Below are positions 1 through 64,000 of a stretch of DNA of 64,000 nt, piece by piece; position 1 is the stretch's first letter, and each line of letters starts with the position of its first letter. The notes under the pieces were generated by a model. It had not been told where the DNA came from and did no database searches. It saw only the letters and a program-made list of their open reading frames with translations. The translations under genes were made by a program, and so were the position numbers. The stretch is taken from assembly GCF_024506435.1 (NCBI RefSeq), contig NZ_JANIET010000001.1, forward strand, positions 1,364,001 through 1,428,000, in the 5' to 3' direction. This stretch comes from Pantoea trifolii (GTDB lineage Bacteria; Pseudomonadota; Gammaproteobacteria; Enterobacterales; Enterobacteriaceae).

Positions 1-38
1 ACTGACCTGCATAACAACACCTTAACCCTCAGGCTTGG

Positions 39-67
39 GTTGTACAACGATTTTTTAGTTGTACAAC
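39..67. promoter_or_regulatory. Twin palindromic operator-like sites
   Basis: Two perfect copies of the 10-bp palindrome GTTGTACAAC lie at 39-48 and 58-67, 19 bp centre to centre, so roughly two helical turns apart. Such spacing suits cooperative binding by a dimeric repressor, for example of the GntR class. They could serve a gene to the left of the window or the XRE regulator at 137. The binding protein is unknown. Confidence 0.4.
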
Positions 68-94
68 TTGACCGTGTTGAGGATTCGTAGTGTT

Positions 95-110
95 ATCTCA
101 TATGTGAGAT
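95..110. promoter_or_regulatory. Palindrome upstream of the XRE-cupin gene
   Basis: ATCTCATATGTGAGAT has inverted ATCTCA/TGAGAT half-sites and ends 26 bp before the start codon at 137. A further ATGAGAG half-site follows at 124-130, just before the ribosome-binding site. The position suggests autoregulation by the downstream HTH protein; this is inference. Confidence 0.35.
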
Positions 111-136
111 TTATTTCCCATAAATGAGAGGTAAAG

Positions 137-700
137 ATGTCTGCTTCGGATACCGACGATCGACTGGCGGCACGACTGGCCGAATTACGCGTACAACGCG
201 GTTGGTCATTAGATGATTTGGCGATGGCGACCGGCATCAGTCGGGCGTCATTGTCGCGCATTGAACGCGCTGAAACGAGCCCAACAGCCGCTTTGCTTAA
301 CCGCCTTTGCGTGGCCTACGGATTGACCATGTCGCGCCTGCTCAGCGAGGTGGAAGAGGAAGCCGCGCTGCTGCTGAAAGCGGAGCAACAGCCGGTGTGG
401 CGCGACGACGCCAGCGGGTTCCTGCGCCGCAACGTATCGCCGCCCGGCAGCCACTTTAAAGCGGAAGTGGTGGAAGGCGTACTGCGTCCCGGCGCGCGCA
501 TTGATTACGACGCGCCGCCGATTCAGGGGCTGGAGCAACATATCTGGCTGCAATCGGGCGAGCTGACCATCAGCATGGACGATCAACACTGGACGCTGCA
601 GGCGGGCGACTGTCTGCGCTTCCATCTTACCGGCAAATCCGCGTTTGCCGCTCATGCCGAAGCCGGCGCGCGCTACATTTTGGTGGTATGCAAACCATGA
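137..700 (+). CDS. XRE-family transcriptional regulator with C-terminal cupin domain
   Basis: Predicted DNA-binding regulator of 187 residues. Residues about 11-65 form an XRE-type helix-turn-helix, with the recognition region around SRASLSRIERAETSPT. A linker leads to a C-terminal cupin fold (about 105-185), expected to bind a small effector. This architecture is shared with E. coli SutR and PuuR. The start at 137 is preceded by a GAGAGGT ribosome-binding site. The next gene overlaps the 3' end, so the two are probably co-transcribed and the regulator may control the acetyltransferase. A palindrome 26 bp upstream suggests autoregulation. The effector and targets cannot be read from the sequence. 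Confidence 0.85.
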   Translation: MSASDTDDRLAARLAELRVQRGWSLDDLAMATGISRASLSRIERAETSPTAALLNRLCVAYGLTMSRLLSEVEEEAALLLKAEQQPVWRDDASGFLRRNVSPPGSHFKAEVVEGVLRPGARIDYDAPPIQGLEQHIWLQSGELTISMDDQHWTLQAGDCLRFHLTGKSAFAAHAEAGARYILVVCKP

Positions 701-1215
701 TTGAAATCGAACGTCTCAGCGCCACCCAGGCGCAGCCGCTTCTGGCGGCATTATGTGATGTGCTGCAGGGCTGTGTCGCCGACGGTGCCAGCGTGGGCTT
801 TATTGATGCCGACGATCGCGCGGCCATTGCGCGCTTCTGGCAGGACAAAATTTACAGCCTGGCGAGCGGCGACAGCCAGCTGCTGGTGGCGTATCAGCAG
901 GGCGTGATTGTGGCGACGGTGATGGTCGGTTTCAGCGCGATGCCGAATGGTCGCCATCGGGCGGAGATCAGCAAGCTGCTGGTGCATCCGCGCGCCAGAC
1001 GGCAGGGCATTGCGCGCCGCCTGATGCAGCAGGCCGAACAACTGGCGGCAGCGCAGGGCAAAACCTTGCTGGTGCTGGACACGCGCAGCGGCGACGTGGC
1101 GACGGATTTGTATTTGTCGATGGATTGGCAGATTGCGGGGTCGATTCCCATGTATGCCGAGTCAACAGAAGGTGTGCTAGATGCGACCACGGTGATGTTT
1201 AAGGTTTTGCGGTGA
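688..1215 (+). CDS. GNAT-family N-acetyltransferase
   Basis: Predicted cytoplasmic acetyl-CoA-dependent acyltransferase of 175 residues. The acetyl-CoA-binding motif A is visible around residues 94-115 (KLLVHPRARRQGIARRLM, with the R/Q-x-x-G-x-A/G signature). A hydrophobic strand with LLVLDTRSGD follows. Two starts are possible: ATG 688, which overlaps the previous gene by 13 nt, or ATG 697, whose ATGA overlaps the upstream stop. Either way it is translationally coupled to the XRE-cupin regulator. XRE-cupin plus GNAT pairs often act in detoxification or amine acetylation. The substrate is not predictable here. Confidence 0.82.
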   Translation: MQTMIEIERLSATQAQPLLAALCDVLQGCVADGASVGFIDADDRAAIARFWQDKIYSLASGDSQLLVAYQQGVIVATVMVGFSAMPNGRHRAEISKLLVHPRARRQGIARRLMQQAEQLAAAQGKTLLVLDTRSGDVATDLYLSMDWQIAGSIPMYAESTEGVLDATTVMFKVLR

Positions 1216-1220
1216 TTGTG

Positions 1221-1365
1221 ATTGTGCCTGCTGTCCCCCTCCTCGGTCCTCCCCCATAAATGGGGGAGGAAGATGCTGCCACATGTCAGTGTTGAAGCTG
1301 CATGTGGCAGCGTCTCCTTCCCCCGCTTGCGGGGGAAGGCCGGGATGGGGGACAGCGAGCACAAT
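1221..1365. repeat. 145-bp palindromic MITE-like repeat, copy 1
   Basis: The outer ends are near-perfect inverted repeats (ATTGTGCCTGCTGTCCCCC against GGGGGACAGCGAGCACAAT). Between them are three nested hairpins: CCTCCCCCAT/ATGGGGGAGG, TGCTGCCACAT/ATGTGGCAGC and CCTTCCCCCGC/GCGGGGGAAGG. A second copy in the same orientation at 9530-9673 differs at only a handful of positions. No coding capacity is present. Both copies sit between convergent genes, so a bidirectional terminator role is plausible. Confidence 0.85.
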
Positions 1366-1381
1366 CTTAAAACGCACCAAA

Positions 1382-2353
1382 TCAGTGCGCTGCCTCCGCC
1401 TCTGCCACGCCCAGCGCCTGCATAAACAGCCGGATAATCGGGTTTATTTTGCGGCCCTTCTTCATCATCAAACAAAACGGGTTTTCACGGCGAATCGAAT
1501 CATCGCCCAACTCACACAGCTGACCACGCGCAATAAACGCGGCGGCATAATGTTCCGGTAAATAACCAATAAAATGGCCGGTTAAAATCAGCATGGCGAC
1601 AGATTCAACCTGAACCGCCTGCACGCCGCTGTCCTGCAACGGAATGATGCGACGATCGTCGCGCGGCGTCACATATAAATGATTAATAATTTTCTGCTCA
1701 CGTAATATGTCCGTCGATATATTTTTATCGCACGATCCAGAATATAAAGGATGTGACATGGAGCCATATAATTTTGAATATTCCTTATAAAGCGGGAAGT
1801 AATCAAAATCACTTTTCATTTCATAAACTGGTGCAATACCACAATGAAAACGGCCTTCACTGATGCCGCGCTCAATATCATCTAACTGTGAGGTTTGCAG
1901 TCGAATTTGTACCTTTGGCGCTTTCTGGTGCAGCTGTTGCACCGCCGCGGTGACCGGCGATTGCGGATCGGAAATGGTGTTATCCACCACGCAAATGGCA
2001 ATGTCGCCCAGCAGTTCATTGCGGCTGTTGTGTAAGCGCTCGCGAAACAGATTCAGCGAGACGAACAGCTCCAGCGTGGCCTGATACACGTTGATGCCGT
2101 ATTGCGTCAGCTCAAAACCTTCGCGTCCGCGGCTGCATAATGTCATGCCGAGACGAATTTCCAGATCGGAAACCTGTTTACTGATCGCCGCCAGACCAAT
2201 ATTCAATTCGTGACTGGCAGCGGTTAATCCGCCGGCTTCTACTACGCATTTAAATACCCGCAGTAATTTTAAATCGATATTACTCAGTGCCAGAACCGCA
2301 TTATCGCTGCGATTATTTGCATTGTTTCCGGACTGGGAAACTTTACTTTCCAT
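1382..2353 (-). CDS. LysR-family regulator of the C-N lyase operon
   Basis: LysR-type regulator of 323 residues. An N-terminal winged HTH spans about residues 28-85 (LKLLRVFKCVVEAGGLTAASHELN...ISKQVSDLE), followed by a periplasmic-binding-protein-like effector domain. It is transcribed divergently from the argininosuccinate-lyase-like operon, the classic arrangement for an activator of that operon. It shares an unusual effector-domain signature, G-H/R-FIGYLPEHYA, and general length with the second LysR at 11873, so the two are paralogues bracketing the cluster. Its last bases lie next to the 145-bp repeat. The N-terminal extension of about 25 residues before the HTH may be overcalled. The inducer is unknown, presumably the imported substrate. 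Confidence 0.88.
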   Translation of the reverse strand: MESKVSQSGNNANNRSDNAVLALSNIDLKLLRVFKCVVEAGGLTAASHELNIGLAAISKQVSDLEIRLGMTLCSRGREGFELTQYGINVYQATLELFVSLNLFRERLHNSRNELLGDIAICVVDNTISDPQSPVTAAVQQLHQKAPKVQIRLQTSQLDDIERGISEGRFHCGIAPVYEMKSDFDYFPLYKEYSKLYGSMSHPLYSGSCDKNISTDILREQKIINHLYVTPRDDRRIIPLQDSGVQAVQVESVAMLILTGHFIGYLPEHYAAAFIARGQLCELGDDSIRRENPFCLMMKKGRKINPIIRLFMQALGVAEAEAAH

Positions 2354-2402
2354 TTTTGCTATTCAACTCCGGAATAATTGCGGTGAAAGTACAGTGAACC
2401 TG

Positions 2403-2417
2403 AAATAGGCCCTATTT
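2403..2417. promoter_or_regulatory. Palindrome in the LysR / lyase divergent promoter region
   Basis: AAATAGG-C-CCTATTT is a perfect 7-1-7 inverted repeat between the divergent starts at 2353 and 2511. Its position suits a LysR recognition site controlling both directions. No binding data can be derived from the sequence. Confidence 0.4.
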
Positions 2418-2510
2418 ACCAGTGTAGCCATAAAATAAGCTTTCATTATCTCAACTGGCTCATTCATATCTTTTTCATATCGCTGATGATTATCTGTAAG
2501 GGGAAATAGC

Positions 2511-3938
2511 ATGTCTGATAATGCCGAACTGTTATGGGGCGCGCGTTTTAAAGCGGCACCGGCGGCGAGTTTAACCGCGCTGTCTCGTAGCCCGGATTAT
2601 TACTTTGCATTGGCACCTTACGATCTGGCGGGCTGTCGGGCGCATGCCCGTGAACTGGCGCGCGGCGATCTGCTGAGCGCCGACGAGCTCAGTACCATGC
2701 TGGACGCCATTGACGCCTTAGACGCCGATTATCGCGCCGGTGAGCTGCATCCGATTGCCGCCGACGAAGATGTGCACACCTTTATCGAACGCGCGCTGAC
2801 CGAGCGTTTAGGTGCGCTGGGCGGCAAGCTGCGCGCCGGCCGTTCGCGCAACGATCAAACCGTTAACGACCTGCGTCTCTATCTGCGTGACAACGGCCGC
2901 AAAGTAGTCAGCGCCTTGCTGGCCCTGCAGCAGGCGCTGGTCGAGCAGGCGGCGCAGCACACCGATAGCGTCGCGCCCGGTTTCACACATTTGCAGCAGG
3001 CGCAGCCGATTGTGTTCGGCCATCAGCTGCTGGCCCATGCGCAATCCTTCGCCCGCGATATCGAACGTATGCAGGATTGGGATCGCCGCAGCGCACGCTG
3101 TCCGCTCGGTGCCGCGGCCATGGCCGGTTCCGCCATTGCGCGCCAGCCGGAGCACGCCGCCGCCGATCTCGCTTATCTCGCGCCGTGCGAGAACTCCATC
3201 GATGCCGTGGCCAGCCGCGACTACGCCGCTGAATTCCTGTTTGTCACCAGCATGATCGGCATCAACCTGTCACGCCTGTGCGAAGAGGTGTGCATGTGGG
3301 CATCCCGCCAGTTCCGCTGGGTTGAGCTGCACGACAGCTACGCCACCGGCAGTTCCATCATGCCGCAGAAGAAAAACCCGGACATCGCCGAACTGACGCG
3401 TGGCCGCTCTGGCCGCCTGGTCGGCAACCTGATGGCGCTGCTCACCACCATGAAAGCGATGCCGCTCTCCTACAACCGCGATCTCAGCGACGACAAACGC
3501 AACGTGATCGATGCAGTGGATACGCTGCTGCTGGTGCTGCCAGCGATGGCGGGCATGATGTCGACGCTGAAATTCAACACCGACGTGATGCGTGAGCAGG
3601 CGCCGGACGGCTTCACGCTGGCGACCGAAGTGGCCGACTGGCTGGCGATGCGCGGTGTGCCGTTCCGCGAAGCGCATGAGATCACCGGCCAGCTGGTGCA
3701 GCTGTGCGAGCGCGAAAACTGCGGTCTGTCCGATCTCAGCGATGCGCAGCTGCACGCGGTGGATGCCCGCTTAACGCCAGAGGTGCGCAGCGCCCTGACG
3801 CTGGAAGCCGCGCTGGCGGCCCGCAGCGGCTACGGCGGTACCGCACCGGCACGCGTGCGTGAGCAGCTGGCACGTCTGCAAACTCTGATGCAGGACCAGC
3901 AGCGCTGGACCGAAGATTACGCTGGCCCACGCGCCTGA
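2511..3938 (+). CDS. Argininosuccinate-lyase-like C-N lyase (fumarase/aspartase superfamily)
   Basis: Predicted cytoplasmic lyase of 475 residues that should eliminate fumarate from an N-substituted aspartate. The superfamily signature GSSIMPQKKNPD is intact (about residues 281-292), as are the ASL-type blocks APYDLAG, GRSRNDQ, FTHLQQAQPI and NSIDAVASRDY. The GGKLHTGRSRNDQ block of ordinary ArgH reads GGKLRAGRSRNDQ here. The chain is somewhat longer than usual ArgH, and the gene is not near argC/B. It heads an operon with an amino-acid importer and an MmgE/PrpD protein rather than biosynthetic genes. Known ASL relatives cleave ethylenediaminedisuccinate or iminodisuccinate, and a catabolic C-N lyase of that sort is my preferred reading. 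A spare ArgH remains possible. An AAGGGGAA ribosome-binding site supports the start at 2511. Confidence 0.8.
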   Translation: MSDNAELLWGARFKAAPAASLTALSRSPDYYFALAPYDLAGCRAHARELARGDLLSADELSTMLDAIDALDADYRAGELHPIAADEDVHTFIERALTERLGALGGKLRAGRSRNDQTVNDLRLYLRDNGRKVVSALLALQQALVEQAAQHTDSVAPGFTHLQQAQPIVFGHQLLAHAQSFARDIERMQDWDRRSARCPLGAAAMAGSAIARQPEHAAADLAYLAPCENSIDAVASRDYAAEFLFVTSMIGINLSRLCEEVCMWASRQFRWVELHDSYATGSSIMPQKKNPDIAELTRGRSGRLVGNLMALLTTMKAMPLSYNRDLSDDKRNVIDAVDTLLLVLPAMAGMMSTLKFNTDVMREQAPDGFTLATEVADWLAMRGVPFREAHEITGQLVQLCERENCGLSDLSDAQLHAVDARLTPEVRSALTLEAALAARSGYGGTAPARVREQLARLQTLMQDQQRWTEDYAGPRA

Positions 3939-3948
3939 GGAGAGCTTT

Positions 3949-4827
3949 ATGTCGCAATCAACGCCGATTGAGCCGAGTTTGAACAACAGCCGCGAGCAGA
4001 CGCATTACGATCTCGATCGTTATCAGGTGGTGCCGCGCCGTTATTACGGCCGCATCACCGCGTCGGCGGTGATTCTGGTGCTGCTGGCGCTGCTGGTGAA
4101 CGCCTTTGCCCACGGCAATATCGAATGGTCGTTTGTTGGCCAGTTCTTTACCGCCCAGGCGATTCTCAATGGCGTGGTCAACACGCTGATCATGTCGGTG
4201 CTGGCGATGGGGCTTGGCGTGCTGTTTGGCGTCATCACCGCCATCATGTACATGTCGCCCAATCCGGTGCTGCACTACATCGCCGTGGGCTATGCGTGGA
4301 TTTTTCGCGGCACGCCGCTGATTTTGCAGCTGCTGCTGTGGTTCAATCTCGCGCTGGTGTTTCCCACCATCAGCATTCCCGGCGTGTTCAGCGTGCAAAC
4401 CGTCACCATCATGACGCCGTTCCTCGCCGCGCTGCTCGGTTTGAGCATCAATCAGGGCGCGTACACCTCGGAAGTGGTGCGTGCGGGCTTGCTGTCGGTG
4501 GATACCGGGCAATACGAAGCGGCGAAAGCCATCGGCATGCCGCGTCTGCAGGCGCTGCATCGCATCATTCTGCCGCAGGCTATGCGCGTGATTCTGCCGC
4601 CGGTCGGCAACGAATTTATCAGCATGATCAAAACCACCAGTCTCGCCAGCATGATTCAGTACTCCGAACTGCTCTACAACACGCAAACCATCTACTTCGC
4701 CAACGCGCGCGTCATGGAACTGCTGTTCGTGGCAGGCATTTGGTACCTGATTGTGGTCACGGTGTTGTCGTTTGGACAGAGCCGACTGGAACGTTATTTC
4801 TCACGCGGCCATCGTCAGCGTCAGTAA
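3949..4827 (+). CDS. Polar amino-acid ABC transporter, permease subunit
   Basis: Inner-membrane permease of 292 residues of the HisMQ/GlnP type. A soluble N-terminus of about 35 residues precedes roughly five or six hydrophobic segments. The cytoplasmic EAA loop is clear near residue 190 ([22 protein letters not shown]) and contacts the ATPase. The start lies 10 nt after the lyase stop, with a GAGGAGAG ribosome-binding site. It is followed directly by the cognate ATPase and binding protein. Because only one permease gene is present it probably homodimerises. The substrate is likely a polar or acidic amino-acid-like compound acted on by the lyase next door; that is inference from context. Confidence 0.88.
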
Positions 4828-4840
4828 TCAGGAGCCCAAC

Positions 4841-5605
4841 ATGAGAAACATCGTGCGCGCCGTCAAGGTGAACAAATATTTCGACCAGTTCCACGCCCTG
4901 AAGGATGTCAGCCTCGAAGTGAACTACGGCGAGGTGATGTGCATCCTCGGTCCCTCCGGTTCCGGCAAAAGCACCTTTTTGCGCTGCATCAACCAGCTTG
5001 AGAAGGTCGATAAAGGCGGGATTTGGGTCGACAACGAGCTGGCGGGCTATCGCATCGCCGGGAACAAACTGCATGCGCTGAGCGACAAGCAGATTGCGCG
5101 TCAGCGCCTGCAAACCGGCATGGTGTTCCAGCGCTTTAACCTGTTCCCACACAAAACCGCGCTGGAGAACATCATCGAAGGGCCGTGTCGCGTGCTGCTG
5201 CGTCCAAGACGTGAAGCCAGCGAAGAAGCCATGGCGCTGCTCGATCGCGTCGGTCTGGCGCACAAAGCGCACGACTATCCGCAGTCGCTCTCCGGCGGCC
5301 AGCAGCAGCGCGTGGCGATTGCCCGCGCGCTGGCAATGAAACCCAAACTGATGCTGTTTGACGAACCCACCTCGGCGCTGGATCCGGAGATGGTGGGCGA
5401 AGTGCTGGCGGTGATGCGTCAGCTGGCAAAAGAGGGCACCACCATGCTGGTGGTCACCCACGAAATGGGCTTTGCCCGTGAGGTGGCCAATCAGGTGGTG
5501 TTTATGGACGAGGGACGCATTATCGAGCAGGGCGCACCGGAAGACATTCTGCTGAACCCGCAAAATCCACGGATGAAAAACTTTATTAACGCGATTCTTC
5601 TTTAA
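4841..5605 (+). CDS. Polar amino-acid ABC transporter, ATP-binding subunit
   Basis: Cytoplasmic ATPase of 254 residues of the GlnQ/HisP class. The Walker A motif GPSGSGKST begins near residue 37, the signature LSGGQQQR lies near 150, and Walker B (LMLFDEP) follows. It resembles HisP more than GlnQ in having an insertion after the Walker A region ([19 protein letters not shown]). The ATG at 4841 follows AGGAG and is preferred over an in-frame upstream start that would overlap the permease. It energises the importer formed with the permease at 3949 and the binding protein at 5622, all in one operon with the C-N lyase. Confidence 0.9.
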
Positions 5606-5621
5606 CATTACCGGGGTGAAT

Positions 5622-6443
5622 ATGAAAAAGCTGTTATTGAGTGCCATCAGTGCCGCCGTTTTGCTGCAATCCTCTGCCTGGGCAGATATCGCGGTTCCTG
5701 CTGCGATCAAAGAGAAAGGGCTGACCGTGGCGATCATGCCGAACTACCCGCCGATGGATTTTAAAGATCCGGCCACTAACCAGCTGACCGGCGTGGATTA
5801 CGATCTCGGCCAGGCGATTGGTGAAAAGCTCGGCGTGAAGATCAACTGGCAGGAGATCGCCTTCGAGCAGATGGTTAACGCGGTGGTGACCAAGCGCGTC
5901 GATCTGGTGATGTCCGGCATGACCGATACCAAAGAGCGCCAGCAGGTGGTTAACTTTATCGACTACTTCAAAACCGGCCCGCAGTTCTATACCCAATCCG
6001 CGCGCAACGATATCAACAGCGCAATGGATCTGTGCGGCAAGAAAGTCGGCACCAGCCGTCGCACCACCTTCCCGCTAGAGATTGCCAACTGGTCAAAAGC
6101 GCACTGTGAAGCGGCCGGTAAGCCCGCGATCATCGTGGTAGGCGCCGAAGGCACCGCCGATGCGCGTACTCAGCTGCGCCAGAACCGTCTGGATGGCGTG
6201 GTGCAGGGCAGCGAAACCCTGCCGTACATCATGGATCTGGAAAAGGGCAAATATAAGGCGCTGGATAAAGCCTTCTCCTTCCAGTACACCGGCATGGCGA
6301 TTGGTAAAGATGCGGGCGAGCTGACCACGGCGATTCAGGCGGCGATCGACGCGATGATTGCTGATGGCTCTTACCAGAAAATCCTCGGCAAATGGGGCCT
6401 GGCAGACAACGGCGTGGCGAAGGCTACCGTTAACCAGGGCTAA
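5622..6443 (+). CDS. Periplasmic amino-acid-type substrate-binding protein
   Basis: Periplasmic solute-binding protein of 273 residues in the family-3 group (HisJ/GlnH fold). A classical signal peptide (MKKLLLSAISAAVLLQSSAWA) should be removed after about residue 21. The mature part contains the usual ligand-binding elements: PMDFKD near the N-terminus, then DLVMSGMTDTKERQ and KVGTSRRTTFPLE. The TRRTTFP stretch replaces the more common GT-T loop of basic amino-acid binders, which may signal a different ligand. The ATG at 5622 follows GGGG at a good distance; an in-frame GTG at 5616 is less likely. It delivers substrate to the importer encoded just upstream. Confidence 0.88.
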   Translation: MKKLLLSAISAAVLLQSSAWADIAVPAAIKEKGLTVAIMPNYPPMDFKDPATNQLTGVDYDLGQAIGEKLGVKINWQEIAFEQMVNAVVTKRVDLVMSGMTDTKERQQVVNFIDYFKTGPQFYTQSARNDINSAMDLCGKKVGTSRRTTFPLEIANWSKAHCEAAGKPAIIVVGAEGTADARTQLRQNRLDGVVQGSETLPYIMDLEKGKYKALDKAFSFQYTGMAIGKDAGELTTAIQAAIDAMIADGSYQKILGKWGLADNGVAKATVNQG

Positions 6444-6454
6444 GGAGCGCGCAG

Positions 6455-7300
6455 ATGCAACAACCGGGCGCAGTGCGCTGGCCGCAGGGTAAACGCGGCT
6501 GTATGGCGCTGGCGTTTGACCTCGACGGTCCCACCGGCGATGCCATGCTGAATGGCAGCCTGTGGTCAACGCCAGAGTATTTTACCTTTGGGGCCTACGG
6601 GCCGTACCGTGCGCTCGGGCGTCTGCTTGACCTGCTGCGCGCCTTCGAGCTGCCCGCCACCTTTTTTGTGCCGGCGTGGGTGGTGGAGCAGTGGCCGCAG
6701 CAGTGTCAGGCGATTATCGAACAGGGCCACGAAGTGGCCTATCACGGCTATCGCCACGAATCCTTCTGGGCGATTTCACCGGATGAACAGCGTGCGGTAA
6801 TGGCGAAATCCGCTGAAATTTTCCACAACATTCTCGGTATCACCGCCTGCGGTTTTCGTACGCCGTCGGGCGACTGGCATGCCGAAACGCCACAAATCCT
6901 GCGCGATGCGGGCGTGATCTACTCCAGCAGCATGCGCGGCGACGATCGTCCATACAGCATTCCGGTGGCCGGCCATACGCCGCTGGTGGAGATCCCCGGT
7001 AAATGGGAGATGGATGATTACGCCTCGCTGGCCTACACGCGCCAGCCTGATTTCCCCAAAGGCGGCGACCGCATCGCCAGCTATGCGCACACGCGCGATA
7101 ACTGGCAGCGCGAGTTCGATGGCGCGATGGATGAAGGCTTGTGCCTCACCACGCTGTTTCACCCGAAAATCTCCGGCCAGCCGGGACGCATTTTGCTGCT
7201 CGAACAGCTGTTTGAACATATGACGGCGCGCGATGACGTGTGGTTCGCGCGCTGCGATGCGGTGGCGCAGTGGTATTTGCAGGAGCAACAGCATGACTGA
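6455..7300 (+). CDS. Polysaccharide-deacetylase-fold hydrolase, apparently catalytic member of a pair
   Basis: Protein of 281 residues with the NodB/polysaccharide-deacetylase (carbohydrate esterase 4) fold, in the branch that includes PuuE-type allantoinases. The metal site looks usable: FDLDG near residue 14, the H-x3-H pair as HGYRHE near residue 96, and GFRTPSG near residue 131. There is no signal peptide, so it acts in the cytoplasm and is not a cell-wall enzyme. Members of this branch hydrolyse C-N bonds in small amides or ureides. Its stop codon overlaps the start of a homologous protein by 8 nt. It lies between an amino-acid importer and an MmgE/PrpD gene, so a role in opening an amide or ring of the imported compound is plausible. 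Confidence 0.75.
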   Translation: MQQPGAVRWPQGKRGCMALAFDLDGPTGDAMLNGSLWSTPEYFTFGAYGPYRALGRLLDLLRAFELPATFFVPAWVVEQWPQQCQAIIEQGHEVAYHGYRHESFWAISPDEQRAVMAKSAEIFHNILGITACGFRTPSGDWHAETPQILRDAGVIYSSSMRGDDRPYSIPVAGHTPLVEIPGKWEMDDYASLAYTRQPDFPKGGDRIASYAHTRDNWQREFDGAMDEGLCLTTLFHPKISGQPGRILLLEQLFEHMTARDDVWFARCDAVAQWYLQEQQHD

Positions 7301-8180
7301 ACCTTCACGCTGGCCGCTGGGCTTCCAGTCGGCAGCGATCCTCACCCTCGACTTCAACGACATTCACGGCATTCTCACTCAGGCGCCTGCGGTGGCGGGG
7401 CGCGATAAAACGCTGTCGGTGTGGCGCTACGGCACGCTGCGCGGCGTTGATCGCTTGCTGGCGCTGCTGGCGGAAAAACAGCTTAAAGCCACATGGTGTA
7501 TGCCCGCGATTGTTGCCGAAGAGCAGCCGGAACTGGTGCTGCGCATGGTGGCCGACGGCCATGAAATTGCCTGCAGCGGCGATATGCATGAAGATTTCTC
7601 GTTACTCACGCTGGAGCAACAAATTGCCAGCGTGACGCGCGGCTGCGACAAACTGGCGCACATTACCGGTAGCCCAATCGTCGGCTTCCGCACGCCCGCC
7701 GGGCAGTGGAAACCGGGATTGGCCGCGGCGCTGATAGAACGCGGTATTCGCTGGTCATCCAGTTGGCGCGGCGACGATTTGCCGTACTTCCATCCCGGTA
7801 CGCGCCTGGTGGAACTGCCGATGCACTACACGCTGGAAGATGAGCCCTATTTCGCCTTCAACCTCAGCCCGGCGATTCCGCCGGGCCAATCGCGTATCGC
7901 GCCTTATGCGGAAACGCTGGCGAATATGACGCAGGATTTCCACGGCTTCCACCGCTTTGGGCTGTGCTACCTGCTGCGCCTGCATCCGGAAATTATCGGC
8001 ACCGCCGGACGTATTGGCCTGCTGCGGGCGCTGCTTGACACGCTGCAACAGCACAACGTGTGGATCGCCACTGCCGAGCAGGCGGCGGCGCACTGGCAGA
8101 CGCAGCCGGATAACGATGTCTCCCATCCGGCGGAAGTGTTTACCCGCATCATTGGAGGTGCGCATGGCGAGCACGCTTGA
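7293..8180 (+). CDS. Second polysaccharide-deacetylase-fold protein with degenerate metal site
   Basis: Protein of 295 residues homologous to its upstream neighbour, with the same fold landmarks. The metal ligands are altered. The FDLDG motif is LDFND, and the H-x3-H pair reads SGDMHE, so its first histidine is serine. GFRTPAG is retained. It may be a non-catalytic partner forming a heteromer with the 6455 product, or an enzyme with a rearranged site. The ATG at 7293 overlaps the upstream gene by 8 nt, and its own stop overlaps the MmgE/PrpD start, so the three are translationally coupled. The reaction is not predictable from sequence alone. Confidence 0.7.
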   Translation: MTEPSRWPLGFQSAAILTLDFNDIHGILTQAPAVAGRDKTLSVWRYGTLRGVDRLLALLAEKQLKATWCMPAIVAEEQPELVLRMVADGHEIACSGDMHEDFSLLTLEQQIASVTRGCDKLAHITGSPIVGFRTPAGQWKPGLAAALIERGIRWSSSWRGDDLPYFHPGTRLVELPMHYTLEDEPYFAFNLSPAIPPGQSRIAPYAETLANMTQDFHGFHRFGLCYLLRLHPEIIGTAGRIGLLRALLDTLQQHNVWIATAEQAAAHWQTQPDNDVSHPAEVFTRIIGGAHGEHA

Positions 8181-9525
8181 TCAACTGGCGGCCTTTATCG
8201 CCGAGACGCGTTATGCACAACTGCCTGCGCCGCTGGTGGAGCAGGCGAAACGCCATCTGCTGGATACGCTCGGTGCTTCGCTGGCGGGCTGCGACAGCCC
8301 GATTTGGCGCGAATGTCTGGCTCTGGTGCAGGCCGAAGGTGGACGCGAGCAGGCGCAGATTTGGGGCAGCGCGCAACAGGCCAATCCGCGTCAGGCGGCA
8401 TGGCTGAACGGCGTGGCGGCTCACATTTATGAACTCGACGACACTGGCGGCTGCGATCACTCCGGCGCGGTAGTCATTCCGGCACTGCTGGCGGCCTTGC
8501 CACTGGCGACGCAGCCGGTGGACGGGCCAGCGCTGCTGGTGGCGATGGTGATTGGTTATGACGTCGGCCGCCGGGTGCTAGAAGCCTGCGGCGGTTACTC
8601 GGCGCACAACGGCGCAGGCTGGCACTCTACCGCCAGCTGCGGCGTGTTTGGTGCGGCGGCGGCGGTGTGTTCGCTACTGCAGCTGGATCGCGCGCAGTGT
8701 GCGTCTGCACTGGGCATTGCCGCCAGTTTCAGCGGCGGTTTGTGGGGCTTTATTCACGACGGCTCGCATACCAAAAAACTGCATGCCGCGCGTGCCGCAG
8801 AAGGCGGCGTGCAGGCCGCGCTGCTGGCACAACGCGGTATCAGCGGTCCTTCGGCGGTGTTTGAACCGCGCTGGGGCGGCTTCCTGCAAACCTTAGCGGC
8901 AGATACTCAGCAGCCACAGGCCTTTACGGCGGATCTCGGTGAGGTATGGAAACTGGCGCGCTGCTCGATCAAACCTTACGCCTCGTGCCGTGGTACCCAC
9001 GGGGCGATTGATGCGCTGGGAATCCTGCTGCAACAGCATGATGTGCGCGTAGAGCAGATTGCGCGCATTGTGGTGGGCGTGAATCCGTTCCTGCTGGAGA
9101 TGTGCGGCGGTCGTGAGTTACACAGTCTGGCGGCGGCGCAAATGAGCTTGCCGTATGCGCTGGCGGCGCGTGCGCTTTACGACTCGGCGGAGCTGGCAAG
9201 TTATGAAGACGCCAAACGTCTGCACCCTGATGTGGAAGCGTTGCTGGCGCGTATCGAGCTGGTGATCGATGCGCAGCAGAGCCGCGACGACGAACCGTGG
9301 GTGCGGCTGGAAACCGAGCAGGGCGTACAGTGGCAGCAGCATGTGCCGGTGCCGTCAGGCGCGCCGACCAATCCGCTCACGCTGGATGCGCTGCTGGCGA
9401 AGTACCGCAGTTTGGCGGCGCGCGTGTTGCCGCTGGATCAGGTCGAACGGCTCGAGGTGGTGTGTCTGGAGTTGGATGAGGTGGCGGATGTAAGGGAAGT
9501 GGTGGGATTGTTGGCGATAAGGTGA
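8164..9525 (+). CDS. MmgE/PrpD family protein (possible iminodisuccinate-epimerase-like)
   Basis: Cytoplasmic protein of 453 residues with the MmgE/PrpD fold. Recognisable blocks are LLDTLGASLAG near the N-terminus, the helical-domain run GWHSTASCGVFGAAAAVCSLL, and SIKPYASCRGTHGAIDA around residues 270-285. The family includes 2-methylcitrate dehydratase, aconitate decarboxylase and iminodisuccinate epimerase. No prpB/C genes are nearby, so 2-methylcitrate metabolism is unlikely. Next to a fumarate-releasing C-N lyase and an amino-acid importer, the iminodisuccinate-epimerase branch is the best contextual fit; substrate assignment is inference. A TGGAGGTG ribosome-binding site precedes the ATG at 8164. 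It ends the operon, followed by the second 145-bp repeat. Confidence 0.8.
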   Translation: MASTLDQLAAFIAETRYAQLPAPLVEQAKRHLLDTLGASLAGCDSPIWRECLALVQAEGGREQAQIWGSAQQANPRQAAWLNGVAAHIYELDDTGGCDHSGAVVIPALLAALPLATQPVDGPALLVAMVIGYDVGRRVLEACGGYSAHNGAGWHSTASCGVFGAAAAVCSLLQLDRAQCASALGIAASFSGGLWGFIHDGSHTKKLHAARAAEGGVQAALLAQRGISGPSAVFEPRWGGFLQTLAADTQQPQAFTADLGEVWKLARCSIKPYASCRGTHGAIDALGILLQQHDVRVEQIARIVVGVNPFLLEMCGGRELHSLAAAQMSLPYALAARALYDSAELASYEDAKRLHPDVEALLARIELVIDAQQSRDDEPWVRLETEQGVQWQQHVPVPSGAPTNPLTLDALLAKYRSLAARVLPLDQVERLEVVCLELDEVADVREVVGLLAIR

Positions 9526-9529
9526 TTTT

Positions 9530-9673
9530 ATTGTGCCCGCTGTCCCCCTCCTCGTTCCTCCCCCATAAATGGGGGAGGAAGATGCTGCCACATGTCAGTG
9601 ATGAAGCTGCATGCGGCAGCGTCTCCTTCCCCCGCTTGCGGGGGAAGGCCGGGATGGGGGACAGCGAGCACAT
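9530..9673. repeat. 145-bp palindromic MITE-like repeat, copy 2
   Basis: Same element as at 1221-1365, in the same orientation and differing at only a few positions. It shows the same GCTGTCCCCC/GGGGGACAGC ends and three internal hairpins. It lies between the convergent MmgE/PrpD and dehydrogenase genes. With copy 1 it brackets the whole C-N lyase cluster as direct repeats. Confidence 0.85.
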
Positions 9674-9700
9674 TCAAACCACAGCGAGCACATTCAAACC
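9661..9700. repeat. 20-bp tandem duplication at the end of repeat copy 2
   Basis: ACAGCGAGCACATTCAAACC occurs twice head to tail (9661-9680 and 9681-9700) with no mismatch. The first unit contains the right end of the palindromic repeat. It looks like a recent slippage or excision scar. Confidence 0.9.
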
Positions 9701-9705
9701 ATAAA

Positions 9706-10791
9706 CTAAACCCTGCCCGACAACCCCTCAATCCGCACCATCGCCGCCAGCAAGCGCGCTTCGGTCACCGCTTCGGCCATGTTCTCCATATCCGGCGCAT
9801 GCACCGATTCGCGCACAATCCGCGCCAGCTCATGCTCATCCAGCTCGGCAATCTCGCTCAGCGTCAGCGGCACGCCGCAGTCGCGTGCCAGGCGCATCTC
9901 ATCCAACACCTCCTCATCGGCGCGATTCTCCAGCGCCAGCAAACAAAGATTGCCGAAGCCGACCAGCAAGCCGTGACCAAACTCGCGGGTTTTATCGCAG
10001 AAGGTAAAACCTTCATAAATCGCATGCGAAGCCGCTGCGTGTGCGCCATTGCTCATCAGCGAGGTTAATCCTGCCCAGGTGAAAATCGCATCCAGCACCT
10101 GATCAAGCGACGCGCTGCTCTCACCACGCAGCACTGCGGCATAGGCCGCCGGGCCGTGTTCGGCAATCACGTCATAACAGATCTGGCTGTGCGCCAGTGA
10201 CGACAGCGCATTGCCGTCGCATGCCGGATGGCGTGCGCTGACCGCACGGAACTCGTACCACTTCGCCAGCGTATCGCCCAGCCCGGCGGCCAGCCAGCGG
10301 GCGGGCGCTTTTGCCAGCAGCTCGCTGTCGATAATCACTGCTGCCGGTGCCTGCGGCAGCGGGAAGATGTCGAAGAAATTGCCGTTATCGTCATAGCGAA
10401 TACTCAACGGCGTTACCGCAGAACAGGTGGCGGCGATGGTTGGCAGCGTTACTACCGGCAAGCCGAGCTGTGCGCCCACCGCTTTCACCGTATCCAGCGA
10501 TTTACCGCCGCCGACGCCAATCAGCACCTCGGCCTGCAGTTCAGTCGCCAGCGCTGCTAAACGGTTGATGTGATTGATCGAGGTTTCGCCGCCAAACCAC
10601 TCTTGCGCCAGCAGCGTGACGTTGGCTGCCAGCAGTTGCGCGCGAACCTGCGCTTCTACCGCCTGCAACGCCTGATGGCCGCCAATCAGCAGCGCACGCT
10701 GGCCCAGCCCGGCGCAGATCGCGCCTAATTGGTTGATCACGCCCGCACCGCGCAGCACGCGCGCCGGGAACACCAGATTCTGTTGTGTCAT
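9706..10791 (-). CDS. Iron-containing (GldA/HcxA-type) alcohol or hydroxyacid dehydrogenase
   Basis: Predicted NAD(P)-dependent dehydrogenase of 361 residues in the group III, glycerol-dehydrogenase-like family. The nucleotide-binding GVGGGKSLDTVKA lies near residue 90, followed by the TIAATCSAVTPLS block that is also typical of E. coli YbdH/HcxA. The metal ligands are supplied by the GLGDTLAKWYE region, the ASHAIYEGF region and EFGHGLLVG. Its ATG at 10791 overlaps the stop of the guanidinobutyrase-like gene (ATGA), so the two are translationally coupled. By similarity to HcxA it may interconvert a 2-oxo acid and a 2-hydroxy acid. An upstream in-frame start would add 13 residues inside the previous gene and is less likely. 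Confidence 0.8.
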   Translation of the reverse strand: MTQQNLVFPARVLRGAGVINQLGAICAGLGQRALLIGGHQALQAVEAQVRAQLLAANVTLLAQEWFGGETSINHINRLAALATELQAEVLIGVGGGKSLDTVKAVGAQLGLPVVTLPTIAATCSAVTPLSIRYDDNGNFFDIFPLPQAPAAVIIDSELLAKAPARWLAAGLGDTLAKWYEFRAVSARHPACDGNALSSLAHSQICYDVIAEHGPAAYAAVLRGESSASLDQVLDAIFTWAGLTSLMSNGAHAAASHAIYEGFTFCDKTREFGHGLLVGFGNLCLLALENRADEEVLDEMRLARDCGVPLTLSEIAELDEHELARIVRESVHAPDMENMAEAVTEARLLAAMVRIEGLSGRV

Positions 10792-11747
10792 CACTTGTTC
10801 TCTGTGTAACGGACGCCGGGCAACACGCACAGCATCTCATAAAGGATATTGGCCGCCAGCTGCGAGGTCATGCCGCTGATGTCATACGGCGGCGAGACTT
10901 CCACCAGATCGCCGCCCACCAGATTGAGTCCACGGCAGCCGCGCACGATCTCCAGCCCTTGCATTGAGGTTAAACCGCCCACTTCCGGCGTACCGGTGCC
11001 GGGCGCCCACGCCGGATCAAAGCTGTCGATATCGTAAGAGAGATACACCGGGCCGTTTCCGATACGCGCGCGCACCTCGGCCATCAGCGGCGTCATGGAG
11101 CGATACCAGCACTGCTCGGCGGGCACCAGATGGAAACCCTGATCGACGCCCCACTGAAAATCATCGGCGGCGTAGCCTTGCGCACGTTGTCCAATCTGCA
11201 CCACGCGCTGACAGTCGAGCAGGCCTTCTTCCACCGCACGGCGGAACGTGGTGCCGTGCGCAATCTTCTCGCCAAACATCTCGTCGTTGGTATCGGTGTG
11301 CGCATCAACGTGAATCAGCCCCATCGGGCCATGCTTCTTCGCCAGCGCGCGCAAAATCGGCAGCGTTAGCGTGTGATCGCCGCCCAGCGTTAACGGGATA
11401 ATCGGCCAGGTATTCAGCTCGGTATAATAGTTTTCGATGATATCAACCGATTTCAGCAGGCTGTAGGTGTTGATCGGCACATCGCCGAGATCGCCGACGC
11501 GCAGCGAATCAAAGGGCGCGGCGCCGGTGGCCATGTTGTATGGACGGATCATCACTGAATCGGCGCGGATGGCGCGCGGGCCATAGCGCGTGCCGCTGCG
11601 CTGCGAGGTGCCGATATCCAGTGGAATGCCGACGAACGCCACATCCAAATCGGCCGGTGTCTCAGCGGCGGGCAAACGCATCATGGTGCCGCGTCCGGCA
11701 AAACGGGGCATCTCGTTACCGCCTTGCGGCTGGGGGAAATCGGTCAT
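10791..11747 (-). CDS. Guanidinobutyrase-like ureohydrolase (agmatinase/arginase family)
   Basis: Manganese ureohydrolase of 318 residues. The binuclear metal ligands are all present: GGDHT near residue 124, then IHVDAHTDTND near 145-155, and SYDIDSFDPAWAPGTGTPE near 240. The long blocks SGTRYGPRAIRADSVMIRPYN, EKIAHGTTFRRAVEEGLLD and EVSPPYD strongly recall Pseudomonas guanidinobutyrase (GbuA) rather than agmatinase SpeB. The expected reaction releases urea from 4-guanidinobutanoate or a similar guanidino acid. A GAAGGAG ribosome-binding site favours the ATG at 11747 over a GTG at 11750. It is the first gene of a two-gene operon divergent from LysR 11873. Substrate specificity is inferred from resemblance. 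Confidence 0.82.
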   Translation of the reverse strand: MTDFPQPQGGNEMPRFAGRGTMMRLPAAETPADLDVAFVGIPLDIGTSQRSGTRYGPRAIRADSVMIRPYNMATGAAPFDSLRVGDLGDVPINTYSLLKSVDIIENYYTELNTWPIIPLTLGGDHTLTLPILRALAKKHGPMGLIHVDAHTDTNDEMFGEKIAHGTTFRRAVEEGLLDCQRVVQIGQRAQGYAADDFQWGVDQGFHLVPAEQCWYRSMTPLMAEVRARIGNGPVYLSYDIDSFDPAWAPGTGTPEVGGLTSMQGLEIVRGCRGLNLVGGDLVEVSPPYDISGMTSQLAANILYEMLCVLPGVRYTENK

Positions 11748-11872
11748 CACGCACTCCTTCAGTCAGGTGAAACCCATCATTACCCAGCCCGCGAGCCGGA
11801 AAAATCCTTGACAGCCGATAATCACTTCAGAGATTACTTAACTTTAGTCAGCAATCACTGAAGGAAAAATCG

Positions 11873-12769
11873 GTGCAGACGCTTCCCAATCTTAAACTGC
11901 TGCAGGTGTTCGCCAGCGTGGTGGAAAATCAGGGCTATTCGCGCGCGCAGCAAGCGCTGAACATGACCACGCCGGCCATCAGCGCCTACATGAGCGAGCT
12001 GGAGAGCCAGCTCGGTTTTATCCTCTGCCAGCGCGGACGCGGCGGCTTTACCCTGACCAGCAAAGGCGAGCAGTTTTATCGCTACAGTCAGGAGATGCTG
12101 GCGACGCTGGCGGGTTGGCAGGAGCAGGTAGAAACGCTGAAAAGCGCGCAGGGCGGGACTTTCTCGCTTGGCGTGGTGGACGCCACCGTCACCGACAGCA
12201 CGCTGGATCTGCCTGCCGCCATCGCGCGCTTTAACCAGCGCTTTCCGGCGGTGTTTTTTAATCTGAGCGTGCGCGATCCCAATGAGTTGCAGCAGCAGTT
12301 GCTGGAGGATCGGCTCGATTTGGCGATTGGTCACTTTCCGCTGCGCGCCAGCAATCTGGTGACCATTCCGCTGTATGAGGAGCAGCATTGGCTCTATTGC
12401 AGCCCGCAACATCCGCTGGCTGAAGGCCATCCGGATGTGCGCACCGTGCAGCAAACCGGCATGGTGACGCGGCGCTACTGGAATCAGCAGGAGCTCAACA
12501 AGCGCGGCTTCCGCCAGAGCAATGCGTCGGTGGAGAGCATCGAAGCGCAGCTGACGCTGATTCTTTCCGGCCGCTTCATCGGCTATTTACCCGAACACTA
12601 CGCGCGCAGCGGGGAACAGCAGGGCGCGCTATGCCGCCTGCTGCCGCACCATTTCCACTTCCGCGCGCCTTTCTCTTTTGCGTTTCGCCGTGGGCGCGCG
12701 CGGGAAACCTTGATCCGCGCGATGCGGGAAATTCTGAATCCAGCGCGAAAAAATAGCAGCGAAAGCTGA
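11873..12769 (+). CDS. LysR-family regulator, paralogue of the 1382-2353 regulator
   Basis: LysR-type regulator of 298 residues starting at a GTG preceded by GAAGGAAA. The N-terminal HTH is at residues about 5-62 (LKLLQVFASVVENQGYSRAQQALNM...). The effector domain contains LSGRFIGYLPEHYA, the same signature as in the LysR at 1382-2353. Spacing of the HTH, the DATVTDS/DNTISDP segment and this signature argues for a common subfamily. It is divergent from the guanidinobutyrase-dehydrogenase pair and probably controls it. It is followed by dinG with its own SOS promoter. The effector is unknown. Confidence 0.88.
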   Translation: MQTLPNLKLLQVFASVVENQGYSRAQQALNMTTPAISAYMSELESQLGFILCQRGRGGFTLTSKGEQFYRYSQEMLATLAGWQEQVETLKSAQGGTFSLGVVDATVTDSTLDLPAAIARFNQRFPAVFFNLSVRDPNELQQQLLEDRLDLAIGHFPLRASNLVTIPLYEEQHWLYCSPQHPLAEGHPDVRTVQQTGMVTRRYWNQQELNKRGFRQSNASVESIEAQLTLILSGRFIGYLPEHYARSGEQQGALCRLLPHHFHFRAPFSFAFRRGRARETLIRAMREILNPARKNSSES

Positions 12770-12780
12770 CGCTGCGCCAA

Positions 12781-12800
12781 TACTGTGTAAAAATACAGGC
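12781..12800 (+). promoter_or_regulatory. LexA box of dinG
   Basis: TACTGTGTAAAAATACAGGC matches the CTG-N10-CAG SOS consensus with an AT-rich core. It ends 23 bp upstream of the dinG start, as in E. coli where dinG is a damage-inducible LexA target. Confidence 0.9.
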
Positions 12801-12823
12801 CAATTCAGCAAACAGTAACGAAA

Positions 12824-14968
12824 ATGGCCCTGACAGCAGCGATAAAAAGCCAGATTGCGCAATGGTATAAGGCGCTGCAGCAGCAGGTTCCTGACTTTAT
12901 CCCGCGCGCGCCGCAGCGCCAGATGATTGCCGAAGTGGCGAAAAGTCTGGCCGGTGACGAAGGGCGTCATCTGGCGATTGAAGCGCCCACCGGCGTCGGC
13001 AAAACCCTCTCTTATTTGATTCCCGGTATTGCGGTAAGCCGCGCTGAGGAGAAGCGGCTGGTGATCAGCACCGCCAACGTGGCGTTGCAGGATCAGATCT
13101 TCACCAAGGATCTGCCGCTGCTGAAGAAAATCATCCCTGATCTCACCTTTACCGCTGCCTTTGGCCGTGGACGCTATGTTTGTCCGCGCAACCTTGCGGC
13201 GCTGGCAGCGACCGAAGATCAGCAGGGCGATTTGCTGCTCTATCTTGATGAAGAGGCGGTCACCGGCTCGAAAGAGGAGCAGAAATTCTGCGCCAAACTG
13301 GAGAAGCAGCTCAGCAGCTACCGCTGGGATGGCTTGCGCGATCACACCGATGTCAACATTGACGACAGCTTGTGGCAACGCCTCTCCACCGACAAAGCCA
13401 ACTGCCTCGGCCATCACTGCCGCTGGTATCGCGAATGCCCGTTTTTTGTCGCGCGTCGCGAAATTGAGCAGGCGGATGTGGTGGTCGCCAACCATGCGCT
13501 GGTGATGGCGGCGATGGAGAATGAATCGGTGCTGCCACCGGCGAAAAACCTGATGCTGGTGCTGGACGAAGGCCATCATCTGCCGGAAGTGGCGCGCGAT
13601 GCGCTGGAGATGAGCGCGGAGATCACGCCTGGCTGGAGCAGTTTACAGCTCGATCTGTTTGTGCGGCTGGTGGAAACCATCATGGCGCAGTTCCGCCCAA
13701 AATCGCCGCCGCCGCTCACCAATCCGGAACGCCTGAAAGGCCACTGCGACGAAATGCGCGAGCTGCTGCAGATTCTCTGCGATGCGCTCAATCCGCTGTT
13801 GCCGGGCCATAATCAGCCGGGCGAATTCCGCTTTGTGCTGGGTGAATTGCCGGAAGAGTTGCTGAGCCTGTGCGCGCGGCTGTTCAAACTGAGCGATGCG
13901 CTGCGCGGCTTAAGCGAAGGCCTGCTCAACGAGTTGGGCGATCAAACCGGTAAAGCCGATATCATGCGGCTGCATAAAGCGATTATTCAGCTCAATCGCC
14001 ACTTCGGTTGGTTCGAATCAATCAGTAAATTGTGGCGGCTGGCGGCGATGGAGAAAGCCTCAAATGCGCCAGTGTCGAAGTGGATTACGCGTGAGATCCG
14101 CGAAGGCCAGGCGCATCTGCTGTTCCACTGCGCGGGCATTCGCGTGAGCGATCAGCTGGAAAAAATCCTGTGGCGCAAAATCCCGCATGTGGTGGTGACC
14201 TCCGCCACGTTGCGCTCGCTCAACAGCTTCAACCGTTTGCAGGAGATGTCTGGCCTGAGCGAGAAAGCCGGCGACCGCTTCGTGGCGCTGGATTCACCGT
14301 TTAACCATATCGATCAGGGCAAACTGGTGATTCCGCAGATGCAGTTTGAGCCGCAGATGGCGCAGGAAGCGGAACACATCGCCGAGATGGCGCGTTTCTT
14401 CCGTCAGCAGATTGCCGAAGAGAAGCACAAAGGCGTGCTGGTGCTGTTTGCCAGCGGCCGCGCGATGCAGCAGTTTGTCGCACACATTCCGGAGCTGCGT
14501 TTATCAATGCTGGTGCAAGGTGACCAGCCGCGCTCGCGCCTGGTGGCGCTGCACCGGGAACGCGTCGAAGCCGGTAAAACCAGCATTTTAGTGGGGCTGC
14601 AATCGTTCGCTGAAGGGCTGGATTTGAAAGGCGATCTGCTGTCGCAGGTGCATATCCATAAAATCGCTTTTCCGCCGGTGGACAGTCCGGTAATTTTGAC
14701 CGAGGGCGAATGGCTGAAGAGCCTGAAACGTTATCCGTTCGAGGTGCAGAGCTTGCCGAGCGCCTCCTTTACCTTGATTCAACAGGTAGGACGTTTGATT
14801 CGCAGCCACAGCTGCTTTGGCGAAATCGTGATTTACGATCGCCGCCTGCTCAACAAAGCTTATGGCAGCCGACTGCTGGCCGCGTTACCGGTGTTCCCGA
14901 TTGAGCAACCGCCGATGCCGGAAGCTAGCAGTGACAAGCCGAAAAAAAGTCGCAGTAAGAAAATCTAA
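12824..14968 (+). CDS. dinG: ATP-dependent DNA helicase DinG
   Basis: SOS-induced XPD-like superfamily 2 helicase of 714 residues, close to the E. coli length of 716. It unwinds DNA 5'-3' and removes R-loops and D-loops. Walker A is at residues 54-61 (APTGVGKT). The Fe-S cluster cysteines are visible as CPRN, then CLGHHC and CPFF (about residues 120-206). The helicase II box is LDEGHH near residue 249, and the C-terminal motif VI is QQVGRLIRS near 657. A LexA box lies just upstream. It is followed 45 bp later by ybiB, as in E. coli. The C-terminus is lysine/serine rich (KPKKSRSKKI). Confidence 0.97.
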   Translation: MALTAAIKSQIAQWYKALQQQVPDFIPRAPQRQMIAEVAKSLAGDEGRHLAIEAPTGVGKTLSYLIPGIAVSRAEEKRLVISTANVALQDQIFTKDLPLLKKIIPDLTFTAAFGRGRYVCPRNLAALAATEDQQGDLLLYLDEEAVTGSKEEQKFCAKLEKQLSSYRWDGLRDHTDVNIDDSLWQRLSTDKANCLGHHCRWYRECPFFVARREIEQADVVVANHALVMAAMENESVLPPAKNLMLVLDEGHHLPEVARDALEMSAEITPGWSSLQLDLFVRLVETIMAQFRPKSPPPLTNPERLKGHCDEMRELLQILCDALNPLLPGHNQPGEFRFVLGELPEELLSLCARLFKLSDALRGLSEGLLNELGDQTGKADIMRLHKAIIQLNRHFGWFESISKLWRLAAMEKASNAPVSKWITREIREGQAHLLFHCAGIRVSDQLEKILWRKIPHVVVTSATLRSLNSFNRLQEMSGLSEKAGDRFVALDSPFNHIDQGKLVIPQMQFEPQMAQEAEHIAEMARFFRQQIAEEKHKGVLVLFASGRAMQQFVAHIPELRLSMLVQGDQPRSRLVALHRERVEAGKTSILVGLQSFAEGLDLKGDLLSQVHIHKIAFPPVDSPVILTEGEWLKSLKRYPFEVQSLPSASFTLIQQVGRLIRSHSCFGEIVIYDRRLLNKAYGSRLLAALPVFPIEQPPMPEASSDKPKKSRSKKI

Positions 14969-15013
14969 CTTTGGCAGCCGCATGGCGGCGCGCCCTGGAA
15001 GCGGGAATGCCTG

Positions 15014-15982
15014 ATGGAACTGAATAAAATCATTAAAGAGATTGGGCGCGGGAAAAACCACGCGCGCGATATCGATTTCGACACCGCGCAGGCGCTCTAC
15101 AGCGCGATGCTGGCCGGTGAAGTGCCGGAGCTGGAGCTGGGTGGCGTGCTAATTGCACTGCGCATCAAGGGCGAAGGCGAAGAGGAGATGCGCGGTTTTT
15201 ACCACGCGATGCAGCAGCAGATGATGCAGTTGCAGGCACCGGCTCATCGTCCGATGCCGATTGTTATTCCCAGCTACAACGGTGCGCGTCGTCAGGGCAA
15301 TTTGACGCCGCTGCTGGCGCTGCTGCTGGTGAAAATCGGCTTCCCGGTGCTGTTACATGGCGTTAGCGACGATCCCACGCGCATCACCACCGAAGCGGTG
15401 CTGGCGGCGCTGGACATCGCGCCTGTGACCTCCGCCGCACAGGCGCAGGCGAAGCTGGATAACGGAGAGTTGGCGTTTATCACCATTGACCATCTATGTG
15501 CGCCGATGGCGCAACAGCTGTCGCTGCGCTGGCGTATGGGCGTGCGTAACAGCGCGCATACGCTGGCGAAACTGGCGACGCCGTTTGCCGAACGCGCCGC
15601 GCTGCGTCTGGCCAGCGTCTCGCATCCGGAATATGTGCCGCGCGTCGGGAAATTTTTCCAGGATATCGATGCACCGGCGATTCTGCTCAACGGCACCGAA
15701 GGCGAGGTGTACGCCAATCCGCAGCGCTGCCCGGCGATTAACTACATTCGCGGCGCGGGTGCAGAAGCGGAAGTGTGGGTTGAGCGCCAGCCGGAAGTGA
15801 GTGTGGAACTGCCGGAAAGCAAAAGTGCGCAGGATACCGCTGTGTGGATCAATCAGGTGTTAGCCGGGGAACGCGCTGTACCGCAGGCGCTGCGTTTGCA
15901 ACTGGCGTGTTGTTTGGTGGCGACCGGGGAATCGGCCAGCATGGCAGATGCGGAAGGGCGCTTACAGCGAGCGGGGATCTGA
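15014..15982 (+). CDS. ybiB: YbiB, anthranilate-phosphoribosyltransferase-like DNA-binding protein
   Basis: Protein of 322 residues with the TrpD2/anthranilate phosphoribosyltransferase fold. E. coli YbiB binds nucleic acids without TrpD activity and is part of the LexA regulon through dinG. The N-terminal helical domain (ELELGGVLIALRIKGEGEEEMRGFYHAM) and the PRT-fold central part (NGARRQGNLTPLLALLL, HGVSDDPTRITTEAVLAAL) are evident. It is 45 bp downstream of dinG in the same orientation and so is probably SOS co-transcribed. The start at 15014 lacks a strong ribosome-binding site, which fits translation after dinG read-through. A palindromic repeat follows the stop. Confidence 0.92.
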   Translation: MELNKIIKEIGRGKNHARDIDFDTAQALYSAMLAGEVPELELGGVLIALRIKGEGEEEMRGFYHAMQQQMMQLQAPAHRPMPIVIPSYNGARRQGNLTPLLALLLVKIGFPVLLHGVSDDPTRITTEAVLAALDIAPVTSAAQAQAKLDNGELAFITIDHLCAPMAQQLSLRWRMGVRNSAHTLAKLATPFAERAALRLASVSHPEYVPRVGKFFQDIDAPAILLNGTEGEVYANPQRCPAINYIRGAGAEAEVWVERQPEVSVELPESKSAQDTAVWINQVLAGERAVPQALRLQLACCLVATGESASMADAEGRLQRAGI

Positions 15983-16010
15983 GGCCTGCCAGGCGCATCG
16001 CAAGGTTTCC

Positions 16011-16034
16011 GTAGGGTCGCCATTTATGGCGACC
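16011..16034. repeat. 24-bp REP-like palindrome (GTAGGGTCGCCAT family)
   Basis: GGTCGCCATTTATGGCGACC forms a hairpin between the convergent ybiB and M20 genes. It belongs to a family repeated in this window at 25784-25857, 30744-30801, 34880-34903, 60921-60944 and, degenerate, 63016-63039. Confidence 0.85.
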
Positions 16035-16046
16035 GCAATCTTACCA

Positions 16047-17204
16047 TCACGCTTTCGCTAACACGCTCTCCACCAACCGCTGCCAGAAGGTAATACCGAT
16101 CGGCAGCAGCTCATCATTAAAATCGTAATTCGCGTTATGCAGCGGGGCGGACGGCGTCGTGCCATCGGCACCGAGCCAGAAATAGGCGCCGGGACAGGCT
16201 TGCAGCATGCAGGCAAAATCTTCCGAAGCCATTGAAGGGTTCACCTGCCAATGCACCTGCGACTCGCCGAGCACATCAACCGCCACCGCACGTACCTGTT
16301 CGGCTTGCTCTGCATGGTTAGCGGTGACCGGATAACCGGGATACCAGTGAATCTCGCCGCTGACGCCAAACGGGCGCGGCAACGTAGTGACAAAATCCTC
16401 AATCAGACCGCGCACGCGATTGCGCACGTCGGTCTGCAAACATCGTACCGTGCCACGCAACACAATCTGCTCAGGAATAACGTTAATCGCTTCACCGCCG
16501 TGAATCTGCGTCACGCTCACCACCGCCGAAGCCAGCGGTGACAGACGACGCGACGGAATGGTTTGCAGCGCCAGAATCAGTTCGGCGGCGACCACCATTG
16601 GATCTGCACCACTTTCCGGCATCGCCGCATGGCAACTTTTACCGTGCAGCGTAATTTCAAACGAGTCGAGTGACGCCATCATCGCATCCGGGTTAACCGC
16701 CAGCGTGCCCACCGGCATGCCCGGCCAGTTATGCATGGCGTAAACCGCATCCATCGGGAAGCGCTGGAACAGACCTTCTTCCACCATCTTGCGCGCGCCA
16801 CCGAGATTCTCTTCGGCGGGCTGGAAGATGAAGTGAAGGGTGCCGCTGAAGTTACGCGTGGCCGCCAGCTGACAGGCCGCTGCCAGCAGAATCGAAGTGT
16901 GGCCATCGTGACCGCAGGCGTGCATGACGCCAGCTTTCTGCGACTTCCACTGCGGTGCACCTTTTTCGGTGATCGGCAGCGCATCCATATCGGCACGCAG
17001 GCCAATAACCGGTCCGGGGCCGTTCTCTAAGGTGCCGATGACGCCGGTGCCGGCTAAGCCACGAAACACCTGTAATCCGGCCTCGGTGAGTACCTTCGCG
17101 ACGAGCTCGCTGGTCTGCTGCTCCTGGTAACCCAGTTCAGGATGTTGGTGTAACTGACGACGCCAGTTGAGGGCGTTTTCCAGCAGTGCAGCAGGCAGGC
17201 TCAT
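16047..17204 (-). CDS. M20D-family amidohydrolase (hippurate-hydrolase/aminoacylase type)
   Basis: Zinc-dependent amidohydrolase of 385 residues in peptidase family M20D, which hydrolyses N-acyl amino acids. Metal-site motifs are visible: HQHPELGYQE near residue 19, ACGHDGHTSILL near residue 96, and the catalytic glutamate in FIFQPAEENLGGARKMVEEG near 130. The distal histidine ligand lies in the C-terminal SAPLHNANYDFND. The dimerisation domain lies in the middle. No signal peptide is present, so it is cytoplasmic. It lies downstream of hutU on the same strand but is separated by 277 bp with a repeat, so it is probably its own transcript. It may supply histidine or other amino acids from acylated forms; this is inference. 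Confidence 0.88.
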   Translation of the reverse strand: MSLPAALLENALNWRRQLHQHPELGYQEQQTSELVAKVLTEAGLQVFRGLAGTGVIGTLENGPGPVIGLRADMDALPITEKGAPQWKSQKAGVMHACGHDGHTSILLAAACQLAATRNFSGTLHFIFQPAEENLGGARKMVEEGLFQRFPMDAVYAMHNWPGMPVGTLAVNPDAMMASLDSFEITLHGKSCHAAMPESGADPMVVAAELILALQTIPSRRLSPLASAVVSVTQIHGGEAINVIPEQIVLRGTVRCLQTDVRNRVRGLIEDFVTTLPRPFGVSGEIHWYPGYPVTANHAEQAEQVRAVAVDVLGESQVHWQVNPSMASEDFACMLQACPGAYFWLGADGTTPSAPLHNANYDFNDELLPIGITFWQRLVESVLAKA

Positions 17205-17346
17205 AAGGTAAGGCTCTCCATTAGCAGCGTGAGCTGCAAAATAATGTATTTACTGTAGTGGCAAGCGCATAGCGGCGTCTATCGTGGAACGGAATGATTT
17301 GGCTATAGGGTATAGCGGAATGGAATATAGAAAGGGGCTCGATCGG

Positions 17347-17460
17347 CTCCTTCTCCCGCACGCGGGAGAAGGCTGGGATGAGGGGGAATGCGGCACAATG
17401 TTGAAAGATGCGCGCTGTCCCTCACCCTAACCCTCTCCCGCAGGCGGAAGAGGGGATCGA
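17347..17460. repeat. Intergenic palindromic repeat (CCTCACCCTAACCCTCTCCC type)
   Basis: Two hairpin modules: CCTTCTCCCGC-AC-GCGGGAGAAGG at 17349-17372, then a CCCTCACCCTAACCCTCTCCCGC stretch pairing with a partial complement near 17440-17456. Repeats of this type are widespread between genes in proteobacteria. It lies between the hutU 3' end and the M20 gene and may terminate or protect hut transcripts. Confidence 0.6.
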
Positions 17461-17481
17461 TCGGAGTGCGCGAGGTGAACG

Positions 17482-19170
17482 TTATTTTTGCATCGGCAGG
17501 TTTAAGCCGTGTTCCTGCGCGCAGCTTTGCGCTAATTGATAACCGGCATCCGCGTGACGCATTACGCCAGTGGCCGGATCGTTCCACAACACGCGGCCTA
17601 AGCGCGTATCGGCTTCTTTAGTGCCGTCACACACGATCACTACGCCGGAGTGCTGCGAGAAGCCCATACCAACGCCGCCGCCATGGTGCAGGCTGACCCA
17701 GGTCGCGCCGCCTGCGGTGTTCAGCAGGGCATTCAGCAGCGGCCAATCCGATACGGCATCCGAGCCATCCTTCATCGCTTCGGTTTCACGGTTCGGTGAC
17801 GCCACGGAACCGCAATCCAGATGATCGCGACCAATGACGATCGGCGCTTTTAGCTCGCCGTTGCGCACCATTTCGTTGAACGCCAGCGCCGCTTTGTGAC
17901 GCTCGCCCAGACCCAGCCAGCAGATACGCGCTGGTAAGCCCTGGAAGGCGATGCGCTCCTGCGCCATGTCGAGCCAGCGGTGCAGATTCTGGTGATCCGG
18001 GAACAGCTCTTTCAGCTTGGCATCGGTTTTGTAGATATCTTCCGGATCGCCTGACAGCGCCACCCAGCGGAACGGACCTTTGCCTTCGCAGAACAGCGGA
18101 CGAATATAGGCCGGCACAAAGCCTGGAAAATCAAAGGCATTTTTCACGCCTTCATCCAGCGCTACCTGACGGATGTTGTTGCCGTAATCCACGGTCGGGA
18201 CGCCCATGTGATGGAAGTCCAGCATCGCCTGTACATGCACCGCCATTGAGGCGCGTGCGGCTTTCTCCACCGCTTTCGGGTTGCTGACACGCTCGGCTTC
18301 CCAGCGCGCCACATCCCAACCGACCGGCAGATAACCGTTAATCGGATCGTGCGCCGAAGTTTGATCGGTGACGATATCCGGCTTCATGCCGCCCGCTTTG
18401 GCACGTTTCACCAGCTCCGGCACGATTTCAGCGGCGTTGCCCAGCAGGCCAACAGAAATGGCGCGCTTCTCTTTATTCGCCTGATCAATCAGCGCCAGTG
18501 CTTCGTCCAGCGTATAGGCTTTGTGATCGACGTAGCGAGTACGGATACGGAAATCGATGCGTGATTCCTGGCACTCAATCGCCAGCACGCTGGCACCGGC
18601 CAACACGCCCGCCAGCGGTTGTGCGCCGCCCATGCCACCCAAACCGGCGGTGAGGATCCAGCGGCCGCTGAGATTGCTGTCGTAATGCTGGCGACCGGCT
18701 TCGGCGAAGGTTTCAAAGGTACCTTGCACGATGCCCTGCGCACCGATGTAGATCCATGAACCGGCAGTCATCTGGCCGTACATCATCAGGCCTTTTTGAT
18801 CCAGCTCGTGGAAGTGATCCCAGTTGGCCCAATGTGGCACCAGATTCGAGTTAGCCAGCAGCACGCGCGGTGCATCAGCATGCGTGCGGAATATGCCCAC
18901 CGGTTTGCCGGACTGGATCAGCAATGTCTCTTCCGGCTGCAGCGCACGCAGCGAACGCAGAATCTGCTCGAAGCACTCCCAGTTTCGCGCGGCTTTACCG
19001 ATGCCGCCGTACACCACCAGATCTTCCGGGCGCTCTGCCACGTCAGGATCGAGGTTGTTCTGGATCATGCGGTAAGCCGCTTCAATCAACCAGTTGGCGC
19101 AGTGCAATTCATTACCGCGCGGCGCACGGATTTCACGGGCTACAGCCTGAGTCAAAGTTTCGCTCATCAT
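17482..19170 (-). CDS. hutU: Urocanate hydratase
   Basis: Cytoplasmic enzyme of 562 residues converting urocanate to 4-imidazolone-5-propionate with tightly bound NAD+. Family hallmarks include [13 protein letters not shown] near residue 53, [19 protein letters not shown] near 137, the NAD-binding [10 protein letters not shown] and, near the C-terminus, [16 protein letters not shown]. The cysteine and glycine-rich motif [18 protein letters not shown] is also present. Its start lies 7 nt after the hutH stop, so hutH-hutU form an operon reading leftward from the HutC-box region at 20741-20855. ATG 19170 and ATG 19167 are both possible. Length fits the family (about 555-560). Confidence 0.97.
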
Positions 19171-19177
19171 CGATTCC

Positions 19178-20731
19178 TTAATTAACAGTCTTACGCTGGC
19201 TTGGCAGCAGCGCGGTAAGGGATTCAGGCCATGCGGATGCGCTGGCCCACAGACGCATGGATTCGATATCCGGCGCCAGTAAACGGTCGTGATCGAGGAA
19301 GGCCACGTTCTCGCGGATGCGGCTCATCTCCTGTTCCAGCGTCGGCGAGCTCTGCAGCGGACGATGGAAATCAATGCCTTGTGCAGCGGCCATCGCTTCA
19401 ATACCCACTACGGCGGCGGTGTTGAAGCACATGCTGCCGAGGCGGCGGGCTGCGTAGGTCGCCATCGAGACGTGATCTTCCTGGTTAGCGGAGGTCGGCA
19501 GGCTGTCAACGCTGCCAGGATGCGCCAGCGATTTGTTCTCAGACGCCAGCGCCGCCGCAGTGACCTGGGCGATCATAAAGCCGGAGTTAACGCCGCCATC
19601 ATTGACGAGGAACGGCGGCAAACCGGAGAGGCCGGTATCCAGCAGCAGCGCCAGACGACGCTCGGAGATCGCGCCGATTTCGGCAATCGCCAGTGCCAGA
19701 ATATCGGCGGCGAAGGCCACCGGCTCGGCGTGGAAGTTACCGCCGGAAATCACATCGCCGCTGTCGCTGAACACCAGCGGATTATCCGAGGCGGCGTTGG
19801 CTTCAATCTGTAATATGCGCGCGGCATGCGTCAGGTTATCCAGGCAGGCGCCCATCACCTGTGGCACGCAGCGAATCGAGTAGGGATCCTGCACGCGACC
19901 ACAGTTGGTGTGCGAGCTGAGGATTTCACTGCCGGATAATAAAGAGGAGACGGCGGCGGCAACGTTGATCTGTCCAACCTGACCCCGCGCTTCGTGAATA
20001 CGCGCATCGTAAGGTTTTACCGAGCCTTTAATCGCTTCCAGCGACAGCGCGCCGGCCATCAGGCCCGCCGCGAAAAGGTTTTCCGCTTCGAATAGACCGC
20101 GCAGCGCCAGCGCATTCGAGACCTGCGTGCCGTTGAGCAGCGCCAGACCTTCTTTAGGGCCCAACACAATCGGCTGCAGGCCAACGCGCGCTAAGCCTTC
20201 AGTAGCAGGAATTAATTCGCCCTCGACGCGCACCTGACCTTCGCCCAGCAGCATCAAGGAAAGATGTGCCAGCGGCGCCAGATCGCCTGACGCGCCCACC
20301 GAACCTTTCTCCGGGATGCATGGCATCACGCCCGCGTTGAACAGCGCCAGCAACGCTTCAATCAGTTCGATGCGCACGCCAGAGTGGCCGCGCGCCAGGC
20401 TGATAATTTTGGTGGCGACCACCAGCCGCGTCACATTATCCGGCAGCAAATCGCCGAGGCCAACGCTGTGCGACAGCACCAGATTGCGCTGCAGTTCTGC
20501 CAGCCGCGCCGAAGGGATTTGCGTCTGCGCCAGCTTGCCGAAACCGGTGTTGATGCCGTACACCACGTTGCCGGATGCGACGATGGCATCGACGGTTTCA
20601 TGGGCACGGGCAATCGCTGCGCGCGCGTCATCGGCCAACGTGAGCGTTACCTTGCTTTGATAAATACTGCGCAAGGTCGCGAGGTCCACTTCACCGGGAA
20701 CGAGGCGAATTTCCTGAACCGAACCTGACAT
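19178..20731 (-). CDS. hutH: Histidine ammonia-lyase
   Basis: First enzyme of histidine degradation (histidine to trans-urocanate plus ammonia), 517 residues. The electrophilic MIO cofactor would form from Ala147-Ser148-Gly149 in [14 protein letters not shown]. The other active-site blocks are intact: [10 protein letters not shown] (Tyr58), [26 protein letters not shown] with its tyrosine, and NQEDHVSM with the catalytic glutamate. It is the authentic HutH of this genome and a useful contrast to the MIO-less paralogue at 29259. It heads the leftward hutHU operon, preceded by HutC-type operators. Confidence 0.97.
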
Positions 20732-20740
20732 AGTCTACTC

Positions 20741-20753
20741 CTGTCTATACAAG
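20741..20753. promoter_or_regulatory. HutC-type operator upstream of hutH
   Basis: CTGTCTATACAAG lies 10 bp upstream of the hutH start codon. It is one of six related TTGTMTATACAAG-like sites placed before every transcript of the hut region. Confidence 0.65.
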
Positions 20754-20841
20754 TGATCTGGCATGAATCGGACGCCGATATTTTGCGATGGGGCGGTCCG
20801 ATTTGCCGTGGATTGCGATGAGTGAAGCATAAGTGTCTAAT

Positions 20842-20855
20842 CTTGTCTATACAAG
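20842..20855. promoter_or_regulatory. HutC operator, strong site in the hutH-hutC divergent region
   Basis: CTTGTCTATACAAG is a near-perfect palindrome matching the known HutC recognition sequence TTGTATAGACAAG read on the other strand. It lies about 110 bp upstream of hutH, a likely promoter-proximal repressor site for the hutHU operon. Confidence 0.75.
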
Positions 20856-20987
20856 TAGCAAGCACTATGCCAGATTGTTCTTGTTCTGTGAAATGCGGCG
20901 CAAAGCGGTGAAACAGGCGCAACCGCAACGTGATTGCACCGCAATGGCACGAAAGCTGCACCAATGCTGGGCGGATTGCACAATTAG

Positions 20988-20999
20988 ATGTATATACAT
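20988..20999. promoter_or_regulatory. HutC-type operator upstream of hutC
   Basis: ATGTATATACAT is a perfect palindrome 51 bp before the hutC start at 21051. It has the same GTATATAC core as the sites at 23705 and 26062. Autoregulation of hutC is expected for this family. Confidence 0.6.
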
Positions 21000-21050
21000 T
21001 TACCGGCTGAGACAGTAAACTTTGGGCATTATTCTTCAAAGGAACAGGAA

Positions 21051-21806
21051 ATGGCGGAGCAAACAGCAGTAGCACAGCTGGCTGCGGCGATGGGCGATGA
21101 GCCTGCGCCGATTTACCAGCGGGTGAAGCAGGCAATCGTTAGCCAAATCCGTGAAGGCCACTGGAAAGCCAATCAGCGCGTGCCGTCTGAAAGTGAACTG
21201 GTGAACGAGCTGGGCGTCAGTCGCATGACCATTAATCGCGCGCTGCGTGAGCTCACCAGCGAAGGTTTTCTGGTGCGCATGCAGGGCGTAGGCACTTTTG
21301 TCGCTGAGATGAAGGGCTACACCGCGATGCTGGAAGTGCACAACATCGCCGATGAGATTGCGCAGCGCGGACATCGTCACAGCTGCAAGATTTTGTCGAT
21401 TGGGCAGATGAAGGCCGATCCCGAACAGGCGGCGGTGCTGGGATTATCTACCGGGCAAACGCTGTTCCATTCGCTGATTGTGCATTACGAAAACGATCTG
21501 CCGGTGCAGCTGGAAGATCGTTTGGTCAATCCGCTGGTGGCGCCGGATTATCTCAGTCAGGATTATCATCAGCTGACGCCGTACACCTATTTGATGCGCG
21601 TCGCCCCGCTGACCGCCGGTGAGCATATTGTTGAAGCGGTGCTGCCGGATCTGCGCCAGCGTAAGCATCTGGCGCTGGATGAACATGAGCCGTGCCTGTT
21701 GATTCGTCGTCAGACGTGGAGCGACAACAAGATTGTGACCTACGCGCGCCTGCTTTATCCAGGATCGCGCTATAAGTTGCTGGGTCGCTTTAGAGGACAC
21801 GGTTAA
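21051..21806 (+). CDS. hutC: Histidine utilisation repressor HutC (GntR family)
   Basis: GntR/HutC-type repressor of 251 residues. The winged HTH is at about residues 20-85, with the signature VPSESELVNELGVSRMTINRALRELTSEGFLVRMQGVGTFV. The C-terminal UTRA effector domain is expected to bind urocanate. The ATG at 21051 is preceded by AAAGGAACAGGAA; an upstream in-frame start within the operator region is not credible. Six operator-like palindromes in this window (20741, 20842, 20988, 23705, 25967, 26062) define its likely regulon: hutHU, hutC itself, hutFD, hutIG and the downstream ABC importer operon. Its 3' end overlaps hutD on the other strand by 17 bp. Confidence 0.94.
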   Translation: MAEQTAVAQLAAAMGDEPAPIYQRVKQAIVSQIREGHWKANQRVPSESELVNELGVSRMTINRALRELTSEGFLVRMQGVGTFVAEMKGYTAMLEVHNIADEIAQRGHRHSCKILSIGQMKADPEQAAVLGLSTGQTLFHSLIVHYENDLPVQLEDRLVNPLVAPDYLSQDYHQLTPYTYLMRVAPLTAGEHIVEAVLPDLRQRKHLALDEHEPCLLIRRQTWSDNKIVTYARLLYPGSRYKLLGRFRGHG

Positions 21807-22329
21807 GCTTGACAAATAACAGTCTGGCATCCGACGTTTGTGGTGCCAGCTGTAGCGTTTCATCCAGCCACCACATCCCCTGATCCACCGCCAGCATTTC
21901 TCCGGCCGATGTTTGCCATGTGCCCGCCACCACCCACGCCACGCCGTTTTCGCTGCTGACCGTTTTTTGCGCGATGCTCACCGCAGACCGCCAGCTGTCG
22001 CGCCGCGTCATGATATTGAAATCCTGACAGCTGCCAGAAATTTTAGCTTCAATCGCCCATTCACCGGGAAACGCCCATGGCTGCAGCGGGGTTAAGCGCT
22101 GCTGAGCCTGTTCACTCTCAAGTAAAACGCTGTCGCCATGCAGCAAGGTAATCACGCGGTCGATGCCGGGGAAGGGCGAAAACGGCCCGTCGGCGGAGAT
22201 GGTGGCGATGCTGGCGCGCCAGGCAAACTGTGCGTCGTCCGGCGGATAGCTGGCGATTTCCCGCGTTTCACCGCCGCCATTGCGCCAGCGGCTGACCGGA
22301 AGCTGGTCATAGGCAAAACGGGTTCTCAT
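21790..22329 (-). CDS. hutD: HutD family protein
   Basis: HutD/Ves-type cupin-fold protein of 179 residues, found in many hut operons. It has been proposed to act as a metabolic governor limiting hut flux. The conserved N-terminal pattern is clear (PVSRWRNGGGETREIASYP), followed by FAWRASIATISADGPFSPFPGIDR and the typical LQPWAFPGEWAIEAKISGSCQDFNIMTRR. Its ATG at 22329 overlaps the hutF stop (ATGA), so the two genes are translationally coupled. The stop at 21790 lies inside the 3' end of hutC on the opposite strand. A longer reading frame upstream runs inside hutF and is not used. Confidence 0.9.
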   Translation of the reverse strand: MRTRFAYDQLPVSRWRNGGGETREIASYPPDDAQFAWRASIATISADGPFSPFPGIDRVITLLHGDSVLLESEQAQQRLTPLQPWAFPGEWAIEAKISGSCQDFNIMTRRDSWRSAVSIAQKTVSSENGVAWVVAGTWQTSAGEMLAVDQGMWWLDETLQLAPQTSDARLLFVKLNRVL

Positions 22330-23681
22330 TGCAACGCCCTCATCGCCTCGGCGAAGTGGATCGCGGCGTGCTCTTCTGCCGCATGATGGCCTTCGCTGAT
22401 AACCTGTTTGCCCGCCACAAACACATCGCGGATCTGTTCGCGCTGTCCGCCAAACAGCCAGCGATTTAACAGCGATGCGCTGCTGACGCTGCTGAGAAAC
22501 GCGTCTTCTGCCAGCACCAGCCAATCGCCACGTTTGCCGATCGCCAGTTCACCCGCCGACAAACCACACGCCTGCGCGCCGCCCTGTGCGGCTTGCTGCC
22601 ACAGCAGATCGCCGACGGAAGGTTGATTGGGCAAGGTGATGCGGTTGCGACGACGATCGCGCAGTCGCTGACCGTACTCCAGCCAGCGCAGCTCTTCCAA
22701 TGCACTAAGCGATACATGGCTGTCGGAGCCAATGCCCCAGCGGCCGCCGCGCGCGATGTATTCCACCGCCGGGAAAATGCCGTCACCGAGATTGGCTTCG
22801 GTGGTCGGACACAAGCCCGCCACCGCGCCGCTCGCCGCCATGCGCTGAATTTCATCGTCATCAAGATGGGTAGCGTGAATCAAACACCAGCGCTGATCGA
22901 CCTTAAAGCGGTTGAGCAGCCAGGCCACCGGACGTTCGCCACTCCACGCAAGGCTGTCGTTAACCTCTTTCTCCTGCTCGGCGACGTGAATGTGCACCGG
23001 CACATCCTGCGGGCAGGCGGCTAAGACTTCATGCATCTGCGCTTCATTCACCGCGCGCAGCGAATGGAAGCAGATGCCATGATTAAGCAGCGGCTTATCC
23101 GCGCTCCAGCTTGCCACGCGCTGCTGCTGTTGCAGGTAGGCGTCGGTTTGCTGAATGAAACGGCGCTGGCCGTTGCTGGCCGGTTGCGAACCAAAACCGC
23201 TGTAGCTGTAGAGCACCGGCAGCAAGGTTTGGCCGATGCCTGCGTTCTCCGCCGCCGCCATCAGTGCCAGCTGCATGGCATCATCGGCGTAAGGTTTACC
23301 CTGTGGATCGTGGTGCAAATAGTGGAATTCCGCCACCTGGCTGTAGCCGCCTTTCAGCATGTCGATGTAGAGATGCGTTGCGATAGCGCCAACCTGCTCG
23401 GGCGACAGGCGCTGCACCATGCGGTACATCAAATCGCGCCATGTCCAGAAGCTGTCCTGCGGATCGCCTGCCACTTCGGCCAGTCCTGCCATCGCGCGCT
23501 GGAAGGCGTGTGAATGCAGATTCGCTATCGCTGGAATTACCGGTCCGGCAAGACGCGTGGCATCGCCGGGCTCGCTGTTGGGCGCGAGTTGTGTGATCTG
23601 TCCAGCTGCGTTGGTGGTCATCAGCACGCGCTCATGCCAGCCGTCGGCCAGCAGCGCGCGTGGGGCAAAATAGGTTGTCAT
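22326..23681 (-). CDS. hutF: Formimidoylglutamate deiminase
   Basis: Amidohydrolase-superfamily zinc enzyme of 451 residues that deiminates N-formimino-L-glutamate to N-formyl-L-glutamate plus ammonia. The metal-ligand motif [11 protein letters not shown] lies near residue 56. The substrate-side HxH region is [12 protein letters not shown] near 204, then [11 protein letters not shown], and the final aspartate is in [11 protein letters not shown]. With hutG it forms the five-step Pseudomonas-type pathway in place of formiminoglutamase. The ATG at 23681 gives the family length; longer frames extend across the divergent promoter. It is divergent from hutI, with a HutC-type operator between them. 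Confidence 0.95.
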
Positions 23682-23704
23682 GGTTGATCCTGCATGGCGA
23701 AAGG

Positions 23705-23716
23705 TTGTATATACAT
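23705..23716. promoter_or_regulatory. HutC-type operator between hutF and hutI
   Basis: TTGTATATACAT, followed by a further ATACATAC half-site to 23724, lies in the 85-bp gap between the divergent hutF and hutI starts. One bound HutC dimer could repress both directions. Confidence 0.65.
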
Positions 23717-23766
23717 ATACATACTTTGAAGCCTGGTGTAAATCGCCGAACGCGAAGGGGAGTGGG

Positions 23767-24984
23767 ATGGCAGAAACAGAGCAGATCGACAGCCTGTGGC
23801 TGGGGGCCGACATCGTTACGATGCGTGACGGACACTACAATCTGATTGCCGACGGCGCGCTGGCGGTCGATCAGGGAAAACTGATTTGGGTGGGGCCGCG
23901 CAGAGAATGCCCGGCTTTTGCCGCGCGTGAACAGCACCAATTTTCCGGCGGCATCATCACGCCTGGTTTGGTGGATTGCCATACGCATCTGGTGTTTGGC
24001 GGCGATCGCAGCCAGGAGTTTGAGCAGCGTCTCAATGGCGTGAGCTATGCAGACATCGCTGCGCAGGGTGGCGGCATTCTCTCCACGGTGCGCGCCACCC
24101 GCGCCGCTTCCCAGCAAGAGCTGGTGGCAAGTGCGCGCTGGCGGCTGGATCGCCTGCTGGCGGAAGGCGTCACCACGGTGGAGATCAAATCCGGTTACGG
24201 TCTTGATGAAGCCAGCGAGCTGACCATGCTGCGCGCCATTCGTGAGCTGGCGGAAACGGTGCCCGCCGATGTGCAAGCTACTTGCCTGGCTGCGCACGGC
24301 TTCCCGCCGGAGTTTAAAGACAATCCGCAAGGCTGGATCGATATCATCTGCCAGCGCCTGCTGCCGCAGGTGAAAGCCGAAGGTTTGGCGGATGCGGTAG
24401 ATGCGTTTTGCGAGCATTTGGCCTTTTCTCCTGAGCAAGTTCGCACGGTCTTTGATGCAGCCAAAGCATTGGGCATGCCGGTGAAACTGCACGCCGAGCA
24501 GCTATCGGCGCTCGGCGGCGCGGCGCTGGCGGCGGGTTACGGTGCGCTCTCCGCCGATCATCTGGAATATGCTACCGAAGCCGACGCGCAGGCGATGGCG
24601 CAACACGGCACCGTTGCGGTGTTGCTGCCGGGCGCGTTTTATCTGTTGCGCGAAACCCAGCGTCCGCCGGTGGCGCTATTCCGTGAACACGGCGTGCCGA
24701 TGGCGCTGGCCAGCGATGCCAATCCGGGCACCTCACCGGCGCTGTCGCTGCGTTTGATGCTGAACATGGGCTGCACGCTGTTTGGTTTAACGCCGGAAGA
24801 GGCGTTGGCGGGCGTGACCTTGTGGGGCGCGAAAGCGCTGGGCTTACAGCACTCGCACGGTTCGCTGGAAGCGGGCAAGGTGGCGAATTTTGTTCACTGG
24901 CCGCTGGCGCGTCCGGCAGAGCTGGTTTACTGGCTGGGCGGCGAATTGCCGTGCCAGGTTATTTATCGTGGAGAAGCGCAATGA
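23767..24984 (+). CDS. hutI: Imidazolonepropionase
   Basis: Amidohydrolase-superfamily metal enzyme of 405 residues that opens the ring of 4-imidazolone-5-propionate to give N-formimino-L-glutamate. The metal HxH motif is in [15 protein letters not shown] near residue 70. The substrate-binding EIKSGYGLD is near 143, [12 protein letters not shown] near 240, and the final metal aspartate is in [12 protein letters not shown] near 317. The ATG at 23767 follows GAAGGGGAGTGGG and gives the standard family length. An upstream frame extends into the operator and is not used. Its stop overlaps the hutG start (ATGA). Confidence 0.96.
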
Positions 24985-25772
24985 CACCTTTTCATTTCAC
25001 CGCCGGTAATGTTCCGCTGCTGGTCAGCATTCCGCACGCTGGTACGCAATTAACGCCGGAAGTGGATGCCGGTTTGAGCGACGCAGCGCGCGGCCTGCCG
25101 GATACCGACTGGCACTTGCCGCTGCTGTATGACTTTGTGCGCGATCTCGGTGCCAGCGTGTTGATTGGTCACTATTCGCGTTTTGTTATCGATCTCAATC
25201 GCCCAGCAGATAATCAGCCGCTCTACACCACGGCGACCACCGGCTTGTATCCGGAAACCTTGTTCGACGGCAGCCCAACTTTTGCTGCAGGTAAAACGCC
25301 GAGCGCCGAGGTGCGTCAGGGTTATCTGGAAAGCATCTGGCAGCCGTATCACCAGCAGCTGCAACAGGAGCTGGCGCGGCTGAAAGCGCAGTACGGTTAT
25401 GCGCTGCTGTTTGATGCACACTCGATCGCTTCGGTGATTCCGCGCCTGTTTGAGGGACGTTTGCCGGATCTCAACATCGGGACCAACGATGGTGCCAGTT
25501 GTTCAACGGCGGTGATTGAGGCGATTAAGCAAGTTTGCAGCGAGCAGCAAGAATACAGCTGGATCGCGAATGGGCGCTTTAAAGGTGGCTACATTACCCG
25601 CGCCTACGGGCAGCCGGAGCAGGGCGTGCAGGCGGTACAGCTGGAGCTGGCGCAGCTCAATTATATGGATGAAACTCCGCCGTTTGCCTGGCAGCAGGAT
25701 CGCGCTGCACAGCTGCAGAAGGTGCTGAAACCGCTGATGCAGGCGTTTCTTGCAGCGGGTAAACCTCAATAA
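24981..25772 (+). CDS. hutG: N-formylglutamate deformylase
   Basis: Zinc enzyme of 263 residues that hydrolyses N-formyl-L-glutamate to glutamate plus formate, the last step of the five-step hut pathway. Family motifs are SIPHAGTQL near residue 16, the aspartate-rich DTDWH near 40, VIDLNRPAD near 71, and [16 protein letters not shown] near 137. The glycine-rich [22 protein letters not shown], typical of HutG2, follows. The ATG at 24981 overlaps the hutI stop, so the two are coupled. A pair of inverted palindromic repeats follows within 12 bp of the stop and probably ends the transcript. Confidence 0.95.
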
Positions 25773-25783
25773 AAACCACCTTC

Positions 25784-25857
25784 GTAGGGTCGCCATTCAT
25801 GGCGACCAATTAACGCTGTACGTACATGTAGATGGTCGCCATGAATGGCGACCCTAC
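25784..25857. repeat. Inverted pair of 24-bp REP-like palindromes
   Basis: GTAGGGTCGCCATTCATGGCGACC at 25784-25807 is repeated in inverted orientation at 25834-25857. Together they can form either two small hairpins or one long stem. They lie just after hutG and may terminate or stabilise the hutIG transcript. Confidence 0.85.
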
Positions 25858-25966
25858 TGCACCATCGCAATGCATTCTCTGCTACATCACAGTGCAACAT
25901 TACGTCCATCCCGTGACAATCCCCCTGATTTTGCGGCTTTGCCGATTTGGCATAGCGCTTGCTAGG

Positions 25967-25978
25967 TTGTATGTACAA
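25967..25978. promoter_or_regulatory. HutC-type operator 1 upstream of the ABC importer operon
   Basis: TTGTATGTACAA is a perfect palindrome 165 bp upstream of the binding-protein gene at 26143. It lies in a 370-bp intergenic region (25773-26142) that otherwise holds the inverted repeat pair at 25784 and no credible small gene. Confidence 0.65.
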
Positions 25979-26061
25979 GTAAAGACCACGCAGCGATTAT
26001 CAATTTTTATACTGGCTGGCTCACAAAAAGCTTATGCCGGCAATGATCTGCCGCACGCTAA

Positions 26062-26075
26062 CTTGTATATACATG
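26062..26075. promoter_or_regulatory. HutC-type operator 2 upstream of the ABC importer operon
   Basis: CTTGTATATACATG lies 68 bp upstream of the binding-protein start, with the same core as the hutC and hutF/hutI sites. Two sites about 95 bp apart suggest looping or dual promoters. They tie the importer and HAL-like genes to the hut regulon. Confidence 0.65.
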
Positions 26076-26142
26076 AAAGGTCATCTGCAAATATTGCACA
26101 AGCAGAGACTGACAAACTCGATTAATAGCCAGGAGAAGCCGC

Positions 26143-26994
26143 ATGACGCACCGTGTTCAGATTCGCCGTTTTTGCCTCACGACCCTGTTTGCCAGCCTGA
26201 TGATGAGCGGCATTGCCGTACAGGCGAAAGAGTGGAAATCGATCACCATCGCTACCGAAGGCAGCTATGAACCCTGGAACCTGACGCTGCCGGGCGGCAA
26301 GTTAGGCGGCTTTGAACCGGAACTGATGGAAGACCTGTGCAAGCGCATGGGCATTCAGTGCAAGCTGGTGGTGCAGAACTGGGACGGCATGATCGCCGGC
26401 CTCAACGCCGGTAAATATGACGTGATCATGGATGCGATTGTCATCACGCCGGATCGTAAAAAAGTGGTCAACTTCACCACGCCATACGCCTCAACGCCGG
26501 CCACTTTCATCACCACCAAAGATAGCCCGCTGCTGCCAGCCGATCACAACATCATCAAGCTGCATGACGATGAGAAAGAGATCAACGCGGCGATTGCCCC
26601 CCTGAAAGCGGCGCTGAAGGGTAAAACCATCGGTATCGCCTCCGGCACGGTTTACACGCCATTTATCGATAAGTACTTCAAAGGCGATGCTGACGTACGC
26701 GAATACACCTCGTCGGCAGATGCGATGCTCGATCTGCAATCGGGCCGTATCGATGCGGTGTTCGATGACGTGACCTTTGCGCAATCAATGTTGGCGCGCA
26801 AAGAGAACAACAATCTGATCTTCAGCGGTCCACAACTCGGCGGCCCAATCTGGGGCGAGGGCGAAGCGATGGGTGTACGCATGGCGGACAACGACCTGAA
26901 GGCCAAGCTGGATGAGGCGATTCATGCCGCACTGGCTGACGGCACGGTGAAAAAGCTCAGTGAGAAGTGGTTTAAAACTGACGTAACCCCGTAA
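26143..26994 (+). CDS. Periplasmic substrate-binding protein (histidine/opine-type)
   Basis: Family-3 solute-binding protein of 283 residues. The signal peptide ends after VQA (residue 28), so it works in the periplasm. The mature protein has the ligand-pocket landmarks of the HisJ/LAO/NocT group: TEGSYEPWN at the N-terminus (aromatic and acidic contacts), CKLVVQNWDGMIAGLNAGKYDVI, ITPDRKKVVNFTTPY and KTIGIASGTVYTPF. An insert (DHNIIKLHDDEKEINAAIAPLKAALK) precedes the hinge. It is first in an operon with two permeases, an ATPase and a HAL-fold protein, preceded by two HutC-type operators. Likely ligands are histidine, urocanate or a modified histidine; the choice among these is inference. Confidence 0.88.
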   Translation: MTHRVQIRRFCLTTLFASLMMSGIAVQAKEWKSITIATEGSYEPWNLTLPGGKLGGFEPELMEDLCKRMGIQCKLVVQNWDGMIAGLNAGKYDVIMDAIVITPDRKKVVNFTTPYASTPATFITTKDSPLLPADHNIIKLHDDEKEINAAIAPLKAALKGKTIGIASGTVYTPFIDKYFKGDADVREYTSSADAMLDLQSGRIDAVFDDVTFAQSMLARKENNNLIFSGPQLGGPIWGEGEAMGVRMADNDLKAKLDEAIHAALADGTVKKLSEKWFKTDVTP

Positions 26995-27006
26995 GTGAGG
27001 TGAAAG

Positions 27007-27726
27007 ATGATGAGCCTGCTGAGTTTTGGTGCTGATGGTTGGGGCCGCCTGATCCTGAGTGCCGCCTGCACCACGCTGCTGCTATCGCTGGTGGCGCTGA
27101 TGATGGGTGCGGTGGTCGGTTCCGGCGTGGCGGCCGCCAAATTATCGCCTCAGCGCTGGCTGCGCTGGTTGGGTGAAAGCTATTCAGTGGTGTTTCGCGG
27201 CATCCCGGAACTGCTGGTGATCTACCTGTTCTATTTTGGGGGATCCGGCCTGATTACGCTGGTTGGGCAGATGTTCGGCGCGGATGGCTTTATCGAAGCG
27301 CCGCCGTTCCTGATTGGTGCGCTGGCTATCGGGCTCATCTCTGGTTCGTATCAGGGTGAAGTGTATCGCGCGGCGCGCCTGGCGCTGTCGAAAGGCGAGG
27401 TGGAAGCTGCGGTGGCGATTGGTATGCCGCGCTGGCGCATTGCCCAACGTATTCTGCTGCCGCAGGTGGTGCGTTATGCGCTGCCGGGTATGTCGAACGT
27501 GTGGCAGATGAGCCTGAAGGATTCGGCGTTGGTGTCGGTCACCGGCATTGTCGAGCTGATGCGTGCCAGCCAGGTTGCGGCCGGATCCACGCGCGATTAC
27601 TTCACTTTCTATCTGATCGGCGGCGCCTGTTATCTGGTGCTGACGCTGGTGTCTAATCATGCGTTTCGCCGGGCGGAATCGCGTCTTGGTCGTGCGTGGC
27701 AAAGTCGCACTGCGGCACAGCATTAA
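27007..27726 (+). CDS. Amino-acid ABC transporter permease 1 (HisQ-type)
   Basis: Inner-membrane permease of 239 residues with about five hydrophobic helices. The cytoplasmic coupling loop is VEAAVAIGMPRWRIAQRILLPQVVRYALPG (about residues 132-160). A typical SYSVVFRGIPELLVIYLFYFG segment precedes it. It pairs with the next gene as a HisQ/HisM-like heterodimer. The start is ATG 27007 or ATG 27010, preceded by GTGAGGTGAAAG. It is 12 nt after the binding protein stop and part of the HutC-controlled operon. Confidence 0.9.
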   Translation: MMSLLSFGADGWGRLILSAACTTLLLSLVALMMGAVVGSGVAAAKLSPQRWLRWLGESYSVVFRGIPELLVIYLFYFGGSGLITLVGQMFGADGFIEAPPFLIGALAIGLISGSYQGEVYRAARLALSKGEVEAAVAIGMPRWRIAQRILLPQVVRYALPGMSNVWQMSLKDSALVSVTGIVELMRASQVAAGSTRDYFTFYLIGGACYLVLTLVSNHAFRRAESRLGRAWQSRTAAQH

Positions 27727-27737
27727 GGAGCAGCAGC

Positions 27738-28466
27738 ATGATCGACTTCGCTTTTCTCTTTGATACCTTTCTCAAGCTGAGCGCCGCGCTGCCGGTGACG
27801 CTGGGCCTGTTTATCAGCGCCTTTATTTGCGGCGGCATTCTGGCGATTGGCATTTTGTCCCTGCGCATGAGCCGCTGGCGCGTGCTGAGCGGTTTCGCGC
27901 GCGGCTACATTCTGGTGTTTCGCGGCTCGCCGCTGATGATCCAGCTGTTTCTCATCTATTACGGCCTTGGGCAGTTTGGCGTGATCCGCCACAGCTTCGT
28001 TTGGCCGTTCCTGCGCGAACCCTTTATCTGCGCGGTGCTGGCGCTGTCACTTTGTACTGCGGCTTATACCGCCGAGATCTTGCGCGGTGCGCTGCTCGCG
28101 GTGCCAGCCGGGCAAGTGGAAGCGGGCCTCGCCTGCGGCATGTCGCGCTGGCTGCTGCTGCGCCGCATCATCGCGCCGATTATGCTGCGCTATGCCCTGC
28201 CTGCGTACTCCACCGAAGCGATTCTGCTGGTGAAATCCACCGCGCTCGCCAGCCTCGTCACCGTGTGGGACGTGACCGGCGTAGCGCAGCAGATTATTCA
28301 GCGTACCTATCGCACCATGGAAGTGTTTGTCTGTGCGGCGGCGATCTACCTGATTCTCAACTTTATTATCGTCCAGCTGTACGCGCTGTTAGAGCGTCGT
28401 CTGACCCCGGCGCATCGTGTCGCAAAAAAGCCGTTGCCCGCCGTTAAACCGCTTGCCGGAGAGTAA
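27738..28466 (+). CDS. Amino-acid ABC transporter permease 2 (HisM-type)
   Basis: Inner-membrane permease of 242 residues, HisM-like. The first helix is [25 protein letters not shown] and the [15 protein letters not shown] segment is diagnostic. The coupling loop is [29 protein letters not shown], in which the usual EAA is EAG. The ATG at 27738 follows AAGGAGCAG; a longer frame begins inside the preceding gene and is rejected. It forms the membrane channel with the 27007 product and is followed within 2 nt by the ATPase gene. Confidence 0.9.
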
Positions 28467-28467
28467 T

Positions 28468-29262
28468 ATGCATTCCACATCACCCGTTACCTTATCCGCC
28501 ACCGACATCCATAAATCTTTTGGCGCGATGGAAGTTCTGAAAGGCATTTCGCTGCAGGCGCATAAAGGCGATGTCATCTCGATTCTTGGTGCCAGCGGCT
28601 CGGGAAAAAGTACTTTGCTGCGCTGCATCAACCTGCTGGAAACGCCGGACGCCGGTGTAGTGAGCGTTGGCGGTGAAACCATTGAGATGAAACGCCATGC
28701 GCGCGGCCATCAGCTGGCAGCCAATCCGAAGCAGATTGAGCGTTTGCGTTCACGCCTCGGCATGGTGTTCCAGAGCTTTAATCTGTGGTCGCACATGACG
28801 GTGCTGCAAAACGTCATCGAAGGGCCGCACTATGTGCTGAAGCGCGACAAGAAAAGCTGCATCGCCCAGGCGGAGCAGCTGCTGGATCGCGTCGGCTTAC
28901 TCAATCGCAAAGATTTTTACCCGGCGCAGCTGTCGGGCGGTCAGCAGCAGCGCGTGGCGATTGCCCGCGCGCTGGCGATGGATCCGGAAGTGATGCTGTT
29001 CGATGAACCGACCTCAGCGCTCGATCCGGAGCTGGTGGGCGAAGTGCTGAAAGTGATGCGTAGCCTGGCCGAAGAGGGGCGCACCATGCTGGTGGTGACG
29101 CACGAAATGGGCTTTGCGCGTAATGTCTCTAACCGCGTGGTGTTTATGCATCAGGGCACTATTGATTGTCAGGGCGCGCCGGAAGAGATGTTTGGTGCCG
29201 AGGGATCGCAGCGCTTTAAGCAGTTTATCTCCAGCCATCACGGCGCGGAGCAGCCAGCATGA
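28468..29262 (+). CDS. Amino-acid ABC transporter ATP-binding protein (HisP-type)
   Basis: ATPase of 264 residues. Walker A is GASGSGKST near residue 41, the signature is LSGGQQQR near 160, and Walker B is [18 protein letters not shown]. The insertion after the first strand set ([24 protein letters not shown]) is the HisP/OccP type, fitting a histidine- or opine-class importer. The ATG at 28468 follows GGAGAG. The stop overlaps the start of the HAL-like gene (ATGA), so transport and the HAL-like enzyme are translationally coupled. This is the strongest hint that they share a substrate. Confidence 0.92.
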
Positions 29263-30740
29263 CCGTGGTGTGGGGCGATGGCCCATTAACCTGGCAAGAG
29301 CTGGTGCAGGTGGCGCGGCACGACGCGGAACTCAGTTTGAGCGTCAGCGCCTGGCAGCGTATTGCGCAAGGGCGCACCATTGTCGATGAGATTGTCGCCA
29401 GCGGCCAGATTGCCTACGGCATTAATACCGGATTGGGCGCGCTGTGCAATATCACGCTGCCGGAAGATCAGCTTAGCCAGCTGTCGCGCAACACATTGTT
29501 GAGCCACGCCTGTGGTGTCGGCCCGCTGCTGACGCGTGAACAGGCGCGCGCCATTCTGTGCGCGGCCATCGCCAATTACAGCCACGGCAAATCGGGCGTG
29601 TCGGTGGCGCTGGTGCAGCATCTGCTGGCGCTGCTCAATCAGCAGATTACGCCGCAGGTGCCGTCGCAGGGTTCGGTGGGCTATCTCAGCCATATGGCGC
29701 ATATCGGGCTGGCGCTGATTGGTGTTGGTGACGTCGAGTATCAAAACCAGATTATGCCTGCCGCGCAGGCATTAACGCTGGCGGGATTGCAGCCCTATCG
29801 TCCGGGTGCCAAAGAGGGTTTGAGCCTGGTCAACGGCACGCCGTGCATGACCGGCTTATCCTGCCTGGCGCTGGATGATGCGGCGCGTTTACTGGATTGG
29901 GCGGATGTCACCGGCGCGATGAGTTTCGAGGCGCTGCGTGGACAGCTGGTGGCTTTTGATGCCGAGGTGATCGCGCTGAAAGCCAGTCCGGGCATGCAAT
30001 TGAGCGGTCAGCGTTTACGCGATCTGCTGAGTGATAGCCCGCTGCTGGCGACCAGCGTTGGTATTCGTACCCAGGATGCGCTCAGCCTGCGCTCCATGCC
30101 GCAGGTGCACGGCGCCAGCCGCGATCAGTTCGATCACGCGGCGCGCCAGATTGAGACCGAACTTAATGCCTGCACCGATAATCCGCTGGTGCTCGGCACG
30201 CCGGATAACTGGCGCGTGGTGTCTCAGGCTAACCCGCACGGCGAATCGGTGGCGATGGCGGCGGATCTGCTGGCGATTGCCATGGCGGAAGTCGGCAGCA
30301 TCGCCGAGCGGCGGCTTGATCGTTTAGTCAATCCGCTGGTGAGCGGCTTACCGGCGTTTCTGGTGGCGCAGCCGGGCGTTAACTCCGGCATGATGATTGC
30401 GCAGTATGTGGCGGCGTCACTGTGTGCGGAGAATCGTCAGCTGGCGCAGCCGGCGGTGCTGGATAACTATGTGACGTCGGGTTTGCAGGAGGATCATCTC
30501 AGCCTCGGTACCGGCGCGGCGCTGAAGCTGCTGAAGCTGGTGGGCAACGTATGGCAGATTCTGGCGATTGAGTATCTGCTGGCGGCGCAGGCGCTGGATT
30601 TCCACGGCGAAGATCAGCTGGCGCAAGGGACGGCGCAAGCATTGCGTCGCCTGCGCGCGGTGGTTGCCAACTGGCAGGAAGACCGCTGGCTGGCGCCAGA
30701 GATTTCGCGTGCGGTGCAGGTGTTGAAGAGCGGTTTGTAA
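29259..30740 (+). CDS. HAL/PAL-fold lyase-like protein lacking the MIO tripeptide
   Basis: Histidine-ammonia-lyase homologue of 493 residues, clearly aromatic-amino-acid-lyase fold: [10 protein letters not shown] (Tyr53), [20 protein letters not shown] and LQEDHLSLG (Glu411) all align with HutH. Two catalytic features are missing. The [14 protein letters not shown] block reads [13 protein letters not shown] (residues 138-150), a precise three-residue gap where Ala-Ser-Gly should be, so no MIO cofactor can form. The active-site tyrosine of QDPYSIR is leucine (QDALSLR, Leu275). The frame is intact and codon use normal, so this is not a decayed gene. It ends a HutC-boxed importer operon. A lyase that needs no MIO because its substrate carries a good leaving group (hercynine- or ergothioneine-like trimethylammonium, as in ergothionase) is my favoured hypothesis; a regulatory or binding role is the alternative. 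Confidence 0.85.
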
Positions 30741-30743
30741 CAC

Positions 30744-30801
30744 GGTCGCCATGAATGGCGACCCTACAAAATCCGGTCGTAGGGCGCCATTCATGGCGAC
30801 C
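30744..30801. repeat. Inverted pair of 24-bp REP-like palindromes
   Basis: GGTCGCCATGAATGGCGACCCTAC at 30744-30767 and its inverted copy (GTAGGGCGCCATTCATGGCGACC, one base shorter) at 30779-30801. They sit between the convergent HAL-like and flavin-reductase-like genes, a good position for a bidirectional terminator. Confidence 0.85.
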
Positions 30802-30811
30802 TGGCCGACGA

Positions 30812-31441
30812 TCAGCGGCGCGCATCCGGGCGCACCAAATCAAAGCGCAGTTCTTCGCTGATGCCGTAATAGGCCGACGGGCCACCGGCACGCAGGATTG
30901 GCTGCGCTTTGGCGGTTTGATAGATCCCTTCTTCCAGCAGTGATTCATCAATATGAATGGCGACCGCTTCGCCCATCACCAGCCAGCTATCAATTGGGTT
31001 GCCTTGCGCATCCTGCAGTTGAATCAGCTGCGTCAACTTACACTCAAAATTCACCGGGCTTTCCGCCACCATGCTGACATTGACGTGTGATGCGGCAAGC
31101 GGCGTTAATCCTGCCAGCGCAAACTCATCCTGTTCAGACGGCACCGATGCGGAGCTCTCATTCATCGCCTCGGCCAGCGGACGCGTGGCCAGATTCCAGA
31201 CAAACTCTTTGGTCTCCGAGATATTCTGCACGCTGTCTTTCCAGCCACTGCTGGCGAAACCGATAATCGGCGGATGATAGTTGAAGCAGTTAAAGAAGCT
31301 GTAGGGCGCTAAATTGCGTACGCCGCTGGCGCTTTGCGAGCTGACCCAACCAATGGGGCGAGGGCCGACGATCGCATTCAAAGGGTCGTGCGGCAAACCG
31401 TGTCCAGCGCGGGGCTGATAAGAGTAACGCTGACGAGTCAT
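30812..31441 (-). CDS. Flavin-reductase-like-domain protein (FMN-binding, DIM6/NTAB type)
   Basis: Protein of 209 residues with the flavin-reductase-like split-barrel fold. The N-terminus carries the family block DPLNAIVGPRPIGWVSSQSASGVRNLAPYSFFN, which forms the FMN pocket, followed by PPIIGFASSGWKDSVQNISETKEFVWN. Relatives reduce flavins or oxidise small aromatics, but most are uncharacterised. The ATG at 31441 follows AAGGATAG. It stands alone between the hut-linked operon and rlmF with no evident partner. It is not part of the E. coli backbone order. A specific function cannot be assigned. Confidence 0.8.
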   Translation of the reverse strand: MTRQRYSYQPRAGHGLPHDPLNAIVGPRPIGWVSSQSASGVRNLAPYSFFNCFNYHPPIIGFASSGWKDSVQNISETKEFVWNLATRPLAEAMNESSASVPSEQDEFALAGLTPLAASHVNVSMVAESPVNFECKLTQLIQLQDAQGNPIDSWLVMGEAVAIHIDESLLEEGIYQTAKAQPILRAGGPSAYYGISEELRFDLVRPDARR

Positions 31442-31568
31442 AACTATCCTTAAAGAGGAACCTGAGTGTGGTGCACTAATCTCATCTAATACGCTGAATT
31501 CGATTAAGCGCATTGTGCGATGCCGCTAGCCAGAGTATCTTACGCCCGCGCTATTTTCCGGAGAAACT

Positions 31569-32495
31569 ATGAACAAGCCAGCCGCCACGTCACCTTTCCA
31601 TCCGCGTAACCGCCATCAAGGCCGTTATGATTTTGCTGCTTTGACCGCAGCCCATCCGCCGCTGGCGGTGAAAGTGCGTCCCAACGGCTACGGCGAGTTG
31701 TCGGTGGATTTCGCCGATCCTGAAGCGGTGATGCTGCTCAATCAGGCGCTGCTGAAGTTGTTCTATAACCTCAACTGGCAGCTACCCGCAGGTTATCTGA
31801 CGCCGCCGGTGCCGGGCCGTGCAGATTATGTGCATGCGCTGGCCGATCTGCTGGCAAGCGACAACGGCGGCGTGGTGCCGCGCGATCTGGATGTGATGGA
31901 TATCGGCTGCGGCGCGAACTGCATCTATCCGCTGATTGGCAACGCCGAATATGGCTGGCGCTTCACCGGCACCGATATCACTGCCGAAGCGATTACCGTT
32001 GCCGGACAGATTGTGGCGAGTAATCCGGGCTTGCAGCGCGCCGTGCGTCTGCGTCGGCAAAAGGATACCTCGGCGATTTTCGCTGGCGTGGTGCATAAGA
32101 ACGAGCGCTATCACGCGGTGCTGTGCAATCCGCCGTTCCATTCGTCTGCGGAGGAGGCGGCCAGCGTAGGTCAGCGTAAAACGCGTAACCTCGGCCTGGG
32201 CAAAAACGCGCCGCTCAATTTTGGTGGTCATCATAATGAATTGTGGTGTGACGGCGGCGAGCGCAAGTTCGTCGGCCAGATGATCGCTGAAAGCGTGGCG
32301 CACTCCGACCACATTATTTGGTTCACCTCGCTGGTCTCGCGCAAAGAGAATTTACCGGCGCTGCGCGACCAGCTGCGCGATCTTGATGCCTACGAAGTGC
32401 GCATCATCGAAATGGCGCAAGGGCAGAAGCAGAGCCGCTTTATCGCCTGGACGTTCCAGCCGCCAGCTACACGCGCCAAGCGGCTGAAACGCTAA
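31569..32495 (+). CDS. rlmF: 23S rRNA (adenine-1618 N6)-methyltransferase RlmF
   Basis: S-adenosylmethionine-dependent methyltransferase of 308 residues, the E. coli YbiN length, that modifies A1618 of 23S rRNA. The SAM-binding DIGCGANCIYPL is near residue 106. The N6-adenine catalytic tetrapeptide NPPF is in LCNPPFHSS near 191. The conserved N-terminal block HPRNRHQGRYDFAAL is also present. It is convergent with ybiO with only 2 bp between stops. It belongs to the conserved rlmF-ybiO-glnQPH backbone segment. Confidence 0.96.
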   Translation: MNKPAATSPFHPRNRHQGRYDFAALTAAHPPLAVKVRPNGYGELSVDFADPEAVMLLNQALLKLFYNLNWQLPAGYLTPPVPGRADYVHALADLLASDNGGVVPRDLDVMDIGCGANCIYPLIGNAEYGWRFTGTDITAEAITVAGQIVASNPGLQRAVRLRRQKDTSAIFAGVVHKNERYHAVLCNPPFHSSAEEAASVGQRKTRNLGLGKNAPLNFGGHHNELWCDGGERKFVGQMIAESVAHSDHIIWFTSLVSRKENLPALRDQLRDLDAYEVRIIEMAQGQKQSRFIAWTFQPPATRAKRLKR

Positions 32496-32497
32496 GC

Positions 32498-34774
32498 TTA
32501 TTGCGCCGGTGGCAACGCCGGTAAGCTGGCAGCGGAGGCAATATCGCTGCCGGTTTGCATAACTTCTACCGTTTGATGTGGCGCTTTAATGCCGGCCGCA
32601 TCAAAATGCTTCTTCACCTTATCATCCAGCGCAAAACGTACCGTCCACTGCTTCAGCGGCTGGGTGGTGAATGACACGCGCACGGTAAAGGAATGGTTGG
32701 TTAATCCCACTAATCCGGCAAAACTCGGCTCGCCAATCACCATGCCGCGAATTTCCGGGTTCTCCAGCAGCTCTTTCACTGCGCTCTGCAGCGTTTGGTT
32801 AACACGTTCGGTATCTTCACTGCGAGCGACATCATAGTTGGCCACAAACGATCCGATGCCGCGCACAAAGTTGGCGAAGGTGGTGATCGATGACCACGGA
32901 ACAATGTGATACGCGCCGGTATCCTGACGCACGCCCACCGAACGAATCGACATACGCTCCACCGTGCCGGTGATTGGGCCAATGGTGACTAAATCACCGG
33001 TGTTCATGCCGTTCTCAAACTGGATAAAGATGCCGGTGATGATGTCCTTCACCAGCGTTTGCGAACCGAACGACACCGCCAGACCAAGCGCACCGGCACC
33101 GGCCAGCAGCGGCGCGATATTCACACCGACTTCCGACAGCAAAATCATAATGGTGATGGTGCTGATCACCACCGCCAGCGCGTTACGGAACAGTGTCAGC
33201 AGCGTGCGGGTGCGTGCGCTTGGCATTGGGCGGCCGTGCGAATCCGAGGCGAGGCGGCTTTCGATTAAACTCGCCAGCAGCGTCCAGCCGATTGCCGACA
33301 GCAGCACAATCATCACGATACGAATCAGGATATCCACCATTTTCTGTCCGGTACCGAGAGTGAGCCAGTGCCAGAGATCAAACAGATTCCAGGCGTTGAG
33401 CAGCAGCAACAGCGTGGCAAATACCGTGACCACGCGCGCCAGTTTCAGCAGCGCTTTTACCCAATCGTTGACGCGCTTTTGCAGCTCGGGATAGTTGCGG
33501 CGCATATCAGGCGACAGCGTGACGGTTTTGCCAATCCAGCGCGTTAGCATGCCGGAAATCAGCGCGGCAATAACCACGATCGCCAGGCTGCGGACCGTGG
33601 CGGACATCATAAACTTCAGGCTGTCGCCGGGATTGAAGATCGAGAACAGGAACAGCGCGATAAAGTAGGCGCTGGCCAGCCAATGCCACACCATGCCGAA
33701 GGCGCGGATGAACAGCGCAAAGAAGCTCATGCTGCGATCGGCGAGACGCGACAACTCCTGATGAATGTTGCTTTTGTTGCGGAAAATCAGCCACAGCGCC
33801 CAGCCGGTCATGATCCCCATGATCAGCATATTGACCAACGCGGCTACCTGAATGTTGACCTGATTGGAGACAATCGGCACCACCACCAGTAAACCGTAAC
33901 CGATGATGCCGCTCAGCCAGCTCAAACGCGTGTTCCAGTAGCTGGCGCGCGCATCGGTTAAGTGGAAGAAACGCAGCGTGGGGAAGCGCGGGCAGAAAAT
34001 CAGCCGCAGCACCGCTTTAAAGAATTCAATCAGCGCAAAGGCGTTAAGGAACAAACCTTGCTGATAGGCGATGGTGCGGTTGTTGTTGTGATAGTTGTCG
34101 CTGATGATCTGCCCGACAAACAGCGTCAGCGCCAGCAGCACAATATCGAGTACAAAGGCCATTAAGATGGCAGCGGGCAGGTGTAGCCACTTAGTGCCCT
34201 CAAGATTTTGATCGCGTCCCCAGCGTCCCATACGTCGCCAGACCGGCCACATCATACGGCGTGTCAGCCAGTAAAACGCAAACACCGAGGCGGCGAGGGC
34301 GGCAAAGTATTTCAGCGCGTTGAGGAAGGTTTGTTGGTTAAAGGCTTTGTGCGGCGCATTGGTGATGTTGTCATGCAGTTGGACAAACTGCGCGGCTACC
34401 GCACCGCCATATTCACGCATTACGCTGGTGACGCTCTCCAGCACCGTGGGATCTTCTTCATTGGCCTGCGGCGGTGCCAGCACCGGCGGTTCGCTGGTGG
34501 ATTGACTGTTTGCGGCCTGACGTAACTGATCGATCAGCTCCTGGCGCGAAGCGTTGTTATCCAGAATATTTGCCAGCGCGGCGTAAGCGGCTTTTTTCTC
34601 GTCTAAGCTGGGTTCGCTTTCGGTTGTGCTATTCGTTGCCGGGGTTTGTGACTGCTGAGCTGCAACGACTGCCTGCGGCAGGTTAACCGCCTGCGCCGGG
34701 GCAATGAGAAACAGGGTGAACAAACTGAAGAGTAACCACATGGCTAAACGCCATGGTGGGCTGGCAGACGACAT
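32498..34774 (-). CDS. ybiO: Moderate-conductance mechanosensitive channel YbiO (MscS family)
   Basis: Large MscS-family channel of 758 residues that opens on osmotic downshock. A signal peptide (about residues 1-29, ending AQA) is followed by a periplasmic Ser/Thr/Gln-rich region. A series of transmembrane helices precedes the conserved pore helix and beta domain near residues 555-640 (LLAGAGALGLAVSFGSQTLVKDIITGIFIQFENGMNTGDLVTIG). The C-terminal vestibule ends in an alanine/proline tail. Length slightly exceeds E. coli YbiO (741). It is transcribed away from glnQ's 3' end on the same strand, separated by a palindromic repeat. Confidence 0.94.
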   Translation of the reverse strand: MSSASPPWRLAMWLLFSLFTLFLIAPAQAVNLPQAVVAAQQSQTPATNSTTESEPSLDEKKAAYAALANILDNNASRQELIDQLRQAANSQSTSEPPVLAPPQANEEDPTVLESVTSVMREYGGAVAAQFVQLHDNITNAPHKAFNQQTFLNALKYFAALAASVFAFYWLTRRMMWPVWRRMGRWGRDQNLEGTKWLHLPAAILMAFVLDIVLLALTLFVGQIISDNYHNNNRTIAYQQGLFLNAFALIEFFKAVLRLIFCPRFPTLRFFHLTDARASYWNTRLSWLSGIIGYGLLVVVPIVSNQVNIQVAALVNMLIMGIMTGWALWLIFRNKSNIHQELSRLADRSMSFFALFIRAFGMVWHWLASAYFIALFLFSIFNPGDSLKFMMSATVRSLAIVVIAALISGMLTRWIGKTVTLSPDMRRNYPELQKRVNDWVKALLKLARVVTVFATLLLLLNAWNLFDLWHWLTLGTGQKMVDILIRIVMIVLLSAIGWTLLASLIESRLASDSHGRPMPSARTRTLLTLFRNALAVVISTITIMILLSEVGVNIAPLLAGAGALGLAVSFGSQTLVKDIITGIFIQFENGMNTGDLVTIGPITGTVERMSIRSVGVRQDTGAYHIVPWSSITTFANFVRGIGSFVANYDVARSEDTERVNQTLQSAVKELLENPEIRGMVIGEPSFAGLVGLTNHSFTVRVSFTTQPLKQWTVRFALDDKVKKHFDAAGIKAPHQTVEVMQTGSDIASAASLPALPPAQ

Positions 34775-34879
34775 CGCTTTTCTCCTTTAGCTTCGCGCAG
34801 CGGCACAAGAGAGAAGTATAGTCAGTGATGGAAGGTTAGGATTCTGAAAGGAAAATTGCGTGGGTGCGGGTAAGAAGAA

Positions 34880-34903
34880 GGTCGCCATGAATGGCGACCC
34901 TAC
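34880..34903. repeat. 24-bp REP-like palindrome downstream of glnQ
   Basis: GGTCGCCATGAATGGCGACCCTAC, the same family as at 16011. It begins 4 bp after the glnQ stop (in transcription direction) and may end or stabilise the glnHPQ message. Confidence 0.85.
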
Positions 34904-34906
34904 GGA

Positions 34907-35629
34907 TTAGGAGACGTGCTGCAGGAATTCGCGCAGACGATCGCTTGGCGGGTTGGTGATCAAATCGTCCGGGTTGCCATCTTCTGCAATGGTGCCTTTA
35001 TCGATAAAGATCAGACGCGAAGCCACTTTCTGAGCGAATCCGACTTCGTGCGTCACGATGACCATCGTCATGCCTTCTTCCGCCAGATCCTGCATCACTT
35101 TCAATACTTCGTGACGCAGCTCGGGATCCAGCGCTGAGGTTGGCTCATCAAACAACATCATCTTCGGCTTCACTGCCAGCGCACGGGCAATCGCCACGCG
35201 CTGTTGCTGACCGCCAGAAAGCTCAGACGGGAAGTGGTGTGCACGCTCGGCGAGGCCAACTTTACCCAGTAGCTCACGCGCCAGTTTATGCGCTTCCTCT
35301 TTCTTCGCACCGCGTACGCGAATCGGGCCAAAGGCGACGTTATCCAGCGCGCTCATCTGTGGGAACAGATGGAACTGCTGGAACACCATGCCCGCTTCCT
35401 GACGAATCAGGCGCTCATCCACTTTCGGATCGTTGACCTTCATGCCATCGACAATCAGATCGCCGGTGGTGATCTCTTCCAGCTTGTTGATGCAGCGCAG
35501 CAGCGTGGATTTACCGGAACCGGACGGCCCAATAATCACCACCACTTCGCCTTGATTAATCTTCAGGTTGATGTCGTGCAGAACCTGAGTCTGGCCGAAA
35601 TTCTTCGAGACGTTTTTAAATTCAATCAC
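34907..35629 (-). CDS. glnQ: Glutamine ABC transporter ATP-binding protein GlnQ
   Basis: ATPase of 240 residues, identical in length to E. coli GlnQ. Walker A is GPSGSGKST near residue 34, the signature is LSGGQQQR near 139, and Walker B is [18 protein letters not shown]. It drives high-affinity glutamine uptake with GlnP and GlnH. Its start overlaps the glnP stop (ATGA). The operon reads glnH-glnP-glnQ leftward from the NtrC-type promoter region near 37170-37275. Confidence 0.96.
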
Positions 35630-36285
35630 AGAATTTTCATCCTTTTCTCAATACGGCGCAGCACAAAGCTCAACACCAACGTAATAACCAAATAGATAAT
35701 GGCAACGGCGCTCCAGATCTCCAGCGCGCGGAAGTTACCGGCAATGATCTCCTGCCCCTGACGCGTCAGTTCGGCCACGCCAATTACGATAAACAGCGAC
35801 GTATCTTTGATGCTTACAATCCACTGGTTACCCAACGGTGGCAGCATACGGCGCAATGCCAGCGGCATGATCACGTAACGCAGGGTTTCGCGGCGCGACA
35901 GACCCAGCGCCAGACCCGCTTCACGGAAGCCTTTGTTGATCGACAGCACCGCACCGCGCGTGATTTCTGCGATGTAGGCGCCGGAGTTAATCATGATAGT
36001 GACCACCGCCGCGCTAAACGGATCGATACGCAGATCCGGAAAAGCCATCGGCAGGGCGAAGTAGATAAACATCACCTGAACTACGATTGGCGTACCGCGA
36101 ATCAGTTCGATAAACACTAACGCGATGTTGTTGGTGATCCAGCCGCCGTACGCGCGGGCAAAACCGGCGACTAAACCGATAATTAAACCGCCGACCAGGC
36201 CGAGGACCGAGATCAGCAGGGTCATTTTGGCACCGTCGATTAAAATCGGCAGGGCAGGCCAAATGACGCTCCAGTCAAACTCCAT
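35626..36285 (-). CDS. glnP: Glutamine ABC transporter permease GlnP
   Basis: Inner-membrane permease of 219 residues, the E. coli length, forming the homodimeric channel of the glutamine importer. The EAA loop [31 protein letters not shown] lies near residues 115-145, preceded by [21 protein letters not shown]. It is separated from glnH by 85 bp containing a strong hairpin that may set the ratio of binding protein to membrane components. It is coupled to glnQ by overlapping codons. Confidence 0.96.
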
Positions 36286-36322
36286 GGTGTGACTCCAAAA
36301 TCTGTTGCGTGGAAATGTAAAA

Positions 36323-36347
36323 AGCAGGGAGTGTTAAGCTCCCTGCT
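36323..36347 (-). terminator. Intercistronic hairpin between glnH and glnP
   Basis: AGCAGGGAG-TGTTAAG-CTCCCTGCT forms a 9-bp stem between the glnH stop and glnP start, with no long U-run after it on the minus strand. It probably attenuates or protects the glnH message, giving excess binding protein. Confidence 0.6.
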
Positions 36348-36370
36348 GGAAAAATCGGCTTAAGCCGCAA

Positions 36371-37120
36371 TTATTTTGGTTCAGTACCGAACCATTTTTT
36401 ATAGATGGTGTTGTAAGTGCCGTTGTCGCGCAGGGTTTTCAGTGCGCCGTTCACTTTTTCACGCAGATCGTCGCTGCCTTTCGGGAACGCGATGCCATAC
36501 TGCTGTGCTTCAATCGACTCGCCAACCGCTTTGAAGCGGCCTTTACCGGCGGTGTTGATGAAGTACAGGATGTTCGGGGTATCGTGCAGCACAGCGTCAG
36601 CACGATTAGTGCCTAACTCCATGTAAGCGTTATCGATGTTCGGGAATTGACGCAGATCTTTCGATTTGATGTGCGCTTTCGCGTAATCCACCGAACCGGT
36701 ACCGCTCTTCACCGCCACCACTTTGCCGTTCAGATCGTCGATGCTCTTCACGTCTTTTTCGTTCTCGCGCACCATCACCAGCAGGCCGCTTTTGTAGTAG
36801 CCGTCAGAGAACTCAATGGCTTTTTTACGTTCTTCGGTGATGGTGATACCCGCCAGCGCCAGGTCAATGTTTTTGGTTTGCAGCGCAGGGATGATGCCGC
36901 TGAAATCCATTGGCTTGAAGGCGTAATCGAGTTTCAGTTCTTTCGCGATGGCATCCCACAGATCGATATCAAAACCGACGTATTTATCGCCTTGTTTGAA
37001 CTCGAAGGGAACGAATGCGGTGTCGGTCGCGACGATCAGTTTTTTGTCTGCTGCGGTGGAAGAAAGCGAGAAGGCCAGCGCTAACGCGGCCACGGAGACT
37101 TTAATCAATGACTTCATCAT
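36371..37120 (-). CDS. glnH: Glutamine-binding periplasmic protein GlnH
   Basis: Periplasmic glutamine-binding protein of 249 residues (E. coli 248). The signal peptide [24 protein letters not shown] is cleaved before [18 protein letters not shown]. The pocket motifs [23 protein letters not shown] and [13 protein letters not shown] are conserved. ATG 37120 or the next ATG can serve as start; the family usually begins with a single Met-Lys. It is the promoter-proximal gene of glnHPQ. An NtrC-type site and a sigma-54-like element lie upstream. Confidence 0.96.
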
Positions 37121-37172
37121 TTTTTTCCTTATTACCCCTCAGGCCTGGTGGCCCGATGTACGGCCTATCATA

Positions 37173-37189
37173 TGAAAAAATTATGCCAA
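37173..37189 (-). promoter_or_regulatory. Sigma-54-like promoter of glnHPQ
   Basis: On the minus strand TTGGCATAATTTTTTCA keeps the -24 TTGGCA element, with 10 nt to the -12 position, as in E. coli glnHp2. The -12 dinucleotide is TC rather than GC, so the match is imperfect. Confidence 0.5.
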
Positions 37190-37258
37190 CTTTTCAATTT
37201 GCTCGAAATCAGTAGTTTTAAGCACTTGCTGACACGATTTTGCGCAGAAGAAAAGTTT

Positions 37259-37274
37259 TGCACCTTATTGGTGC
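37259..37274. promoter_or_regulatory. NtrC (NRI) binding site upstream of glnH
   Basis: TGCACCTTATTGGTGC fits the NtrC palindrome TGCACC-N5-GGTGCA almost perfectly, about 75 bp upstream of the sigma-54-like element. Additional GGTGC/GCACC half-sites run to 37322, suggesting tandem enhancer sites for nitrogen-starvation control. Confidence 0.75.
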
Positions 37275-37397
37275 TTCATTTTGGTGCATGGTGCTGTTGT
37301 GGTGCAGACACAGTGTGCACCAAGGGCGGGTAGAGCGAAAGAAGGGATTAAGGAATTGTTAACGACGTCAAAAAAAGCACCACAATGTTACAGACGT

Positions 37398-37422
37398 AAA
37401 AAAAGGCGGGATAACCCGCCTT
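37398..37422 (-). terminator. Rho-independent terminator of dps
   Basis: On the minus strand AAGGCGGG-TTAT-CCCGCCTT is followed by a run of T residues, 18 nt after the dps stop codon. Confidence 0.85.
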
Positions 37423-37439
37423 CGTTATAACACTGAAAT

Positions 37440-37943
37440 TTATTCAATATTCGATTCGATAAACCACAGGAATTTATCCAGATCGCGCGATGCCGCAGTG
37501 AAGATATCAGCGGTATCTTCATCGCTGACTTCAGTGATAGCTTTACGCGTGTCATTCGCCACAATCGCATAGCGATCGGCCAGCGCTTTCAGGTGATCCT
37601 GCACGCTATGAATGTTCAACGGATAGCTTTTCAGTGGTGTTTTATCGTTAACGATCTGAGTGGTACCCAGCGCCACGCCGCCTAACTGAACTACACGTTC
37701 AGCGATAGTGTCCTGGTGATCGGTAATGGCGGTACGGAAACCATCCAGCATCTCATGTACGCCAATAAAGTTGGCGCCACGCATGTTCCAGTGCGCCTGC
37801 TTGGTGATCAGCGACAGGTCAATAAACTCCACTACCAGACGGTTGAGCACCTCGATGGTCGCTTTTTTATCGCTGTCAGCGACGTCATTACGGGTGTAAA
37901 TCAGATCAGACGATTTAGTTTTAACCAGTTTTGCGGTACTCAT
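37440..37943 (-). CDS. dps: DNA-binding ferritin-like protein Dps
   Basis: Ferritin-like dodecamer subunit of 167 residues, the exact E. coli length. It condenses DNA and oxidises/stores iron with peroxide in starved or stressed cells. The N-terminal DNA-binding tail begins [20 protein letters not shown]. The ferroxidase site residues lie in [27 protein letters not shown] at the subunit interface. ATG 37943 is preferred; an adjacent upstream ATG would add one residue. A -10 element CTATACTT upstream is typical of stationary-phase promoters. A strong terminator follows. Confidence 0.97.
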
Positions 37944-37989
37944 CATTAATGTCCTCTTATTGATGGTTGTCCTAATCAAGCACGGAAAT

Positions 37990-37997
37990 AAGTATAG
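37990..37997 (-). promoter_or_regulatory. dps promoter -10 element
   Basis: On the minus strand GCTGCTATACTTATT contains CTATACTT, the sigma-S/sigma-70 type -10 hexamer with the C at -13 favoured by sigma-S. It lies about 47 bp upstream of the dps start. A palindrome TTGATCAGATCAA lies further up at 38021-38033. The rest of 37998-38205 is AT-rich, with no recognisable gene. Confidence 0.6.
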
Positions 37998-38205
37998 CAG
38001 CAGTTTTTTAATCTGCAGGATTGATCAGATCAATAACAGGAATAGATAAACCTTAATGTTGCTCAGGGATTGTACGGTTTAAGTATTAGTTGATGTAAAA
38101 CAGAAGGTTGTGGAATGTGTTAATTATTTATTAATCGTGTTGCAAAATAATAACGGAGAAATCCTAACGCCACCTTAAAAATGAAAATGAGAATGCTTCT
38201 ATATT

Positions 38206-38227
38206 TAGCCTGCGGCGAAGCAGGCTA
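38206..38227 (-). terminator. Hairpin downstream of rhtA
   Basis: TAGCCTGC-GGCGAA-GCAGGCTA forms an 8-bp stem 12 bp after the rhtA stop. The minus-strand tail is AT-rich but lacks a clean T-run, so termination strength is uncertain. Confidence 0.55.
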
Positions 38228-38239
38228 ACGAGTGAATAT

Positions 38240-39148
38240 TTATTGCGTATGAGTAATATCCACTTCGCTTATTTTTGCGCTTTTTTGTTTCATGGTCAGC
38301 GTTGAACCTGCCGAAGCGACAATGATCGCCAGCAGCGCCATCCACTGTTGCAGCGTTAATAGTTCGCCGAGGAATAACATGCCTGAAAGCGCAGCCATCG
38401 CCGGTTCCAGACTCATTAAGGTGCCGAAAATGCGCGCCGGCAGTCGCGTCAGCGCCATCATCTCTAAAGAATAGGGAATGGCGCTGGAGAGCAGGGCGAT
38501 CAGCAGCGCTAACGGCAACACTTCCCAATGCCAGATGCCCGGCGCGGCGAATGTCAGGCCGAGCGGCACAAAAATCACCGAGGCAATCAGCGAACCCATC
38601 GCCACCGTTGCTGGGCCATGTTCCGCCCCCGCCCGCTGACCTGCAAGAATATAGACCGCCCAGCAGGCACCCGCGCCCACCGCTAACAGCGCACCGAGCG
38701 GATCGATGTGACTCATCCCTTCACCGATTGGCAACAGGAACCACAAACCCACTACCGCCAGCAGCACCCAAAGAAAATCAAGTGGACGACGCGCGCCGAT
38801 CAACGCCAAAGTCAGCGGACCCAAAAACTCCAATCCTACGGCCACGCCCAGCGGCACGGTGCGAATCGCTAAATAGAAGAGATAGTTCATGCAGCCCAGC
38901 GCTAAACCGTACATCAGCAGCGGCTTGCGCTGCTCGCGCGTAAAGCGCAAACGCCAGGGTTTGAAGATGATGCAGAGAATCAGCGTGCCAAGACCAAGAC
39001 GCAGCGCGGTAATGCCGGGCGCACCAACGGTGGAAAACAGTGATTTTGCCAACGAAGCGCCGCCTTGCAGCGAGAGCATGGCAATCAGCAGTACGGCAAT
39101 AGGGAACAACACCGGGGCCAAATTTTTGGTCGTTTGAGGCGCAGACAT
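38240..39148 (-). CDS. rhtA: Threonine/homoserine exporter RhtA
   Basis: EamA/DMT-superfamily inner-membrane exporter of 302 residues (E. coli RhtA 295) with ten predicted helices in two five-helix repeats. It exports threonine, homoserine and some analogues. Typical segments are GGASLAKSLFSTVGAPGITALRLGLGTLIL in the first half and LSSAIPYSLEMMALTRLPARIFGTLMSLEPA in the second. Its place between dps and ompX matches E. coli. The 378 bp upstream (39149-39526) is shared with the divergent ompX promoter. Confidence 0.94.
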   Translation of the reverse strand: MSAPQTTKNLAPVLFPIAVLLIAMLSLQGGASLAKSLFSTVGAPGITALRLGLGTLILCIIFKPWRLRFTREQRKPLLMYGLALGCMNYLFYLAIRTVPLGVAVGLEFLGPLTLALIGARRPLDFLWVLLAVVGLWFLLPIGEGMSHIDPLGALLAVGAGACWAVYILAGQRAGAEHGPATVAMGSLIASVIFVPLGLTFAAPGIWHWEVLPLALLIALLSSAIPYSLEMMALTRLPARIFGTLMSLEPAMAALSGMLFLGELLTLQQWMALLAIIVASAGSTLTMKQKSAKISEVDITHTQ

Positions 39149-39526
39149 CCTGTAATCCAGTCCTTTATTTATTAACAGCAGGGTAACAAGCGCTCAGTGT
39201 AAAGGAATCTTCAGCAAATAAGGAGACGCGAATCGGGGAATTAAAAAGCGCTAACAGGTCAGAAATTGGCCAGATTTAGTGCCATTTCCGTAAAGAAACG
39301 TCAGGTTAGTTTAGGAATTTACTTAAAGGCATTTTTTGTGATCGGAATTTATGTTGCAGGAATATGATGCTTTTTATAAGTAAAATGAATGACATAGGAA
39401 ACTTCATTAACTTTCTGTTACACCAAACAATCTGTTAGACAACAAAATGCGGGCAGAGTTTCTTGCTGTTTTTTGTTATATTTATAGCGTTGTCAGGAGA
39501 GAAGTATATTCACATTTGAGGTGGTT
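39149..39526. other. AT-rich divergent intergenic region rhtA / ompX
   Basis: A 378-bp gap holds the rhtA promoter and the long 5' region of ompX, ending in a GAGGTGG ribosome-binding site at 39518. Several AT tracts are present. I see no small ORF with a credible start or a structured RNA I can name. In E. coli the ompX leader is a target of MicA and CyaR; no pairing site was established here. Confidence 0.5.
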
Positions 39527-40039
39527 ATGAAAAAAATTGCATGTCTTTCAGCATTGGCTTGTGTACTTGCAGTTTCTGCAGGTTCTGCCATGGCACAAAG
39601 CACCGTTACTGGTGGTTACGCTCAGAGCGATTATCAAGGCGTTGCTAACAAAGCAAACGGCTTCAACCTGAAATATCGTTACGAAGACGGTTCTAACCCA
39701 CTGGGCTGGATCGGTTCTTTCACCTATACCGAAAAAGATCGTACTGATGCTGGCGCTTATAACAAAGCTCAGTACTACGGCATCACCGGTGGTCCTGCTT
39801 ACCGTCTGAATGACTGGGCGAGCATCTACGGTGTTGTTGGTGTAGGTTACGGTAAATACCAGCAGAACGACAATTCAGTACGTTCTAAGTCTGATTCAAG
39901 CGACTACGGTTTCTCTTACGGTGCGGGTATGCAGTTCAACCCAATCGAGAACATCGCAGTTGACGTAGGTTACGAGCAGAGCCGTATCCGCAACGTCGAT
40001 GTTGGCACCTGGATTGCTGGCGTAGGTTACAGCTTCTAA
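39527..40039 (+). CDS. ompX: Outer membrane protein OmpX
   Basis: Eight-stranded outer-membrane beta-barrel of 170 residues (E. coli 171). The signal peptide MKKIACLSALACVLAVSAGSAMA is cleaved at about residue 23. The mature protein shows alternating amphipathic strands and ends with the aromatic C-terminal signature (IAGVGYSF) recognised by the BAM machinery. The ATG at 39527 is preferred over an in-frame GTG at 39521 because of the upstream GAGGTGG. Codon use is strongly biased, as in highly expressed genes. A terminator follows. Confidence 0.96.
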   Translation: MKKIACLSALACVLAVSAGSAMAQSTVTGGYAQSDYQGVANKANGFNLKYRYEDGSNPLGWIGSFTYTEKDRTDAGAYNKAQYYGITGGPAYRLNDWASIYGVVGVGYGKYQQNDNSVRSKSDSSDYGFSYGAGMQFNPIENIAVDVGYEQSRIRNVDVGTWIAGVGYSF

Positions 40040-40065
40040 GTTCTTGCTTAGACCAGTTGCACAAT

Positions 40066-40091
40066 AAACGGTCCTTCGGGGCCGTTTTTTT
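40066..40091 (+). terminator. Rho-independent terminator of ompX
   Basis: AAACGGTCC-TTCG-GGGCCGTTT followed by a run of T residues, 26 bp after the ompX stop. The UUCG tetraloop makes it very stable. Confidence 0.9.
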
Positions 40092-40130
40092 ATGGGCGCA
40101 ATATACAGTTTACCGACTACCAGAAACACA

Positions 40131-40154
40131 AAACCCGCTACGTGAGCGGGTTTT
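40131..40154. terminator. Terminator of mntS (possibly bidirectional)
   Basis: AAACCCGCT-ACGTG-AGCGGGTTTT forms a 9-bp stem between the convergent ompX and mntS genes. On the minus strand it is followed by TTTTGTG, 18 bp after the mntS stop. Confidence 0.75.
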
Positions 40155-40171
40155 ATTGGAAGTCGGGAACG

Positions 40172-40366
40172 TTAACCGCGCCAGATCAGATTTGGACACG
40201 GACGTTCAACCAGCTGTTTGCCGGTGAGCTTTTCAATCAGCATCAAACGCAGCGCAAACGGCGAGCGGGTAAACAGGCACAGCAGCGATTTCAGCTCAAA
40301 AGACGGTTTGCTCTGTTCAGCCTGGAAACATTTGCCACAGTCGAGGCAGTTTTTCATGGTAGTCAT
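40172..40366 (-). CDS. mntS: MntS-like small manganese protein with cysteine-rich extension
   Basis: Small protein of 64 residues. Its core FELKSLLCLFTRSPFALRLMLIEKL aligns with E. coli MntS (FKRCMRVFSHSPFKVRLMLLSML). MntS raises free manganese by inhibiting the exporter MntP. Position supports this: it is divergent from mntR, between ompX and mntR as in E. coli. It is about 22 residues longer than the 42-residue E. coli protein. The extra N-terminus begins MTTMKNCLDCGKC and carries a C-x2-C-x2-C motif that could bind metal. GGGAGGTG lies at ideal distance from ATG 40366. An MntR box lies upstream. Confidence 0.75.
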   Translation of the reverse strand: MTTMKNCLDCGKCFQAEQSKPSFELKSLLCLFTRSPFALRLMLIEKLTGKQLVERPCPNLIWRG

Positions 40367-40435
40367 GTTCACCTCCCGAGTGAATGACGACAATATCTTT
40401 GTAGCCTTTATAAGCTATTCGCTTACATTATCGAC

Positions 40436-40459
40436 AAAGATAGCACTGGCTATACTCTT
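40436..40459. promoter_or_regulatory. MntR box between mntS and mntR
   Basis: AAAGATAGCACTGGCTATACTCTT resembles the E. coli MntR box (AAACATAGCAAAGGCTATGTTT), with inverted ATAGC/GCTAT half-sites. It lies 70 bp upstream of mntS and about 110 bp upstream of mntR, consistent with manganese-dependent repression of mntS. Confidence 0.75.
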
Positions 40460-40568
40460 TAGCCAACACTATTTAGGAAAAATTTGTGCTTATTTGTGCC
40501 TGGTTTACAATGAGCGCAGCCAGCCCGCACCGTAGGTAAAGTGCGGCAGATAATAAAGAGGAAGTTAG

Positions 40569-41027
40569 ATGAGTCGTCGTGCAAAAATCGCCACCAACAT
40601 GCCCCAGGGCCCGCTAAAAGAGATAGAGGAGCATGTCGAAGGATTTCGTCAGGTGCGTGAGGCGCATCGTCGTGAGCTGATCGATGACTATGTAGAATTA
40701 ATCTCTGATTTGATTCGTGAATTTGGCGAAGCGCGTCAGGTGGATATGGCCGCACGTTTGGGCGTTTCCCAGCCAACCGTGGCGAAAATGCTGAAGCGTT
40801 TGGGTACCACCGGTTTAGTCGAGCAAGTGCCGTATCGCGGGGTGTTCCTCACTGCTGAAGGTGAGAAGCTGGCGGAAGCGAGCCGCGTTCGTCACCATAT
40901 TGTTGAAACCTTCCTGTTGGCGCTGGGTGTTAGCCCGGAAACCGCGCGCCGTGATTCAGAAGGCCTGGAGCATCACGTCAGTGATGAAACCCTGGCCGTG
41001 TTCCAGAAATTCTACGAGAGTCGCTAA
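40569..41027 (+). CDS. mntR: Manganese-responsive transcriptional regulator MntR
   Basis: DtxR-family regulator of 152 residues (E. coli 155). When loaded with Mn2+ it represses mntH and mntS and activates mntP. The winged HTH is at about residues 45-105 ([40 protein letters not shown]). The metal-binding dimerisation domain carries [13 protein letters not shown] and [10 protein letters not shown]. It lacks the SH3-like third domain, as usual for MntR. An AGAGGAAG ribosome-binding site precedes the ATG. ybiR follows 20 bp downstream. Confidence 0.96.
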
Positions 41028-41047
41028 CTACAAGGCCTTCCACCATC

Positions 41048-42157
41048 ATGCCCAATCTGCTTCGTTCCTTAATGCGCGATCGTATTTTGCATTTGTTGTT
41101 GCTTTTAGGTGTGATTATGTTGCCGCTGGCGAAATTCCGCTGGTCGCAATTGCCTGCCGCGGTGGACTGGCACACTATCATGACGCTTACCGGCCTATTG
41201 ATGCTGACCAAAGGATTAGAAAACAGCGGCTATTTTGATGTGCTCGGCGCGCGCTTGATCCAACGCTTTCAACATGAACGCACGCTGGCGCTGTTTATGG
41301 TGTGCGCCGCCGCGTTGCTCTCTACTTTTCTCACCAACGATGTTGCGCTGTTTATTCTGGTGCCACTGACGCTGACGTTGCGCAAATTCTCGCGCTTGCC
41401 GATTTCCCGTCTGATCATTTTCGAAGCGCTGGCGGTGAATGCAGGTTCCTTACTGACGCCGGTCGGTAACCCGCAAAACATTCTATTGTGGAGTCACGGC
41501 ACACTCAGCGTACCCGGTTTCATTGCGCAAATGGCGCCGCTGGCGGCATTTTTAATGCTCACGCTGATGGCGTTGACGTGGTGGAGTTTCCCGGCGCGCG
41601 TAATCCAGAAACATGAACAAACCGAAAGCCAAACATGGTACAAGCCGCTGTTCACGATTAGCGTGCTGCTGTACATCGTGTTTGTCGTGGCGCTCGAGCT
41701 GAAAATGACTGGCTGGGCGTTGCTGCTGGTGGCGGCCTGTTTCCTGATCATGGCGCGCAGCGTGTTAATCAGCATCGACTGGAGTTTGCTGCTGGTGTTC
41801 GTGGCGATGTTTATCGATGTCTTCCTGTTGATGCATTTGTCCTGGTTGCAGCCGCATTTTGCCGCTATTGGCCAAATCAGTGAGGGCGGACTTTATCTGC
41901 TGGCCATAGGCCTGTCGCAATTCATCAGTAACGTGCCCGCCACCATTCTGCTTTTGCAGAAAGTGCCACCGTCCGACGTGCTGGCGTGGGCGGTAAATAT
42001 CGGTGGATTTGGCTTATTGCCAGGATCGCTCGCCAACCTGATCGCCTTGCGTATGGCGCAGGATGCGCGCGTTTGGTGGCGTTTCCACTTGTTTTCCATC
42101 CCGATGTTAGCCTGGTCGATGTTGGGCGGATGGCTGCTGTTACACCTGATCCGTTAG
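41048..42157 (+). CDS. ybiR: YbiR, predicted anion/citrate-type membrane transporter
   Basis: Inner-membrane protein of 369 residues (E. coli 372) of the ArsB/NhaD/DASS-like ion-transporter group, with about ten hydrophobic helices. Diagnostic segments are LLSTFLTNDVALFILVPLTL (first hairpin with TND) and QFISNVPATILL (second hairpin with SNVP). The substrate is not known. It sits directly after mntR, as in E. coli, and is probably co-transcribed with it. Confidence 0.9.
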   Translation: MPNLLRSLMRDRILHLLLLLGVIMLPLAKFRWSQLPAAVDWHTIMTLTGLLMLTKGLENSGYFDVLGARLIQRFQHERTLALFMVCAAALLSTFLTNDVALFILVPLTLTLRKFSRLPISRLIIFEALAVNAGSLLTPVGNPQNILLWSHGTLSVPGFIAQMAPLAAFLMLTLMALTWWSFPARVIQKHEQTESQTWYKPLFTISVLLYIVFVVALELKMTGWALLLVAACFLIMARSVLISIDWSLLLVFVAMFIDVFLLMHLSWLQPHFAAIGQISEGGLYLLAIGLSQFISNVPATILLLQKVPPSDVLAWAVNIGGFGLLPGSLANLIALRMAQDARVWWRFHLFSIPMLAWSMLGGWLLLHLIR

Positions 42158-42272
42158 CGCGACGCCAATGTCGGCTTGTGTAAAGTTGCATTGGCATTTG
42201 TCAATTTCCCATCTAAGGTTATGTTGACCGTTTTTGCCCGGCAATCGGGACAACCGCCTACGATGAAAAATT

Positions 42273-43400
42273 ATGGAAAACAAGAATCAACCGTCTGAAC
42301 GCGATCAGCAGGATCCGCAAAACACCTCGAATACCCATCAAGATAACAATGAACCAGAACGTAAACGTCCCGGAAAGAAGCCACTGATTTTTCTCGCCAT
42401 TGTGGTGGTGATCATGATCGTGGTGGGATTATGGTTCTGGCTCACCACACGCAATATTGAAAGCACGGATGATGCCTTTACCGAAGGCAACGCGGTGACT
42501 ATCGCGCCGAAAGCGGCCGGTTACGTGGTCAAGCTGCTGGTGCGCGATAACCAGCGCGTGAAGCAGGGCGATTTGCTGGTGGAGATCGATGCACGCGACA
42601 GTGAAGCGCAGCGCGATCAGGCCAAAGCCCAGCTTGGTCTGGCACAGGCGCAGCTGCATCAGGCGCAGGCGCAGTTAGCTTTGTCTCGCGTGCAGTATCC
42701 GGCGCAGCGCGATCAGGCACTCGCCGATCAGGCTAAAGCGCAGGCAAATTTACTTAATGCGCAGGCTGATTATCGTCGCCAGCGCGGTGTTGATCCGCGT
42801 GCCACATCTCAGCGCAATATTGATACTGCCGCCGCGCAGCTGCGTTCGGCTGAAGCGCAACTGCAAAGCGCTAAAGCGCAGGTTGAAGTGGCTTCTCAGG
42901 TGAAGCTGCAAATCCGGCAGCAGGAAACCAATGTTGAAGCGCGTGAGCAGCAGGTTGAGCAGGCGCAGGCGCAGCTCAACACCGCCGAATTGAATCTCTC
43001 TTATACCCAGGTTCGCGCGCCATACGATGGCTTTGTCACCAAGCGTAACGTGCATCTCGGCACGCTGGTGCAGGCCGGCAGCGCGCTGTTCTCGCTGGTT
43101 TCGCCTGAAATCTGGATTAATGCCAACTTCAAAGAGTCGCAGCTGGCGCGTATGAAGCCGGGCGACAAAGTGGAAATTAGCGTTGATGCCTGGCCGGATA
43201 TGGAGCTGGAAGGGCACGTGGATAGCGTGCAGATGGGATCCGGTTCACGCTTCTCCACCTTCCCGGCGGAAAACGCCACCGGCAACTACGTGAAAATCGT
43301 GCAGCGCGTGCCGGTGAAAATTGTCATCGATAAAGGGTTAGATCCCAATCATCCGCTGCCGCTGGGCTTGTCGGTTGAGCCGAAGGTTACAGTGGAATGA
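42273..43400 (+). CDS. HlyD/EmrA-type membrane fusion protein of an efflux system
   Basis: Periplasmic adaptor of 375 residues anchored by one N-terminal helix (about residues 34-55, IFLAIVVVIMIVVGLWFWL). The polar N-terminus is rich in Asn/Gln. A lipoyl/barrel half-motif (GYVVKLLVRDNQRVKQGDLLVEIDARD) is followed by a long coiled coil with repeated QAQAQL-type heptads (about 100-235) and the second half-motif (RAPYDGFVTKRNVHLGTLVQAGS). It links the EmrB-type pump downstream to the outer-membrane channel at 44967. Its stop overlaps the MFS start (ATGA). The operon is not part of the E. coli backbone at this place. Confidence 0.9.
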   Translation: MENKNQPSERDQQDPQNTSNTHQDNNEPERKRPGKKPLIFLAIVVVIMIVVGLWFWLTTRNIESTDDAFTEGNAVTIAPKAAGYVVKLLVRDNQRVKQGDLLVEIDARDSEAQRDQAKAQLGLAQAQLHQAQAQLALSRVQYPAQRDQALADQAKAQANLLNAQADYRRQRGVDPRATSQRNIDTAAAQLRSAEAQLQSAKAQVEVASQVKLQIRQQETNVEAREQQVEQAQAQLNTAELNLSYTQVRAPYDGFVTKRNVHLGTLVQAGSALFSLVSPEIWINANFKESQLARMKPGDKVEISVDAWPDMELEGHVDSVQMGSGSRFSTFPAENATGNYVKIVQRVPVKIVIDKGLDPNHPLPLGLSVEPKVTVE

Positions 43401-44965
43401 GTGCGAGCGAAAGCTGGCGTCCGGCCAGCAATCCGTGGCTGGTCGCTATTACGGTGACGCTGGCGGTGTTTATGGAGATCCTCGACACCACCATCGTCAA
43501 CGTCGCGCTGCCGCACATTGCCGGTTCGCTCTCCTCCAGTTACGACGAATCGACCTGGGTTTTAACCTCTTATCTGGTCGCCAACGGCATCGTATTGCCG
43601 ATCTCGGCGTTCTTCAGCCGCCTATTTGGCCGCAAGCAATTCTTCCTGATCTGCATCGTGATGTTCACCATCTGTTCCTTCCTGTGCGGTATCGCCACGG
43701 AACTGTGGCAGATCATTCTGTTCCGCGTGCTGCAGGGCTTTTTTGGCGGCGGATTGCAGCCGGTGCAACAATCGGTGCTGCTCGATTACTTCAAAGCGGA
43801 AGATCGTGGCAAAGCTTTTGGCCTGTCGTCGATTGCGATTATCGTCGCACCGGTAATTGGTCCCACGCTCGGCGGTTGGATCACCGATAACTACAGCTGG
43901 CGCTGGGTGTTCTTCATTAATATCCCGGTTGGTATTTTGACGGTAATGGCGATTTATCAATTGCTGGAAGATCCACCGTGGGAACGCAAGTGGGATAAAG
44001 GCCGCCTGAAAATCGATTACATCGGCATCAGCCTGATCACGCTGGGGCTGGGCTGCTTGCAGGTGTTCCTTGATCGTGGCGAAGATGAAGATTGGTTTGC
44101 CTCGCACTTTATTCGCCTGTTCGCCATGCTGGCGGTGATCGGCATTATCGGCGCCATTTATTGGCTGCTGTATGCCCGTAAACCGGTGGTCGATCTCACC
44201 GTAATGAAAGACCGCAACTTCTGGGTGGCGGGCTTGCTGATGGCGGGCATGGCGATGATTCTCTATGGCAGCTCAGTGGTGCTTCCCCAGCTGGCGCAGC
44301 AGGATCTCGGCTACACCGCAACCTGGTCGGGGCTGGTGCTGTCGCCCGGCGCGATATTGATTGTGCTGACGATACCCATCGTGCTGAAGCTGATGCCGAT
44401 CGTGCAAACGCGCTACATCATTGCGTTCGGCTTCACCTGCCTTGCCAGCGCGTTCTTCTATTCCACCACGTTAACGCCTAACGTCGATTTCACCACGCTG
44501 GTGATGATGCGGAGCGCGCAGTCGATCGGCCTTGGTTTCCTGTTTGTGCCGCTGACCACCATTGCGTTCATCACCGTGCCGCAGCGATTAAACGCCGATG
44601 CCTCAGCATTGTTCACCATGTTCCGTAACGTCGCGGGCTCGATCGGCATTTCGCTCTCGACGGCGGGCATTACCGAACGTATGCAGACGCGTTCGGCCAG
44701 CATGGTGCACAACATGTCGCCGCTCAATGAGCCTTACAATCTCACGCTGCAACACTGGGCTGATTCGATCCGTAATTTCACCACCGCCGTGGGCGATCCA
44801 CTGGTGCTGGCGAGCGGGCAGCTCTATCAGGAGATGATCGCTCAGGCGCGTATTCTGGCGTACATCGACGTCTTTATGGGCCTGAGTATTGTGGCGCTGC
44901 TATTGATTCCATTCTGTTGGTTGCTTTCGCCAATTAAGAGCGAAGGCGGTGCAGGAGCACATTAA
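43397..44965 (+). CDS. EmrB/QacA-type (DHA2) drug:proton antiporter
   Basis: Major-facilitator pump of 522 residues with 14 predicted helices. The DHA2 motifs are visible: LDTTIVNVALPHIAGSL in helix 1 (motif D1), the SRLFGRKQFF motif A after helix 2, and the helix-5 motif C region (IAIIVAPVIGPTLGGWI). It should extrude hydrophobic or amphipathic compounds via the fusion protein at 42273 and the outer-membrane factor at 44967. All three genes are overlapping or adjacent. The substrate is not readable from sequence. Confidence 0.92.
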   Translation: MSASESWRPASNPWLVAITVTLAVFMEILDTTIVNVALPHIAGSLSSSYDESTWVLTSYLVANGIVLPISAFFSRLFGRKQFFLICIVMFTICSFLCGIATELWQIILFRVLQGFFGGGLQPVQQSVLLDYFKAEDRGKAFGLSSIAIIVAPVIGPTLGGWITDNYSWRWVFFINIPVGILTVMAIYQLLEDPPWERKWDKGRLKIDYIGISLITLGLGCLQVFLDRGEDEDWFASHFIRLFAMLAVIGIIGAIYWLLYARKPVVDLTVMKDRNFWVAGLLMAGMAMILYGSSVVLPQLAQQDLGYTATWSGLVLSPGAILIVLTIPIVLKLMPIVQTRYIIAFGFTCLASAFFYSTTLTPNVDFTTLVMMRSAQSIGLGFLFVPLTTIAFITVPQRLNADASALFTMFRNVAGSIGISLSTAGITERMQTRSASMVHNMSPLNEPYNLTLQHWADSIRNFTTAVGDPLVLASGQLYQEMIAQARILAYIDVFMGLSIVALLLIPFCWLLSPIKSEGGAGAH

Positions 44966-44966
44966 A

Positions 44967-46496
44967 ATGAAAATGATTTCACGATCTCAGCCGTCACTGA
45001 CGTTGCTGGCGCTATCACTGTTGCTGGCCGGATGCGCGGTAGGACCGGATTATCAGCCGCCGCAGGCGCACACGCCGGGCGGTTACCACGATTTGCCTTC
45101 ACAGCAAGCATCTAAGCCGCTGGCGGCGGCGACCAATCCGCTGTGGTGGAAAAGCTTTAACGATTCCCAACTTGATAGCCTGATTGAGCGCGCCATTGCC
45201 GGCAACTTAACGCTGCAACAATCGGTACTGCGTATTGCCGGTGCGCGCGAGCAGCTGGCGCAGGCGCGCGGTGGCTTATTTCCGTCGCTTAACGGCTCGG
45301 CAAAAGTCACACGCCAGCAATTGGGTTTAAAGGGTTTGCTGAAATCCAACGGCGTTTATGACCAGGTTGATAGCGATGTCGCCAGCCAGCTTAACGGCTT
45401 AGATCATTCCGTTACGTTGTATCAGGGCAGCTTTGACGCCAGCTGGGAACTGGATCTGTGGGGCAAAGTGCGCCGCCAAATGGAAGCCGCAGATGCGCAG
45501 CAGCAGGCGGCAATCGAGCAGCGCAACGATGCGTTGGTGTCGCTGGAAGCTGAAGTCGCGCGTGCCTATCTGCAACTGCGCGGTTCGCAAGCGGTGCTGG
45601 CGACCTTGCAACAGCAGATCGAGGTGGCGCAGCAAACCTGGGAACTGACCAAAAGCCAGCAGCAAAATGGCTTAGCGCCCACCACCGATGTGGAAAACGC
45701 CCGCGCGCAGTTGGCCTCACTGAATGCGCAGCTGCCGCAATATCAGGCGCAGCAGCAGCAGGCGATGAACGGTTTGGCGGTGCTGTTGGGTAAAACGCCG
45801 GGCGCGCTGGATAATGAACTGATGAACATCAAGCCGCTGCCCGATTTGCCGAAATTGGTGCCGGTGGGCATTCCGTCCACGCTGGCGCGGCGACGTCCGG
45901 ATATTCGTCAAGCTGAAGCCACGCTGCATGCGGAAACCGCGAACATTGGCGTATCGGTTGCTGACCTGTTCCCCAGCTTGTCGCTCACCGGGCAACTGGG
46001 TGTACGAAATACCGATGCCAGCTATCTGGATGACTGGAGCAGCCACTTCTTTAGTGTTGGGCCGTCGCTATCGATTCCTATATTTCAAGGCGGCCGTTTA
46101 GTTTCCAGCGTGAAACTGGCGCGCGCGCAGCAAGCCAGCGCGGCGCTTGATTATCGGCAAACGGTATTAACCGCGCTGCAGGATGTGGAGAATGCGCTGG
46201 TGAGTTATCGCGCCGATCAGCAGCAGGTTATTGCACTGGATGAAACCACCGGCGCACTGCAACGCGCATTTGATTTAGCCAGCGACAGTTATCGTCAGGG
46301 TATTTCTACGTTCCTCGATGTATTAGATGCGCAGCGACAACTGGCACAAGCCAAAGCACAATCGACGCAGGCGCGCATGCAAAGTGCGCTCGATTTAGTG
46401 GCGTTATATAAAGCGCTGGGTGGTGGCTGGGAAGCTTATCAAAATGTCAACCTGCCGGACTATTCTGTGTTTGGTCCCGCGACAGAAGTGCATTAA
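44967..46496 (+). CDS. Outer-membrane efflux lipoprotein (NodT/OprM type)
   Basis: TolC-family outer-membrane factor of 509 residues. The lipoprotein signal peptide ends in the lipobox LLAGC near residue 20, with AVGPDYQPP following, the standard NodT start. Two structural repeats with long alpha helices carry the family blocks LWGKVRRQMEAADAQQQAAIEQ, GLAPTTDVENARAQLASL, ARRRPDIRQAEATLHAE and GISTFLDVLDAQRQLAQAK. The ATG at 44967 is preferred to an upstream GTG that would spoil the signal peptide. It completes the tripartite efflux operon and is followed by a terminator. Confidence 0.92.
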   Translation: MKMISRSQPSLTLLALSLLLAGCAVGPDYQPPQAHTPGGYHDLPSQQASKPLAAATNPLWWKSFNDSQLDSLIERAIAGNLTLQQSVLRIAGAREQLAQARGGLFPSLNGSAKVTRQQLGLKGLLKSNGVYDQVDSDVASQLNGLDHSVTLYQGSFDASWELDLWGKVRRQMEAADAQQQAAIEQRNDALVSLEAEVARAYLQLRGSQAVLATLQQQIEVAQQTWELTKSQQQNGLAPTTDVENARAQLASLNAQLPQYQAQQQQAMNGLAVLLGKTPGALDNELMNIKPLPDLPKLVPVGIPSTLARRRPDIRQAEATLHAETANIGVSVADLFPSLSLTGQLGVRNTDASYLDDWSSHFFSVGPSLSIPIFQGGRLVSSVKLARAQQASAALDYRQTVLTALQDVENALVSYRADQQQVIALDETTGALQRAFDLASDSYRQGISTFLDVLDAQRQLAQAKAQSTQARMQSALDLVALYKALGGGWEAYQNVNLPDYSVFGPATEVH

Positions 46497-46507
46497 TTTC
46501 ACTTAGT

Positions 46508-46531
46508 AGCCGGTTAACCGCCGGCTTTTTT
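46508..46531 (+). terminator. Terminator of the efflux operon
   Basis: AGCCGG-TTAACCG-CCGGCT followed by a T-run, 11 bp after the stop of the outer-membrane factor. Confidence 0.85.
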
Positions 46532-46913
46532 ATCGGTACGATATGAAAAAAATGAGATACTTCTCTCATCCTCCATCAATATATTACGCCACATTGAAAA
46601 TAGGTTTTTCGTTACACCATTAATCCTTGCTTACCTTTGTGCTCACTAATGCTGCAACGCGCAATAGCCGCTAAATGATTGTTTATTACCTGAGAATATT
46701 GGTCTGAAATCGATTCCAGTTCCGCCATAAGGAACAACTCTGGTTGTTAATTCAGGGTTAATTAAAGCAACCCTTGCCGTTTTAAAACGCAATGTAAGAA
46801 TTAGGTAAGCAAGTTCAGATTAATCCGGGCAATAAAATTAATTTATTTTTTTATTTGAATTAGGTAATCTTGCCACTACAGTTTATTTAAACCCCTTAAG
46901 CAAGGACATTGTG
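46532..46913. other. AT-rich upstream region of the H-NS paralogue
   Basis: About 380 bp of distinctly AT-rich, non-coding sequence with many A/T tracts, unlike the GC-rich surroundings. It probably contains the promoter of the H-NS-like gene. Its composition is what H-NS-family proteins bind, so autoregulation is plausible. No small ORF or RNA could be recognised. Confidence 0.5.
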
Positions 46914-47315
46914 ATGAGTGACGCATTTAAAGTTCTGAACAACATTCGCACATTACGTGCGCAGGCTCGTGAACTGCCATTGACCGATCTGGAAGAAATT
47001 CTGGAGAAATTAACTGTTGTTGTGACTGAACGTCGTGACGAAGTAAACGCTGAAGAAGCGCAGAACCGCGAAAAAGAAGAGAAGCTGTCTAAATATCGCG
47101 AAATGCTGCTGGCTGACGGTATTGATCCGAACGAATTACTGGGTGCTCTGGAAGTTGGTAAAAAGCGCGCTAAGCGTGCACCACGTCCAGCAAAATATTC
47201 TTACACCGATGAAAACGGCGAAGTAAAATCATGGACCGGTCAGGGCCGTACCCCAGCTGCGATTAAAAAAGCGCTGGATTCTGGTAAAAGCCTCGATACT
47301 TTCCTGATCAAATAA
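46914..47315 (+). CDS. H-NS/StpA-family nucleoid protein (probable paralogue)
   Basis: Nucleoid-associated silencer of 133 residues. The N-terminal coiled-coil oligomerisation domain ([29 protein letters not shown]...) is followed by a charged linker. The C-terminal DNA-binding domain has the AT-hook-like [15 protein letters not shown], equal to the E. coli H-NS core. Enterobacterial hns usually lies near galU/tdk, so this copy beside ybiT is likely an additional StpA- or H-NS-like protein; that cannot be proved from one window. AAGGACA precedes the ATG at 46914. A very AT-rich 380-bp region lies upstream and a strong terminator downstream. Confidence 0.88.
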
Positions 47316-47339
47316 TCCGCACAATCCTTGTAAGTGGGA

Positions 47340-47368
47340 GCCGGGGGCAAATGCCCCCGGCTTTTTTG
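47340..47368 (+). terminator. Terminator of the H-NS-like gene
   Basis: GCCGGGGGCAAATGCCCCCGGC (stem about 9 bp) followed by six T residues, 25 bp after the stop. Confidence 0.92.
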
Positions 47369-47507
47369 TTATTTTTATTTCTGTATGAGCAACAACACCT
47401 TTAGCCCATAGCAACGTTTGCCTCTGGCGCAGAGGTGGCGTCCGGGTGCCCGCTTCTGGCATAATGCCCGCTGTTTTTTCCTCCACTGCGTAACAAAGGT
47501 CAATGCC

Positions 47508-49100
47508 GTGTTAGTTTCCAGCAATATCACCATGCAGTTCGGCAGTAAGCCGCTGTTCGAAAATATCTCCGTTAAATTTGGCGGCGGTAATCGTTACGGT
47601 TTAATCGGTGCGAACGGCAGCGGTAAATCTACCTTTATGAAAATACTGGGCGGCGACCTGGTGCCGACGGGTGGAAATGTTTCCCTCGACCCCAATGAGC
47701 GTATCGGTAAGTTACGTCAGGACCAATTCGCCTTTGAGCAATATAGTGTGCTGGACACCGTGATCATGGGCCACAATGAATTGTGGGCTGTGAAGCAAGA
47801 GCGTGACCGTATATATGCTTTACCGGAAATGAGCGAAGAGGAAGGCTATAAAGTCGCCGACCTTGAAGTCGAATACGGCGAGATGGACGGTTACAGTTCG
47901 GAATCACGTGCCGGTGAATTATTACTGGGCGTTGGCATTCCGGTGGAGCAGCACTACGGTCCGATGAGCGAAATTGCGCCGGGCTGGAAATTGCGTGTCC
48001 TTTTAGCGCAGGCATTATTTGCCAATCCGGATATTTTGTTGCTCGATGAACCGACCAACAACCTGGATATCGATACCATTCGTTGGTTGGAGCAAGTGCT
48101 CAACGAACGTAACAGCACCATGATCATCATTTCGCATGACCGTCACTTCCTGAATATGGTGTGCACGCATATGGCGGATCTGGATTACGGCGAACTGCGC
48201 GTTTATCCGGGTAATTATGACGAATATATGACCGCGGCTACTCAATCACGCGAACGTTTATTATCGGATAACGCCAAGAAGAAAGCGCAAATTGCCGATC
48301 TGCAATCGTTCGTCAGCCGTTTTAGCGCCAACGCCTCTAAATCTCGTCAGGCAACTTCCCGCGCCAAGCAGATTGATAAAATTAAGCTGGAAGAAGTTAA
48401 AGCGTCCAGCCGTCAAAACCCGTTTATCCGTTTTGACCAGGATAAGAAACTGTTCCGTAACGCGCTGGAAGTTGAAGCGCTGACCAAAGGTTTTGATAAC
48501 GGTCCGCTGTTTAATAAACTCAACCTGATGTTAGAAGTCGGCGAGAAATTGGCGATCCTCGGTGCCAACGGTATCGGTAAAACCACGTTGCTGAAAACGC
48601 TTGTCGGTGAACATACGCCGGATAGCGGCACGGTGAAATGGTCCGAGAATGCGCGCATTGGTTATTACGGCCAGGATCACGCGGAAGACTTTGCTGAAGA
48701 CCTGACGGTATTCGACTGGATGAGCCAGTGGAAGCAGGAAGGCGATGACGAACAAGCGGTGCGCAGTATTCTTGGCCGCCTGCTGTTTGGTCACGACGAG
48801 ATCAACAAGCCAGCCAAAGTGCTGTCGGGTGGTGAGAAGGGCCGCATGCTGTTTGGCAAACTGATGATGCAGAAGCCGAACATCCTGATCATGGATGAAC
48901 CGACTAACCACCTTGATATGGAATCGATCGAGTCGCTCAACATGGCGCTGGAGATGTACGAAGGCACCCTGATTTTCGTCTCGCACGACCGTGAATTTGT
49001 CAGCTCGCTGGCTACCCGCGTGATGGAGATGAAAGCCGATCGTATTATCGACTTCACCGGAAACTATGAAGATTACCTGCGCAGCCAGGGGATTGTTTAA
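47508..49100 (+). CDS. ybiT: ABC-F family ATPase YbiT
   Basis: Ribosome-associated ABC-F protein of 530 residues, the exact E. coli length, with two ATP-binding domains and no membrane segments. The Walker A motifs are GANGSGKST near residue 37 and GANGIGKTT near 354. Walker B/DEP motifs are [11 protein letters not shown] and [11 protein letters not shown], with the signature LSGGEKGRM in the second domain. The charged inter-domain linker ([33 protein letters not shown]) is typical. Translation starts at a GTG (47508, giving [17 protein letters not shown]), matching E. coli YbiT; a longer upstream frame is not used. It is monocistronic here. Confidence 0.96.
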
Positions 49101-49127
49101 GGCTGGTGAGATTTCGGTGCTGATCAG

Positions 49128-49387
49128 GCGAAAATACCGGGTCGCTGCGTAAAGACGGCGTAAATACATCCCTGTAGCCTCGGCCGCCGCATCCCTGCGG
49201 CGGACGCTTTACTCCGGACCCGGCATTCACGCCTTTATGCCCGTCAGGTGCGGCATTTCAACAGCCGCACCTCTGCTTGATGGGTGAGGGAGTGACGCCC
49301 GAAGAGCAAAGCGTCCGAGCCATGGATGGCGAGGCCGATCAGCATGGATGCGGTTATCCTTTGCGATCGGGCGTCATTCCCTCAACC
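49128..49387. repeat. Two-module palindromic intergenic repeat after ybiT
   Basis: The 312-bp gap between the convergent ybiT and aldehyde-dehydrogenase genes is filled by dyad structures. Module 1 pairs ACCGGGTCGCTGCGTAAAG (about 49137-49155) with CTTTACTCCGGACCCGG (49209-49225), with an inner GCCGCC/GGCGGC hairpin. Module 2 pairs GGGTGAGGGAGTGACGCCCGA (49282-49302) with TCGGGCGTCATTCCCTCAACC (49367-49387). There is no coding potential. It resembles dispersed enterobacterial intergenic repeats and may terminate both genes. Confidence 0.7.
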
Positions 49388-49412
49388 TTGCCCGAGAAAG
49401 CAGAAAATTCTG

Positions 49413-50855
49413 CTATACCCCAATCTGCCCAATATTGACATACTGCGTTTCCAGATATTCCTCCAACCCCACATCCGCACCTTCACGTCCCAAACCTGAC
49501 GCCTTCACGCCGCCAAACGGTGCCACTTCGGTGGAAATAATCCCTTCGTTCACGCCCACCATGCCGCTTTCAAGCTGTGGCGTGACGCGCAGCGCGCGGG
49601 CTAAATCACGCGTCCACAGATAAGCCGCCAATCCATATGGCGTGGCGTTAGCGCGCGCGATCACCTCATCTTCAGTGGTGAAGCGGAAGCAGGCGGCTAC
49701 CGGGCCGAACGTTTCCTCATGCGCCAGCAGCATCTGCTCATTGGCATCGGCGAGCACCGTGGGCTGATAGAAACTGCCACCCAGCGCATGACGCTCACCG
49801 CCGCACAGCAAACGTGCACCATGCTGCATCGCATCCTTAACATGGGTTTCAACTTTCTCCATGGCGCGCCGATGGATCAGCGGTCCTTGCTGCGCGCCTG
49901 GCGTCAAACCCGGTGCCACTTTCAATGCCCGCGCCGCATCGGCCAGTTTATTGACGAAACGATCGTAAACGCCGTCCTGCACGTAAAAGCGATTCACGCA
50001 AATACAGGTTTGCCCGCTGTTGCGGAATTTTGCCGCCATTGCGCTTTCTACCGCTGCATCAATATCCGCATCGTCGAACACGATAAAGGGCGCGTTGCCG
50101 CCTAATTCCAGCGACAACTTCTTCACCGAACTGGCGGCATCACGCATCAACAATTTCCCCACCGCCGTTGAGCCGGTGAAGGAGATTTTGCGTACGCGAT
50201 CGTCATGCGTCAGCGTATGGCCAATCTCCACCGTGGCGCCGCTCACGGCATTCAGCACGCCCGGCGGTACACCGGCTTGCTCCGCCAGCACCAGCAAGGC
50301 AAAAGCCGACAGCGGCGTTTCATTGGCGGGTTTGACGATGGCGGTACAACCTGCCGCCAGCGCTGGGCCCAGTTTGCGCGTCAACATCGCCAGCGGGAAA
50401 TTCCATGGCGTGATGGCAGCGACCACACCAACCGGCTGTTTCAGCGTCAGGATCAGATTGCCCGCTTTGGTGGACGGAATGGTTTTGCCGTTGGCGCGCT
50501 TGCCTTCTTCGGCGAACCATTCAATAAAGCTGGCGGCGTACAGCACTTCGCCACGCGCTTCGGCCAGCACTTTGCCTTGTTCCTGCACCACCAGTTGCGC
50601 CAACGCTTCCTGGTTTTCTACGATCAATTGATACCAGCGCTGCAAAATCACCGCGCGTGCTTTGGCGGTCAGGGCGCGCCAGGCGGGCAGCGCAGCAGTA
50701 GCCGCATCAATCGCACGGGTGGTTTCGGCTTCACCCACGTGAGCAACGTGCGCCACCACGCTATCATCGGCTGGATTATTCACCTCATAGGTGCGCTCGC
50801 TCTCCAGCCATTGTTCATTGCAGTACCAGCCGGTCCGTAGCAGTGAAGTTGTCAT
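49413..50855 (-). CDS. NAD(P)-dependent aldehyde dehydrogenase (GabD/succinate-semialdehyde type)
   Basis: Aldehyde dehydrogenase of 480 residues. The cofactor-binding region ITPWNFPLAMLTRKLGPALAAGCTAIVKPANETP lies near 146-180 and FTGSTAVGK near 225. The glutamate is in LELGGNAPFIVFDDADID and the catalytic cysteine in NSGQTCICVNRF (about residue 286). It is closest in pattern to GabD-type semialdehyde dehydrogenases. It ends the leftward operon ygcS-fae-like-AKR-ALDH. Its start overlaps the aldo/keto-reductase stop (ATGA). It likely oxidises an aldehyde produced in that pathway; the substrate is uncertain. Confidence 0.88.
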   Translation of the reverse strand: MTTSLLRTGWYCNEQWLESERTYEVNNPADDSVVAHVAHVGEAETTRAIDAATAALPAWRALTAKARAVILQRWYQLIVENQEALAQLVVQEQGKVLAEARGEVLYAASFIEWFAEEGKRANGKTIPSTKAGNLILTLKQPVGVVAAITPWNFPLAMLTRKLGPALAAGCTAIVKPANETPLSAFALLVLAEQAGVPPGVLNAVSGATVEIGHTLTHDDRVRKISFTGSTAVGKLLMRDAASSVKKLSLELGGNAPFIVFDDADIDAAVESAMAAKFRNSGQTCICVNRFYVQDGVYDRFVNKLADAARALKVAPGLTPGAQQGPLIHRRAMEKVETHVKDAMQHGARLLCGGERHALGGSFYQPTVLADANEQMLLAHEETFGPVAACFRFTTEDEVIARANATPYGLAAYLWTRDLARALRVTPQLESGMVGVNEGIISTEVAPFGGVKASGLGREGADVGLEEYLETQYVNIGQIGV

Positions 50856-51898
50856 GCAATATTCCTCGCAGGTTGAATCTGATCGGCAAACACCGTGCGT
50901 GCCGCGCGGCTGTGGCGGGTAATGCGTTTACCGGCGGTGTAGTCGTTAATTACATCGCATGGCGTGTAATTGCGTTCCAGCTCGAAACGCTCTTCGCTAT
51001 CCAACGGCGTATCCAATGCGGCAATCGCGCTATCCAATTGCGCTACGCTGTCGGCCCCGACCAGCATCGCATCCACGCCGGGGTGGGACAGCACCCAGGC
51101 TTGCGCGATTTGCGCGCTGGAAAGTCCACGCGCCGCCGCCACGCGACCCACCGATTCGGCGATCTGTAATGAGGCTTCATCACCATACATTTCGCGAGTA
51201 AAGAAGTCGGTTTGATTGCGCACCGACTGCACATCGCCGCTCAGCAAACCGCGCGCTAACGGACTGAACACCGAGACGCCCAACCCCTGATCGCGGCAGA
51301 ACGGCAGCATTTCACGCTCCTCTTCGCGATAGGCACAGTTAAGCTGCAACTGCATGTTGATGGGTTTAACGAAACCGTTGCGCTCGCAGCACCACAAAAT
51401 CTTCGCCAGCTGCCAGCAATACATGGTAGAGACGCCGACATAGCGCGCCTTGCCGCTGCGCACGATGCTGTTCATCGTCTCCCACGTCTCTTCGATCGGC
51501 GTATTCACATCGAAATAGTGCAGCATATACATATCGACATAATCGGTGCCGAGGCGACGCAAGCTGCCGTCAATGCTGTCGAGGATGTGCTTACGCGAAT
51601 GGCCCTGATTGTTGTGCCCGCCGCCAAGCGGATAACCGACTTTGGTGGTCAGCACCAGTTCGTCGCGTTGTGCCACGCGCTTCAGCACGCGGCCCACCAC
51701 CTCTTCACCGGCTCCGCTGGAGTAGAAATCAGCCAGATCGATAAAGTTAATGCCGTTCTCCAGCGCGTGACGAATGATCGGCTCACTCTGCGCTTCATCA
51801 AAAATCCACGGTTTCCAGCTCTTGCTGCCCATGTTCATGGTGCCGAGACAAAGACGGGATACGCGTAAACCGCTGTGGCCGAGATTGATGTATTCCAT
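50852..51898 (-). CDS. Aldo/keto reductase
   Basis: NADPH-dependent aldo/keto reductase of 348 residues with the TIM-barrel family tetrad: Asp/Tyr in FIDLADFYSSG near residue 54, Lys in LTTKVGYPLGG near 83, and His in YMLHYFD near 123. The N-terminus MEYINLGHSGLRVSRLCLGTMNMG is typical of the YajO/Tas group. The C-terminal cofactor region is present. The ATG at 51898 is chosen because upstream frames run into the fae-like gene. It is coupled to the downstream aldehyde dehydrogenase by overlapping codons. The sugar or aldehyde acted on is unknown. Confidence 0.88.
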   Translation of the reverse strand: MEYINLGHSGLRVSRLCLGTMNMGSKSWKPWIFDEAQSEPIIRHALENGINFIDLADFYSSGAGEEVVGRVLKRVAQRDELVLTTKVGYPLGGGHNNQGHSRKHILDSIDGSLRRLGTDYVDMYMLHYFDVNTPIEETWETMNSIVRSGKARYVGVSTMYCWQLAKILWCCERNGFVKPINMQLQLNCAYREEEREMLPFCRDQGLGVSVFSPLARGLLSGDVQSVRNQTDFFTREMYGDEASLQIAESVGRVAAARGLSSAQIAQAWVLSHPGVDAMLVGADSVAQLDSAIAALDTPLDSEERFELERNYTPCDVINDYTAGKRITRHSRAARTVFADQIQPARNIA

Positions 51899-51911
51899 GC
51901 TGCAACTCCTG

Positions 51912-52412
51912 TTACTTCGGGGTATAGAACGGATTGCCCAACTGCGGCAGCGCCTGCTGCAACTGCTGGCGCCCCGGTAATTTTTCCATTGCCGCCTCAA
52001 TGGCCACCGTGCAGGCGCGATAGTTATTGGCGAACACCTCATCCAAATCAGTACAGCCTGGATTCACCCAGTTGGCCGTGACGATGCACCACTCATCTTC
52101 GGCTTCGGCGGGCAGCGTACCTTTCAGCAGCGCCTCGGTGACCGCTTTGGCAATCGCCGCCTGCGAAGCGCCCCAGGTGGCGTTGCCGTGCAGTTCGCCA
52201 TCAATTGCGGCTTTATTTACATACAAGGTCATGGGTTTGGCCGGCACATTGGGTTTAATCACCACCATAAATGGACAGTGCCCTTGCGACGGTGTCGCCA
52301 GGCTGGTGGAGAACGCCTGTCCCACCACGCCGTCACGCGGTCCAATCATGATATTGATGTGCGAGGCATTCACGCCGTCGCCTGCAAAACCTTCACCGAT
52401 ATACATTTCCAT
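51912..52412 (-). CDS. Formaldehyde-activating enzyme (Fae) family protein
   Basis: Protein of 166 residues with the Fae fold. The N-terminal block IGEGFAGDGVNASHINIMIGPRDG matches the [22 protein letters not shown] pattern of methylotroph Fae, including the catalytic histidine (His18). The KPNVPAKPMTLYVNKAAI segment matches the APNL-CKP-T-FNK block. Classic Fae condenses formaldehyde with tetrahydromethanopterin, a cofactor enterobacteria are not known to make, and no C1 genes are nearby. It lies in a carbohydrate-type operon between ygcS and an aldo/keto reductase, so it may act on another carbonyl compound. ATG 52412 (or 52415) follows GGGAGG. Confidence 0.8.
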   Translation of the reverse strand: MEMYIGEGFAGDGVNASHINIMIGPRDGVVGQAFSTSLATPSQGHCPFMVVIKPNVPAKPMTLYVNKAAIDGELHGNATWGASQAAIAKAVTEALLKGTLPAEAEDEWCIVTANWVNPGCTDLDEVFANNYRACTVAIEAAMEKLPGRQQLQQALPQLGNPFYTPK

Positions 52413-52424
52413 CATTGCCTCCCG

Positions 52425-53789
52425 TTACAGCTGTTGCGTTGAAGTTGAAGCGTGCGGGCTGAGCGACTTGTCAGCCGGCGGTGTGTCTTGTGACGCGTCG
52501 GTTAGCGTCAATCCTTTGGTTTCAGGTGCCCAGGCGATGGAAACCAACGCGCCCAGCACCAGAATCGCGGCCAGTAACGCCATGGTGCCGCCGATGCCGT
52601 AATTCACGATCGCCAGCGGCAGCAACAGCGTGCCGACCGCCGATCCAAGGCGGCTCATTGAGGTGGCGAAACCCACGCCGCGTGAGCGCACATCCGTTGG
52701 GAAACTTTCGGCGGGGAAAACGCCAACCAGGTTGCTCACTGCCGACATCACCAGGGTGAAAGCCGCGAACAGCACAATTAGCCAGACGCCCGCGCTGTTG
52801 TGCAGCAGACTCAGCAGCAACAAGCAGGCGGCGAGGAAGATGAACGAGCCAATCAGGAAGCCGCGACGTGAACACATGGCGGTAAGCACAATGCCCAACA
52901 CCGCGCCGACCAATAACAGGCCGCTCAACAGCAAATCGGTGGCGAAACCCTGATCCAAACCCATCTGACGCAGAATCGCCGGCAGGAAGGTGTAGATGGC
53001 GAAGTACGGGATCACCAGACAGACAAAGAACAAGCAGTTAAAGGCGGTGCGACGACGATAGCGCGGGCTGAACAGCGCGCTCAGGCCGCCATCGGGCGCG
53101 TGCTGGCGCTCTTCCGGCAAGGTCACATTCGGGCCAAACAGACGCGCGACAATCGCCAGCGCTTCGTCCCTTCGCCCACGTCGCAGTAGCCAGCGCGGGG
53201 ATTCCGGCGTGCCGATGCGCAGTAGCAGAATCGCCAGCGCCGGTAGCGCCGAAGAGGCGAGCAGCCAGCGCCAGCCGTCAGCATGCGCGTTGAGCGCCAG
53301 ATGTCCGGCAAAACTCGCTGCCACATAGCCAACCGTCCACAACACGCTGAAGGCGCCAAGTAGCACGCCGCGATGCTTACGCGGCGCAAACTCCGCCAGA
53401 ATGGTGTGACCGACGGCGAAGTCGCCGCCGAGGCCGAAGCCAATCAGCACACGTAGCAGGAACAACTGCTCTGCCGACTGTGCAAAGAACTGCATGCCGG
53501 AGGCGAGGGTGATGAGAATAAAGCTGAAGCAGAAGATCTTCTGGCGGCCAACGGAATCGGCGATCCAGCCAAGAATCAAGCTGCCAAGAAACAGGCCGAT
53601 TAAGGCGGAGCTGCCAATCATGCCCTGCCAGAACGGCGACAGATTCATTTGCGGCGTCATTTGCGTCAGCGCGAAGCCAACAGAACCGAGGATATAGCCG
53701 TCGGTAAGGTGCGCGCCGAAGGTCAAACCGGTGATTTTGAGGTGAAAGCGATTTAAGGGTACATCATCCATCAGCGTTGTTTGATTCAT
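52425..53789 (-). CDS. ygcS: YgcS-like MFS transporter
   Basis: Major-facilitator symporter of 454 residues with 12 predicted helices. The N-terminus (DDVPLNRFHLKITGLTFGAHLTDGYILG) and the loop motifs GWIADSVGRQKIF and EFAPRKHRGVLLGAFSVLWTVGYV closely resemble E. coli YgcS, whose substrate is unproven. It is first in a leftward operon with the fae-like, aldo/keto reductase and aldehyde dehydrogenase genes. It is divergent from a LysR gene, with a CRP-like site in between, so it probably imports the carbohydrate or acid the operon degrades. Confidence 0.85.
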   Translation of the reverse strand: MNQTTLMDDVPLNRFHLKITGLTFGAHLTDGYILGSVGFALTQMTPQMNLSPFWQGMIGSSALIGLFLGSLILGWIADSVGRQKIFCFSFILITLASGMQFFAQSAEQLFLLRVLIGFGLGGDFAVGHTILAEFAPRKHRGVLLGAFSVLWTVGYVAASFAGHLALNAHADGWRWLLASSALPALAILLLRIGTPESPRWLLRRGRRDEALAIVARLFGPNVTLPEERQHAPDGGLSALFSPRYRRRTAFNCLFFVCLVIPYFAIYTFLPAILRQMGLDQGFATDLLLSGLLLVGAVLGIVLTAMCSRRGFLIGSFIFLAACLLLLSLLHNSAGVWLIVLFAAFTLVMSAVSNLVGVFPAESFPTDVRSRGVGFATSMSRLGSAVGTLLLPLAIVNYGIGGTMALLAAILVLGALVSIAWAPETKGLTLTDASQDTPPADKSLSPHASTSTQQL

Positions 53790-53913
53790 GTTCCTTCCTT
53801 CTGGGTTGGAGAGATGATTGTTATTTTATTGTTATCTGGATGCGAAATTACTGTGGCATTTGAACGGGGTGCAGGCGAGTGCGAAAAAGTCATACCCCTA
53901 TTCCGCAATTTCC

Positions 53914-53929
53914 TGTGATTGCTCTCATA
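53914..53929. promoter_or_regulatory. CRP-like site between ygcS and the LysR gene
   Basis: TGTGA-TTGCTC-TCATA differs from the TGTGA-N6-TCACA consensus by one base in the second half. It lies in the 222-bp divergent region, 125 bp upstream of ygcS. Confidence 0.45.
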
Positions 53930-54011
53930 AAATTGGCGTTTGATTCTCCCTGGCTGAAAGGGCTGTGGTTACATTGGCGCAACATTTCACCCATGTCTGC
54001 CGGAGGCAGAG

Positions 54012-54929
54012 ATGAGAAAGTTACCTTCTCTCAATATGTTGCGGCTGTTCGAAGAGACCTGTCGCACCCTGAGCTTTAGCAAAGCCGCCGATGCGCTGTT
54101 CATGACGCAGAGCGCCGCCAGTCGACAGATGCGTCAGCTGGAAACCTTCCTCGGCAAAGATCTGTTCGTGCGTAGCCATAGCGGTTTGCTGCTTACACCG
54201 GAAGCGATCCAACTGCTGCCGGTGGTGCGCCAGTCGCTGGATTTGCTGGAAGAGGGCGTGCGCGGCGTACAGCAGCACAACCCGCGCCAGCACCTGCGTT
54301 TGCAGGTTGCGCCTACTTTTGCCACGCGCTGGTTAGCGCCACGGCTGGTTACGCTGCGTCAACAGCATCGCCATCTGCAAATCATGCTGATCAGTGAAGC
54401 GCGCCAGAAATACAGCGACTTTGACTGCGCTATCCGCTTTGGATCGCAGGAAGAGGCGCAGGTGGCGGGTGGAGAAGGGGAATGGCTGTGTCATGAAACC
54501 CTGGTGCTGGTGGCCAGTCCGCTGCTGATGCTGGATGGGGCCTGGCCGGATATCAATTTGATGCCGCAGTTGCACATTCTCAATGGCGACAGCCGGCTGG
54601 ATAACTGGGCGCGCTGGTGTCAGGCTTGCAGTGAAGCCCCGGTGCTGGAAGATAACGGGCTGGCCTTCAGTACTCAGGATCAGGTGATTAACGCCTGCGT
54701 GACGGGCGCGGGTTATGCGGTGCTGGATCGTGCGATGGTGCGTAATGAACTGAACAACGGCGTGCTGGTGCAGGTATCGCCACAGATGCTCGCCAGCGCA
54801 AACGGTTATTGGCTGGAAGTGCCGGGCGGCAAACAGACGCTGCCGCGTGTTACCGTATTTCGCGATTGGCTGTTGACGGAGATGCAGCGTTTTAACTCTG
54901 CCGCGCCGATTGCCACGATGACGCTTTAA
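54012..54929 (+). CDS. LysR-family regulator (GcvA type)
   Basis: LysR-type regulator of 305 residues. The HTH (LPSLNMLRLFEETCRTLSFSKAADALFMTQSAASRQMRQLETFLG) is at residues about 4-62 and is of the GcvA/AmpR style. The effector domain follows. It is divergent from the ygcS operon and 18 bp upstream of ygcP, with which it is likely co-transcribed. It probably activates the ygcS-fae-AKR-ALDH operon. Longer frames to the left are not supported by a ribosome-binding site; GGAGGCAGAG precedes the ATG at 54012. Confidence 0.88.
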   Translation: MRKLPSLNMLRLFEETCRTLSFSKAADALFMTQSAASRQMRQLETFLGKDLFVRSHSGLLLTPEAIQLLPVVRQSLDLLEEGVRGVQQHNPRQHLRLQVAPTFATRWLAPRLVTLRQQHRHLQIMLISEARQKYSDFDCAIRFGSQEEAQVAGGEGEWLCHETLVLVASPLLMLDGAWPDINLMPQLHILNGDSRLDNWARWCQACSEAPVLEDNGLAFSTQDQVINACVTGAGYAVLDRAMVRNELNNGVLVQVSPQMLASANGYWLEVPGGKQTLPRVTVFRDWLLTEMQRFNSAAPIATMTL

Positions 54930-54947
54930 TGAAAAAGGGGGTGTGCA

Positions 54948-55523
54948 GTGGATTTAGTTGAGTTGTTAAAGAACGCGCCGGTGGTGGCGGCGGTGAAAGA
55001 TGCGCAAAGTCTGCAGCAGGCGCTGGATTCACCTTGTCAGGTGGTATCGGTGCTCTACGGCAACATTTGCAACATCGGGCGTATCGTTGGACAGATCAAA
55101 CAGGCCGGAAAAATGGCCTTCGTCCATGTCGATCTGCTGGAAGGCAGCTCGCGTCAGGAAGTGGTGATTCAGTTTCTGAAAATCGTCACCCAGGCGGATG
55201 GCATCATCAGCACTAAACCGGCGATGCTGAAAGCCGCGCGCCAGCACGGATTCTGGGCGATTCACCGGCTCTTCGTGCTCGACTCCATCTCCTTCAACAA
55301 CATTGAGAAGCAAGTGGCGCAGTCAGCGCCGGATATTGTTGAAATCCTGCCTGGCTGTATGCCGAAAGTGCTGGGCTGGATCACCGAACGCATCAGCCAG
55401 CCGATCATTGCCGGCGGGCTGGTGTGCGATGAAGAGGATGCACGTCTGGCGCTGGCAGCTGGCGCGCTGGCGGTGTCCACGACCAATGCCAGCGTGTGGC
55501 CATTGGCTGCCGGTATTTCGTAG
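54948..55523 (+). CDS. ygcP: YgcP, GlpP-family transcription antiterminator
   Basis: Protein of 191 residues, nearly the length of Bacillus GlpP (192), with its TIM-barrel-like fold. Conserved blocks are NAPVVAAVKD, VSVLYGNICNIG, FVHVDLLEG, DGIISTKPAMLKAARQHG, RLFVLDSIS, EILPGCMPKVL, PIIAGGLVCDEEDA and ALAVSTTN. GlpP binds glycerol-3-phosphate and prevents termination in leader RNA. YgcP, its E. coli homologue, is uncharacterised. No glp genes are nearby. The adjacent yqcE-ygcE and ygcW-ygcU transcripts both begin with a shared terminator element (58281-58331 and 58566-58619), which are the obvious RNA targets. Translation starts at GTG 54948 after AAAGGGGGTG. A phospho-sugar made by the YgcE kinase is a likely ligand. 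Confidence 0.88.
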   Translation: MDLVELLKNAPVVAAVKDAQSLQQALDSPCQVVSVLYGNICNIGRIVGQIKQAGKMAFVHVDLLEGSSRQEVVIQFLKIVTQADGIISTKPAMLKAARQHGFWAIHRLFVLDSISFNNIEKQVAQSAPDIVEILPGCMPKVLGWITERISQPIIAGGLVCDEEDARLALAAGALAVSTTNASVWPLAAGIS

Positions 55524-55543
55524 GGTGCGCATTCATGCGCACC
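55520..55543. repeat. Variant REP-like palindrome
   Basis: GTAGGGTGCGCATTCATGCGCACC has the same layout as the GTAGGGTCGCCAT family but with TGCGC in place of TCGCC, changed symmetrically in both arms so the hairpin is kept. It lies between the convergent ygcP and ygcE genes. Confidence 0.75.
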
Positions 55544-55547
55544 GGTT

Positions 55548-56984
55548 TTATCCGAGGTTGCTTAACCGCTGTAGCAGCGGATCCAGCGCAGCATGCAACT
55601 GCTGATAAACATGCTGGTTCAGTTGCTGATAGTGCGCATGATGTGCGGCGTTGGGCATGAAGGTCTCGCCTGGCTGCACCAGCGCTGTCACCGCATCGGC
55701 GTAATCTTGCCACACGCCAACCGCCATGCCCGCGCTGATGGCACAGCCGATCGCCGCTGAACTGCGCATGGCATTACGTCGTGCTGGCACGCCAAAGATG
55801 TCGGCAAACAGTTGCATAAACAGATCGCTATTGGCACCGCCACCCGAAATCACCAGCTGCGCCAGCGGGCGCTCCAGCGCCTGCATCATCGGATCCAGAT
55901 GATTCTTCATCGTGAACACAATGCCCTCCAGCAGCGAGCGGAACAGATGCGCGCGCGTATGGCGGCCATCGAATCCGATGATTGCCCCTTTGCGCCACGG
56001 TGCGTGCGCCGGTGCTGCCCAATCATGTAGTGTGATCAACCCGTTGCTGCCCGCGGCCACACGGCTGGCTTCGGCACTTAGCAAGCTCTCAATGTCGATG
56101 CCGCGATCCTGCGCATCCTGGACAGCGGCGGCGCCAAACTGATCGCGGAACCAGCTGATGGTCCACATGCCGCGCCGCACGCCCATGCATTCGTAGAGAA
56201 AACGTTGTGGCAGCGCGGCCTGAAACGGCCAGAAGTGATCGCTACTGCGCGGGGTTTCATCGCCGTGCACCATCGCACCGATATACGTGCCGAGTGAGAT
56301 CAGCGCTTCATTATCGGCTAACGCACCCGCGCCCAAGGCTTCCACCGCTTTATCATGCGCGGTTGCCACAATCGGCAGGCCTTGCGGCAGGCCGCTGGCT
56401 TTGGCGGCGGCAGACGTTACCTGACCGAGTACGTCGCCCGGCCGCACCACATCAAACAGCTGTTCGCGGCGCAGATTGCAGGCTGGCATCTGCAGGTTAT
56501 CCCAATCCTGGCGCACATCATCCATCGGCCAGCAGCCGATATAATTGGCGCTGGTATCGCGCGTTTCGCCGGTAAGACGATGGGTGATATAGCCGGATGT
56601 GGTGGTGATCCAGCGAACGTCGCCATAAGCCGTTTCGTGCTGATAAGGCTGATTGAGACGCACATCCATCCAGTTGATCACCGGCCAGGCCAGTTCACCG
56701 TCAGCGCGCATTAGCACACGGCAGCAGCGGATCACGCACAACCCGGCGGCCAGCAGCTGATGCGGTTGCCCGCCCAGCTGGTGAAAACGCAGCATTGCCG
56801 CGCGACAGGCTTGTTGCACCGATGTCCAGAGATCGTCTTCAGGATGTTCAGCACGGTTTGGCTGCGGAATAGCCAGCGCGCGCAGTGGTTGCTGAGCACT
56901 GCACAGCATCTTGCCATCGGTTTGGAAGATCACCACTTTGGCACTTTGCGTGCCCACATCGATGCCCATCAAATAGCCAGACAT
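55548..56984 (-). CDS. ygcE: YgcE-like FGGY carbohydrate kinase
   Basis: Sugar kinase of 478 residues of the FGGY family. The N-terminal phosphate-binding GIDVGTQSAKVVIF is near residue 8, and the C-terminal ATP-binding LVISGGGANSDLFMQLFADIFG is near 385. The substrate-side WMDVRLNQPYQHET and TAHDKAVEALGAG segments are present. The order yqcE-ygcE divergent from ygcW matches E. coli, where the substrate is unknown. Its start is 1 nt after the yqcE stop, so it is co-transcribed with the transporter. Its phosphorylated product is a candidate ligand of the YgcP antiterminator. Confidence 0.87.
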   Translation of the reverse strand: MSGYLMGIDVGTQSAKVVIFQTDGKMLCSAQQPLRALAIPQPNRAEHPEDDLWTSVQQACRAAMLRFHQLGGQPHQLLAAGLCVIRCCRVLMRADGELAWPVINWMDVRLNQPYQHETAYGDVRWITTTSGYITHRLTGETRDTSANYIGCWPMDDVRQDWDNLQMPACNLRREQLFDVVRPGDVLGQVTSAAAKASGLPQGLPIVATAHDKAVEALGAGALADNEALISLGTYIGAMVHGDETPRSSDHFWPFQAALPQRFLYECMGVRRGMWTISWFRDQFGAAAVQDAQDRGIDIESLLSAEASRVAAGSNGLITLHDWAAPAHAPWRKGAIIGFDGRHTRAHLFRSLLEGIVFTMKNHLDPMMQALERPLAQLVISGGGANSDLFMQLFADIFGVPARRNAMRSSAAIGCAISAGMAVGVWQDYADAVTALVQPGETFMPNAAHHAHYQQLNQHVYQQLHAALDPLLQRLSNLG

Positions 56985-56985
56985 A

Positions 56986-58257
56986 TCAGACTCCTTTTGC
57001 CAGCGCTGTCGCAGCCGCGACGCGCTTGATTTGTCCCATTAATAATGCGGTAAACACCAGCACCACCACGCTGGCCGAGGCGCCCATCATCCACATATTG
57101 CGATAGGCGAGAGCGGGCGGCAGCGTATCCTGCCAGTGGCCAATGATCGGGTAGACGAAGACATCCGGCAGAAAACCAATCACCGAACAGATGCCGATGG
57201 TGGTGCCCAAAATTTGTTTTGGCGTATTCACTTCGCCGATGCAGGCAAAGTAGAGCCCGCGCGAGGCATAGCAGGTAAAGGCCATCAACAGAATCAGGCC
57301 AATCGCCAGCACTAAACTTACCGGTTGCCGGGTAACCAGCCACAGCAGAATCAGCGTGGTGAAACTCACGAATGCGAATACCTGTATCACGCGCGTTGGC
57401 GAGCGCCAGCGGCTGTAGCTGGTGAGCATACCGCCCATTGGGCCACAAATGGCGCGAAACACTTTGTTGATGATGATGCCCATATAGCTGGCGGCGACCA
57501 GCGACATGCCGTAAATCTCTGAGAGATAGTTGGTGGAGTAGCTGAGAATAGCGTAAAGCGTATAGACGCCGAAGATGATCATGCTGCAATACCACGTGGT
57601 GGGCATTTTCAGCACGCGCAGCGCATGTTGCAGGCTGAAGGCAGATTGTGCCTCGTCGCCGCTCTGGGCAAAGCCATCGCTGACCAGAAACCAGCAGGCG
57701 ATCCCCAGCGCAATATAGGTGCCGCTGTAAATCAGGATCACCGCTTTAAGACTGTTGGGATCGTCCGGATGAAAGCGTGAAAACGCCCACACGGTAAACA
57801 GCGCGAGGCCCATCACGCCGACACCGCGCAGGCCTTCCATCCAGCCCATGATTTTGCCTTGTTCCTCACGCGTGCCGAGCAGCGATGCCGCTTTGATCGA
57901 TACGGCCCACAGCAGCAAAATGGTGGTGATGGCGAAGGCAATCTGAATCAGCAACATCGCCCACAGCGGCGGATAAGTTGCCATAATCATGCCCAATAAG
58001 CCGGTGGCGATCATCGCGCCGGACATCACTTTGCGGTGCGAGAATTTGTCAGAAATGATGCCGCCAGGCGCGTAAAGTAAAATCGCTGTAATACCGAAGG
58101 TGCTCATAATGACACCAATTTCGGTATTGGAAAAACCCATAAATTTCGCCATGGGAATTTGATAGATATAGCGTAAATAGGCGAGATCGAAACTAATGCC
58201 CCCGCTGATGCTTATTACCGCCAGGGTTAGCCAGCGCGTGGTATTTTTAGCGTGCAT
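56986..58257 (-). CDS. yqcE: YqcE-like MFS transporter
   Basis: Major-facilitator transporter of 423 residues with 12 predicted helices in the YqcE/YihN group. Characteristic segments are SGGISFDLAYLRYIYQIPMAKFMGFSN in helix 1, ITAILLYAPGGIISDKFSHRKVMSGAM (motif A), and KIMGWMEGLRGVGVM. It heads the leftward yqcE-ygcE operon. The leader between 58258 and 58331 carries a terminator with the conserved GAGAAAAGTAACTT arm, suggesting control by YgcP antitermination. It presumably imports the sugar phosphorylated by YgcE. Confidence 0.87.
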   Translation of the reverse strand: MHAKNTTRWLTLAVISISGGISFDLAYLRYIYQIPMAKFMGFSNTEIGVIMSTFGITAILLYAPGGIISDKFSHRKVMSGAMIATGLLGMIMATYPPLWAMLLIQIAFAITTILLLWAVSIKAASLLGTREEQGKIMGWMEGLRGVGVMGLALFTVWAFSRFHPDDPNSLKAVILIYSGTYIALGIACWFLVSDGFAQSGDEAQSAFSLQHALRVLKMPTTWYCSMIIFGVYTLYAILSYSTNYLSEIYGMSLVAASYMGIIINKVFRAICGPMGGMLTSYSRWRSPTRVIQVFAFVSFTTLILLWLVTRQPVSLVLAIGLILLMAFTCYASRGLYFACIGEVNTPKQILGTTIGICSVIGFLPDVFVYPIIGHWQDTLPPALAYRNMWMMGASASVVVLVFTALLMGQIKRVAAATALAKGV

Positions 58258-58280
58258 CTCAAATCCCCAAAATTAGAAAC

Positions 58281-58331
58281 AAAAAAAAGAGAAAAGCGTC
58301 CTCTCCGCAATTGCGGAAAGTTACTTTTCTC
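58281..58331 (-). terminator. Leader terminator of yqcE-ygcE, putative YgcP target
   Basis: On the minus strand the element reads GAGAAAAGTAACTT, then the inner perfect hairpin TCCGCAATTGCGGA (58304-58317), then GAGGACG, then CTTTTCTC and eight T residues. GAGAAAAG pairs with CTTTTCTC. The start codon of yqcE is only 24 nt beyond, so reading through is needed for expression. The 14-base arm and the GAG-N3-GCTTTTCTC arm recur in the ygcW leader. Confidence 0.85.
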
Positions 58332-58384
58332 TTCGTCTCAGACAGTAACGGACGCCATTTTTAACACGCAGCTAAGAGTTTGCG

Positions 58385-58402
58385 TTGTGAAGAAAATCAC
58401 AA
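58385..58402. promoter_or_regulatory. CRP box between the divergent yqcE and ygcW leaders
   Basis: TTGTGAAGAAAATCACAA is a perfect TGTGA-N6-TCACA CRP site with an extra matching base on each side. It indicates catabolite-controlled transcription of one or both divergent units. A weaker TGTGA-N6-TCGCT follows at 58499-58514. Confidence 0.8.
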
Positions 58403-58565
58403 AAGCCAGTTTCACTGCGCTCTCGGTTTTATCCTATGTATTTTGTGCGCAGTAAATTATAAGGCGTGATTAGCGCGTACTTTTGTTGCAATAACTTTTG
58501 TGATTACGATCGCTTTTTATTTTTAAATCGCCATGCTAGCGTAATTGGCAGTTACTCGAGATTAG

Positions 58566-58619
58566 GAGAAAAGTAACTTCTTCGCTTCACCGCGAAGGAG
58601 CTTGCTTTTCTCCTTTTTT
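58566..58619 (+). terminator. Leader terminator of ygcW-ygcU, putative YgcP target
   Basis: GAGAAAAGTAACTT (58566-58579), inner hairpin CTTCGC-TTCACC-GCGAAG (58580-58597), GAGCTT, then GCTTTTCTC and a T-run. The outer arms are identical to the yqcE leader, while the inner hairpin has a different sequence but the same position. It ends 29 nt before the ygcW start. Confidence 0.85.
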
Positions 58620-58647
58620 ATTGCCCGTTATTTAGCCAGGAGGTGAA

Positions 58648-59436
58648 ATGATGACGACGGAAGCGCTGGAGAGTTTTTCTCTCGACTTCTTTGGGTTGCA
58701 AGGAAAAAGCGCCATTGTCACCGGCGGCAACAGCGGTCTCGGCCAGGCCTTTGCCGTGGCGTTAGCCAAAGCGGGTGCCAACGTGTTTATTCCGGATCTG
58801 GCGCCAGCCAATGCCGAAACGCGCCAACTGATTGAAAGTTGTGGCGTTCGGGCGGAGTTCATGCAAGCCGATATCACGCAGGCGGGTGAACCGGCACGCA
58901 TTATTGCCGAATGTCTGGAACGCTTTGGCCGGCTGGATATTCTGGTGAATAACGCCGGGATCTGTAAGTTAAATTCGGTGCTGGAATTTGATCGTCAGGA
59001 TTGGGATCCGATGATTCAGGTGAATCTCACCGCAGCATTTGAAATGAGTCATCAGGCGGCAAAAATAATGGTGCCGCAGAAGTCGGGCAAGATAATTAAT
59101 ATTTGCTCGCTCTTCTCCTGGCTAGGAGGACAAGGATCGCCCGCCTATGCCGCCACCAAACATGCGATTGCCGGTTTAACCAAAGCGTATTGTGACGAGT
59201 TAGGCCAACACAATATTCAGGTCAACGGCATTGCGCCGGGTTATTACGCGACGCCGATTACGTTAAATACCCGCAGTAATCCCGAAACCAATCAACGCGT
59301 GCTGGATCATATTCCCGCTAATCGCTGGGGAAATACGCAGGATTTAATGGGCGCGATGGTCTATTTAGCCAGCCGCGCATCAGATTACGTTAACGGTCAT
59401 TTGTTAGTCGTCGATGGCGGCTACCGCGTTCGATAA
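58648..59436 (+). CDS. ygcW: YgcW-like short-chain dehydrogenase/reductase
   Basis: SDR oxidoreductase of 262 residues (E. coli YgcW 261). The cofactor motif TGGNSGLG is near residue 28, NNAGIC near 105, the catalytic serine in ICSLFSWLG, and Tyr-x3-Lys in YAATKHAIAGLTK (about residue 169). It resembles deoxygluconate/gluconate 5-dehydrogenases. The start (ATG 58648 or 58651) follows a near-perfect CCAGGAGGTGAA ribosome-binding site placed just after the leader terminator. It is followed 17 bp later by ygcU. It probably oxidises the imported polyol or sugar acid. Confidence 0.88.
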   Translation: MMTTEALESFSLDFFGLQGKSAIVTGGNSGLGQAFAVALAKAGANVFIPDLAPANAETRQLIESCGVRAEFMQADITQAGEPARIIAECLERFGRLDILVNNAGICKLNSVLEFDRQDWDPMIQVNLTAAFEMSHQAAKIMVPQKSGKIINICSLFSWLGGQGSPAYAATKHAIAGLTKAYCDELGQHNIQVNGIAPGYYATPITLNTRSNPETNQRVLDHIPANRWGNTQDLMGAMVYLASRASDYVNGHLLVVDGGYRVR

Positions 59437-59453
59437 AAATTGAGGAATGAATT

Positions 59454-60905
59454 ATGACGCTTTCACGCGAAGCTATTGTTGAACAATTAAAAGAGATCGC
59501 CGGTCCGCAGCAGGTGATTACCGATGAAGCAGAATTAAAGCGCAGCAGCCACGATCGGTTCCGTAAATATGCCGATATTCACGGCGTGTATACCATGCCG
59601 ATTCCGGCAGCGGTGGTGAAATTACAAAACACCCAGCAGGTTTCCGAAGTGCTGGCCTTTATGAATCGCCACCAGATTAACGGCGTGCCGCGTACCGGCG
59701 CATCGGCTACCGAAGGCGGGCTGGAAACTGCAGCGCCGAATTCAGTGGTGCTGGATGGTTCTGGCATGAATAAGGTTATTAAGATCGATATCGAGAACAT
59801 GCAGGTTACCGCGCAGTGTGGCGTAACGCTGGAAGTGCTGGAAAATCAGCTGCGCGCGCAGGGGTACACCACCGGCCATTCACCGCAGTCGAAGCCTTTA
59901 GCGCAGATGGGCGGCTTGGTCGCCACGCGCAGTATTGGGCAATTCTCCACGCTGTATGGCGCCATCGAAGATATGGTGGTGGGCCTGGAAGCGGTGTTCC
60001 CGAACGGTGACATCACCCGCATCAAAAACGTTCCGCGTCGTGCGGCCGGTCCGGATATCCGCCATGTGATTATCGGCAACGAAGGTGCGCTCTGTTACAT
60101 CACCGAAGTCACGGTGAAAATGTTTAAATATCAGCCAGAAAATAACCGTTTTTATGGCTATCTGCTTGATTCGATGAAAACCGGCTTCGCCATCCTGCGT
60201 GAAGTGATGGTTGATGGCTATCGCCCGTCGATTGCGCGTCTCTACGATCCTGAGGATGCCAATCAACACTTTAGTCACTTCTCGAAAGACAAATGCGTGC
60301 TGATTTTCATGGCGGAAGGGACGCGCGGGATCAGCGAAGCCACCGGGAAAGGCATTGAGGCGATTGTGGCGCAGCACCGCGAATGCCAGCCGGTTGACAG
60401 CAAGCTGATCCAAAACTGGTTCGAAAACCTCAATTGGGGACCGGAGAAAGTGCAGGCCGAGCGCGACTTTATTATGCGCACCGGCAACATGGGCTTCACC
60501 ACCGAAGTGTCGGGCAACTGGTCCACCATTAATGCCATCTACGAAAACGTGCTGAAGCGCATTCGCAACGAATTCCCGCATGCGCAGGACATCACTATGC
60601 TTGGCGGGCACTCGTCGCACAGCTACATCAACGGCACCAACATGTATTTCGTCTATGACTACAACGTGGTGGATTGCCGCCCAGAAGAGGAGATGGCGAA
60701 ATACCATGTTCCGCTTAATGGCATGATTGTGGAAGAGACGCTAAAACTGGGCGGTTCGATGGTGCATCACCACGGCATTGGTAAGCATCGCGTGCAGTGG
60801 GCGAAACAGGAGCACGGCAGCGCCTGGCCGATTTTGCAGGCGCTGAAGACCGCGTTTGATCCGAAGGGGATTATGAATAAAGGCACCATTTTCCCGCAGG
60901 AATAA
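59454..60905 (+). CDS. ygcU: YgcU-like FAD-binding oxidoreductase
   Basis: FAD-linked oxidase of 483 residues (E. coli YgcU 484) of the GlcD/alkyl-DHAP-synthase/VAO group. The PCMH-type FAD domain covers about residues 40-220 (VPRTGASATEGGLETAAPNSVVLDGSGMNKV; GGLVATRSIGQFSTLYGAIEDMVVGLEAVFPNG). The C-terminal FAD-oxidase domain ends GGSMVHHHGIGKHRVQW and DPKGIMNKGTIFP, the usual closing block. It is the second gene of the ygcWU operon behind the YgcP-type leader. The electron acceptor and substrate are unknown. A palindromic repeat follows the stop. Confidence 0.88.
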   Translation: MTLSREAIVEQLKEIAGPQQVITDEAELKRSSHDRFRKYADIHGVYTMPIPAAVVKLQNTQQVSEVLAFMNRHQINGVPRTGASATEGGLETAAPNSVVLDGSGMNKVIKIDIENMQVTAQCGVTLEVLENQLRAQGYTTGHSPQSKPLAQMGGLVATRSIGQFSTLYGAIEDMVVGLEAVFPNGDITRIKNVPRRAAGPDIRHVIIGNEGALCYITEVTVKMFKYQPENNRFYGYLLDSMKTGFAILREVMVDGYRPSIARLYDPEDANQHFSHFSKDKCVLIFMAEGTRGISEATGKGIEAIVAQHRECQPVDSKLIQNWFENLNWGPEKVQAERDFIMRTGNMGFTTEVSGNWSTINAIYENVLKRIRNEFPHAQDITMLGGHSSHSYINGTNMYFVYDYNVVDCRPEEEMAKYHVPLNGMIVEETLKLGGSMVHHHGIGKHRVQWAKQEHGSAWPILQALKTAFDPKGIMNKGTIFPQE

Positions 60906-60920
60906 TGTTGTTTTTGATTA

Positions 60921-60944
60921 GGTCGCCATAAATGGCGACCCTAC
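60921..60944. repeat. 24-bp REP-like palindrome between ygcU and moeB
   Basis: GGTCGCCATAAATGGCGACCCTAC lies between the convergent ygcU and moeB genes. It overlaps the last 4 bp of moeB, so the repeat abuts or supplies the moeB stop region. Confidence 0.85.
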
Positions 60945-61690
60945 CCACACACTTCGCAGTGCGCGTCCTGCTCCACCTTCATGCTGCGGAATTCTGCGCT
61001 CATCGCGTCGTACATCAGTAAGCGCGCGCTAGCGGGTTGACCGAAAGCCGTCAGCACTTTTAAGGTTTCCATCGCCTGCATCGCGCCAACCACGCCAACC
61101 AGCGGTGCCATCACGCCCGCTTCGACGCAACTTAACACCTGATCGCCAAACAAACGGCTGATGCAGCGATAACAGGGTTCGCCGGGCTGCCAGGTGAAGA
61201 CGCAGAGCTGGCCTTCCATGCGGATCGCCGCGCCGGAGATCAGCGGCACCTTGTGCTGAAAACACAGGCGATTGATCTGCTCGCGGGTATCGACGTTATC
61301 GGTGCAATCCACCACCGCGTCGTGACGCGCAATTAACGCGCTGAGCTGCGCGTCGTCCAGCTGAGCATCAATTGGCTCCAGCTGACAATGCGGATTAATT
61401 GCGTCTAACTGCTGCTGCGCCGAGGCGACTTTTGCCATGCCAATTTTTGCATCGCTGTGCAGGATCTGACGCTGCAGATTGCTCAGGCTAACGGTATCGA
61501 AATCGAGCAAGGTGAGATGTCCCACGCCCGCTGATGCCAGATAAGGCGCAGCCGCACAGCCGAGACCGCCGAGACCGATCACCAACACGCGTGATGCCTT
61601 CAGTTTCTCCTGGCCATCAAAATCAAAACCGCGCAGTACGATCTGGCGGTTATAGCGCAGCATCTCGTCATCGCTCAACTCAACGCTCAT
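60941..61690 (-). CDS. moeB: Molybdopterin-synthase adenylyltransferase MoeB
   Basis: E1-like enzyme of 249 residues (E. coli 249) that adenylates the C-terminal glycine of MoaD for molybdopterin synthesis. The nucleotide-binding GLGGLGCAAAPYLASAGVGHL is near residue 38 and the ATP-contact region DNVDTREQINRLCF near 131. The two zinc-binding cysteine pairs are CYRC (about 173-176) and CEVC at the C-terminus. Its start overlaps the moeA stop by one base, so moeA-moeB form a coupled operon as in E. coli. Confidence 0.97.
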   Translation of the reverse strand: MSVELSDDEMLRYNRQIVLRGFDFDGQEKLKASRVLVIGLGGLGCAAAPYLASAGVGHLTLLDFDTVSLSNLQRQILHSDAKIGMAKVASAQQQLDAINPHCQLEPIDAQLDDAQLSALIARHDAVVDCTDNVDTREQINRLCFQHKVPLISGAAIRMEGQLCVFTWQPGEPCYRCISRLFGDQVLSCVEAGVMAPLVGVVGAMQAMETLKVLTAFGQPASARLLMYDAMSAEFRSMKVEQDAHCEVCG

Positions 61691-62931
61691 TAGCCCTCCA
61701 GCAGCGTATTAAAGGCTTCGATCTCCACCCATTCGCCGGGTTCGACATCGCCGCGATCGCGCTCAAGCACCACAAAGCAGTTGGCCAGCGCAAACGAACT
61801 GAACACATGCGAACCTTGTGCACCGGTGCTGCGCACTTCCAGCACGCCGTCATCGCCACGGCTAACAATTGCACGCTGGAAGTCGAGACGACCCGGCGAT
61901 TTCTTCAAACGCTGGGTGGCGCGTGCGCGTTGGCGCAGCGGCATAATGCGCGTGGTTTGGCCGGTTAAGGTGGCCAGCAGCGGCTGAACTAATTGATAGA
62001 AAGTGACCGCCGCAGAAACCGGATTGCCCGGTAAACCGCAGAACCAGCTATTAGCCAGACGCCCAAAGGCAAAAGGTTTGCCGGGTTTGATAGCCAGTTT
62101 CCAGAAGGTGATGGCGCCGAGCTCTTCCAGCATCGCACGGGTGAAGTCGGCTTCGCCAACCGACACGCCGCCGGTGCTGATCACCACATCGGCCTGACGA
62201 TCGGCTTCGGTAAAGGCGGTACGCAGCGCCGCCTGATCGTCGGCAATGACGCCAAGATCGATCACTTCGCAGCCGAGTTTGTTGAGCATTAACGCCACGG
62301 TAAAGCGGTTGGTGTCGTAAATCTGGCCTTCCGCCAGCGGCTGACCGACCGCTTGCAACTCATCGCCGGTGGAGAAAATTGCCACGCGCAGTTTGCGCAG
62401 CACGCTCACTTCAGCAATGCCCAGCGACGCCAGCAGCGGCAATTCGGCCGCGCCGAGACGCACACCGGCGTCCAGCACCTGTTTGCCCGCCTGAATGTCT
62501 TCGCCGATACGACGAATGTTCTGCGCGGCCTGCACCGGCGCGGTAATCACTATGCCGCCGTCGCGCTGCTCCGTTTGTTCCTGCATCACCACGGCATCAC
62601 AACCGGCGGGAATCGGCGCGCCGGTCATGATGCGGATCACGCTGCCCGCTGGCCATTCGCCGTTAAACGGCGCACCAGCAAAGGCTTTACCGGCCACCGG
62701 CAACACGCGATCGGGCGCGATATCGGCCAGACGCAGCGCATAGCCGTCCATCGCCGAGTTATCAAACGAGGGCACATCAAGCGGTGAAAGAATCGGTTTC
62801 GCGGTGATACGTCCGGCGGCTTCAAACAGCGAGACGTTGAGCGAATCGCTGATCGGCGTCAGCTGTTGCAGCATCTTTTGCTGCGCGTCTTCGAGGGAGA
62901 TTAATCCTGCGGTAAAAGGTTCCATGTCCAA
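61690..62931 (-). CDS. moeA: Molybdopterin molybdenumtransferase MoeA
   Basis: Enzyme of 413 residues (E. coli 411) that inserts molybdate into adenylylated molybdopterin. The MoeA N-terminal domain has [19 protein letters not shown] near residue 52. The linker/beta domain has [19 protein letters not shown] near 105. The MogA-like domain has [27 protein letters not shown] near 265 and GLPGNPVSA near 305. A C-terminal beta domain follows. It is transcribed divergently from iaaA, with a 283-bp gap between. It begins MDMEPF, with ATG 62931 likely. Confidence 0.97.
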
Positions 62932-63015
62932 TTCTGCCTGGTTAATTTCAGATGCGGTCTATTATGGGTAATGCGTGGCCGTTAAGCGAGAGTTGGTGGT
63001 CAGGAAGGGGAATTT

Positions 63016-63039
63016 GTAGGGTCGCCATTTAGGGTGATC
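63016..63039. repeat. Degenerate copy of the GTAGGGTCGCCAT palindrome
   Basis: GTAGGGTCGCCATTTAGGGTGATC keeps the left arm of the family but the right arm no longer pairs. It lies in the 283-bp moeA/iaaA divergent region (62932-63214), which otherwise shows only promoter-like AT tracts. Confidence 0.6.
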
Positions 63040-63214
63040 AGGAAAACCACTCACAACCAAAAAAGCATAATCCACAATAAAAGGTTATGACCGCGCAGGC
63101 AGTTTCTGCTTTACAAGATGAGGGTGCCTTTCTATAGTCGAAAATTGCCAAAAAAAGATGAAAACCATTCTAAATCAGTGTTTTTGGTTCTGATTCCTTC
63201 ACAGGGTACCGGTT

Positions 63215-64000
63215 ATGGCTAAAGCAGTTATCGCAATTCACGGCGGTGCGGGCGCGATTACGCGTGCGGCAATGAGCGTCGAAAAAGAGCAGCACTATCG
63301 TCAGCAACTCAGCGCAATCGTTACCGCAGGCCAGCAAATTCTGGCCGCCGGCGGCAGTGCGCTGGATGCCGTTACAGAAGCCGTGCGCCTGCTGGAAGAG
63401 TGTCCGCTGTTTAACGCAGGCAAGGGCGCGGTGTTCACCCATCAGGGCACGCATGAACTCGATGCCAGCATTATGGATGGCCGCACGCTGGACGTCGGCG
63501 CGGTCGCGGGCGTCAGCCACATTCGCAATCCGATTCTGGCGGCGCGTAAAGTGCTGGAAAACAGTCCGCACGTGCTGTTTATCGGTGCGGGCGCAGAAGC
63601 CTTTGCCGCAGCGCAGGGTTTAGCGCCGGTCGAGGCCGATTTCTTCTCCACGCCGGAGCGCTGGGAACAGCTGCAGCGCGCGCTGCACAGCCAGCAGATG
63701 GTGCTGGATCACGACGGTGAAGCAAACAGCCACAGCGACGATCCGCTGGACCCGGATCGCAAATTCGGCACCGTCGGTGCGGTGGCGCTCGATCTTCAGG
63801 GTAATCTGGCGGCCGCCACCTCAACCGGCGGCATGACCAACAAACAGGCCGGTCGCGTGGGCGATTCGCCGTTGGTCGGCGCGGGCTGCTACGCCAGCAA
63901 CGACACCGTGGCGGTCTCCTGTACCGGCACCGGTGAGGTGTTTATCCGCACGCTCGCCGCCTATGACGTGGCGGCGCAGATGCATTACGCCGGACGCTCG
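63215..64000 (+). CDS. iaaA: Isoaspartyl peptidase / L-asparaginase IaaA (5' part, cut by window end)
   Basis: N-terminal-nucleophile hydrolase that cleaves beta-aspartyl dipeptides and asparagine. The first 262 codons are present and the frame is still open at 64000, so about 50 or so residues should follow. The N-terminus AVIAIHGGAGAI and the segment CPLFNAGKGAVFTHQGTHELDASIMDG match the family. The autocleavage threonine, which becomes the N-terminus of the beta subunit, is in FGTVGAVALD (about residue 187), followed by TSTGGMTNKQAGRVGDSPLVGAGCYA. GGGTACCGGTT precedes the ATG at 63215. In E. coli gsiABCD follows. Confidence 0.95.
   Translation, partial: MAKAVIAIHGGAGAITRAAMSVEKEQHYRQQLSAIVTAGQQILAAGGSALDAVTEAVRLLEECPLFNAGKGAVFTHQGTHELDASIMDGRTLDVGAVAGVSHIRNPILAARKVLENSPHVLFIGAGAEAFAAAQGLAPVEADFFSTPERWEQLQRALHSQQMVLDHDGEANSHSDDPLDPDRKFGTVGAVALDLQGNLAAATSTGGMTNKQAGRVGDSPLVGAGCYASNDTVAVSCTGTGEVFIRTLAAYDVAAQMHYAGRS

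Follow-up and report, generated by a model that had tools for sequence, protein, structure and literature searches.

We analysed a 64-kb stretch of DNA (the window) in which an antiterminator-like gene, ygcP, lies beside two divergent operons. The genes concerned are:

54948..55523, plus strand: ygcP, a PF04309 (G3P_antiterm) protein of 191 aa, proposed RNA-binding antiterminator
55548..56984, minus strand: FGGY-family sugar kinase (PF00370/PF02782), in the position of ygcE
56986..58257, minus strand: MFS transporter (PF07690), yqcE counterpart, positioned as yqcE in E. coli K-12
58648..59436, plus strand: KduD-like SDR oxidoreductase (PF13561), ygcW counterpart
59454..60905, plus strand: FAD-linked oxidase (PF01565, PF02913), ygcU counterpart

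The ygcP gene starts 18 nt past the end of a LysR frame. In a Pfam scan its product scored 213.1 bits for PF04309 (cut-off 27) and showed no other domain at E ≤ 0.001. At the same threshold it was the sole PF04309 match in the whole genome, bearing out the claim of a prior sequence-only reading that a GlpP-family antiterminator gene adjoins the leaders. The protein shares 72% identity with YgcP of E. coli K-12 (b2768), which is annotated only as a 'putative anti-terminator regulatory protein', and has relatives with solved structures, 3kts and 1vkf. In our tree, it falls inside a clade with support of 100/100, apart from GlpP. The CAT RNA-binding and PRD domains of BglG/LicT-type proteins were absent by Pfam at E ≤ 0.001. 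PyrR-like loops, suggested by a CAGAGA motif, were considered and dropped, as no PyrR-type domain was matched in YgcP by Pfam.

The MFS transporter gene is the first gene behind the minus-strand leader, and the SDR gene is the first behind the plus-strand leader. The FGGY kinase shares 41-44% identity with the kinase of E. coli-type loci, and the SDR oxidoreductase scored 330 bits against NF005390, below the cut-off of 369. No glp family reached its curated cut-off in an NCBIfam scan of eight proteins of the region, the FGGY kinase scoring 115 bits against the glycerol kinase family (cut-off 590), in agreement with the earlier remark that glp genes are missing here. The targets of the two leaders are MFS, FGGY kinase, SDR and FAD oxidase genes rather than glp genes.

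Each leader carries an intrinsic terminator overlapped by an upstream hairpin, a putative antiterminator:

58281..58331, minus strand: intrinsic terminator of the MFS-kinase leader (hairpin 58331-58289, U-run 58288-58281)
58319..58350, minus strand: antiterminator hairpin of the MFS-kinase leader, CGUUAC / loop UGUCUGAGACGAAGAGAAAA / GUAACU, with the outermost C-U unpaired
58550..58578, plus strand: antiterminator hairpin of the SDR-FAD-oxidase leader, AGUUAC / loop UCGAGAUUAGGAGAAAA / GUAACU
58565..58619, plus strand: intrinsic terminator of the SDR-FAD-oxidase leader (hairpin 58565-58613, U-run 58614-58619)

The sequence GAGAAAAGTAACTT occurs at 58318-58331 (-) and 58566-58579 (+), with no further copy in the 64-kb window when up to 2 mismatches were allowed; in 100 dinucleotide shuffles the matches averaged 0.05, and no shuffle had two. 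The terminator folds of the two leaders reach -27.9 and -32.1 kcal/mol (z -5.7 and -6.5), a stability matched by 0 of 200 shuffles. Their inner hairpins differ in sequence, each terminator ends in a U-run, and the variation consists of base-pair-preserving changes, as expected of a terminator stem. Fold and pattern scan thus confirmed the earlier description of two leaders with matching outer arms, unrelated inner hairpins and U-runs. The accompanying proposal that a protein-binding RNA is under selection held only in part: the matching leaders on two divergent operons speak for it, but the target it named, the terminator with its inner hairpin, is probably not the right one. The likely target is instead the overlapping upstream hairpin, the 5' half of which was missing from that account.

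This 5' half is a complementary arm ahead of each terminator, at 58550-58555 (+) and 58350-58345 (-). Pairing of AGUUAC with GUAACU closes a hairpin with two GAG(A) boxes in its loop, and the 3' half of this hairpin is the 5' arm of the terminator (GAGAAAAGUAACU). Since the conserved core is common to both hairpins, antiterminator and terminator are mutually exclusive; the outer arms of the terminator look invariant because their 5' half doubles as loop and 3' stem of the antiterminator. Loops of the YgcP type measure 16-20 nt, with about ten fixed letters. Folded alone, the E. coli hairpin on the yqcE side was no more stable than shuffles (z -0.26), as expected if a protein must hold it, and that on the ygcW side gave z -2.75; four further folds, of window stretches trimmed to too short a 5' arm, were left out.

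To follow these structures across genomes, we used a search model, R1, built without the upstream arm. At 49 of the 58 named ygcP loci it found two terminators of this kind, giving 98 elements with one strand kept per site, the weakest at E 1.6e-4. They sit upstream of SDR and MFS genes in Enterobacteriaceae, Erwiniaceae, Yersiniaceae, Hafniaceae and Budviciaceae. Being strong and nearly palindromic, with R1 matching both strands of many of them, the elements might simply be terminators, serving to insulate divergent promoters or to block antisense transcription, with the upstream arm present by coincidence. Four observations make this reading extremely unlikely. A 5-nt complement of the core lies within 25 nt upstream in 88 of 89 distinct elements, compared with a mean of 11.2 (maximum 20) in shuffled upstream sequence; with Watson-Crick pairs only, the figures are 68 of 89 against 2.7 (maximum 9). 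The arms change in a compensatory manner, with paired variants GUUAC/GUAAC, AUUAC/GUAAU and GUUGC/GCGAC and 16 double-change cells; 2000 shuffles averaged 3.1, and none of them reached 16. These pairs were counted from extracted arms, as alignment A2 misplaces the 5' arm in long-loop elements. All 107 loops carry GAG..GAGA, spaced by 8 nt in 82 of them; the second GAGA is part of the rule by which loops were extracted, and the first GAG is not. Lastly, the elements persist in one genome (G180) whose two operons share a strand. Only 35 of 58 distinct sequences have a standard pair at the sixth, outermost position of the antiterminator stem. Pairs with a double change numbered 2, a value that 795 of 2000 shuffles reached, and further pair types numbered 5, reached by all 2000.

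Between the two leaders lie a CRP site and two promoter-like elements, the latter putative and read from column counts:

58357..58366, minus strand: extended -10-like TGTTAAAAAT, MFS-kinase operon
58386..58401, no strand assigned: CRP site TGTGAAGAAAATCACA, 10/10 consensus letters
58534..58542, plus strand: extended -10-like TGCTAGCGT

All 50 intergenic regions examined contain a CRP site with no more than 1 mismatch, and ygcW<>yqcE is a listed CRP genomic-SELEX target (PMC3105977). CRP probably activates both promoters. The position of the plus-strand -10-like element would place the transcript start at or near the antiterminator arm. A sigma-70 scan found no promoter, a -10-like hexamer reached the threshold in only 71 of 107 leaders, and other promoter hexamers have been given for ygcW and yqcE (PMC3946193).

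The sequence-only reading had suggested looking for co-occurrence of the element with ygcP. Among 198 genomes, the element was present in all 26 with an intact YgcP-type gene, and three other genomes with PF04309, two with distant homologues and one with a broken ygcP, lacked it. There were 29 genomes with PF04309 over cut-off, of which the exact pattern alone recovered 15, and R1 added 11 of the other 14. Among 295 genomes of the order, those with R1 matches of E under 1e-6 were precisely the 4 in which PF04309 passes its cut-off; marginal matches in two others (G473 and G160) were plain hairpins without a complementary arm and were set aside. The FAD oxidase occurs in exactly the same 26 genomes as the YgcP-type gene and the element. 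As ygcP, FAD oxidase and elements travel as one module, co-occurrence alone is no proof that YgcP reads the RNA.

Linkage to ygcP within a single travelling module is accordingly not independent, and it would also fit a riboswitch, in which a small molecule reads the leaders directly and ygcP is merely a neighbour; alternative hairpins and a conserved loop are typical of riboswitches too. The aptamer, though, would have to be a hairpin loop of 16-20 nt with about ten fixed letters. No Rfam family matched the window at gathering score, the leaders included, and only sub-threshold matches appeared up to E 10; seven further loci (L068, L099, L103, L108, L257, L263 and L266) gave four Rfam matches, none at the leaders discussed here. 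Moreover, a tandem GAGA with equal spacing also precedes glycerol genes beside other PF04309 genes, and GlpP has been described as an RNA-binding antiterminator (PMC9604022, PMC7430163). We therefore regard a riboswitch as very unlikely, and favor recognition of the leaders by YgcP.

The wider PF04309 family was surveyed with a hairpin detector and control motifs, which replaced a noisy first terminator listing of Bacillota loci. At 37 of 57 PF04309 loci outside the YgcP clade, a tandem GAGA lies within 350 nt downstream of the gene, and it was absent near the gene in the remaining 20. GAGA ranked first of all 256 tandem 4-mers at these loci, where random placement gave a mean of 2.5 and a maximum of 6. 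The spacing was 8 nt in 28 of 42 detected hairpins, the closing stems of which are complementary and diverse in letters (score 5.81; permuted mean 3.92, maximum 4.77). In a first set of 66 loci, six of them YgcP-type (L114-L179), the detector accepted 23 of 80 raw GAGA motifs, as against 8/56 for AGAG (which overlaps GAGAG), 3/56 for CTCT, 1/84 for TCTC, 5/126 for GAAG, 3/117 for AAGG and 2/152 for GGAA. A second set of 59 loci, mostly from the same genomes (L224-L282), gave 42/274 for GAGA, compared with 12/207 for AGAG, 6/200 for CTCT, 5/293 for TCTC, 26/638 for GAAG, 12/487 for AAGG, 22/730 for GGAA and 9/385 for AGGA. Within 350 nt downstream of the gene, the detector found 20 GAGA hairpins in 20 of 57 loci and 0-2 for each of nine control motifs. 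Elsewhere in the loci, it found 21 for GAGA and 5-25 for controls; with GAGA inside the control range, the detector runs near background away from the gene.

The gene next to the tandem-GAGA leader was a glycerol gene in 9 of 10 sampled cases, five over the curated cut-off, of the MIP channel, GlpK, GlpA, GlpT or G3P oxidase/dehydrogenase type; the tenth (L228) matched no NCBIfam family at E ≤ 1e-30. No tandem-GAGA hairpin appeared in the roughly 16 kb scanned for each of the distant PF04309 homologues from enterobacteria (L224-L227). By reading the sequence, we recognised the same switch, in other letters, in Listeria and Bacillus YgcP-type operons. R1 did not reach these leaders (19.6 bits and E 0.58 at L108; 17.6 and 14.1 bits at L251), and in one Listeria genome it matched an unrelated place only (E 0.0075). 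Two Listeria genomes encode a second PF04309 protein besides the YgcP-type one.

Antitermination of the GlpP type is already known. The B. subtilis system (glpD, glpFK and glpT) pairs a PF04309 regulator with a leader terminator, as does that of YgcP, and in Bacillota relatives of GlpP a tandem GGAGA hairpin overlaps the terminator before glycerol genes, like in the YgcP leaders. Targets in both systems include a transporter or channel, an FGGY kinase and an FAD enzyme. Unlike GlpP, YgcP belongs to a clade of its own with MFS, FGGY kinase, SDR and FAD-linked oxidase targets instead of glp, and has two divergent leaders around CRP sites; its loops differ as well, being mostly YnGAGAYnAnGAGAAAA, as against GGAGAnnnGGAGA for the GlpP type. 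The BglG/LicT systems, in which a weak, protein-bound RAT hairpin overlaps and excludes an intrinsic terminator, share this switch layout, but their proteins are unrelated to YgcP, which is PF04309 only, and the RNA letters of RAT hairpins differ from those of the YgcP leaders.

On the basis of sequence, we consider it very likely that the leaders are attenuation switches in which effector-bound YgcP stabilises the antiterminator and both operons are read. By default, the strong intrinsic terminator would win, and RNA polymerase would stop after about 60-70 nt. Effector-bound YgcP would grip the purine-rich loop of the weak upstream hairpin, with its two GAG(A) boxes, as soon as the hairpin leaves the polymerase. 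The held hairpin would sequester the terminator 5' arm, no terminator would form, and read-through would open both divergent operons, one for the transporter and FGGY kinase, the other for the SDR and FAD oxidase. By analogy with GlpP, whose ligand G3P is made by an FGGY kinase, YgcP probably responds to the phosphorylated compound that the FGGY kinase of its own pathway makes. Given activation by CRP as well, expression would need glucose to be absent and substrate present.

A different role, in which YgcP mainly affects mRNA stability or represses by promoting termination at the leaders, appears highly improbable. GlpP is reported to stabilise glpD mRNA besides binding the antiterminator (PMC7430163), which lends this role some precedent. 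Against it, the conserved loop resides in the terminator-excluding hairpin, so that binding should favor read-through, and the layout resembles that of GlpP loci, where GlpP has a site in the leader and acts on an inherent terminator of the 5' UTR (PMC9604022).

The literature we searched gave no RNA target of YgcP; the antitermination switch proposed here supplies a precise candidate, with two target operons and a testable mechanism. It suggests that much of the PF04309 family recognises a common element and that protein-dependent, GlpP-type antitermination occurs in Gram-negative bacteria, and it points to the class of substrate handled by the ygcWU / yqcE-ygcE pathway. We lean, by a modest degree, towards a broader picture in which much of the family, from GlpP in Bacillota to YgcP in Enterobacterales, shares one RNA target, a hairpin loop with two GAGA boxes at a spacing of 8 nt, with stem letters, target genes and effector exchanged. 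The YgcP branch would then control a complete carbohydrate-acid pathway in E. coli and relatives through the product of its own FGGY kinase, and would have passed between Bacillota and Enterobacterales along with its RNA switches.

E. coli K-12 carries the element pair upstream of ygcW and yqcE, where its absence would have told against the earlier proposal. With the 401-base intergenic region of the window as query, a distant BLAST missed these elements, giving no match in E. coli. In K-12, RNA-seq and northern blot detected a small RNA that lies upstream of yqcE, on the strand and side of the leader found here (PMC4681348). The available portion of that account presents it as a possible sRNA and makes no reference to a leader, a terminator or a link to YgcP. 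It fits what a terminated leader would look like, a possible explanation for this RNA, the amount of which varies with the medium (PMC4681348).

The sequence GAGAAAAGTAACTT occurs only twice in the window, which covers 64 kb of a 5.06-Mb genome. The copies, on opposite strands and some 235 bases from each other, each supply the 5' arm of a strong intrinsic terminator with a U-run behind it, bearing out the sequence-only reading of matching leader terminators on divergent operons. The GlpP-family antiterminator gene that it placed near the leaders is the PF04309 gene listed here. The closest named relative at the locus, among 58 listed, was Pantoea sp. SOD02, with a 98% identical YgcP.

Features of the window locus
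54948-55523: PF04309 gene (ygcP), 18 nt behind the LysR frame
Minus strand: MFS-FGGY kinase operon, downstream of one GAGAAAAGTAACTT terminator
Plus strand: SDR-FAD oxidase operon, downstream of the other GAGAAAAGTAACTT terminator
58386-58401: CRP site TGTGAAGAAAATCACA

The terminator arm has a second potential partner. Its core, GUAACU, is complemented by AGUUAC, 16-20 nt upstream. In a test that did not condition on the arm, 88 of the 89 distinct elements (from a total of 100, those of the window among them) had a 5-nt complement in the 25 nt preceding the core, whereas shuffled upstream sequence averaged 11.2 and never exceeded 20; Watson-Crick-only complements numbered 68 versus 2.7. We compared 107 arms (98 enterobacterial, 2 window, 5 Listeria and 2 Bacillus), pulled by an expression that permits the observed letter changes and that all 107 satisfied, and found the pairs GUUAC/GUAAC (50), AUUAC/GUAAU (27), GUUAC/GUGAC (16), GUUGC/GCGAC (7) and GUUAC/GUAGC (5), plus two others. 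The arms of the predicted antiterminator change together: the five core pairs are all standard in 105 of 107 elements, and 58 distinct hairpins hold 16 double-change cells versus 3.1 in shuffles (0 of 2000 as high). Only 35 of these 58 have a standard sixth (outermost) pair, and two other covariation measures did not go beyond shuffles. GAG..GAGA is present in the loop that the arms enclose in 107/107, with GAG starts 8 nt apart in 82. Taken together, the upstream complement, the joint arm changes and the loop identify the "identical outer arms" of the sequence-only reading as one strand predicted to be common to two mutually exclusive hairpins, serving either as antiterminator loop and 3' stem or as terminator 5' arm. 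The shared sequence was thus real, but the upstream half, AGUUAC, had been missed.

To follow the element beyond the window, we searched 198 genomes of its family with the pattern GAGAAAAGTAACTT-N6..36-CTTTTCTC, which gave 25 sites in 15 genomes; the reversed control pattern matched in none of the 198. The sites precede SDR-FAD oxidase genes or the MFS gene or, in G180, the kinase gene; in that genome both operons lie on one strand and each retains its own element. In A1, the alignment of the 25 sites, the inner helix has 98% standard pairs and 25 double-change cells (0 of 500 shuffles as high), while five pairs show a double change, a number not beyond shuffles (98 of 500). With R1, a covariance model of the element, 49 of the 58 named ygcP loci yielded two elements each, 98 in total when a single strand is counted per site, the weakest at E 1.6e-4. 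The other nine are five Listeria loci, one Bacillus locus, and L064, L094 and L110, where the DNA examined covers ygcP and not the SDR-MFS junction. No Rfam family matched the leaders at its gathering score. At one locus (L012 of G155, about 1440-1610), the SDR-MFS intergenic region has collapsed to one nearly palindromic element and the second leader is gone, through either deletion between inverted repeats or assembly error; a congener, G003, has two identical inverted copies.

The sequence-only reading had proposed co-occurrence with ygcP in enterobacterial genomes as a check. PF04309 was over cut-off in 29 of the 198 family genomes. Three have no intact YgcP (G027 and G074, 29-30% identical, and G190, a fragment) and no element at E 0.05 by R1; all 26 others carry one or more elements, 15 by pattern and 11 by R1. 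The exact pattern was found in none of the 169 family genomes without PF04309 over cut-off. Among 295 genomes of the order, an overlapping set searched with stricter filters, R1 matched at E < 1e-6 in four, at this locus only, and the same four have PF04309 over cut-off; two marginal matches were rejected as plain hairpins. The 26 family genomes with an intact YgcP are also exactly those, among the 198, that have the FAD oxidase; the module is therefore inherited as a unit, and the co-occurrence is supportive, not independent. In G190 (L054), the ygcP fragment has a stop inside and there is neither a leader element nor an FAD oxidase at E 1e-100; regulator and targets appear to have decayed together.

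The interval between ygcW and yqcE of E. coli K-12 MG1655 contains both leaders (L291, 12363 minus and 12506 plus), where the sequence-only reading would have them, and of 5426 complete E. coli genomes 5019 had a match to the E. coli query region. Five Listeria species and Bacillus sp. DNRA2 have the same genes and a YgcP of 55-56% identity, in Listeria on a single strand in the order FAD oxidase-ygcP-MFS-SDR-kinase. The leader before the FAD oxidase reads AGUUGC-UAGAGAAUUGAGAUAA-GCGACU, then a terminator; its predicted architecture is that of the enterobacterial leaders, in different but compensating letters, and is repeated in another Bacillus-draw genome (G420, L251). In a tree of 84 proteins, enterobacterial, Listeria and Bacillus YgcP-type proteins form one clade of 27 (100/100), which includes L108, "other" by identity threshold. 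The second PF04309 protein of Listeria falls outside it. Judged by eye, its gene adjoins mutL- and ribokinase-like frames in L120 and L121, and the expression AGAG..GAGAWAAG was unmatched there within the 3.5 kb examined.

GlpP is described as an antiterminator that depends on G3P; three promoters have a GlpP site together with an inherent terminator in their 5' UTR (PMC9604022). It is reported to bind the antiterminator (PMC7430163). We examined 58 PF04309 loci outside the YgcP clade, mostly as 16-kb regions, and located the gene in 57 (54 from Bacillota draws, 3 enterobacterial). In the 350 nt that follow the gene, GAGA ranked top of all 256 tandem 4-mers, at 37 of 57 loci (random placement: mean 2.5, maximum 6), followed by GGAG, which overlaps it (30), and then mostly AT-rich words (23 or fewer); a typical sequence is GUGACGGAGAUAAGGAGAAUCAC. 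No tandem GAGA was found near the gene in the other 20. Two GAGs are spaced 8 nt apart in 28 of 42 hairpins detected. The closing stems, 31 of them distinct, differ between loci yet are complementary (mean score 5.81 versus 3.92 permuted; maximum of 1000 permutations, 4.77). A long reading frame follows shortly downstream in 35 of the 37 tandem-GAGA loci, and nine of ten downstream genes scanned were glycerol genes, L228 giving no match.

Downstream genes at ten tandem-GAGA loci
MIP-family channel: three, all over cut-off
GlpK: two, one over cut-off
GlpA: one, over cut-off
GlpT: one
G3P oxidase or dehydrogenase type: two

Two tandem GGAGA hairpins or motifs occur at each of L263 (G282; 286 and 3299, minus) and L282 (G290); such doubling at some Bacillota loci could point to a regulon beyond the neighbouring gene. 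No tandem-GAGA hairpin was detected in the regions examined around distant PF04309 homologues of four enterobacteria (L224-L227; G027, G074, G002 and G061). A kinase-like match (23% to the kinase of the window) adjoins the G027 homologue, and the same frame start occurs in L224 and L226.

The window terminators, at -28 and -32 kcal/mol, outweigh antiterminators of about -1 to -7 kcal/mol, which would make termination the default state unless the upstream hairpin is held. YgcP is the natural candidate to hold it, as its family and loop type are common with GlpP; the elements, their structures, covariation and distribution are established from sequence, and we infer YgcP binding and the direction of control. 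The two systems have in common the kind of protein and the kind of switch, and differ in clade, loop letters, target genes and, presumably, ligand. G3P is the product of an FGGY kinase. It is also the signal sensed by GlpP (PMC9604022), so that the product of the YgcP regulon's own FGGY kinase would be the first ligand candidate. In line with the sequence-only reading, we found no paper in the open PMC literature describing an RNA target of YgcP, nor, in that literature (subscription papers being outside its scope), a GGAGA element named together with GlpP. ygcP is named, for example, in PMC8228696 and PMC1599756.

Between the two leaders, 50/50 loci have a CRP site with no more than one mismatch, and in 33 the site is perfect (shuffled mean 0.31). 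ygcW<>yqcE appears as a CRP target in a genomic SELEX list (PMC3105977) and an earlier prediction (PMC1794230). Ahead of the arm, each of T-16, G-15, T-13 and A-12 is found in 67-87 of 107 leaders; together they resemble an extended -10, giving candidate start sites from which the RNA would begin close to the arm. In 71 of 107 leaders a -10-like hexamer passed the threshold; a sigma-70 consensus scan of the window found no promoter, and different hexamers are given for both E. coli genes, ygcW and yqcE, in PMC3946193. In E. coli K-12, RNA-seq and northern blotting detected a small RNA that lies upstream of yqcE, on the strand of that gene, and varies in abundance with the medium (PMC4681348). 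A terminated leader would account for this RNA directly.

The FGGY kinase of the window (55548-56984, minus) has 41-44% identity to the kinase in the corresponding position of E. coli-type loci, versus about 67-80% for YgcP, MFS, SDR and FAD oxidase, suggesting that the kinase has perhaps been replaced or has shifted substrate. Within 49413-54929, divergent from lysR-ygcP, lies a gene for Fae, the formaldehyde-activating enzyme (PF08714; 51912-52415, minus), flanked by an aldo-keto reductase and a ygcS-like transporter, with an aldehyde dehydrogenase alongside. Fae is unusual outside methylotrophs. The complete ALDH-AKR-Fae-MFS-LysR-ygcP set is kept in 10 of the 58 named loci (Pantoea, Erwinia, Serratia and others).
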